A stretch of 31,788 nt of DNA from the IMG/VR virus record IMGVR_UViG_3300025769_000494, positions 1 through 31,788 of that record. The stretch is one strand, 5' to 3'. The notes under the pieces are model-generated. The model was not told the origin of the DNA. It did no database searches and worked only from the letters and a program-made list of their open reading frames with translations. The position numbers and the translations under genes are program-made. This stretch comes from a virus. Below, in pieces: positions 1-31,788 of the stretch (the first letter of the stretch is position 1; each line of letters begins with the position of its first letter).

Positions 1-256
1 TTAACCCAAATGTTCTTGCAAGTTCCAATAAGGATGACCTTTCTTGCATATAACTGATTTGAGTTTCATTAAATGTCCTATCAGTATGGTATGATAACAT
101 ATCACCTACCGCAGCGTTTAACTCTAATAACATCATCCCCACAGATGCGTCATTAAAATCAGAATAGACATCTGGATAATATTGTTTAACAAAACCAACT
201 AATTCACTTCTTACTTCAGCGAAATTTCTAGCGTTATAATCTATTTTTCTTGCCAT
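1..256 (-). CDS. 6: Baseplate wedge protein gp6-like (baseplate J family), N-terminal part only
   Basis: This is the start of a gene that leaves the window on the left; 85 codons are visible and none is a stop. The protein begins MARKIDYNARNFAEVRSELV and continues with DASVGMMLLELNAAVGDMLS and YHTDRTFNETQ. The pattern of a conserved small-residue turn, LLEL, VGDMLSYHTDR and NE is typical of the N-terminal region of T4 gp6 and related baseplate J proteins. gp6 dimers form the ring of the baseplate wedge around the hub. It is read in the same direction as gp25, but a plus-strand gene lies between them, which breaks the usual wedge cluster. An ATATTTAT element lies 17 nt before the ATG. The assignment rests on about 85 residues only, so the family is fairly secure and the exact orthology less so. 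Confidence 0.75.
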   Translation of the reverse strand, partial: MARKIDYNARNFAEVRSELVGFVKQYYPDVYSDFNDASVGMMLLELNAAVGDMLSYHTDRTFNETQISYMQERSSLLELARTFGL

Positions 257-273
257 ATTATTACTTTATAATA

Positions 274-281
274 ATAAATAT
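274..281 (-). promoter_or_regulatory. Candidate promoter element upstream of gp6
   Basis: The 8-mer ATATTTAT (gene orientation) lies 17 nt before the gp6 ATG. It shares the core of the recurrent upstream element but lacks its final A. It sits in the divergent spacer shared with the plus-strand CAP gene. Confidence 0.3.
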
Positions 282-355
282 CATTATAATAAAAATTTGT
301 TTTTTTTAAATAATATCAATATATTGTAATTATAAACAACAAAGTCAATAAATCT

Positions 356-988
356 ATGAAAAAACTAATCACAACAATAATTTTAATCTTCACATTAACT
401 AACGTATATTGTACGGAACCATCAGATACTTTACACCCATTTTATATAGATTCATTAGGACAAGTAAAATTAACTGAATATGATATCGATTTTTTACAAC
501 AACTAGTTTTTAAAAAATATAATGAATATAGGGTTAAAAATGGTTTAAACACCTGTGAATGGTTCGAAGACTCTATAAACGGGTCTTACCAACATTCAAA
601 ATATATAGCAGAAAAAGACGTTAATAATGAAGGAAACCTATTTCACGCAAAAACTGTTAGAGAAAATTGCCACTGGCGTTTTGGTTTTGGTGGTACATTA
701 GAAATATATAATAATAACCATATCGAAAAATATTATAGTGGACAAACTTATGATGGGTTATCAACATCCATATTAGAAAGTTGGATAGATTCTAAACCCC
801 ATAATGAAAATCTTCTAAATAAGTCTAACACCCATTTTGAAGTAGGTGTATTCATTAAAGAAGAATATAATAAAGGGTATAAAGAGGCAGTATACCTCGA
901 TGATGAAAAATTTCTTTTAATTCAAGATTCACATTATTACCACAAAAGAAAATGTTATGGATTATATGCAACGGCTAGATTTTACTAG
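356..988 (+). CDS. Secreted CAP/SCP-domain protein
   Basis: A 210-residue protein on the strand opposite to all other convincing genes. The first 19 residues (MKK, a hydrophobic run to about residue 18, then Cys19) look like an export signal; VYC is a poor lipobox, so a lipoprotein is possible but unproven. The rest fits the CAP fold (SCP, PR-1, allergen V5): YNEYRVKNGL at 55-64 as the first helix, a His in YQHSKYIAEKD (H80), H97 near the loop, GGTLEIY with E115, and ILESWIDSKPHNENLL (139-154), which matches the W-x-x-S-x-x-H-x-x-N-L-L signature. CAP proteins are usually extracytoplasmic; their biochemical roles vary, and none is proven here. It converges with gp25, and the two genes share the palindrome CTAG at 985-988 as their TAG stops. 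The roughly 100-bp leader is very A+T-rich with no clear promoter. It may be a cargo gene acting on the host envelope or on competing phages; that is inference. Confidence 0.7.
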   Translation: MKKLITTIILIFTLTNVYCTEPSDTLHPFYIDSLGQVKLTEYDIDFLQQLVFKKYNEYRVKNGLNTCEWFEDSINGSYQHSKYIAEKDVNNEGNLFHAKTVRENCHWRFGFGGTLEIYNNNHIEKYYSGQTYDGLSTSILESWIDSKPHNENLLNKSNTHFEVGVFIKEEYNKGYKEAVYLDDEKFLLIQDSHYYHKRKCYGLYATARFY

Positions 989-1359
989 AATGTTATTTCT
1001 ACCGTATCTTGACTATTAAATACACCTTCTGTTATTGTAAATGATAAAATTACTTTTATAGACTCCTCAATATCCATATTCTCAAACTTTATTTCATTAA
1101 TTTGTAAGTTTGGTAAATACGATTTAATATTTTGATTTAAATTATCTTTAATTTCATCATGTGTGATTTTATCATTTGGTTCAAAAATATATTTCTTTAA
1201 ATCACTACCAAAATCTGGCAAATAAAGTCTTTCTCCTTTATTTGTTAATAAAAGATGTAATAAATCAGATCTAACCGCATCTCTAGATGTTTCAGTCATA
1301 TCTAAGTAATACCCTTTATCACTATCCTTAAAGGGAAAATTTATGTTTATCGAACCCAT
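985..1359 (-). CDS. 25: Baseplate wedge protein gp25-like
   Basis: A 124-residue protein of the GPW/gp25 family, a near-universal part of contractile tail baseplates and of type VI secretion (TssE). T4 gp25 is 132 residues, so the length fits. The diagnostic region is RDAVRSDLLHLLLTNKGER at about 26-44 followed by LPDFGSDLKKYIFEP (47-61), matching the family pattern of a hydrophobic helix, T-x-K/R-G-E-R, P-x-F-G-S and lF-e-P. The protein helps form the wedge core that contacts the sheath base. It starts 5 nt after the stop of the GIY-YIG endonuclease gene, so the two are probably co-transcribed. Its stop codon shares CTAG with the opposing CAP gene. Confidence 0.93.
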   Translation of the reverse strand: MGSININFPFKDSDKGYYLDMTETSRDAVRSDLLHLLLTNKGERLYLPDFGSDLKKYIFEPNDKITHDEIKDNLNQNIKSYLPNLQINEIKFENMDIEESIKVILSFTITEGVFNSQDTVEITF

Positions 1360-1364
1360 ATCGT

Positions 1365-2084
1365 TTAAGTTTTATATTCCCATTTATAACCACCCGCAGT
1401 TTTTTTCTTTCCAGTACAAACCTGAGAGATATTACTAACATTTATATTAAAATATTCACCAGCCATAGTTAGAGATTCCCACTCTTTTATTAAATTACCT
1501 TTTTTATCTATTTGTAAAACTTTCTTCCTAAGTTTTTTTAATGTTTCTTCACTATGTTTTTTACCTTTCCTATGACTAGGTTTACCTTTTTTAGCCTCAC
1601 TCAACTTTCTTCTCCACTCTTCACTAAATTTCTTACCCTTATTATACCCAATACACCCTTTTTTCTTTTCAGACATCTTTTTTTTACTTTCTTCAGTATG
1701 TTTTTTACCTAACATATTGGTATTACCTTTATTTCTATTAGATAACCATTTACTAAATTCTTCAGAATGTTTGATGATACCTCCACCACCATTATTACTA
1801 TTTACCAACTCAAAACCCCAATTTCTAAACAAACTAATATAAAAGCATTCCCAAAACTTCCATTCGTCTTGTGGTACCACATCAATAATAACAGATTTTA
1901 TACCATAGTTTTTAGATGAAATCCACGTTGTTCTTTTATTCTTATATGGGTTAGTCTTAGACTCATATATATGCTTACTTAACCTATAATTAAGTTTCTT
2001 TGTGGTTACACCAATATATCTGATGTTATCAACATCATCAATACTAACTAACCCATATATATTTATAGTCCTTCCTTCTGCCAT
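1365..2084 (-). CDS. Free-standing GIY-YIG homing endonuclease with NUMOD3 and NUMOD1 motifs
   Basis: A 239-residue protein with a GIY-YIG nuclease domain at the N-terminus: NIYGL (8-12), RYIGVT (21-26), a basic helix with R33 and H37, and ECFYI (about 79-83) supplying the acidic residue. The middle carries basic NUMOD3 DNA-binding repeats built on G-K-K/x-H-S/T-E-E-x-x-x-K-(M/L) (for example LGKKHTEESKKKMSE, KGKKFSEEWRRKLSEAKKGK and KGKKHSEETLKKLRK). The C-terminus has a NUMOD1-like segment (KVLQIDKKGNLIKEWES, then a helix-turn-helix-like YFNINVSNISQVCTG). Such enzymes cut cognate alleles lacking the element and so spread. It is not inside an intron: NrdB, the 139-residue gene and gp25 are all intact. 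It lies just after the nrd operon terminator and immediately before gp25, so its target is probably the nrd-gp25 junction or a nearby gene in a relative. Confidence 0.9.
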   Translation of the reverse strand: MAEGRTINIYGLVSIDDVDNIRYIGVTTKKLNYRLSKHIYESKTNPYKNKRTTWISSKNYGIKSVIIDVVPQDEWKFWECFYISLFRNWGFELVNSNNGGGGIIKHSEEFSKWLSNRNKGNTNMLGKKHTEESKKKMSEKKKGCIGYNKGKKFSEEWRRKLSEAKKGKPSHRKGKKHSEETLKKLRKKVLQIDKKGNLIKEWESLTMAGEYFNINVSNISQVCTGKKKTAGGYKWEYKT

Positions 2085-2089
2085 TTGTA

Positions 2090-2098
2090 TATAAATAT
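2090..2098 (-). promoter_or_regulatory. Candidate promoter element before the GIY-YIG gene
   Basis: An exact ATATTTATA 9-mer ends only 5 nt before the ATG and lies downstream of the nrd terminator. It is therefore placed where a new transcript for the endonuclease and gp25 would be needed. The very short spacing makes a conventional promoter for this ATG doubtful unless the transcript is leaderless. An oppositely oriented copy lies inside the gene at 2059-2067. Confidence 0.35.
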
Positions 2099-2122
2099 TA
2101 TAAAATAGATTTTATTAAACAT

Positions 2123-2151
2123 AAAAAAAGTGCAGACACTGCCTGCACTTT
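2123..2151 (-). terminator. Rho-independent terminator of the replication/nrd operon
   Basis: Read on the minus strand, a perfect 9-bp stem AAAGTGCAG / CTGCACTTT encloses a 7-nt loop and is followed directly by a T run (TTTTTTTATG). It lies 24 bp after the last gene of the nrd module and should separate that operon from the GIY-YIG/gp25 unit. Confidence 0.88.
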
Positions 2152-2175
2152 ATCATCTTTGTTTTGGTTTAATAA

Positions 2176-2595
2176 TTAATAATATTCATAACTTAGATGA
2201 TTATCATGATATTCAAATCTACTAACACTTAGTTCAGTATCATTAGTAGGGATAAAAACATTACTACATTCACTATGTGTGGTTGGTGTTATGTCTATGT
2301 ATTTTTCACCTTTTTTGACAACAGAATGGGTAACCCCAACAAAATTACTTTTACCCACTTCTTTTAATATATAATAACCTATAACTCTTTCACCACCATA
2401 CTTAGAGATATATTTAATTACATTATTATGACAATCATTTATTTTACATAATGGCTTTGGTGTAATCTCTATCTCAATAGGGTTTTGAAAATTGTGGAAA
2501 GACAAAAACTCCCGTAAATCTTTATCATCTACGGGAGGTATTATTGTATTTGTTATATTTTGGTTAAAAATCAAAGTCATCAAATGCGCTGTCAT
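2176..2595 (-). CDS. Unknown protein with a Cys-His-Asp pattern, downstream of nrdB
   Basis: A 139-residue protein that I cannot assign to a named family. It contains PLCKINDCHNNVIKYI (about 48-63), GGERVIGYYIL (69-79), VGVTHSVV (87-94) and YIDITPT (99-105). A Cys followed by a G-x-x-x-x-G-Y strand, then a His on a strand and an Asp in D-I-T-P-T, is the order of catalytic residues seen in papain- and transglutaminase-like folds. A thiol hydrolase or thiol-based binding domain is possible, but this is pattern inference only. It overlaps the end of nrdB by 32 nt. A second ATG at 2580 (MTLIFNQN) reduces the overlap to 17 nt and is an equally credible start. As the last gene before the terminator it is co-transcribed with NrdA and NrdB, which may point to nucleotide metabolism or simply be hitch-hiking. 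Confidence 0.7.
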   Translation of the reverse strand: MTAHLMTLIFNQNITNTIIPPVDDKDLREFLSFHNFQNPIEIEITPKPLCKINDCHNNVIKYISKYGGERVIGYYILKEVGKSNFVGVTHSVVKKGEKYIDITPTTHSECSNVFIPTNDTELSVSRFEYHDNHLSYEYY

Positions 2596-3667
2596 TTAAG
2601 TCTGATTTAACAGAACCAATGTTGTATGAATCAATTTGCGTTTGCTGTGGCGCATTTTGTGTTCCCTTTGAAGATGTCCAAGCGTTAATCCAATTGATTG
2701 GGTTTTTGATTTTTTCAAATATTGGTTCTAGACCTAATACTTTCATTCTTTGGTTAGTTAAATACTTCATATATCTTTTTAATATCTCAGCGTTTAACCC
2801 CAACATCGAACCATCTTTGAATAGATATTCAGCCCATTCCATTTCTTCTTCAGCCGCATTTCTAAACATCTCAATAACCATTGGTTCGCATTCTTTTACA
2901 ACGTCTTGAAACCCTTCGTCTTCCCTATTTCTTAAATCATTTAATAATTTTTGAGTAAAACCTAAATGTAGATTCTCATCTTTATTAATTAATGAAATAA
3001 TTTTTGAGTTTCCTTCCATTTTACCATTCTGAGCAAATGCGTAAGAACAAGCAAATGATACATAGAATCTAATACCTTCCAAAATGTTAATAGACACTAA
3101 TGTTAAATATAATTTCTTTTTTCTATCTTCAACACTTTCACCCAAAGAATTAATCATATCATCATAATACTTTGTTACTGAGACTGTTCTTTTTACAATT
3201 TGTTCATCATTTAAGATGTTATCAAATACTTCACTAGGGTTTGCATATACGTTCTTAATAATGAATGTGTATGAATATGAATGAATAGTTTCAAACATAG
3301 CCCAAGCTGAACAAAACGCCTCAATCTCTGGATTAGATAAGTCTTCTGTTAAATGAGGAATACCCCTACTCTGTACACTGTCTAATAAGATTTGGTATTT
3401 TAAATTAGATGTGAAGATAAATTTTTCATTATCAGTCATCTCTTTATAATCCAATCTATCTTTTGATAAATCTACTTCTTCAGGCAACCAATAAGAATTA
3501 AGTTGTTTTTTGAAGAATTCAAAATAAACAGGATACCTAAACTTATCATACCTCTCTAGATTAAGACTTTCACCAAAGAACACAGGTTCCTTAGTGAAAT
3601 CTACATCTGGATTTAGGTTTACTAAACTTCTTTTTTCTTCTAATAATTTTTCTATCGTTTCACTCAT
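2564..3667 (-). CDS. nrdB: Ribonucleotide reductase class Ia, small (radical) subunit NrdB
   Basis: A 367-residue protein, close to the usual 370-390 residues. NrdB holds the di-iron/tyrosyl radical cofactor used by NrdA to reduce ribonucleoside diphosphates. All metal ligands can be seen: D96 (in KYQILLDSVQSR), E126 and H129 (in FETIHSYSYT), E197 (NILEGIRFY), and E231 and H234 (DENLHLGF). The radical tyrosine equivalent to E. coli Y122 is Y133. The C-terminus is a flexible acidic and aromatic tail ending DDFDF, suited to docking on NrdA. It is separated from nrdA by 42 nt of A+T-rich DNA and overlaps the next gene. The leader before the ATG is A-rich (AAAAACAAAAAA) with no Shine-Dalgarno sequence. 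It appears intact, with no intron. Confidence 0.97.
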   Translation of the reverse strand: MSETIEKLLEEKRSLVNLNPDVDFTKEPVFFGESLNLERYDKFRYPVYFEFFKKQLNSYWLPEEVDLSKDRLDYKEMTDNEKFIFTSNLKYQILLDSVQSRGIPHLTEDLSNPEIEAFCSAWAMFETIHSYSYTFIIKNVYANPSEVFDNILNDEQIVKRTVSVTKYYDDMINSLGESVEDRKKKLYLTLVSINILEGIRFYVSFACSYAFAQNGKMEGNSKIISLINKDENLHLGFTQKLLNDLRNREDEGFQDVVKECEPMVIEMFRNAAEEEMEWAEYLFKDGSMLGLNAEILKRYMKYLTNQRMKVLGLEPIFEKIKNPINWINAWTSSKGTQNAPQQTQIDSYNIGSVKSDLNDSAFDDFDF

Positions 3668-3709
3668 TTTTTTGTTTTTATTTAATAATAAACACTATAT
3701 TCCTTAAAA

Positions 3710-6016
3710 TCAAATTGCACACGCCCCAGATTCACAATCATCAATGGCTTCAACCATAACAGGATCTTCTTTACCACCACTAACCATATCTTCTAACTTA
3801 TCTGATTTGTAATCTTTTGAGTTAGCGTAGTAGATTTGTTTCCCACCAAACTTATAGAAGTTTAGGATATCTTTAGCCACTACGGATATTGGTAAGTTAT
3901 TACCTTCGTATTTTCTAGGATCGTAATAATGATTCACTGAAATACCTTGATCGAAATACTTTTGTATAACTGATACAATGTTATTCATAGAGTCATTATT
4001 GAATGTCCAAGCGAATTGATATTTGTTTTTATATTTTACCACTTCTGGTACAACCACTGGTAATGGTGCCCCACTCTTAGATTTTTTTGTTGTTATTAGA
4101 GTTCTAGGTGCTTCAATACCATTTGTTGATGATGAAACAACTGATGAACTCTCACAAGGCATCTGAGCTGTAAGTGTTGAGTTTCTCATTCCAAACTCTA
4201 AAACATCTCTTCTCAATTTATCCCAATCTTTAGATAACTCTCTATCCACAATCTTATCTACATTTTTGTTGTAGTGATCGATTGGTAATAACCCTTTCGC
4301 ATATTTTGTTCTATCAAACCATTCACAAGGTCCTTCTTCTTTTGCTAATTCAACAGAAGCTTTGATTAAGTAGTATTGAATATTCTCAAATAACTCATCA
4401 ATTTTCACTAATGAAGATGGATCATCATATGATAAACCATTCTTAACCATCCAATATGCGAAGTTAGTTACCCCAACACCGATACTTCTTCTCTTTAACA
4501 TCTTTCTAGCAGCTGCCATAGGATATTCTTGATAACTAATAACACTATCTAATGACCTTACAATATACTCACATACAACCTCTAATTCATCTAAGTTTTT
4601 AATTGTCCCTAAATTTATTGCTGCCAATACACAAAGCGCAATTTCAGCATCTGTATCATCACCATCATCAATATGTGATATTGGTGTTGTTGGTAGGTTA
4701 ATCTCAGTACATAAATTTGACATATTGATTTTATCTGTAAATGCTGAGTGATCGTTGGCGTTATCTATATTCATAATGTAGATTCTTCCTGTCTCAACTC
4801 TTTCTTGTATCAATAAATCCATTAATTCTCTAGCACTTATCTCTCTTCTAGGGATTGTTGAGTCATTCTCAAACTTCTCATATAACGCATCAAACTCATC
4901 ATTATGTCCAAAGGCTTCATATAATCCCGGTACATCTGATGGTGAGAATAATGAAATCACTTTGTTCTCAACAAATCTCTTATAAAACAACCTACTGAAT
5001 TGGATTGCGTGATCCATTCTTCTAACTCTATTTAAGTCATTCCCTCTGTTGTTTTTCAACACAATAATATCCTCAATCTCTAAGTGCCAGAAAGGATAGT
5101 AAGCCGTAGCTGCACCACCTCTAATACCACCTTGTGAACAAGATTTAACCGTACCTTCAAACATCTTTAAGAAAGGAATGATACCAGTATGAACTGCTTC
5201 ACCACCTCTAATCTTAGAACCAATACCCCTTAAACGGAAGTTTAATCCAATACCTGCTCTTTTAGAGATATATTTACCTACCGCAGTGTTAGAATTAAAT
5301 ATCGAATCCAAATCATCTGCAACATCAATCAATACACAAGATGAGTATTGTCTGGTTGGTGTTCTAACTCCAGCAACAATTGGTGTTGGTAGTGATATTT
5401 TATGTGTTGAGATTAAATCGTAGAAAGTTTTAATCTTTCTTAATCTATCTTTAGTGTCTCCACCTTTAGCGAATAAAGTCATTGCAATTAACATATACAT
5501 AAATTGTGGAGTTTCATACACAACATCAGTTTTTCTATCTTTGATTAGATATTTATCGACTAATTGTTGAAGTCCTCCATATGTTAATTCTTCGTCTCTA
5601 TCGTGTTTAATAAAACCTTCAATCTTATCGAAATCATATTCCGTATAATGATTAAGGATATCGGCATCATACACCCCTCTATCTACATTAAGTTTAATAA
5701 AGTCTTTTAATCTAGGAAAACTTCTATACGTGTTGAAGATTTCTTTTCTTAAAAGATAATTCAGTAATTTACTAGCCACAAACTGATAATTAGGTGTATC
5801 CTCAGTTATCATATCTGAAGCTGATTGAATTAATACTTTATGTATTTGGGTTGTAGTGATACCATCAAATAATTGTAGGTGAGCATTCATAGCCACATCA
5901 GAAGAACTAACTCCGTTAATCCCTTCAACAGCCCATTCTAAGACTCTGTTAATTTTTTCATAATTAACAACCTCTTTCTCACCATTTCTTTTAACTACAT
6001 TAATTTTTGACATCAT
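3710..6016 (-). CDS. nrdA: Ribonucleotide reductase class Ia, large (catalytic) subunit NrdA
   Basis: A 768-residue catalytic subunit that reduces ribonucleotides to deoxyribonucleotides for phage DNA synthesis. An ATP-cone occupies about residues 5-95 (VVKRNGEKEVVNYEKI at the start), so allosteric control by ATP/dATP is likely retained. Active-site residues match the class I enzyme: C227 (YSSCVLI), N434, C436 and E438 (NMSNLCTEINLP) and C462 (ALCVLAAINLG). The radical-transfer pair is Y729-Y730 (KQIYYAN). The C-terminal redox pair is C761/C766 in the ending DDCESGACAI, which resembles the E. coli tail and should be re-reduced by thioredoxin or glutaredoxin. The start could be either of two adjacent ATG codons. 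It follows the helicase gene in the same operon. No truncation, intein or intron is seen. Confidence 0.97.
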   Translation of the reverse strand: MMSKINVVKRNGEKEVVNYEKINRVLEWAVEGINGVSSSDVAMNAHLQLFDGITTTQIHKVLIQSASDMITEDTPNYQFVASKLLNYLLRKEIFNTYRSFPRLKDFIKLNVDRGVYDADILNHYTEYDFDKIEGFIKHDRDEELTYGGLQQLVDKYLIKDRKTDVVYETPQFMYMLIAMTLFAKGGDTKDRLRKIKTFYDLISTHKISLPTPIVAGVRTPTRQYSSCVLIDVADDLDSIFNSNTAVGKYISKRAGIGLNFRLRGIGSKIRGGEAVHTGIIPFLKMFEGTVKSCSQGGIRGGAATAYYPFWHLEIEDIIVLKNNRGNDLNRVRRMDHAIQFSRLFYKRFVENKVISLFSPSDVPGLYEAFGHNDEFDALYEKFENDSTIPRREISARELMDLLIQERVETGRIYIMNIDNANDHSAFTDKINMSNLCTEINLPTTPISHIDDGDDTDAEIALCVLAAINLGTIKNLDELEVVCEYIVRSLDSVISYQEYPMAAARKMLKRRSIGVGVTNFAYWMVKNGLSYDDPSSLVKIDELFENIQYYLIKASVELAKEEGPCEWFDRTKYAKGLLPIDHYNKNVDKIVDRELSKDWDKLRRDVLEFGMRNSTLTAQMPCESSSVVSSSTNGIEAPRTLITTKKSKSGAPLPVVVPEVVKYKNKYQFAWTFNNDSMNNIVSVIQKYFDQGISVNHYYDPRKYEGNNLPISVVAKDILNFYKFGGKQIYYANSKDYKSDKLEDMVSGGKEDPVMVEAIDDCESGACAI

Positions 6017-6042
6017 AATATTTTTTAAAATTCTAACTAATT

Positions 6043-7437
6043 TTATTGTTTTTTCTTTTTGATCCTTTCATCTCTTTTCTCCATAGCCTTAACAACCATA
6101 TCTGATCGTCTTTTGTCTTCACCTTTCTCGAATTGTAAGAATGAAACATCACTAGTCTCTTCAGTGTCAATTTTCAGAGATCCGTTATCAAAAACAATAT
6201 CTTCAAATATAATCCCATCTTTACCGAATCTAGATTTAAGTATCGCTAATGTTGCCCTACCTTCCTCTTTTTGTTCCAATGTCTTAGCAACTGACATAAT
6301 AAAGTGACCTATTTGTCCTTTCTTAATAGAACCACCAATCATATCTGCTTCTACGACATTTGCTCCAATGGAACTTCTATTACCTTGTACTGCTGTCCAT
6401 CCTGCGATATTTAATTCTGCAATCATAGTCTCAAATTGCCTCATAATTGGACCTTCACCAGAATACTCATCTTTAAATTGTTTTGTACTCTCAACACAAT
6501 CAATATAATCTAAAAATATTACATCTGGTTTCATACCAGTTGATATCAATTTTCTTAGATATTGTTTAATGTTAGGGATTGTTGTACCATCACTAGGCAT
6601 CTTTTTAAGGATTAAATTACCTTTTCTTTCCTTAAAACCTTCGATTACCCTTTTAACATCATCTTTCTTTTCTGTTAAATCGTTTAAAGGTATTTCAGTC
6701 CAACATGTAAAATGTTTTCTTTGGATGACTTTTGGGTTATCCTCAAAAAATATTTGTACTACATTATAACCTAAATTATAAGCGGTATTCGCCATTCTTG
6801 TTATCAATGTGGTTTTTCCCACACCGAACGGGGCAAGAATAACCCCTAATTCTCCTTTCGATAATCCACCATCCATTAGATTATCTAAACCTACTAATCC
6901 TGTTGGGATTGGTTTTCTGAAATCGTCAGATAACACATCCTCAATAGCGTGAAACACATCTATACCTCCATCAGACTCAGAACCAACAGAAAGAGCTTCT
7001 TTCATTATTTCTTCACACTCATCATACCTATCAAAATCACCAGATTCTAATATCTTTTGAATTTTTTGTGTGGCTTTCTTTAACTCTTGTTGTTTACAAA
7101 ACTGAACAGCGGTGTCTTGTATGTGAATACAATCTTTATCATCACTACCTTGTATTTCTTTAATCATCGCTACAGCAGATTCTCTAGCAATTTCCCTCTT
7201 AATATCCTTATTTACAACTTGTTGTAAGGTATCGTATGTTGGGATTGTTTCATACTTTTCGTGATAATCTTTAACACTAGCAATTAATAACCTTAGATAT
7301 TCATTGTCGAAGTATTGTGGATCAAGAATCTCTATAATAGATTCAGAAAACTTACTATCCTCCATAACTTGTCTAGCCAACTTTACCTGAAAACTATATC
7401 CTAAAAACCCTAAATTCTTACTTTCTTTTTTTGACAT
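6043..7437 (-). CDS. 41: Replicative DNA helicase, DnaB/gp41-like
   Basis: A 464-residue RecA-fold hexameric helicase expected to unwind DNA at the fork. The N-terminal 110 residues form a helical region like the DnaB N-domain, with a linker helix at about 115-150. The helicase core opens with IPTGLVGLDNLMDGGLSKGE (178-196), then Walker A APFGVGKTT (202-210), the strand VVQIFFED (227-233), Walker B DVIFLDYID (305-313), and NRSSIG and ILKSRFGKDG later on. Length and layout fit T4 gp41 (475 residues). The C-terminal 30 residues are highly charged and Lys-rich. It lies between an unknown 154-residue gene and nrdA. The assignment to the SF4 helicase family is firm; its loader and primase partner are not identifiable here. 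Confidence 0.93.
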   Translation of the reverse strand: MSKKESKNLGFLGYSFQVKLARQVMEDSKFSESIIEILDPQYFDNEYLRLLIASVKDYHEKYETIPTYDTLQQVVNKDIKREIARESAVAMIKEIQGSDDKDCIHIQDTAVQFCKQQELKKATQKIQKILESGDFDRYDECEEIMKEALSVGSESDGGIDVFHAIEDVLSDDFRKPIPTGLVGLDNLMDGGLSKGELGVILAPFGVGKTTLITRMANTAYNLGYNVVQIFFEDNPKVIQRKHFTCWTEIPLNDLTEKKDDVKRVIEGFKERKGNLILKKMPSDGTTIPNIKQYLRKLISTGMKPDVIFLDYIDCVESTKQFKDEYSGEGPIMRQFETMIAELNIAGWTAVQGNRSSIGANVVEADMIGGSIKKGQIGHFIMSVAKTLEQKEEGRATLAILKSRFGKDGIIFEDIVFDNGSLKIDTEETSDVSFLQFEKGEDKRRSDMVVKAMEKRDERIKKKKQ

Positions 7438-7460
7438 AAATTGAAAATCTTTTTGTATTA

Positions 7461-7468
7461 ATAAATAT
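7461..7468 (-). promoter_or_regulatory. Candidate promoter element upstream of the helicase gene
   Basis: ATATTTAT in gene orientation, followed by TAATACAAAAAG, ends 23 nt before the helicase ATG. It lies in the 34-bp gap after the preceding gene, so it could give an internal start within the replication operon. It is the weaker 8-mer form. Confidence 0.25.
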
Positions 7469-7471
7469 GTA

Positions 7472-7936
7472 TTAAAGCGCGATTCCTGCGTACTCCGTTG
7501 TTAAATTTTTACTACTTAACGTTTTTTGTATCTTAGAGATAATTCCCGGAATTAATTTTCTAATATCCACATCATATCTAACCTTTGGTGGGTACCAATT
7601 TCCGCTAAATTGTTTCTGTGCAACTAAATTACCGTGAACCTTAATCTCAAAAGAAAATAAATCTTCTTCCTCAAATAAATCCTTAACTTCAATATCTTCA
7701 GGATTTTGTGTAGAATATGGGTTGTAATACCTATATAAATAATCTTCAGACTTTGATCTAAATTGATCTTGAATCATACCAACAACCTCATCAACACAAT
7801 ACTTAATATCCATAGATCGTAATGATTTAGGATTATAACCTCTAACGTTAAAGTTTCTTCCTACAATTGGTCTCTCATTTCCGTTAATTCTCAAATAAAA
7901 CTCAAACGGAAGGTTTTCATAATTTTTCTTACTCAT
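7472..7936 (-). CDS. Unknown protein between exonuclease and helicase
   Basis: A 154-residue protein of no recognised family. It has no signal peptide or membrane segment and is rich in Tyr, Arg and acidic residues. It reads as alternating short strands and helices: FEFYLRINGNERPIVGRNF (11-29), which looks like a beta hairpin; then YCVDEVVGMIQDQFRSKSED (46-65); then a beta-type segment LFSFEIKVHGNLVAQKQFSG. The end, VDIRKLIPGIISKIQKTLS, looks helical. Its position directly upstream of the helicase gene, inside an operon with exonuclease and UvsX, suggests a replication accessory role. A helicase loader would be in keeping with the T4 scheme, but no gp59 features could be recognised. The start is an ATG 9 bp after the exonuclease stop. 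Confidence 0.75.
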   Translation of the reverse strand: MSKKNYENLPFEFYLRINGNERPIVGRNFNVRGYNPKSLRSMDIKYCVDEVVGMIQDQFRSKSEDYLYRYYNPYSTQNPEDIEVKDLFEEEDLFSFEIKVHGNLVAQKQFSGNWYPPKVRYDVDIRKLIPGIISKIQKTLSSKNLTTEYAGIAL

Positions 7937-7945
7937 AATTTTAAT

Positions 7946-8989
7946 TTAATTTGTTTGATTAAAATACTTTTTTTCTTTTTTAATAATACTCAGAAAAGGT
8001 CTCAAATACTCTATATACCCATCTCTACCACCAGGTATCGCCATAACAAAACCATCTTCTAACATCATTTTTAATACATTTTTTGTATTTCTGTCTTCTG
8101 GGTCTACTGGTGAATCAATAATAGTATCTAGATTCTCTTTACACTCTTCTGTAATAATTGGGTTTTTAAGATTAATAATTTTTTCGTTAATTTCAAATAA
8201 TTTTTCTTTTTGTGAACCATCTGTTACACCATTTAATATATTATCCAATGTTTTTAATCTAGTTTTTCTCTCATTTTGTATTGATTCAATCTTATTGAAA
8301 ATTTCATTCAATGTCAATTTTTTTTCTACTAACTCAGGGAAATACTTTAAAAGAGTTTTTTCTTTAACACCCTTCACTCCTTTAATGTTATCACTAGCAT
8401 CACCAGTAATAATCTTTATAAGTGCAGAGTTTTCTTGATGGTGTGTAAAATGGTCATTATAGTTGTTCTTAGAGACTATCTTTCTTTTGTTAATAACATA
8501 TAACGCAACCCTATCATCAATCAACTGGCACATATCCCTGTCGTTGGTTAGGACTACTATTTTCTCATCTTCTCTAATCTGATTACAATAATAAGCAATA
8601 CAATCATCTGCCTCACAAACTTCATCCTCATATTGTCTAAGGAATAGTTCTTCAGCATATAACTTAACTCTTTCTTTTTGAATAAATAACTCTGGTTCTT
8701 TAGGTTCAGATTGGTTATAGAAGTCCTTATCTCTGTTCTGTTTATATTCTGGATAGATATCATATCTCAACCTACCACTGAATTGCCCATCCCAAAAGAT
8801 AAAAACTCTATCAAACCTGTTTTCTGTAATAACCTTTCTTAAAAGTGAAAAGAACTGGAAAAGACCCCCAATATGTTCCCCATTATAATAAAGGTTAGAT
8901 GCTCCATGATACGCTGTTTTAATTAGCGCATCACCATCAACCAATAATGTGTGTTTATATTTTTTCTTATTTTTTAGAGGTCTTCCCAC
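7946..8989 (-). CDS. 5'-3' exonuclease / flap endonuclease (FEN, Pol I N-domain or T4 RNase H type)
   Basis: A 347-residue PIN/FEN-type nuclease expected to remove RNA primers and flaps during lagging-strand synthesis. The acidic metal-binding residues are in order: LLVDGDALI (15-23), FIFWDGQFSGRLR (63-75), EADDCIAYY (about 125-133) and VVLTNDRDMCQL (144-155). A helix-three-turn-helix follows (GDASDNIKGVKGVKEKT, about 194-210), which binds DNA. YKQNRD after the second acidic strand is the typical arch-side motif. The start is a GTG at 8987-8989: the ATG at 8994-8996 is out of frame, and the in-frame sequence upstream reaches a stop at 9008-9010 without an ATG. Shorter in-frame starts would cut the first strand. 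It sits between UvsX and the unknown 154-residue gene. Confidence 0.92.
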   Translation of the reverse strand: MGRPLKNKKKYKHTLLVDGDALIKTAYHGASNLYYNGEHIGGLFQFFSLLRKVITENRFDRVFIFWDGQFSGRLRYDIYPEYKQNRDKDFYNQSEPKEPELFIQKERVKLYAEELFLRQYEDEVCEADDCIAYYCNQIREDEKIVVLTNDRDMCQLIDDRVALYVINKRKIVSKNNYNDHFTHHQENSALIKIITGDASDNIKGVKGVKEKTLLKYFPELVEKKLTLNEIFNKIESIQNERKTRLKTLDNILNGVTDGSQKEKLFEINEKIINLKNPIITEECKENLDTIIDSPVDPEDRNTKNVLKMMLEDGFVMAIPGGRDGYIEYLRPFLSIIKKEKKYFNQTN

Positions 8990-9023
8990 TTCCCATAAAT
9001 TAAATGGTTAAACAATAGAAATA

Positions 9024-10073
9024 TTAATTATCAGAATAATCAACAGCCGATTCAATAACTCCTTCTTCTTCGATACCAAAATCTACAGATTCTGCAGTGG
9101 TTTCAAAAACATTCGCCCAATAATCTTTATATTCGGCTTTGTAGTTATCTATTGACTTTTTCTCATCCTCGATAAATCCATGTGTCGTTGCTAGTAACTT
9201 ACAATCAGCGTACCCTAAACCATTCATATGATTTTTGTGGATACCAACTTTTGTTCTGATAGCAAAGTTTACCTTTCTACCTTTGTTGGTTGCTGATAGT
9301 TTAGATACCCCAGAACTTTTTTGATTCCCAAATAAGAATACTAAAGAACAAGATAAGTAAATAGATTGTCCTCCTTTTGGTTGTATTCTAGGTTGTGAGA
9401 AGGGATTATCTGGTAACTCAACCCAAGGTTGGTTAACAAATATCATCGTATTGGTGTAAGGGCTACTTTCTTTTCTAGAAGATGTAATCCTTTGTGCCAT
9501 ACCCATACCCCATTTTTCTGAAATAATCCTAGCAGTGTGTTGGTTTCCTCCTTTTCCGTTGAAGGACATTTCACAAGGAATTGTCCCAATAGAATCCCAA
9601 AGGAAAACTATATCGTGTGGAATCTCACCATTCTTCTGCGCATTTAATACTTCAGTTACATATTCGAATGCTTGTTCTATATAATCAAAACCTAATTTGT
9701 ATAATAAGAACCCATCCCAATAAGCTTCTACCTCACCTGTATCTTCATTTACTTCTTCAACATACTCTGCTTGTAACCCCATTGTCTTAGCATGTTCGAA
9801 ACTCCATTTCTGTTCTGTAATGATAAAAACAGGTAATATACCTTTTTTCTGAGCATCTACCGCCGCCTGTATCATAGCAGTGGTTTTACCCGTATCTGAA
9901 TGTCCTAAAAACATATTGATTTGTCCCATAGCAGGACCTGGTATACCAGTCGCCTTCTGGAAGGCTTCTCCCAGATCAAAGTATTTTTGTTCTTTATACT
10001 TATCACTGGAAGAGAACTTTTTCCTTATAGACGAAAAATCAGTAGTTTTTTTCTTTAATGGTTTCTTTGCCAT
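9024..10073 (-). CDS. uvsX: UvsX/RecA-like recombinase
   Basis: A 349-residue RecA-fold strand-exchange ATPase. Evidence is the ATP-binding core: Walker A GHSDTGKTT (57-65), preceded by the strand QINMFLG; the strand VFIITEQKW at about 82-90; a Walker B-type segment DIVFLWDSIGT (154-164); and an L2-like stretch with NQPWVELPDNPFSQPRIQPKGG (215-236) followed by LSCSLVFLFG. The lysine-rich N-terminus and acidic C-terminus (EEEGVIESAVDYSDN) resemble those of phage UvsX proteins. With the gp32-like protein encoded 17 bp upstream, it would form presynaptic filaments for recombination-dependent replication and repair. The T4 mediator UvsY was not recognised. An AAAGAG stretch just before the ATG is one of the few purine-rich leaders in the region. 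Confidence 0.92.
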   Translation of the reverse strand: MAKKPLKKKTTDFSSIRKKFSSSDKYKEQKYFDLGEAFQKATGIPGPAMGQINMFLGHSDTGKTTAMIQAAVDAQKKGILPVFIITEQKWSFEHAKTMGLQAEYVEEVNEDTGEVEAYWDGFLLYKLGFDYIEQAFEYVTEVLNAQKNGEIPHDIVFLWDSIGTIPCEMSFNGKGGNQHTARIISEKWGMGMAQRITSSRKESSPYTNTMIFVNQPWVELPDNPFSQPRIQPKGGQSIYLSCSLVFLFGNQKSSGVSKLSATNKGRKVNFAIRTKVGIHKNHMNGLGYADCKLLATTHGFIEDEKKSIDNYKAEYKDYWANVFETTAESVDFGIEEEGVIESAVDYSDN

Positions 10074-10090
10074 ATCTCTTTAATTTTTTT

Positions 10091-10990
10091 TTAGAAAGGT
10101 AATTCATCATCATCCTCAGAATCCAATGCTACTGCTTCCACTTCTAATTTGTTTTCATCTTCTTCAGTTAAACCTTCCATCATATTGATTTCTTCCTCTA
10201 ATGATGCAGTTTCTTTTTCTTCTTTGTCTTCTTCAGCAACAAACTTCTTTAATTCAGAATCCCAAACTGGTGTCTTTTGTTCTGCAACGATATTAACAAA
10301 CTCAACAGGTTTAACAGAATATACATCTCTCCATGTCTCTTCATTTGCCATCCAATCTTTTGCCTCTGTAGACTTAGGGTCTGTTAATACGGAAGAATCT
10401 TCTGCCATAATACTTGTTACAACACTCCAACCCTTATCATTTCTGTTTGTGATGATAGTAATATCTCTCCCTTCTCTAGGATCCATAATATTACCTCTCT
10501 TCTTTAGAATAGGAATTAATTTATCCATCACACCATCGCCAGTGTATTTGTGCTTAAATCTCCAGAATTTAACTCCATGATCTTCGTTATCTCTGTCAAT
10601 TCCCTTAACAACATAATACTTTCTTGCAGTATATGATGAAGCCATTGCTTTCGCTTTTTTACTACCATCTTCATATAAAGCTTCTCTTGCTTCACAGATT
10701 TTACAAGGTTCACCATCATTCAATTTTGTGCAGTGAATTTTTTCATACTTACCATTAACATTCATTTCATGATAATAAGTCTCAACAAAAGGAGACTTTG
10801 TAGGGTCTGTAGATGGTAAAATCCTAAAAGTCTTTTCTGCAGTTTTTTGACCTTGCCTTAACTTTTCAGTAAAATACTTTTTTAATCTTTCTTCATTAGA
10901 AATCTTTGGTTTGTTACCACCACCCTTCTCACTATTCTTCTCATACTGAGATAGAATTGCGTCTAACGGATTAATTTCATTTTTCGCCAT
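10091..10990 (-). CDS. 32: Single-stranded DNA-binding protein gp32-like with zinc site and SSB-type tail
   Basis: A 299-residue ssDNA-binding protein. The zinc ligands of T4 gp32 are recognisable with nearly the same spacing: H74, C87, C96 and C99 (H-x12-C-x8-C-x2-C), within YYHEMNVNGKYEKIHC and GEPCKICEAR. The OB-fold region runs to about residue 240. The N-terminus is basic and polar, and the C-terminal 50 residues are strongly acidic, ending DSEDDDELPF. That ending resembles the D-D-D-I-P-F tip of bacterial SSB, which recruits partner proteins. In the cell it would coat ssDNA at forks and in recombination intermediates and work with UvsX and the helicase. It is the first gene of the replication unit, after a 145-bp spacer that holds the terminator of the preceding genes. 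Confidence 0.92.
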   Translation of the reverse strand: MAKNEINPLDAILSQYEKNSEKGGGNKPKISNEERLKKYFTEKLRQGQKTAEKTFRILPSTDPTKSPFVETYYHEMNVNGKYEKIHCTKLNDGEPCKICEAREALYEDGSKKAKAMASSYTARKYYVVKGIDRDNEDHGVKFWRFKHKYTGDGVMDKLIPILKKRGNIMDPREGRDITIITNRNDKGWSVVTSIMAEDSSVLTDPKSTEAKDWMANEETWRDVYSVKPVEFVNIVAEQKTPVWDSELKKFVAEEDKEEKETASLEEEINMMEGLTEEDENKLEVEAVALDSEDDDELPF

Positions 10991-11077
10991 TTAACTCTTT
11001 TTTTTTAGTTTATAAAATAATTTAATTACTTAATAATAATCACGTTTTTAGTAAAAGTCAAACAAACATAAAACAAA

Positions 11078-11113
11078 AAACGGACAATGATATATTATAA
11101 TCAATGCCCGTTT
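11078..11113 (-). terminator. Probable rho-independent terminator after the acidic protein gene
   Basis: On the minus strand a 13-bp stem with two internal mismatches (AAACGGGCATTGA against TCATTGTCCGTTT) and a 10-nt A+T loop is followed by TTTTTTGTTTTATG. It lies 22 bp after the stop of the acidic coiled-coil gene and separates it from the gp32 operon. Confidence 0.75.
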
Positions 11114-11135
11114 AGGTGTCAATATTATGTATTAT

Positions 11136-11858
11136 TTATCTTTCTGTTTTCGGATTAAAACTTCCTTTTATATCTGATTCATTATATTCATCATCGATAT
11201 CTTGTTGTGTTAAAGTATATTCTTTTTCTTCTTCTTCACCAGTTGCATCATAACCTTCTCTGTCTGCCCAAAAGTCAGTTAATTTTACACTATATGGAAA
11301 TGAATCCATAGATCTCATACTTAACTTTTCAGTTGGGTTTGGGTTTCTTTCAATAACCTCTTTTTCCAACTCATCCATTTTGTTGATGATTGCATCCATA
11401 CCCGTAAGTTTTTGTTCCAATTCTGAAAACTTACCTAATAAGTCATCAATTTTAGATGATGCTTGTGAAGCCTCTTGTTTTGCTTCTTCAGTTTTGTCAA
11501 CAATATCAGTTACATCAACTTCAACCTCTCCTTCATCACTCATTGGTTCTTCTTCCATAGCTGGCTCATCAGCAAATTCATCTTCCACTGGTAATTCACC
11601 ACCAAACGGATCTTCACCTAAATCCATATCATCACCACCTTCTTCTGTTGGTTCTTCTACAGGTTCTTCTACAGGTTCTTCTGTTGGTTCAACAACATCA
11701 GTCACTTCTTCTTCCTGTTCAGTAACATCTAATAACAAATCTTCAGTGTTACCTTCTGGATTATCACCTTCTTTCTCCATCTCATCGACAAAGAAAGAGT
11801 ATTCTAAGATTGTATTAAATCTTTTTACTTCCTCGTTTAAAATTTTTTTATCTCCCAT
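11136..11858 (-). CDS. Acidic coiled-coil protein of unknown role
   Basis: A 240-residue protein that I do not recognise. It has three parts. The first 25 residues are a mixed-charge helix (ILNEEVKRFNTILEYSFF). Residues about 30-125 are extremely acidic, with EEPVEEPVEEPTEE arising from a 12-bp DNA repeat. Residues about 128-180 form a predicted coiled coil (VDKTEEAKQEASQASSKIDD, LLGKFSELEQKLTGM, IINKMDELEKEVIE). The C-terminus is again charged and includes SFPYSVKLTDFWADREGYD. The composition would suit a capsid scaffold, a virion core protein or a DNA-mimicking partner, but the sequence does not decide between them. Its ATG overlaps the stop of the preceding small gene (TAATG), so translation is probably coupled. 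A hairpin terminator follows. Confidence 0.75.
   Translation of the reverse strand: MGDKKILNEEVKRFNTILEYSFFVDEMEKEGDNPEGNTEDLLLDVTEQEEEVTDVVEPTEEPVEEPVEEPTEEGGDDMDLGEDPFGGELPVEDEFADEPAMEEEPMSDEGEVEVDVTDIVDKTEEAKQEASQASSKIDDLLGKFSELEQKLTGMDAIINKMDELEKEVIERNPNPTEKLSMRSMDSFPYSVKLTDFWADREGYDATGEEEEKEYTLTQQDIDDEYNESDIKGSFNPKTER
11642..11690. repeat. 12-bp tandem repeat in the acidic protein gene
   Basis: The unit GTTCTTCTACAG on the plus strand occurs twice exactly (11651-11674), followed by a third copy with a changed end and flanked by a partial copy. It encodes repeated E-E-P-V/T units. The size in codons (4) keeps the frame, so copy number can vary without disrupting the protein. Confidence 0.8.
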
Positions 11859-12040
11859 TAGATTAATAGTTCTCTTCCATCATTGGTCTTATAAACCTTA
11901 TTTACTCTCTCAACAATCTCTTTACCATCATTGATTACACACTCGTCACCAACACATTCTTTTTTTGGTTTTTCATTACCCAAAAACTCATCAATATTGT
12001 TTTCTAATTCTTTGTTGTTTTTCTTATCTTCTATATTCAT
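11858..12040 (-). CDS. Small unknown protein with a paired-Cys motif
   Basis: A 60-residue, highly charged protein of unknown function. The N-terminal half is Lys/Glu/Asn-rich and probably helical or disordered. The second half has KKECVGDECVINDGKEIV, placing two cysteines five apart, followed by NKVYKTNDGRELLI, which looks like a beta hairpin. There is no signal peptide or membrane segment. Its stop codon overlaps the start of the acidic coiled-coil gene, so the two are probably translated together and may act together. An upstream ATATTTATA element and the lack of overlap with the gene before it suggest it begins a transcription unit. Confidence 0.65.
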   Translation of the reverse strand: MNIEDKKNNKELENNIDEFLGNEKPKKECVGDECVINDGKEIVERVNKVYKTNDGRELLI

Positions 12041-12067
12041 AACATTTGTTTTTATTAGTGTTATACT

Positions 12068-12076
12068 TATAAATAT
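12068..12076 (-). promoter_or_regulatory. Candidate promoter element upstream of the small Cys-pair gene
   Basis: Exact ATATTTATA in gene orientation, followed by AGTATAAC, ends 27 nt before the ATG, in the 37-bp spacer after the 136-residue gene. It would drive the 60- and 240-residue genes up to the terminator at about 11.1 kb. Confidence 0.4.
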
Positions 12077-12077
12077 G

Positions 12078-12488
12078 TTATTCTTCGGAAAAATCTCTCT
12101 TTATTTCATTAATAACCAAACCTTCTGATGAGGTTAAAACAAGTTTATTCTGATATTTCTCCCAATCTAATTCGTAATTTTTATGTTCAATATTACCACT
12201 CTCCAAACCATTATCAACCTCAATTAATTTATTAAGTGCGTTAATCGTATATAAACACTCACCCTTTTTATGGATTATAATAGTTCTAGGGAAAATAGAT
12301 TTTAAATCAATTTTCTTACCATCTTTTAAAAATACTTTATAAGTAACTATTTTAGTGATTGGGTCATCTATATTATCATAGATGAATATTCTTTCTCTGT
12401 CTAACTTAAATCTCTTTTGTAAATAAGCTAAAAACGTCTCTAATCTTTCTGGAAAAACAAAAGACGCTAGTATAATACTTCTATTCAT
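12078..12488 (-). CDS. Unknown 136-residue protein
   Basis: A 136-residue protein that I cannot assign. It begins MNRSIILASFVFPERLETFL, then FKLDRERIFIYDN and ITKIVTYKVFLKDGKKI, a pattern of strand-helix-strand followed by a beta hairpin. Next comes the hydrophobic strand FPRTIIIHKKGECLYTINAL, a helix NKLIEVDNGL, and near the end LVLTSSEGLVINEI. There is no signal sequence or membrane segment. It overlaps the stop of the upstream 201-residue gene by 8 nt, so the two are translationally coupled and probably functionally linked. It lies after the hub gene and ahead of the small Cys-pair gene. Nothing in it suggests a structural repeat or a nuclease. Confidence 0.7.
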   Translation of the reverse strand: MNRSIILASFVFPERLETFLAYLQKRFKLDRERIFIYDNIDDPITKIVTYKVFLKDGKKIDLKSIFPRTIIIHKKGECLYTINALNKLIEVDNGLESGNIEHKNYELDWEKYQNKLVLTSSEGLVINEIKRDFSEE

Positions 12489-13086
12489 TTTTATTTTCTA
12501 ACTCGTATATATAAGGTATTAATCTAACCTTACCATTTATTTTATTTATGATACTCTTATATATATTAAATATCTTTTCATCTATGAAAAGACAATTAGA
12601 AATTTTACTCAGTTTATCTAATACTTTTTTGTAATCAATACCAATATAACTCAACATTTCCGTATCTACACCGAACACAATATTATCACCATAAATGTAT
12701 ATCATTCTGTTGAGGTGATTGTATACCTTTGGGTTTTTAAGTGAATAGATTTTCCTTATAATTTTTTTGATTTTCTTTTTTGAGTCATGTATAACATCTA
12801 CATAAATATAGTTGATATCTTTTCCTATGTTGGAATAACAATTAGACATATATGATTCTATGTCTTTGTCGTAATCAACCTTTCTTTCTTTGGTTGAAAA
12901 TGTCCATTGGGTTTTATCATCAATCTTCTTATGTAGAATAGAAACTTTGTCTCCGTAGATTTCTTTAGTCTTTTCCCACCCCACAATAAGTGTAGGTAAA
13001 CTATCATCTATAGTTTCTAATTTTCTACAAATCTTAAAATTGTCGTCTTCGATTTTAGAAGAAGTTATAATATTCCCAATATACAT
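12481..13086 (-). CDS. Unknown 201-residue protein
   Basis: A 201-residue protein of no recognised family, rich in Ile, Lys and Asp. It starts MYIGNIITSSKIEDDNFKIC. The middle has the strand LPTLIVGWEKTKEIYG (about 30-45), a Trp-containing segment TQWTFSTKERKVDYDKDIES (about 59-78), a strand INYIYVDVIHD, a basic helix KKKIKKIIRKIYSL, and MIYIYGDNIVFGVDTEMLSYIGI (about 128-150). The alternating strands and helices suggest a compact alpha/beta cytoplasmic protein. It is the first of an overlapping pair with the 136-residue gene. The start is the only ATG near the 5' end, 36 bp after the hub gene stop. No catalytic motif was found. Confidence 0.7.
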   Translation of the reverse strand: MYIGNIITSSKIEDDNFKICRKLETIDDSLPTLIVGWEKTKEIYGDKVSILHKKIDDKTQWTFSTKERKVDYDKDIESYMSNCYSNIGKDINYIYVDVIHDSKKKIKKIIRKIYSLKNPKVYNHLNRMIYIYGDNIVFGVDTEMLSYIGIDYKKVLDKLSKISNCLFIDEKIFNIYKSIINKINGKVRLIPYIYELENKNE

Positions 13087-13122
13087 GTCACAAATATAGT
13101 ATAAATTTGTTACAAAAGAAAG

Positions 13123-16100
13123 TTACTGTGCAGTGCTCTCAGTTCCACCAATGTAGTCGGTTTTTAAATTAAAAGTTTCAACTATTTTTTCTAAAATTTT
13201 TGTTCTCTTATTAATGGTTTCATCCCCTTGACCAGGATTTACTTTTTTACTAACTAATTGGGCTTCAGCAACCGTACCTTTATTTAATGCACCAATACCA
13301 CTATTTTTCCACCATATTAAAGAGGCAACAACCGATCTCTCAATACCCTTTTCTTCACCCTTGTTAAATAATTTATCTATTTCTAAATAACCATCTTTAG
13401 TATTATATTGTGTTGTAATATTACTAAATAAATCTCCAGCATTTCCTGTTAATCCATCAGATGTAGTATCATTTTGTAGATTCTTATATTTAGACCTACC
13501 AGTAACTTGTATAAACCCTCTTCCTTTGAATCTTAGCCCATCTCCTTTTTCGGTATTACCTAATTTACTATTATTTTCATAATTAAGTTGCGCACCATCA
13601 CCATTTGTCGCAACACCATCACTATTAGGTTTTGGTTTATTCCATATTTCAACACTATAATTAAATTTACCAGATTCAAAAGCACATTGTGCTAAGAAGT
13701 TACATACTTCAGAATTAGTTTCCAAACCAAATTTAGGTAACCATTTAATTAATGAGTTAGATAAGAATTGAGTACTGATATTTGAACCACCAATATCTGT
13801 CAATAACTGATTTAAATTAGTTTGACTTAATCTAGTTGTAACATCAAATCCACCTGTAGGGTTAAGTATTTGAAAGTTATTATTAACATCAGATTGAGCG
13901 TTAACGAAATTTTGTGCTTGTGACTTAATTGCAATTTCGTCAACCTCTTCAAAATTAATATTTAAAAATGTTGATGTATTTTCTTCTACAGGTGTACTAA
14001 ACCTAGATTGTCTTAAACCACTAAATGAAGTAGTCATATGGTTAGGTGTAATACTATGTTCAACACTAGTTATTAAATAAGCCCCTCTATAGAAAGGTAC
14101 GTTATCTAACTGAAAGTATGAAAGAGGTTGTATATTCATATTACCAATACCATCAACTGAACATTTATAAGATCTTACAGAAAATAAATCATATAAATCA
14201 TTACCCTTCTGTACCCTTTGAGTACCACCTCTTTTATCTACCATCTCAGATAGTTGTCTGTAGTATTCTGCAGTAGGTTTGTGTTCTGTTTGGTTTAATG
14301 ATACATTATTAAAGAACGATTGGTTTTCACTACCAAAAGCAACTCTAAAGGCAACTAAAGAATCTTGATTAATTTTATCTTCACTTTTAGTAAATTCTTT
14401 AGTCACTTCTCCCTTATTAAAATATAACCCATCATCTTTTAACCCTCTATTATCATTTATAGCTAAACTTTTAGATTGCCCACCAGCATATATACAAACA
14501 TAGGCTGGACCAGTATTATTTTCTTCTAAAGTAGTAAAAGGTTTAAACATATCTTTTACACCCTTATCTGTTTTAAAGTCAATATATGAAGGGAATATCT
14601 GAAATAAGAAATTACTATCTCTTAATATTTTAGAAATATATAAATTTAATTCATAAGATGTATCAGTTGCTAATGAAACAACACTATTTAAATTAATCGT
14701 TGCCTTATCCCCAATATCACTCCATGACCTATCTATAAACTTAAAATATTCAATTAAATCACTTTTTTCACCAACACAAGAGTTATAAATTTTACCATCA
14801 TCAGTTCCCGATATCCACTTATCATATAAACCTTTAAAATAATTGTAAACAGCTAATTTTATTTTATCATCATTAATAGTATTTAATTGACTATCATTTT
14901 CTACACCATTACCACTACTACCACTAGTTTCCTCTTTCTCTTTTTCTTCTAAAAGTTTATCAAAACCACTTTTAAAGTTATTTAAATAACTAGTTAAAGT
15001 ATCTTTAGGTATTTTAATTTCAAAATCTCTTTCTTCAAATGCATTAGGTGTAGGTACACCCATTAATGTGGTATTACTAATGTTATTTAATAATCTAACA
15101 CCCTTTTCATCTCTTTTATTGTTTGATAAGTCTTCATTTTCATTCTTATACGCACTAACTGCAGAATAAAAACTTTCCCAATTATCTCTACACCAATCAT
15201 TAAAGAATTCAATTAAATGTTCTTGAGTTTTTTTAGGTATTTTGTCTTTTATTTTAATTGTCTCTGAAAAGTTAGTATCTTTCCATACACCACCTAATTT
15301 AGTTATATACTCATCTTTAGACTTAATATCAATTTCACCAACGTTTTTTACTGGATCAGTAGATTCATTTAATCTCCATAATATGGATCCAACCCAAGCA
15401 ACATAAACTTTAGGTAATTTTAAAACTTTAGATACCTTTTGCTCATTTTTAACGTTAACCACAAATTTATCCAAAATTTCTTCAAACCTTTTAAATGGTA
15501 ATGTATTTAACATTAAAAACGCCCTAACCTTTTCATTTGTATTACCAGACCATAATTGGCTTTTTTTAAGTGAAATTATTTTACTATTTTTATCTCTTAA
15601 TACACTAATATTATCAGTACCACCTAAATCATCTATAGAATTAAACTTTAAACTATACGAATTATCATACTCAACATTACCAATAATATTTGTTTGTACA
15701 TCTTTACTCCAAACTAAATAAGAAATATTATGATTATATACATAATTAGCATTTAAATAAAAAATACCATTACTAATATCTTTGTTTTTAGGTTGTAATG
15801 AAGAAGGTTTATCTGAAGAAAGTATATCTTTATAGGTAGTCTTAACTTTAGTATCTAAATCATTTCTATTGTTAGTTAAAGGGTTTAATTTAGGTCCAAC
15901 TATTAGATAAAGATTTTCATTGTTATTGTCTGTTACCTCTCCAGAAACATCAAAACCATTTATTTCATTAATTTTCAATACATAGTTATCACCATTTTCT
16001 TCTATAATTTTATTATTAGAAGATGTACCTGAATTACTTAAACAATAATCTATTGCTTGCTGACTATTGAAATTCTCACTTATAACTTGTGGATAATCTT

Positions 16101-18192
16101 TATTTTTAATATTACTCACTGCAATAGCACCTTCTAAATAAGAATAACTATTAGTAAATTTAACATCATTAACATTAGTAAAAGAATATAAAGTTAAAGC
16201 CCTTGTAATAGTAGTTTCATAAAAACTATTAGGTATATCATTAGTTGTATCTTTCCAAGGGAAATTACCACTAAATTCCGCATAAGGGTTATCACTATAA
16301 TCTAAAATATTAAATGGTAACCAATTATCTATTACATTATTTTGTTTTACCTGAGCTACTAATTTTCTATTTTCTTTTAATTCTTTAGAAGTTTGTGTAT
16401 AACCTTTAATAACATCTTCAACAAATTTTATTTCAGGGAATAATGATTTATCTATACTATTAACACTACCTAACCAAACTTGTGTTGGTTTACTATCATC
16501 CCCATTATCTTTTACAACTTCAGGCCATGGGCATAAAATTTCAGACTTTGGACTGCTATCTGTTATATACCTAGAAGTAACCACCAATTGATCATACCTT
16601 TTTTTCTTAGTCTCTTGACTTATATCACTTATATCAGATATGGCTTGAATCATTGCCTGAACATTATTAATGATAATACTAAAAACATCTCTAATTTTAG
16701 GGTTAAAATTTAATTGTTTACTTATTTCTTTATTAATTTCTTCTATAAGTTCTTCTTTTTTACTATCTATTTCTTTTTTTACCTTTCTCTCTAATTTAGC
16801 AATTTCATCTCTCATTAATGAAAAATCATAAATCACCACATTAGTATTTCCTGTAAATCCACGTTTAGATTCGTATAGTTTTAGAAAATCTTCAGGTTTA
16901 TTAGGTGTAATGTTTTCAGGTCTAAAGTCAGTTTTTATAATTGACTCTTCTCTAGTTTCAGTAACTGCTTGATATATTGTACTCCCACTATTATAGAAGT
17001 TTTCTGTAAAAGAATTAAATGTGCAAGGTTCGTCACCACATTCTAGTATGGGGTTAACATCAACCTCATTATTTTCATCAATTTTTAATATATAATTATT
17101 TAACTGATAATCTTTTAGATTATTATCTAAAACATATTTTTTATAGTTACTATATAATCTATTACCTTCTCTAACAAAAGTATTAAAATAATCTTTATCT
17201 GCAGATTTAATAATTATAATATCACGTATAGAAAGAATATTCCTACCAATAGTAAAATTAGGACTACTAAAAATACTTGTGTTTAATACTTCTCTATCTT
17301 TTTTAAAGTCTTTTTCATCATTAACATTTTTAGTTTCCATTGTTATGGGTGTACCCACATAACTCCTTAGACTACCTAACACACTTTTTATGGAATTCAG
17401 TTTTTTTAACTCATCAAAACCTTTACTATTAGTTTGTAATGATGCAATATCAATATCTACTTTAGAAATGTTATTTAAGAAATCACTGAGTTTTGGTGTG
17501 GTTACCTTTTCCCCTTCAAAATTTGTAATGGTTGTACCACTTAACCTTTCTAAACCCTCATTAGTTCCATCAATCACACCTAAAACATGTTGTAATTTTA
17601 TGTCCGTTAAAAAAGCACTCTGAAAACCCACAAATTTAGCACTAATTTCAAAATTACCATCACTACCATTAAATTGTGATTTCCAATCTAACATATGTAA
17701 ACAATACGTTACAGGTTGACCATAATACCCTTTAACGGTTAATTCGAATATCGGATATGGTAATTTAAAAAATACACTATAAGGTGATTCTCTATTATCA
17801 CTATCGATAACATCAAATAATGAACCCCCCCTTAAATCAATAAATGTTATATTAACTTGTGGTACTAAACTAGCATTATAAGTTATATCTATACTTTTAA
17901 TACCAAAACCTTCTAGTGTACCTTCTTTATTCTGATCAATCGATAACCCACCTATCTCTGTATAATCTGTGGTTGCATAAGAAGTACCATCATTGGCGTT
18001 AGAATCTAATTTAGTCGCAATAAAATTAACTTCAGTTTCATCACCATTTGTACCACATCTTTCTTTAGATCTAGCAGTTAACTTCACATAAATAAATAAA
18101 TCTTCTACTGGTATAACTTCCCTTCCAGGCGGATTAGGGTCAACTAATTTAAGAAAACCATTATCTTCTACTTTTGCTTCATTCGATGCCAT
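13123..18192 (-). CDS. Baseplate hub protein with C-terminal GH19 (chitinase/endolysin-like) domain
   Basis: A 1689-residue virion protein that seems to combine the jobs T4 splits between gp27 and gp5. Near the N-terminus, GFGIKSIDITYNASLVPQV and VFFKLPYPIFELTVKGYYG (about 105-160) resemble the tube-like domain of hub proteins. At about 1352-1395, YFQLDNVPFYRGAYLITSVE, HSITPNH and TSFSGLRQSR match the closing domain of gp27/late-control-D hubs. Residues about 1456-1675 are GH19-like: FLAQCAFESGKF with candidate catalytic E1506, YENNSKLGNTEKGDGLRFKG, and GRGFIQVTGRSKYKNL. The central 1100 residues are long, Asn/Lys-rich and unassigned, with a coiled stretch near 455-480. The role would be to plug the tail tube and cut peptidoglycan during entry. 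The ATG overlaps the end of the gp53-like gene by 14 nt. Hub assignment is an inference from the domain patterns and context; the GH19 match is strong. Confidence 0.85.
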   Translation of the reverse strand: MASNEAKVEDNGFLKLVDPNPPGREVIPVEDLFIYVKLTARSKERCGTNGDETEVNFIATKLDSNANDGTSYATTDYTEIGGLSIDQNKEGTLEGFGIKSIDITYNASLVPQVNITFIDLRGGSLFDVIDSDNRESPYSVFFKLPYPIFELTVKGYYGQPVTYCLHMLDWKSQFNGSDGNFEISAKFVGFQSAFLTDIKLQHVLGVIDGTNEGLERLSGTTITNFEGEKVTTPKLSDFLNNISKVDIDIASLQTNSKGFDELKKLNSIKSVLGSLRSYVGTPITMETKNVNDEKDFKKDREVLNTSIFSSPNFTIGRNILSIRDIIIIKSADKDYFNTFVREGNRLYSNYKKYVLDNNLKDYQLNNYILKIDENNEVDVNPILECGDEPCTFNSFTENFYNSGSTIYQAVTETREESIIKTDFRPENITPNKPEDFLKLYESKRGFTGNTNVVIYDFSLMRDEIAKLERKVKKEIDSKKEELIEEINKEISKQLNFNPKIRDVFSIIINNVQAMIQAISDISDISQETKKKRYDQLVVTSRYITDSSPKSEILCPWPEVVKDNGDDSKPTQVWLGSVNSIDKSLFPEIKFVEDVIKGYTQTSKELKENRKLVAQVKQNNVIDNWLPFNILDYSDNPYAEFSGNFPWKDTTNDIPNSFYETTITRALTLYSFTNVNDVKFTNSYSYLEGAIAVSNIKNKDYPQVISENFNSQQAIDYCLSNSGTSSNNKIIEENGDNYVLKINEINGFDVSGEVTDNNNENLYLIVGPKLNPLTNNRNDLDTKVKTTYKDILSSDKPSSLQPKNKDISNGIFYLNANYVYNHNISYLVWSKDVQTNIIGNVEYDNSYSLKFNSIDDLGGTDNISVLRDKNSKIISLKKSQLWSGNTNEKVRAFLMLNTLPFKRFEEILDKFVVNVKNEQKVSKVLKLPKVYVAWVGSILWRLNESTDPVKNVGEIDIKSKDEYITKLGGVWKDTNFSETIKIKDKIPKKTQEHLIEFFNDWCRDNWESFYSAVSAYKNENEDLSNNKRDEKGVRLLNNISNTTLMGVPTPNAFEERDFEIKIPKDTLTSYLNNFKSGFDKLLEEKEKEETSGSSGNGVENDSQLNTINDDKIKLAVYNYFKGLYDKWISGTDDGKIYNSCVGEKSDLIEYFKFIDRSWSDIGDKATINLNSVVSLATDTSYELNLYISKILRDSNFLFQIFPSYIDFKTDKGVKDMFKPFTTLEENNTGPAYVCIYAGGQSKSLAINDNRGLKDDGLYFNKGEVTKEFTKSEDKINQDSLVAFRVAFGSENQSFFNNVSLNQTEHKPTAEYYRQLSEMVDKRGGTQRVQKGNDLYDLFSVRSYKCSVDGIGNMNIQPLSYFQLDNVPFYRGAYLITSVEHSITPNHMTTSFSGLRQSRFSTPVEENTSTFLNINFEEVDEIAIKSQAQNFVNAQSDVNNNFQILNPTGGFDVTTRLSQTNLNQLLTDIGGSNISTQFLSNSLIKWLPKFGLETNSEVCNFLAQCAFESGKFNYSVEIWNKPKPNSDGVATNGDGAQLNYENNSKLGNTEKGDGLRFKGRGFIQVTGRSKYKNLQNDTTSDGLTGNAGDLFSNITTQYNTKDGYLEIDKLFNKGEEKGIERSVVASLIWWKNSGIGALNKGTVAEAQLVSKKVNPGQGDETINKRTKILEKIVETFNLKTDYIGGTESTAQ

Positions 18193-18505
18193 ATATTGTA
18201 TTATACCTTTCTACTTCTCTTATATATTGTTGTAAACTATCTTTAAAAGGGTATGGAATTCTTATAATTTCACCATCAGGAATATTATCTTCTAACCCAC
18301 CATACTTAGGGTTAGATAACATTATCAACCACCCATGATAAGGATTGCCATAATATTCTTGACTCAGTTTATCCATTCTATCCCTCTGTAATTTCCATAC
18401 AATGGTTTTGTCACTACTTTTTGGTTCAATTTTTATAAATGGTAACATTTTATATTTACCATCAATATTAAATTTACTATACCTATTATAATATTCTTTT
18501 GCCAT
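18179..18505 (-). CDS. 53: Baseplate wedge protein gp53/LysM-like
   Basis: A 108-residue protein. Residues about 33-85 carry the LysM-like pattern seen in gp53 and tail protein X: VWKLQRDRMDKLSQEYYGNP, GWLIMLSNPKYGG, then IPDGEIIRIPYPF. This matches the order of D-x-L-x-x-x-Y-Y-G-x-P, W-x-I-x-x-x-N and I-P-x-G-x-x-I-R-I-P. Such small proteins act as clamps in the baseplate wedge or between wedge and hub rather than binding the cell wall. It is shorter than T4 gp53 (196 residues), essentially the LysM-like core with a short N-terminal arm and a C-terminal helix (QQYIREVERYNTIYG). It lies between the two largest baseplate genes and overlaps the hub gene by 14 nt. Confidence 0.78.
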   Translation of the reverse strand: MAKEYYNRYSKFNIDGKYKMLPFIKIEPKSSDKTIVWKLQRDRMDKLSQEYYGNPYHGWLIMLSNPKYGGLEDNIPDGEIIRIPYPFKDSLQQYIREVERYNTIYGIE

Positions 18506-18518
18506 TTATGTAGTCTTT

Positions 18519-21500
18519 TTATTGTAATTCCCAACCAATTGTTATATCATATTTAAAATTAAACTCTTTTAGTTTACGTACATTATTGTCTTTAGTAAAT
18601 GAAGCTTCAACTTTAACTTTAATTATATTTTGTGATATTAATTGTTCCATTCTTTCTTCTTTTTTAGATTTTTCTTTTTCTAGTTTTTTGATTTTTGTTT
18701 TATTATTAGTACCACTTATCTCCTCTGTTATTTTTATTTCAATATCAAAAATTTCCTCCCATAAAGAATCAATTTCACTAGACTTTTCATACCTTTCTTT
18801 GTCTAGTTTTGATAATTCTACATTATACTCCTCTACTTCTACTTCCTCATTAATAATTTCTGAACCACTATTAAGATTTTTAATTTTGACACTCAATTTA
18901 TTTTCACCACTACCATCTATTAATTCATATGGTGGTGTTGGTGTGGTGTCTTTAAGTGTTACAATAGTGATAGAGTCATTACTTCCATTTATATCTATTA
19001 ACCCCCTATCTTTTCTAGCCTGTTCTTCATTAGCCTCAACTTTTAATCTAGTTGCCTCTTGATCGATAGGTAATTCAGTTTTAAGTTCTTTAGTAAGTGA
19101 TTCACTGAATTCTTCACCTCTTATTTCACTTAATTTAATACCATCAACAATTTCACCACCTTCACCATTTAATCTAATACTATCGGCTCTATGATCATAC
19201 ATTTCAGTATTTGCATAGAAATTATATGACATTGCGTTTTGTAATCTATTTATCGGACCTTGTAATGATTGTCCACCAATGATTTCAATAGACATACTAA
19301 CTTCAGCCATCATTGGTTGTACACCGATACCTTCAGGGTTTAAATCCCACTGAATATTACTACCATTCGTATAATTTATAGATAATGATTTAGCTATTAT
19401 TTTTGTATGTATAAAATCACCAATTCTTAAAATTAACACAGGTGGTCTACCAAAAGATAAATTATCTGGTTTTATATTATCACCACTATTATAAACACTA
19501 GACCCCTGCCTCATACATTGTTGGAGGAAGTTTAATCTTGTATTTAACCCTTCTGGTGTATTTGAGTGGAAACCAGGGTGAAAGTAAGTTAATTTACTAC
19601 TGATACTATCAAAATAATTCGGATAATCTTCGGCAATAATATCAAAATATGTTGTTTCATTAATAAATAATTCACTAACAATATCTAAATCTTGTTGTAA
19701 TAACTCCCTTAATTGTTCTTGTTTATCTGGTGTTTCTGAATCATCTGATTTTGGGTAGTAAGTTATTGTAACATCTACTCTCCTATCTTTTACCACAATA
19801 TCACTATTAGGATTTGCCCCTACACTAGCCGCAGCTGCGGTAGTACCTTTATCTATGGAATTTATTTTACCTTTCTCACCTTTAATTTTAGATTCAATCT
19901 CAGTTTTTATTTTATCCGACCTTTCTTTAGATAAAGATAAATTATATAGTTCCTTTTGGGCTGCACCTACACTAGCGTCATTTCCGTTTTTGGATTGATG
20001 CCCAACTAAATCGATATTTATTTTATAATCTTTATTATTAATAATGTCATAAATATTACCACTATTATTAGTAAAATCATTATATGAATCGTTTAAACCA
20101 TCAGGATTATAACTACTATCAAAATCACTAGAACCATCTTTAAAATATACACTAAATTTTTCTGTTTTACTATTTAAACTAGCCTTAGATTGTCTAACAA
20201 TACTATTTAATTTTTTCTCTAATTCTTTTTTAGTACCACCATCTAGTTTAGTGTTTCTTTGTATTACAGATAAAAATTCTGATGGTGATGTTATACCAGC
20301 AAAGAATTTTTCAATATCATTATTTTGTCTTCCTCTATATTCATTAACTATTCTAGGGTGATCCACCAAAATTTTAAACTTAAATGTTCCACTTCTAGAT
20401 GTATTATTGTAAGTATATAGTGGTTCACCTCTTCCTAAAAATTGGGTGTCTGTCCAATTAGCTGTTGTTGTCTCATCAAAAGATAAATCATATGGTGCAA
20501 ACCACATAATTCTTCCTTTCCTACCATTCACTAAGTCACCAGGTCCAATCTCTTGTACTGGTAAATCAGCTAAGTTATCTGACCAAGCTAAATTTTCGAG
20601 TGATAACATATATTTTTTATATGTTGTGAATGATTCTTCTAAATAAGGGTAATGTTTAACCATACCATTACTTTGTAAAACACTTAACGATGATTTACCT
20701 GAATCAACTGAAAATCCTGGTTTTTCACTATCTTTTACAAACAATCCACTTTTTCTAATTGCGTTTTGATATGAATATCCTTTTTCTAATTGCTCTCTTT
20801 GAGTACCATCCGATGATTTTAACCATACCCTTGCAAATTCACCACTATTATCGGTGATTGCATTACCTCTACTTACAACCTTATCAGTTAATTTATCTTT
20901 AAAGAATTTTTTTGTTTGATCAATGAATACATCAGTCTCAGAAAATTCATCAGCCAAATATTTTGTTTTAGCCAATATTGTTTGTTCTGCAAAACTTTCA
21001 TTTTGTGTACCCCATGTAAAGTTTTCAGTTGGTCTAACTGAACCAGCACCTTCATCTTCTAAAAAGTCTTCAGCTTTAAATTGTCTTGTAACACCATAAC
21101 CTCTATTAGTAGAGTTTTCACTACCAATATAATATCTACTATTCGGTGCTCTATCACCTAATATACCAAATAATCTAGGGCTACTATAGTTTGGTACATA
21201 TTTGTTTAATTGTATTGCACTGAATAAAGCATTTTTCTGACCACCACCAGTTCTCTTTAACAACTCATCCATTCTCTTTTCAGTTGTTAAATTTAATTCA
21301 GTGGTTACACCTAATTTAGTTAAAACATTTCTTATACTATTTGCAAGTTTTCCACTATTGGCTCTGGCTTGATTATATTCTTGCCAACCAATTGCACCCT
21401 TTGGTATTGTACTTACAGGTAATTGAGTACCTGTTATTTTACCAATCAACTCAACACCTTTACCAATAATATTTGCAGGTGTTGTAATATCATAATTACG

Positions 21501-22082
21501 TTGGATTAATTCATTCCCTTGTAATAAACTTAATGGATCTAAATTAACTCTATCAGCCGTTTCATTGATAATTGCCTGTGTTACTTTTTCATTTAATGCG
21601 AACTCTAACCTTTCTGAAGCTATATTAGCTAGTTTAGAGTCGAAATCAGTCGTTCTGGGAGCATCAATAGATGTAAATGGATTCTGTATACCTATACCAC
21701 CAGAACCTTCGATTAAACCAAAGTTTTGGATTGTGTAGTTACCATTAACCACTGAATTCGGATTGATGATTAAATCAATTGTTGAGTACTCAATAACACT
21801 ATCAGAATCTTGATACTTATTTTGACTTAAATTTATTAGTCTTCTATCCTCACCTTCATCCTGAAGTGCGTCTTCATCTATTTGAACTGCTTCGGGTACT
21901 AATGGATTTGGTAGACTGAATAATTTACCAATATCTTGATAAAATGACTGAAAGTTACCTTCTTGTATTTCGTTTGGTATTGGTGGTGGTAGATTTCTGC
22001 CCAACAATCCATCTCTGAATTCTTCAGTTGTGACAGGTACACCATTGATGTATAATGTTTTATTTAAAATCCCTACAGGCAT
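18519..22082 (-). CDS. Large baseplate/tube-associated protein with inserted OmpA-like domain
   Basis: A 1187-residue protein in the place of the T4 tube-cap genes (48/54). Residues about 495-600 (QEIGPGDLVNGRKGRIMWFA, FLGRGEPLYTYNN, SGTFKFKILVDHPRI) and 825-960 (YFHPGFHSNTPEGLNTRL, GRPPVLILRIGDFIHTKI, MAEVSMSIEI) look like beta-rich tube-type segments such as those of contractile injection tube and tube-initiator proteins. Between them, about 643-776, is an OmpA-like fold: SVYFKDGSSDFD, INIDLVGHQSKNG, YNLSLSKERSDKI and DRRVDVTI. The Arg of the peptidoglycan site is kept (R721), but the Asp of the usual GHTD is Ser (S697), so wall binding is uncertain. The C-terminal 200 residues are charged, with a coiled coil near 1100-1150. 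It begins after a 205-bp spacer. Baseplate location is inferred from context and domains. Confidence 0.75.
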   Translation of the reverse strand: MPVGILNKTLYINGVPVTTEEFRDGLLGRNLPPPIPNEIQEGNFQSFYQDIGKLFSLPNPLVPEAVQIDEDALQDEGEDRRLINLSQNKYQDSDSVIEYSTIDLIINPNSVVNGNYTIQNFGLIEGSGGIGIQNPFTSIDAPRTTDFDSKLANIASERLEFALNEKVTQAIINETADRVNLDPLSLLQGNELIQRNYDITTPANIIGKGVELIGKITGTQLPVSTIPKGAIGWQEYNQARANSGKLANSIRNVLTKLGVTTELNLTTEKRMDELLKRTGGGQKNALFSAIQLNKYVPNYSSPRLFGILGDRAPNSRYYIGSENSTNRGYGVTRQFKAEDFLEDEGAGSVRPTENFTWGTQNESFAEQTILAKTKYLADEFSETDVFIDQTKKFFKDKLTDKVVSRGNAITDNSGEFARVWLKSSDGTQREQLEKGYSYQNAIRKSGLFVKDSEKPGFSVDSGKSSLSVLQSNGMVKHYPYLEESFTTYKKYMLSLENLAWSDNLADLPVQEIGPGDLVNGRKGRIMWFAPYDLSFDETTTANWTDTQFLGRGEPLYTYNNTSRSGTFKFKILVDHPRIVNEYRGRQNNDIEKFFAGITSPSEFLSVIQRNTKLDGGTKKELEKKLNSIVRQSKASLNSKTEKFSVYFKDGSSDFDSSYNPDGLNDSYNDFTNNSGNIYDIINNKDYKINIDLVGHQSKNGNDASVGAAQKELYNLSLSKERSDKIKTEIESKIKGEKGKINSIDKGTTAAAASVGANPNSDIVVKDRRVDVTITYYPKSDDSETPDKQEQLRELLQQDLDIVSELFINETTYFDIIAEDYPNYFDSISSKLTYFHPGFHSNTPEGLNTRLNFLQQCMRQGSSVYNSGDNIKPDNLSFGRPPVLILRIGDFIHTKIIAKSLSINYTNGSNIQWDLNPEGIGVQPMMAEVSMSIEIIGGQSLQGPINRLQNAMSYNFYANTEMYDHRADSIRLNGEGGEIVDGIKLSEIRGEEFSESLTKELKTELPIDQEATRLKVEANEEQARKDRGLIDINGSNDSITIVTLKDTTPTPPYELIDGSGENKLSVKIKNLNSGSEIINEEVEVEEYNVELSKLDKERYEKSSEIDSLWEEIFDIEIKITEEISGTNNKTKIKKLEKEKSKKEERMEQLISQNIIKVKVEASFTKDNNVRKLKEFNFKYDITIGWELQ

Positions 22083-22287
22083 AAAAATTTCTTTTTATTA
22101 TAAATATCATACAAGAAATTTCCCGGGATAATTAATATTATATATTATAATACTAGTAATATATTATAGTTATTTATTCTTGACTTGTGATTTTTTATTT
22201 CTATTATTACTAGTTTTATATATACAAGTTATGTCAAGTATTTTAAGAAAGTAAAGGTTATATATAAATAAAAATTAAAATATTTTT
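22083..22287. other. 205-bp noncoding spacer with inverted repeat
   Basis: This is the longest gene-free stretch in the tail cluster and is extremely A+T-rich. It holds an inverted repeat, CTTGACTTGT (22179-22188) against ACAA-GTTAT-GTCAAG (22224-22238), with a 5-nt bulge and a 35-nt A+T loop. It also has two copies of ACTAGT in A+T context (near 22152 and 22210) and the ATATTTATA element next to the downstream gene. No ORF of convincing length is present. It may hold the end of the tape-measure transcript and the start of the baseplate transcript, but no clean terminator (stem plus T run) is visible. Confidence 0.5.
22099..22107 (-). promoter_or_regulatory. Candidate promoter element upstream of the OmpA-domain baseplate gene
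   Basis: Exact ATATTTATA, followed by ATAAAAAG, ends 16 nt before the ATG. It is at the gene-proximal end of the 205-bp spacer, which supports an independent transcript for the baseplate genes. Confidence 0.45.
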
Positions 22288-24315
22288 TTAACCCATCATT
22301 AATGAATCTTTTCCAGATACTTTATTAGCACCAATCATACCATTAACACCAGCAATAATTTGAGTTTTTATGGTTTTCATCATTTCTTTTTTATCTTGTT
22401 CTGTAAAAGAAATATTTTCAGTATTACCATCCATAGAAATGTTGATATTACCGAAATTAATTGTCCCACTAACATCTAATTTTTGATTTGAGTTAACTAA
22501 AGGTACGGTTGGTGTTTTAATTGTTCTATTGAGTTTTTCATTCATTTCTGCCAAATACCCTGATAATGGTCCACCGCTTTTACCAACTAAAAACTCATCG
22601 CCAGGGTCAAAACTAGAAACTTTTCCACCTGAATTCATTGTAGGTCTAATTGTAGCGTCGTTAAACTCATCACCCGTAGTAATAACTTTTTGTAAAAATC
22701 TTGTAAGTGTGTCTGTATCTATTTCTGTAGATAAATCTAAATTTACAAAATCATCAATTACCTGTTGTGCTCCACCTAAACTACCAGTAAAAAGATCTAA
22801 TGCGGTTGTTGCACCATCAACTATAGGTGCAACCATTTCACCTATAGGTGAAATCTCAATACCTTTTGCAACTCCATCTACAACAGTTTTATTAAAATCC
22901 ATTGTGGTAGCAAGTAAGGGTTTTAAATTTGCCTCAAAAGCCTCATAAACTTTTGTTTGATTAACTATATCTATCTCTGTTTTTGCAACTAACTGTTCCA
23001 ACAATTGATTAGTAGTCATAGACGCTTTAGCAGTTTCCATTATAGCGTCTTTTTCGGTCGTAGGTGAAGCTAATGCCCTTTCTAATAAATCAGGTGTATT
23101 TTTTAATTCCTCCAAAGATTTCATCTCACCACCTACATCAACTGACCATTGACCGGAAGTCTTATCAAATTTTGCTAGTGAAGCAATTTTATCCATAGTT
23201 TCCTCTTCGAATAAATTACCACCAACATCCATTTTGATTTTTTGCATTTTACTCATTTGGAATGCTGTGTCGATAAGTTTATCTTTGTTTATACCTAAAG
23301 CATCTGCCATACCCATCAACTTCTGCCTGTTTTCGGCAACCATATCGAATTGACCACTTTCTTCGTTAAACTTAACCATCCCTTCAGTTGCACCACCAAC
23401 CCTTTTCATAAATTCTTCAGGTGCATTTCTGGCTTCATACATCATTTGTATAGGATCACCAAAAGCATTGGCAATATCACCACCTAGTAATTGCATCTGA
23501 GCAGCAGCTTCAATGGCAGCTTCAGGTTCATAAAACTTATCAGCCATACCTAACATATCACCAATATCCATTCTCATCTTAACTGCAAGTTTTGACATCT
23601 CAGTCATAGCTTTTACACCACCTCTGAATGACATCCTTTGCATAGATTCAAAGTTATCTGATAATACTTTTACTACTTTAGAAGAGTTTAACCCCATTTT
23701 TTGGGAGTCTTTTAATACTTGATTAATATTTTCAGAAAATTGTTCAGAACCAATACCGACTAAATCAAATCTTTCTGCTAAAGCTGCGGCTGAGTCACCC
23801 ATTAAACCAGTGGCCTTTTCTATTGCAAATATTCTTTGTACTTCTTCATCATCTAATATTCTTACTCTACCAGAGTTTTCTGCAAATCTAGTATAGATGG
23901 CACTAACATCAGATAAATCACCCCCTATTTCTGTAACTAAAGATAAAGATTTTGAAAATTCATCCCCTAACCTTCTTTGATTTTGGTATCCAATACCGAT
24001 ATTTACTGAAACCTTTTTATAAGATTCTGCGATATCCTCACCTAACCTATATTGTCTTTGTATATTAGTTGCAAATTTGACTGCATTTGCTTGAGCCTTT
24101 GAAAAAGACTCAAAAATACTAGACACCATATCATTACCCTCACCAATAGCAGAGGCGAATTCTCTAGCAGACTTTGTTGCTTTATTAAAACCGCCCTCTA
24201 AATCACCTATCCTTTCACTAAGGCATGTAAATACATCATCTAACTTATTTTCATATCCCGAATCTCCAGGACTCATAGATCTTAACTCACTAATTAAACT
24301 TTGACAATTTGACAT
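22288..24315 (-). CDS. 29: Tail tape measure protein
   Basis: A 675-residue, mostly helical protein with little Cys or Trp. Evidence includes the heptad-like Ala-rich N-terminal half (DVFTCLSERIGDLEGGFNKA, SAREFASAIGEGND, ESFSKAQANAVKFATNIQRQ), repeated helices with Met- and Gly-rich breaks (LAVKMRMDIGDMLGMADKFY, AAIEAAAQMQLLGGDIANAF), a hydrophobic segment near 480-510 (EMVAPIVDGATTALDLFTGS), and a beta-type C-terminal part (LDVSGTINFGNINISMDGN, about 610-630) ahead of a last helix. This is the composition and position expected of a tape measure, which sets tail length and passes through the tube into the cell. By the usual rule of about 1.5 angstrom per residue, the tail would be near 100 nm. 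It comes just after the gp26-like/chaperone region and a coiled-coil gene. No lytic domain is visible in it. Confidence 0.82.
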   Translation of the reverse strand: MSNCQSLISELRSMSPGDSGYENKLDDVFTCLSERIGDLEGGFNKATKSAREFASAIGEGNDMVSSIFESFSKAQANAVKFATNIQRQYRLGEDIAESYKKVSVNIGIGYQNQRRLGDEFSKSLSLVTEIGGDLSDVSAIYTRFAENSGRVRILDDEEVQRIFAIEKATGLMGDSAAALAERFDLVGIGSEQFSENINQVLKDSQKMGLNSSKVVKVLSDNFESMQRMSFRGGVKAMTEMSKLAVKMRMDIGDMLGMADKFYEPEAAIEAAAQMQLLGGDIANAFGDPIQMMYEARNAPEEFMKRVGGATEGMVKFNEESGQFDMVAENRQKLMGMADALGINKDKLIDTAFQMSKMQKIKMDVGGNLFEEETMDKIASLAKFDKTSGQWSVDVGGEMKSLEELKNTPDLLERALASPTTEKDAIMETAKASMTTNQLLEQLVAKTEIDIVNQTKVYEAFEANLKPLLATTMDFNKTVVDGVAKGIEISPIGEMVAPIVDGATTALDLFTGSLGGAQQVIDDFVNLDLSTEIDTDTLTRFLQKVITTGDEFNDATIRPTMNSGGKVSSFDPGDEFLVGKSGGPLSGYLAEMNEKLNRTIKTPTVPLVNSNQKLDVSGTINFGNINISMDGNTENISFTEQDKKEMMKTIKTQIIAGVNGMIGANKVSGKDSLMMG

Positions 24316-24333
24316 AATATTTTTTTATAATAT

Positions 24334-24969
24334 TTAACTTAATTCAACAAACTTAAAGTAACAATCTTGAGGATCTCCCTCAACAACATTTAAGTTAGGG
24401 TTTTTATATCTACTGTATAACAAGTTAACATCTCCCTTTTGATCTTTATAGGGTTCTAATTTTTTATATTCTAACTTAATAAATGTAGTATCTGGAAAAC
24501 TATTTGTTTTTAATAAAATATACTTACTATCTTCATCTAAACCAACAACCTTAAAGTACATTGTACCTAATAAGTTTCTTTGAAACTCTGGTGATTTTAA
24601 AGATTCTATATCCAGATTAATTTTTTTCTTAAACTCAATCACCGCTTTTTTATATGGTAACTCACTTTCTTTTTTCTCTTCTATTTGATTGGCTAATGAT
24701 TCTAACCTCTCTATTTTTGCCAGTAATTCATCTATTTTTGATAGGGTGTCTTTTTTATCTTTAATATCATCAAGTTCATCACTAGCCTTTCCTATCTCAT
24801 CTTCTATTGACTTAAATGCTTTATTATATAATTCTTTAGGTAGTGAAGTGATTAACTTACCAAATACCTTTAACCCTTGTATAATTTGCTCATTTAATAA
24901 AAGGTCAATATTTTGATTTATTTCTTCTATTAATGACTCTTGATTTTTAATTTTATCGTTTAAGTTCAT
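24334..24969 (-). CDS. Coiled-coil tail protein of unknown role
   Basis: A 211-residue protein not assignable to a named family. Residues about 1-130 form a long Lys/Glu-rich coiled coil (for example KIKNQESLIEEINQNIDLLL, IEDEIGKASDELDDIKDKKD, LSKIDELLAKIERLESLANQ). Residues about 135-211 form a small beta-rich domain: GTMYFKVVGLDEDSKYILLK, FIKLEYKKLEP, VNLLYSRY and CYFKFVELS at the end. It lies between the gp26-like region and the tape measure and is probably co-transcribed with the tape measure (18 bp gap). An assembly chaperone or tail-tip protein would fit the position and shape; T4 gp28 occupies a comparable place, but no similarity can be claimed by eye. Confidence 0.75.
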   Translation of the reverse strand: MNLNDKIKNQESLIEEINQNIDLLLNEQIIQGLKVFGKLITSLPKELYNKAFKSIEDEIGKASDELDDIKDKKDTLSKIDELLAKIERLESLANQIEEKKESELPYKKAVIEFKKKINLDIESLKSPEFQRNLLGTMYFKVVGLDEDSKYILLKTNSFPDTTFIKLEYKKLEPYKDQKGDVNLLYSRYKNPNLNVVEGDPQDCYFKFVELS

Positions 24970-24983
24970 AGTATCTTTTTTTA

Positions 24984-24992
24984 TATAAATAT
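24984..24992 (-). promoter_or_regulatory. Candidate promoter element upstream of the coiled-coil gene
   Basis: Exact ATATTTATA, followed by TAAAAAAAG, ends 14 nt before the ATG. The spacing and flank are nearly identical to the copy before the gp26-like gene. Confidence 0.45.
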
Positions 24993-25009
24993 CTTAATAT
25001 ATAAAAATA

Positions 25010-25195
25010 CTAATCTTCTTTTGGTTGTAACATGTTTATGAAGTTTTTTCTTTGCCATGTAGGCATAGATAAGACATCGGAATAAGAAAATCCTTTAGTA
25101 ACTAAAAATAGTATTTGTGTTTGTACTGCCTGAAGGTATTCAGAGTTCAGGCCATAAAAAATTCGATCCGATTCTAAGAAACGTGGCAACCTCAA
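25010..25195 (-). CDS. Small tail assembly chaperone-like ORF, TTG start or frameshift product of the gp26-like gene
   Basis: An open frame of 61 codons overlapping the end of the gp26-like gene by 56 nt, in the +1 frame relative to it. The core, YGLNSEYLQAVQTQILFLV then TKGFSYSDVLSMPTWQR and NFINML, resembles the short helical proteins encoded just before tape measures, with the pattern G-F/x-S/T-Y-x-x-V/L-x-x-M-P-x-x-x-R. There is no ATG until deep inside this core; the first possible start is TTG at 25193-25195. The preceding frame contains TTT TTA in a run of six T and ends CTC TGA A, both of which could allow a ribosome to move into this frame. It is therefore either an ORF with a TTG start or a C-terminal extension made by programmed recoding, as for chaperones of lambda-like tails. 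The coordinates given are for the TTG version. Confidence 0.6.
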   Translation of the reverse strand: MRLPRFLESDRIFYGLNSEYLQAVQTQILFLVTKGFSYSDVLSMPTWQRKNFINMLQPKED

Positions 25196-25925
25196 CCCCT
25201 CCTTGGATTGTCGCAGTTGTATTGAAGTCTATACCCGGTTCTAAATCAGTCATATACTTTCTAAGTGCTCTACTATCCTTCAGTGAAAGTTTTTTAATGA
25301 TAGATGATAATTTCATCTTATCTCTATCATCATTTATTTGCATAATTTGTCTTTCTAACCTTAATGTAATTTTTTGAGATACATCGTCACCATTTCTTTC
25401 CATTAAAGTTTTATCTTGAATGTCAATTTCTTCTTCATCTTTACCAGTTAAGAATCTAAACTTAACCTTATATTTTGATTGAGGTAACTCAAAATCAAAC
25501 TCACCATTTTCATCTGGTTGTACACTTAACTTCTTTTGTTTTAATGAAGGTAAATCAATTTCACCAGGTACAACTTTACCATTATTTGGGTCAATAACTG
25601 CTTGCGTATATTTATCACCTAAACCGGTAGATCTTAGAAATATAATGATGGCAACCCTATCCCCTTCTAATAAATCTTTGGTATCGAAACCTAAATCTTT
25701 AACTTTTCTTTCTAAAAGAATATCTAGTAATTTACCGCTGTTAATAATGTTTGGTGATGATAAAATATTTTCATCAATTGTTGTTAAATAAGAAACCTTA
25801 ACTGAGGATTTTTTATTCTTATATAAAATACCTTGTGATGGTAATTCTATTACATCGTATTGTTCTTTGTATTCATCCGGTACGAAATTCGGATCCATAT
25901 TTGCTATGTGTGGACTTTGTTCCAT
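25140..25925 (-). CDS. 26: T4 gp26-like baseplate hub/tail assembly protein
   Basis: A 261-residue protein resembling the T4 gp26 baseplate family. Characteristic parts are IELPSQGILYKNKKSSVKVS (about 26-45), the acid/helix segment TTIDENILSSPNIINSGKLL and DILLERKV, then GDRVAIIIFLRSTGLGDKYT (about 89-108), a beta-rich middle (FDFELPQSKYKVKFRFLTGK, about 144-163), and a C-terminal helical part ending GSNFLWPEL. The aromatic W-P ending is common in the family. gp26 belongs to the hub assembly pathway in T4. Here the gene lies directly before the small chaperone-like ORF, a coiled-coil gene and the tape measure, which is the usual place of tail assembly chaperones. The stop is TGA at 25140-25142 in the context CTC TGA A. 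An ATATTTATA element lies 14 nt before the ATG. Confidence 0.8.
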   Translation of the reverse strand: MEQSPHIANMDPNFVPDEYKEQYDVIELPSQGILYKNKKSSVKVSYLTTIDENILSSPNIINSGKLLDILLERKVKDLGFDTKDLLEGDRVAIIIFLRSTGLGDKYTQAVIDPNNGKVVPGEIDLPSLKQKKLSVQPDENGEFDFELPQSKYKVKFRFLTGKDEEEIDIQDKTLMERNGDDVSQKITLRLERQIMQINDDRDKMKLSSIIKKLSLKDSRALRKYMTDLEPGIDFNTTATIQGGVEVATFLRIGSNFLWPEL

Positions 25926-25939
25926 AAAACTCTTTTTAT

Positions 25940-25948
25940 ATAAATATA
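25940..25948 (-). promoter_or_regulatory. Candidate promoter element upstream of the gp26-like gene
   Basis: Exact ATATTTATA followed by TAAAAAGAG ends 14 nt before the ATG, in the 36-bp gap after the 45-residue gene. Confidence 0.45.
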
Positions 25949-25961
25949 CAACTATATCTTT

Positions 25962-26099
25962 TTAAGATAAAGTTTTTAACTCTTCGGTAATTTCTTTTAC
26001 TTCATTTGATATTGATGAGAGTAATTTTTCATCTAAATTACCCTCCACCAATAAATCATTTAAGTAAATTAATCTTTCTATTAAAACATTGTAACTCAT
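25962..26099 (-). CDS. Small helical protein of 45 residues
   Basis: This short gene begins MSYNVLIERLIYLNDLLVEG and ends EVKEITEELKTLS, and is almost certainly two amphipathic helices joined by a turn (GNLDEKL). The ATG at 26097-26099 lies 1 nt after the TAA of the 447-residue gene (TAATATG), a coupling arrangement that makes this start much better than the longer open frame running back inside the preceding gene. No function can be assigned. Its position between an unknown virion-type gene and the gp26-like gene suggests a tail assembly accessory protein. Confidence 0.6.
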   Translation of the reverse strand: MSYNVLIERLIYLNDLLVEGNLDEKLLSSISNEVKEITEELKTLS

Positions 26100-26100
26100 A

Positions 26101-27444
26101 TTAGTTATTTTTAAGTCTATCTTCCAAATGTTGTTTATACGTATTTTCAACATCATCTTTAATTTTCATAAAATCACTTATTTCAAATTCATTGACTTTT
26201 TCAGTAATTAAGTCTTTTAATTCTTGTCCTGTCATTGTCATTCCATCACTTGTTGTAAATGTCTTTTCAAGAAATTCTTGATCATCCAATCCTGACGTTA
26301 CATCTTCAACAAAATTATCAACAATACCACCACATCTCCAATCAGTTAATCCAAATGTTGGGACTACTTCTGCAGGATCTATACCCATGTTTTTAAAGTA
26401 TGACAGATATGTTGTTAATAAAAACAGAAATAAATCACCAAGACCATCAAAAAAATCAGATGACGTTGCACCATCTGTTGATTCCATAATTTTATTCTCA
26501 TAACCTATAATACTATCATTTTCTTTTACCATGTTATCAGCACCCTTACTAGATTGTGCATCACAATAGAGTTTAAGAATTTTTGCTTTTACAAACAACA
26601 AACCAAAATAAGCTACCCAATAATTCCTTGTATACATCTTAAATGGAACCAATAATGCTTCCCAAACTTTACCAGTGATAGTGGTTCTATTTCTCAATCT
26701 ATTATAAATGGTTGTAAAATCTTCTATAAAAGGCAAATCTTTTTTCACTTTAATTATATTAAGAAACATTCTCAATGGTTCTAATTTTTTATTTATTGCA
26801 CCATACATTTTTTGTGCTTTTGGTGGTAACATATCTACAAAAGCACTAGATGTAGGACCATCCTTAAACAATTCTTCATATCTTTTGTAAAAAGTATTAC
26901 CTTGTCCATCATCTACTAAAGAAAGTAATCTGTTAATTTCAGGCTTACTTTGTAGTGATGTGATTGTGTAATGACCATTAGAGATATCTTTAGCATATTT
27001 TTCAAATACTGCAATATATTCATTAACAATTTCTACATAAGCTTCTTTCAAGGCTTCGCTATTATTTATGGTATTATTACGTCCTTTTATACTGTTCATA
27101 AACACTTTTTTTAAGTCATTAGATAGACTTAAGTCATTAGATAGACCTCCTGATATATATTTTTGAAAACCTTCCGTTGATTTCGTTGATGGAAGGTTTA
27201 ATCTATTAGTAAATAGTTTCTTAGCATTTGATTCTATTTGATTTAACACATCCTTAATCACTGTTTGATTAGTCTTTGATTTTAATTGTTTAACTATATC
27301 AGCCACTATATCATCCACAATAGATGAAAGCCCACCACCTTCATTTAATAATTCTTTATTAACAAGATTACCATACAAGTTATCTTCAGATATTAATTCT
27401 TTAAATCTTTTAAGTGACTCTTCTATTTTATTTTTATTTTCCAT
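26101..27444 (-). CDS. Unknown 447-residue protein of the tail cluster
   Basis: I do not recognise this protein. The N-terminus (IEESLKRFKELISEDNLYGN, then VNKELLNEGGG) is a charged helix with L-x-E steps that could be sites for a prohead-type protease. Residues about 38-110 look helical and contain a six-residue duplication (LSNDLS-LSNDLK) made by an 18-bp DNA repeat. The middle includes RLRNRTTITGKVWEALLVPF (247-266) and a hydrophobic stretch NYWVAYFGLLFVKAKILKLY (272-291), possibly a buried or membrane-interacting helix. Another hydrophobic run, FLFLLTTYLSYFKNMGI, lies near 330-350. The end is charged (EKVNEFEISDFMKIKDDVEN). Its place after the 880-residue gene and before the gp26-like gene suggests a virion or injected protein. 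Confidence 0.7.
   Translation of the reverse strand: MENKNKIEESLKRFKELISEDNLYGNLVNKELLNEGGGLSSIVDDIVADIVKQLKSKTNQTVIKDVLNQIESNAKKLFTNRLNLPSTKSTEGFQKYISGGLSNDLSLSNDLKKVFMNSIKGRNNTINNSEALKEAYVEIVNEYIAVFEKYAKDISNGHYTITSLQSKPEINRLLSLVDDGQGNTFYKRYEELFKDGPTSSAFVDMLPPKAQKMYGAINKKLEPLRMFLNIIKVKKDLPFIEDFTTIYNRLRNRTTITGKVWEALLVPFKMYTRNYWVAYFGLLFVKAKILKLYCDAQSSKGADNMVKENDSIIGYENKIMESTDGATSSDFFDGLGDLFLFLLTTYLSYFKNMGIDPAEVVPTFGLTDWRCGGIVDNFVEDVTSGLDDQEFLEKTFTTSDGMTMTGQELKDLITEKVNEFEISDFMKIKDDVENTYKQHLEDRLKNN
27111..27146. repeat. Perfect 18-bp tandem duplication in the 447-residue gene
   Basis: TTAAGTCATTAGATAGAC occurs twice with no gap and no mismatch, duplicating the residues SNDLSL in frame. The absence of divergence suggests a recent slippage event. 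Confidence 0.9.
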
Positions 27445-27463
27445 AATTTTTCTATTTTAATTG

Positions 27464-30106
27464 TTACCAACAAGATTGATAATTGTTACAGCAAAACTCT
27501 TTAGTAGACTTATTATTAGTAATCTTATTCCAATCGTTCTTCAACGACTCTCTAGCTTTATATTCATTACTACTTGTATCCCAAATTCTATAATTAATAT
27601 CATTAAATAGGAATTCTTTAAACTTTTTGCGATACGCTGATATTACTTTACATTTATTTGTGACAGTAAATCTATCCCAAACCTTTTTAAGTGATACAAG
27701 GTTTTCATTACTAATATAAGTATTAAAATTACCCGCAATCTCATCAACCTCATTATCGGTAAGGGTATTATTTTTAATTATGTTTTCATAATATTCCACC
27801 ATTTTATCAAAAGAAGTGAAATTACCAATGGTTTCTCTTTTATTGGTGCTGTAATTTAATACAGAAGGTGCAATTTTTATATCATTTCCCGTAATAACCC
27901 ATGGACTGCTTTCCAAAAATACACCATCTGGTGATTTTATAATTAATTTTCTAACTGGTTTTGTAAACATAAAGAAATAAGAATAATAATCTGTATTCTT
28001 AGGTGATAGTTTTATCATACAGGCATTATTATTTTTTTGTGAAAACCTAATTTCTGTATTATAATTAGAATACTTTTTTAATGTGTTTTCTAATTCAAGA
28101 ACTTTATCGTCTTTTTGACATGCAGAAACTCCTGTTGGAGTAGTTTGTTCATTGAATAACCTCCTATATTGACTTTCTGTTATTTTAATCTTTTTTGTTT
28201 TCATTATACTTTCTCCCATTAATTTTTTAATATACGCATCAAACTCAGCATCAGTCATGTTTTTTAATCTTTCTGTGGTTTCTACTGCTTCTCTAGCAAC
28301 TGATTCATTTTCTTTTTGCAAATTTGTATCAATTTCTCCGGTGGATAGAGTATCACTTGATGTAGTAATCATATTTTTAACCATTTGAGTTACTCTTAGA
28401 TCTATAAATTCTTTTTCAAGTTCATCTCCATTAAAATCTTTTTTTATATCTTCTATAGATGAAAAAATTTCTTTTTGTTCAGATGAGTCATATCCTTTAT
28501 CGGTTAATAAATCTTTTAAAATTTGTTTTTCTTTTTCATTTTTATTTTTTAGTGTCTGATATTTTGAAATACCAACACCGAAACCAAATTGGACTCCCAT
28601 ATTGATTAACATTTCTTTAATTTCTTTAGATTTTAATGCTTTATTAATATCATTGTCATATTTATTAAGTATTTTAATAAAATTAGGGTCTTTCATTAAC
28701 TTATTAATGGTGTGCCTTTTTACCCCATTTTTTTCATATGTTTTAACAATATCATCAAATATTTGTGCCTGTTTTTCTAATGAACTAACATCAATGTTCT
28801 TTAAGTTATTAATAACCTTACCGACATTATTTTTTTGTTTTTCTGTTAAACCTTTAGTGTGCTTGGAAACTACTTTATCGATTGAATCTATATTTTTTAA
28901 CCCATCCATCTTATGTAATTCTTGTACAATATTACTAGCCGCCTTTGTTGTTTTAGGTGTTGTAAGTTTAAAAATACTTCTTGCCTCACCAAATCCTGGT
29001 ATAACAGAGGCAAATGAAATCGCCGCCATAACTAGATCACCACTTACTGAAGAATCTTCATCATGTTCACCAAATAAAGCGTGAGTTAAATATGAAAAAC
29101 CATTTGCAAAATCTAATATGGCAGATAATGCAGTACCTGGACCAGGAACAACCGAAACTGCCATAGATAGGTTATCTGTAACACATTGTGTATATCTCCA
29201 GTAATCACCACTTTTTCTATATTTTGAACAATCAAATGCTTCATATATAGAAGAGTTATCTATATTATATTCTTTTTCTTTTTTTCTATGTCTAAGGAAT
29301 ATCTTCCTTCTATTCTCTAATTCTTGTGGACTTACATCGTAACCTTGTTCAATAGTAGGGCCCTTTCCTACAAAGAATACTGCGCTACTATTATTCGTTG
29401 TATTAAGTGTTTTTGCTTCACCAGATCTACAAACACAGTAACTATATAATTCGTTATCCCAGTGACCACCATACATTGGATGTTCCTTTTGTTCTTTTAA
29501 TCCAAAATAATCATCCCAATAAGAACCCTTTTCAGTAACTATAGTAGCTAATTCACCTCTACTTTTACAATATTGATTAATTTTAGTATCACAACTAACA
29601 CAATTTTCTGAGTGGTTTGGTATAGTAAGAGAACCACCAAACTTAGAAGACTTACTTTTAACACCCATACCATTATTACAGATATAATGATATGTCGGTG
29701 GAGATATTCTTCTAAACTCACCATCTATGGTTTTACCTTTAGTGTGATACTCTTCATCAGTATTCATAAAACCTTTAACAAAATTATAAGCGTCATCACC
29801 TATTAAAGAAGATACTTCATTATATACTCTTCTATCTTTAATTGCTTCAAAAGCAGCTTGCGCCCAAGCCTCATTATCACCAAATAACCCCTCAGAGTTT
29901 TTTAATACAGTCGCAATATATTCAGGTGTTGGATTACTTTTAAGTTTATTATAATCCATCTTAAACCCTGTCTCGCCATTTTGTTTTTTATTTTTTAATG
30001 GTTCTCTATTCTTCTGATTCTGTTGAATGTCGAATTTGGTATCACCTTGTTCAGATAATAACAATGACTTATATTGTGATTCGGTTATTTTTAATACCTT
30101 TTTCAT
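27464..30106 (-). CDS. Large unknown protein with two TESQY tags (probable two-protein fusion)
   Basis: An 880-residue open frame with no assignable enzyme family. It starts MKKVLKITESQYKSLLLSEQ. Residues 60-122 are helical (EYIATVLKNSEGLFGDNEAW, YNFVKGFMNTDEEYH). Cysteines at 143, 169, 172, 180, 224 and 226 (CVSC, YCVC) could bind a metal. Residues about 312-377 form a hydrophobic helical hairpin with VVPGPGTALSAILDFANGF and VMAAISFASVIPGFGEA, a style seen ahead of toxin domains in polymorphic toxins. A long helical Lys/Glu-rich part follows (about 390-630). At residue 635 a second methionine begins MKTKKIKITESQYRRLFNEQ, a near copy of the N-terminus, with GGGAG eight to nine nt before it (ATG at 28202-28204). 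The last 245 residues are a beta-type domain with Cys near the end (FCCNNYQSCW). It may be two genes fused in frame, or one frame with an internal start. A virion or injected role is inference. Confidence 0.72.
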   Translation of the reverse strand: MKKVLKITESQYKSLLLSEQGDTKFDIQQNQKNREPLKNKKQNGETGFKMDYNKLKSNPTPEYIATVLKNSEGLFGDNEAWAQAAFEAIKDRRVYNEVSSLIGDDAYNFVKGFMNTDEEYHTKGKTIDGEFRRISPPTYHYICNNGMGVKSKSSKFGGSLTIPNHSENCVSCDTKINQYCKSRGELATIVTEKGSYWDDYFGLKEQKEHPMYGGHWDNELYSYCVCRSGEAKTLNTTNNSSAVFFVGKGPTIEQGYDVSPQELENRRKIFLRHRKKEKEYNIDNSSIYEAFDCSKYRKSGDYWRYTQCVTDNLSMAVSVVPGPGTALSAILDFANGFSYLTHALFGEHDEDSSVSGDLVMAAISFASVIPGFGEARSIFKLTTPKTTKAASNIVQELHKMDGLKNIDSIDKVVSKHTKGLTEKQKNNVGKVINNLKNIDVSSLEKQAQIFDDIVKTYEKNGVKRHTINKLMKDPNFIKILNKYDNDINKALKSKEIKEMLINMGVQFGFGVGISKYQTLKNKNEKEKQILKDLLTDKGYDSSEQKEIFSSIEDIKKDFNGDELEKEFIDLRVTQMVKNMITTSSDTLSTGEIDTNLQKENESVAREAVETTERLKNMTDAEFDAYIKKLMGESIMKTKKIKITESQYRRLFNEQTTPTGVSACQKDDKVLELENTLKKYSNYNTEIRFSQKNNNACMIKLSPKNTDYYSYFFMFTKPVRKLIIKSPDGVFLESSPWVITGNDIKIAPSVLNYSTNKRETIGNFTSFDKMVEYYENIIKNNTLTDNEVDEIAGNFNTYISNENLVSLKKVWDRFTVTNKCKVISAYRKKFKEFLFNDINYRIWDTSSNEYKARESLKNDWNKITNNKSTKEFCCNNYQSCW
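28202..28218 (-). promoter_or_regulatory. Internal start with Shine-Dalgarno-like sequence inside the 880-residue frame
   Basis: On the minus strand the sequence reads TGGGAGAAAGTATAATG. GGGAG lies about 8 nt before an in-frame ATG whose product would begin with the second TESQY tag. Most genes in the window have A-rich leaders without such a site, so it stands out. The product would be 246 residues, ending at 27464. Confidence 0.45.
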
Positions 30107-30123
30107 TAAGATTAATCTTTCTT

Positions 30124-30132
30124 TATAAATAT
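30124..30132 (-). promoter_or_regulatory. Candidate promoter element upstream of the 880-residue gene
   Basis: Exact ATATTTATA followed by AAGAAAG ends 17 nt before the ATG, just downstream of the tube gene terminator, so it is well placed to start a new transcript. Confidence 0.5.
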
Positions 30133-30140
30133 TACATTAA

Positions 30141-30172
30141 ACAAAAAAAGCCTTCCATTACTGAAAGGCTTT
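30141..30172 (-). terminator. Rho-independent terminator after the tail tube gene
   Basis: On the minus strand AAAGCCTT and AAGGCTTT form an 8-bp stem around a 10-nt loop, followed by TTTTTTTGTTT. It lies 26 bp after the tail tube stop, consistent with a separate, abundant tube transcript. Confidence 0.88.
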
Positions 30173-30198
30173 CTATATAATATTTTCTTATCTAATTT

Positions 30199-30687
30199 TT
30201 AGAACACGTTGATTGCTCTATCGAATCTTAAAGTACAAGTGATTTCAGCTAAATCAGATGATGAATAATCTAAATTACCGAAGTCAGCATCATTTAATTG
30301 TGTACCTTGTAAAATCCACTTTTGTACAACTACACCAGTTGGGTCTAACATTTCTAATTCAATATCTTTCTTATAACCTGCAGCGTAACCTTGTCTACCT
30401 GTTACTGATTCAGAGTGTAAACGAACCCATTCCATTAATGCTTGTGTAGCTGATGGACCGATTGGATCTCTAAATGTTACTTGAATACTATCCCACTTAA
30501 ATCTACCAATCACATAAGTTGATGTATTTAAAAAAGGAATTTCTGTTTCGTCACTCGTATATTTTGGTCTAGATGTTGTTGACACCCACCACTCTTGAAT
30601 ACCCAATTCATCAGGGAATCTTAATATAAATCGATTCTTTCTTAACGGCTCGTAAGGTACGGGCATTCTCATTAACATATCTGCCAT
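30199..30687 (-). CDS. 19: Tail tube protein gp19-like
   Basis: A 162-residue protein, almost exactly the length of T4 gp19 (163). Evidence is the tube-type pattern: PVPYEPLRKNRFILRFPDEL (9-28), WWVSTTSRPKY (33-43), a beta strand with FKWDSIQVTFRDPIGPSATQ (63-82), LMEWVRLHS (84-92), then YKKDIELEMLDPTGVVVQKW (104-123) and ILQGTQLNDADFGNLDYSSSDLAEI near the end. Hexamers stack to form the inner tube through which DNA passes. It is flanked by an upstream ATATTTATA element and a strong terminator, so it probably forms its own high-level late transcript. The tagged HAD gene separates it from the sheath gene, whereas these two are usually adjacent. Confidence 0.93.
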   Translation of the reverse strand: MADMLMRMPVPYEPLRKNRFILRFPDELGIQEWWVSTTSRPKYTSDETEIPFLNTSTYVIGRFKWDSIQVTFRDPIGPSATQALMEWVRLHSESVTGRQGYAAGYKKDIELEMLDPTGVVVQKWILQGTQLNDADFGNLDYSSSDLAEITCTLRFDRAINVF

Positions 30688-30724
30688 AATTCTATTGTTT
30701 TAATTTGTTTTTATTCTTTTTATT

Positions 30725-30733
30725 TATAAATAT
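30725..30733 (-). promoter_or_regulatory. Candidate promoter element upstream of the tail tube gene
   Basis: Exact ATATTTATA continues as AATAAAAAG. The run also contains TATAAATA in gene orientation (30721-30728), the T4 late-promoter consensus, ending 33 nt before the ATG. This is the best late-promoter candidate in the window. Confidence 0.55.
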
Positions 30734-30750
30734 TTAGTTTTTAAAAAAAA

Positions 30751-31569
30751 TTATCTTTCGATAACAATTCTTTTTTTCTTTGTGTCTTTTGGATCTGAAG
30801 TATCGTAAACCAAAAATCTTACACTAGGGTAAGTTTTCTTTAATTCATTACTAATATATTCTTCAGCCTTTTTAACATTACCTAAGTCATCATCACTAAA
30901 TCCTACACTTAATCCTTTATATTCAGGATTTAATTCTAATTTTTTTGCTACTCTAACCACTCTACTAACAAAATCTCTTAATGCGATTGTTTTAGCAATT
31001 TCTGGATTCTCAGCTCCACCTTCAGCACCAAACTTTTCTTTAAATTCATCTGAAGATACTGGATGATAATCTTGTAGACTTAAATACTGATCGATTGAAG
31101 TGCCTCTTAAATTATCTTCCATTGTTCTTTTTTCATCATCAGAGAATGTTAAATCGATTAATAGTCTTGTACCATCTCTAAGTGCTTTTGGTGATTGTCC
31201 TCTAGCCGTTATGATAGAAAAGTCGTTACCATAGATTAAAGCTTCTTTAAACTTATCGAAACTAGGTCCGAATTGTCCATTTCTAACTGCTTTTTGTGTA
31301 TCTCTCATAAAAGCATCATAATCTCTAAAATCAGCAAATGCCTCTAAAGGGTTATCGTTTAATAATCTATATTCTGTACCTACCAAATGTCTCATCTCAG
31401 CAAACTCTGAAGTAGAAACATCTACGGGAACATATTCACCACCAACCTTCTTTTCTAAATGAATGTGTGTTGGCATATTAAGAATGTTATCATCCCAGTC
31501 AAAAGAATACGCTCTTTTTTGAAACTCTAACAATGTCTTATATTGCGATTCTGTTAATTTTAATTTCAT
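30751..31569 (-). CDS. HAD-superfamily hydrolase-like protein with N-terminal TESQY tag
   Basis: A 272-residue protein placed between the sheath and tube genes. It starts MKLKLTESQYKTLLEFQKR, a tag shared with the 880-residue protein, and the catalytic domain begins at once: YSFDWDDNIL has the HAD motif I D-x-D (D24, D26), SIITARGQSP has the motif II Thr (T121), and GLSVGFSDDDLGNVKKAEE (219-237) gives the motif IV acidic cluster. A Lys of motif III lies somewhere in 194-210. A cap-like insert occupies about 35-110. HAD enzymes are mainly Mg-dependent phosphatases; the substrate (nucleotide, polynucleotide end, protein or small molecule) cannot be read from the sequence. Because the tag precedes the enzyme domain immediately, a cleavable targeting peptide is plausible. 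It is read from an A+T leader after a hairpin. Confidence 0.8.
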   Translation of the reverse strand: MKLKLTESQYKTLLEFQKRAYSFDWDDNILNMPTHIHLEKKVGGEYVPVDVSTSEFAEMRHLVGTEYRLLNDNPLEAFADFRDYDAFMRDTQKAVRNGQFGPSFDKFKEALIYGNDFSIITARGQSPKALRDGTRLLIDLTFSDDEKRTMEDNLRGTSIDQYLSLQDYHPVSSDEFKEKFGAEGGAENPEIAKTIALRDFVSRVVRVAKKLELNPEYKGLSVGFSDDDLGNVKKAEEYISNELKKTYPSVRFLVYDTSDPKDTKKKRIVIER

Positions 31570-31583
31570 AGGGTTATATTAAA

Positions 31584-31604
31584 TGGGGGAGATTTCTCTC
31601 CCCA
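31584..31604 (-). terminator. Hairpin after the tail sheath gene
   Basis: GGGGAGA (31586-31592) pairs with TCTCCCC (31597-31603) around a 4-nt loop, between the sheath stop and the HAD start. On the minus strand it is followed by ATTTAATATAACC, not a strong T run, so it may be a weak terminator, an attenuator that limits reading into the HAD gene, or an mRNA-stabilising hairpin. Confidence 0.55.
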
Positions 31605-31621
31605 CATTATTATTTTTATTA

Positions 31622-31788
31622 TTAAATATTATCGAAGTTAGCACCTGTGTTAGTAATGTTGAATTCAACACTGATGTATTCTAATGATCTTGTTGGTTTA
31701 ACGAAGATTCTACCATTTAATTCGTTTCTATCGATAGATTCTGGATCGTTATCTAATTGTACTCTAAAGTCAGTTAAACCTCTTTCTT
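31622..31788 (-). CDS. 18: Tail sheath protein gp18-like, C-terminal end only
   Basis: The last 55 codons of a gene entering from the right edge. The visible end reads ERGLTDFRVQLDNDPESIDR, NELNGRIFVKPTRSLEYI and VEFNITNTGANF, then DNI and a TAA stop. This matches the conserved C-terminal domain of contractile sheath proteins: F-R-V, a D followed by P-E-x-I-D-R-N-E, I-x-V/I-K-P-x-R-S, Y/F-I-x-V/L-x-F, and T-x-T-G-x-x-F. The sheath contracts to drive the tube through the envelope. Its C-terminal strand takes part in the mesh linking subunits, so its integrity here is expected. Only the end is present, so length cannot be judged. Confidence 0.9.
   Translation of the reverse strand, partial: ERGLTDFRVQLDNDPESIDRNELNGRIFVKPTRSLEYISVEFNITNTGANFDNI

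What the first reader, a model, noticed from the sequence alone, without database searches (positions are those of the whole stretch)
27464..31569. Repeated N-terminal TESQY tag, possibly a cleavable virion-targeting peptide
Three sites carry the same short N-terminal sequence after a methionine: MKKVLKITESQYKSLLLSE (start of the 880-residue protein), MKTKKIKITESQYRRLFNE (residue 635 of the same frame) and MKLKLTESQYKTLLE (HAD protein). The first two reach a Glu at residue 19 followed by Gln; the third reaches Glu15 just before the enzyme fold. T4 internal proteins (IPI-III, Alt) carry short N-terminal capsid-targeting peptides cut by the prohead protease gp21 after L/I-x-E. LSE and LLE fit that rule; FNE is partial. 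A shared tag on otherwise unrelated proteins suggests a delivery signal for cargo packed in the virion and injected. The tag itself is seen; the targeting and cleavage role is inference.
Basis: partly seen in the sequence, partly recalled or inferred. Interest (0 to 1): 0.72.

Follow-up and report, generated by a model that had tools for sequence, protein, structure and literature searches.

The report
Phage cargo tags for head packaging
A short tag at the front of many unrelated proteins in this group of T4-like phages, usually ending in the cutting site of the phage's own head protease, looks like a removable shipping label that loads proteins into the virus head so they can be injected into the host with the DNA.

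Summary
The three TESQY sites are real, are the only ones in the window, and are far from chance. They are one class of a larger family of N-terminal tags found on about 70 unrelated protein families in related T4-like phage contigs. One 127-kb relative carries tags on at least 20 of 120 proteins. Within 12 residues of the TESQ core, 86 of 110 tags hold L/I-x-E, the T4 gp21 cut site (shuffled: 24.6 +/- 4.0). In the HAD protein the L/I-x-E lies just before the enzyme fold in 48 of 48 distinct homologues. Two cargo proteins occur twice in one genome with unrelated tags, and the sequences become alike exactly at the predicted cut. Some ORFs carry a second tag at an internal junction, like a cargo polyprotein. 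Relatives encode a gp21-type protease, and their capsid protein keeps the L/I-x-E|A maturation site. Crass-like control phages show no such sharing, while T4 gives back its own IPII/IPIII tag. Packaging, cleavage and injection remain inferred; virion mass spectrometry of the cultured Flavobacterium phage immuto would test them.

The parts
31525..31569 (-). N-terminal tag (class A, TESQY) of the HAD protein: MKLKLTESQYKTLLE, predicted cut after Glu15
   Evidence: model pLDDT 56-60 over residues 1-20 and about 90 from residue 21
30751..31524 (-). HAD-type phosphatase-like cargo body (DWDDN, TAR, SDDDxxN invariant), between the sheath gene's end and the tail tube gene
30050..30106 (-). N-terminal tag (class A) of the 880-aa ORF: MKKVLKITESQYKSLLLSE, predicted cut before Gln20
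28205..30049 (-). Cargo body A (residues 20-634 of the 880-aa ORF), no database match
28148..28204 (-). Internal tag (class A) of the 880-aa ORF: MKTKKIKITESQYRRLFNE; also internal in L007, while L008 and G001 have tagged separate genes in the same island
27464..28147 (-). Cargo body B (residues 654-880 of the same ORF)
27340..27444 (-). Class B tag of the 447-aa ORF: MENKNKIEESLKRFKELISEDNLYGNLVNKELLNE, predicted cut before GGGL
26101..27339 (-). Cargo body of the 447-aa ORF, no convincing domain
24889..24969 (-). Possible tag (helix ending LLNE|Q) of the 211-aa ORF upstream of the putative tape-measure gene; a similar ..LLxE(Q) ending recurs in genes at this position in relatives
   Evidence: by eye, weaker
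11742..11858 (-). Weak class-B-like N-terminus (MGDKKILNEEVKRFNTILE..) of the acidic 240-aa ORF
   Evidence: iE 0.77, borderline

Best explanation
The TESQY peptide is a cleavable capsid-targeting sequence of the T4 kind. The short amphipathic N-terminal helix binds the prohead core (scaffold) and carries the attached protein into the assembling head. The gp21-type prohead protease then cuts after L/I-x-E at the end of the tag. This frees the cargo inside the head, to be ejected with the DNA. Several tag classes do the same job, and cargo genes gain, lose and swap tags. Fused ORFs such as the 880-aa protein carry a second tag at an internal junction, so the protease would split them into separate cargo proteins. 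Shown: shared tags on unrelated proteins, the fixed L/I-x-E, tag swaps breaking at the cut, internal tags at junctions, protease and matched capsid maturation site in relatives. Inferred: scaffold binding, actual cleavage, packaging and injection.
For: Shared N-termini on unrelated families: 86 pairs at score >=42, against 4 (middle), 8 (C-terminus) and 5 (residues 61-90). Profiles without the Met: class A 21 N-terminal against 2 internal hits at iE<1e-3, class B 15 against 0; 193 tagged proteins in 71 families, class D by a looser pattern. L/I-x-E within 12 aa after the core: 86/110 against 24.6+/-4.0 shuffled (max 39); L/I-x-D 4 against 9.7, as in T4, where Asp at the cut inhibits processing (PMC9026906). 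HAD: L/I-x-E before the fold in 48/48 distinct homologues while tag sequence, length and linker vary. Tag swaps at the cut: L050 ..SMLHE|QRRPFQSLKRAFTAG against ..GGILTE|QRRPLQSLKRAFTAG, and L028 ..KKVITE|GAGWKALWQ against ..KKIITE|GAGWKALWQ. Met-less internal tags in L059 and G004/G006; class B tag internal in class A proteins. Peptidase_S77 in 3 relatives and both nearest isolates, weaker hits in four megaphages. MCP site LLTE|A, LINE|A, IVSE|A, LISE|A, aligned with T4 FLTE|A. HAD copies in two megaphages carry T4-like MDILRFDQFIRES and MIKKFNQFLEN instead. The same test recovers the T4 IPII/IPIII tag and finds none in two crass-like phages.
Against: No virion proteomics or mature N-terminus is available. 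The window is a 31.8-kb fragment without head genes, so its own protease is unseen. The cargo island lies in the tail module, and some tagged proteins match cell-wall hydrolase or tail families. The internal window tag ends F-N-E, not L/I-x-E. Two more distant megaphage HAD homologues lack a clear tag.
Confidence: 0.77

Rival explanations
1. The tag loads proteins into or onto the tail (tube lumen or baseplate) rather than the head, and L/I-x-E is a by-product of helix composition or a site for another protease.
For: The island sits between tail tube and gp26-like genes. Some tagged proteins match M23 peptidase, lysozyme, LysM or tape-measure families.
Against: L/I-x-E is specific: L/I-x-D is depleted and other control motifs sit at or below chance. 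It equals the capsid maturation site of related phages. Tagged genes also cluster upstream of terminase and portal genes (G002 1.7-33 kb). Megaphage copies of the HAD use T4-CTS-like tags.
Confidence: 0.11
2. The tag binds the scaffold or another partner but is not cleaved; the conserved Glu is part of the binding motif.
For: In T4, targeting and processing residues are separable. The core TESQ, with an invariant Gln in the HAD family, suggests a docking site.
Against: L/I-x-E is fixed while spacing, core and linker vary. Tag swaps have their breakpoint at or next to it. Tags without Met recur at internal domain junctions.
Confidence: 0.07
3. The 880-aa ORF is two genes in frame: the internal ATG is an independent start, or fusion is incidental, so no polyprotein cutting is involved.
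For: GGGAG lies 8 bases before the internal ATG in the window. In L008 and G001 tags of this kind lie on separate genes in the same island.
Against: The fused ORF is kept in L007, whose A part is about 41% identical. Other fusions keep the internal tag without any Met (L059, G004/G006, L021).
Confidence: 0.35
4. Chance, recent duplication or a DNA-level signal near start codons.
For: Tags are short.
Against: Sharing far exceeds all three within-genome controls. Serine codons differ between TCN and AGY. Tags occur on separate contigs and internally.
Confidence: 0.02

Closest known systems
T4 capsid-targeting sequences of internal proteins IPI-III and Alt, cut by gp21 (PMC9026906; N-termini read from NC_000866)
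   Same: Short N-terminal propeptide shared by unrelated proteins, ending L/I-x-E; S77 prohead protease; capsid protein cut at L/I-x-E|A; Asp disfavoured at the cut.
   Different: The TESQY core is not T4's MKTYQEFIAE. Several tag classes coexist, at least 20 tagged proteins occur in one genome, internal tags occur in fused ORFs, and P1' is mostly Gln or Ser, not Ala.
Phage P1 DarB capsid-targeting signal (PMC9024508)
   Same: N-terminal signal (more than 9, fewer than 30 residues) sends an antirestriction protein, and a reporter, into the head.
Giant phage SPN3US / phiKZ ejection proteins (PMC5694885)
   Same: Many inner head proteins lose N-terminal propeptides to a prohead protease; two diverged paralogues keep an identical 15-residue N-terminus.
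   Different: Several of their propeptides are longer than 100 residues and the reported cut motifs differ (A-x-E, S-x-E).

Membership tests
T4-type capsid-targeting sequence | Short N-terminal peptide (about 7-20 aa) shared by proteins with unrelated bodies | tested here: met
   class A tags are 15-19 aa in the window, class B are longer (about 35)
T4-type capsid-targeting sequence | Ends at a prohead-protease site L/I-x-E | tested here: met
   86/110 against 24.6+/-4.0 shuffled; HAD 48/48; 2 of 3 TESQY sites in the window
T4-type capsid-targeting sequence | The phage encodes a gp21-type (S77) protease and a gp23-type capsid protein cut at L/I-x-E | tested here: met
   Met in relatives and nearest isolates; not visible in the window, a fragment
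T4-type capsid-targeting sequence | Sequence similarity to the T4 peptide MKTYQEFIAE | tested here: not met
   TESQY tags differ; T4-like tags do occur on the same HAD in two megaphages. So it is not filed as the T4 sequence family, only as the same kind of device.
T4-type capsid-targeting sequence | Needed and sufficient for entry into the head; removed in mature virions | not testable with these tools
   needs tag fusions and virion N-terminal proteomics
HAD-superfamily phosphatase (cargo of 30751-31569) | Motif I DxD, motif II Ser/Thr, motif IV acidic residues in a Rossmann-like fold | tested here: met
   Invariant DWDDN, TAR and SDDDxxN. Best fold matches are HAD phosphatases but weak (E 0.013-0.05); no Pfam hit
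HAD-superfamily phosphatase (cargo of 30751-31569) | Phosphatase activity | not tested
   substrate unknown

The most novel reading that the evidence does not exclude
These T4-like phages run a general protein-delivery system: interchangeable tag classes, a common protease and cargo polyproteins with internal tags send tens of different enzymes (HAD phosphatase, metallopeptidase-like, cell-wall hydrolases and many unknowns) into each head and then into the host. The tag then predicts a phage's injected protein set from sequence alone.
Probability: 0.5. Interest if true: 0.82.

Novelty: new variant of a known kind. Interest (0 to 1): 0.7.

Why it matters
Which proteins phages inject is mostly unknown because the genes look unrelated. 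A readable tag turns that into a list that can be checked by virion proteomics, in metagenomes as well as in one cultured phage (immuto). If the tags work across classes they would also be ready-made labels for loading proteins into phage heads, as T4 and P1 tags already are. Internal tags would make phage cargo polyproteins a new arrangement.

Tried and rejected
A tblastn search of a 28-aa tag in the phage collection gave nothing: too short for BLAST. Counting L/I-x-E over all proteins gave only a twofold rise at residues 6-20 and L/I-x-x-E rose too, so a core-anchored shuffle test was used instead. Scaffold proteins show only a mild excess of L/I-x-E in relatives, so this was not used as support. 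Pfam and PHROGs name few cargoes; the 880-aa and 447-aa proteins remain without a reliable domain. Foldseek did not resolve the HAD substrate class. A literature search for tag strings gave nothing relevant. Class D was defined by a loose regular expression and includes false positives, such as the window's ribonucleotide reductase small subunit; it was not used in the statistical tests.

Full report
What was checked. The three sites exist as described, on the minus strand, and are the only matches of the pattern in the window. The 880-aa ORF (27464-30106) starts MKKVLKITESQYKSLLLSE and has MKTKKIKITESQYRRLFNE at residue 635. The HAD ORF (30751-31569) starts MKLKLTESQYKTLLE. The serine is coded TCA, AGT and TCG at the three sites, so the peptide, not a DNA copy, is conserved. 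The window is a virus record of 31.8 kb from a T4-like contractile-tail phage: tail tube, gp26-like, gp25 and gp53-like genes are recognised.

Where it sits. The HAD gene lies between the end of the tail sheath gene and the tail tube gene. It is followed by the 880-aa ORF and the 447-aa ORF, before the gp26-like gene. In relatives the stretch between tail tube and gp26-like genes is highly variable and often packed with tagged ORFs.

The HAD family. A scan of IMG/VR gave 80 loci with HAD homologues. Among 48 distinct proteins with their own start, every one has L/I-x-E before the fold. The first part of the tag is less constant: TE is lost in several (MKIKLSQYQKSLLLE, MKLRLTKHQNKLLLE, MSQQIIITKEQLKRIGGLIEE), and the linker to the enzyme varies in length. 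An AlphaFold2 model gives pLDDT 56-60 for residues 1-20 and about 90 from residue 21; the first strand starts at residue 17, just after Glu15. The tag is outside the enzyme. DWDDN, TAR and SDDDxxN are invariant, as in HAD phosphatases, though fold matches are weak. In four 635-735-kb megaphages with HAD homologues, two carry T4-like N-termini instead (MDILRFDQFIRES, MIKKFNQFLEN) and two have no clear tag.

The tag is general. Ten relatives were read as contigs of 54-146 kb (one near-duplicate was dropped from the counts). For 277 families with no detectable similarity beyond residue 30, N-terminal 30-mers give 86 pairs at BLOSUM score 42 or more. Mid-protein, C-terminal and residue 61-90 segments give 4, 8 and 5. 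Profiles built without the leading Met find class A (TESQ) 21 times at N-termini against 2 elsewhere at iE<1e-3, and class B (NEEIxRIKxLF..ERLYGNL) 15 against 0; classes C (xLIRKILKEE) and E (LTESDLKRIVKRVLxE) are less clean, with E at 12 against 4. The seeds came from these genomes, so the profile counts are a census, not an independent test; one search is the seed-free test. One relative, G002, has 20 tagged proteins of 120. Including shorter loci there are 193 tagged proteins in 71 families; 36 of these are class D, a loose T4-like pattern with some false positives.

The cut site. T4 gp21 cuts after L/I-x-E, and T4 internal-protein tags are 10-19 residues; an Asp at the cut inhibits processing but still allows targeting (PMC9026906). 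Defining tags by the TESQ core alone, L/I-x-E follows within 12 residues in 86 of 110, against 24.6 +/- 4.0 after shuffling (maximum 39 of 2000 shuffles). L/I-x-D is depleted (4 against 9.7), and L/I-x-K, E-x-L/I and L/I-x-N/Q show no excess. These 110 are not independent, as many are homologous. The capsid protein of relatives has LLTE|A, LINE|A, IVSE|A and LISE|A aligned with T4 FLTE|A. A Peptidase_S77 protease is present in three relatives and in the two nearest isolates, Flavobacterium phage immuto and Microcystis phage Mel-JY01. Four megaphages give hits below the curated cut-off.

Swaps and fusions. In L050 two genes share a body from the residue after the predicted cut but have unrelated tags: class B ..NTSMLHE|QRRPFQSLKRAFTAG and class A ..GGGILTE|QRRPLQSLKRAFTAG. 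L028 has a second such pair..KKVITE|GAGWKALWQ and ..KKIITE|GAGWKALWQ. Fused ORFs keep a tag at the joint. These are the window 880-aa ORF and its L007 homologue; L059, where a tagged metallopeptidase-like part is joined to the HAD by NKLIITESQYKLLKE without any Met; G004/G006, without Met; and L047/L049/L054, with a class A tag in front and a class B tag inside. In L008 and G001 tags of this kind lie on separate genes in the same island. This pattern fits protease cutting between cargo units better than a signal tied to translation start.

Controls. The same within-genome test gives 17 N-terminal pairs in immuto against 0 elsewhere in the protein; some of these are secretion signals, but several are tag families. 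In the T4 stretch read, the IPII/IPIII tag is recovered. Two crass-like phages and the part of Mel-JY01 read (about 50 kb each) give none.

What the cargo is. Most tagged proteins have no known domain. A few match M23 peptidase, phage lysozyme, peptidoglycan-binding, LysM or DUF192 families. Two HExxH metallopeptidase-like proteins are tagged, with different tag classes (L059 class A, L123:9149 class C). Cell-wall enzymes leave room for a tail location, which is the main rival.

Conclusion. The best reading is a T4-type, protease-removed capsid-targeting peptide, in a new sequence form, with several interchangeable classes and cargo polyproteins. It works like the T4 device; it is not the same sequence family. 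Packaging, cleavage and injection are inferred and testable in a cultured phage. Searches of the held papers found CTS described for T4 and P1 and propeptides for giant phages, but nothing on these tags; absence from this library does not prove novelty.

Noticed in passing
tagged proteins in relatives: The residue after the tag Glu is Gln 7.2 times and Ser 3 times more often than background, while the capsid protein's site is followed by Ala.
   Followed up: partly
window 1365-2084 (-): ORF resembling a GIY-YIG homing endonuclease with repeated KKHSEE-type segments, between gp25 and ribonucleotide reductase genes; judged by eye.
   Followed up: no
window 356-988 (+): Apparently the only plus-strand gene in the window; begins with a signal-peptide-like stretch.
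   Followed up: no
L066:3524 and L068:4898: Patatin-like phospholipase ORF (GGGSKGAFGGG..GTSTGS) upstream of the sheath gene; by eye.
   Followed up: no
window 13123-18192 (-): 1689-aa hub-like protein whose C-terminal part looks like a chitinase/lysozyme-type domain; by eye, no Pfam hit.
   Followed up: no
L100:13253-13918, L081:157-726, L076:285-695: A conserved family with a class E tag-like segment inside the protein (starting at residues 112-141), not at its N-terminus; role unknown.
   Followed up: no
NC_055915 (immuto): The cultured phage uses its own tag families (FDLKKFLxENKL, KKQILSEQFRRMQKLAGIITE, KKSQLRxIIKE), not TESQY.
   Followed up: partly
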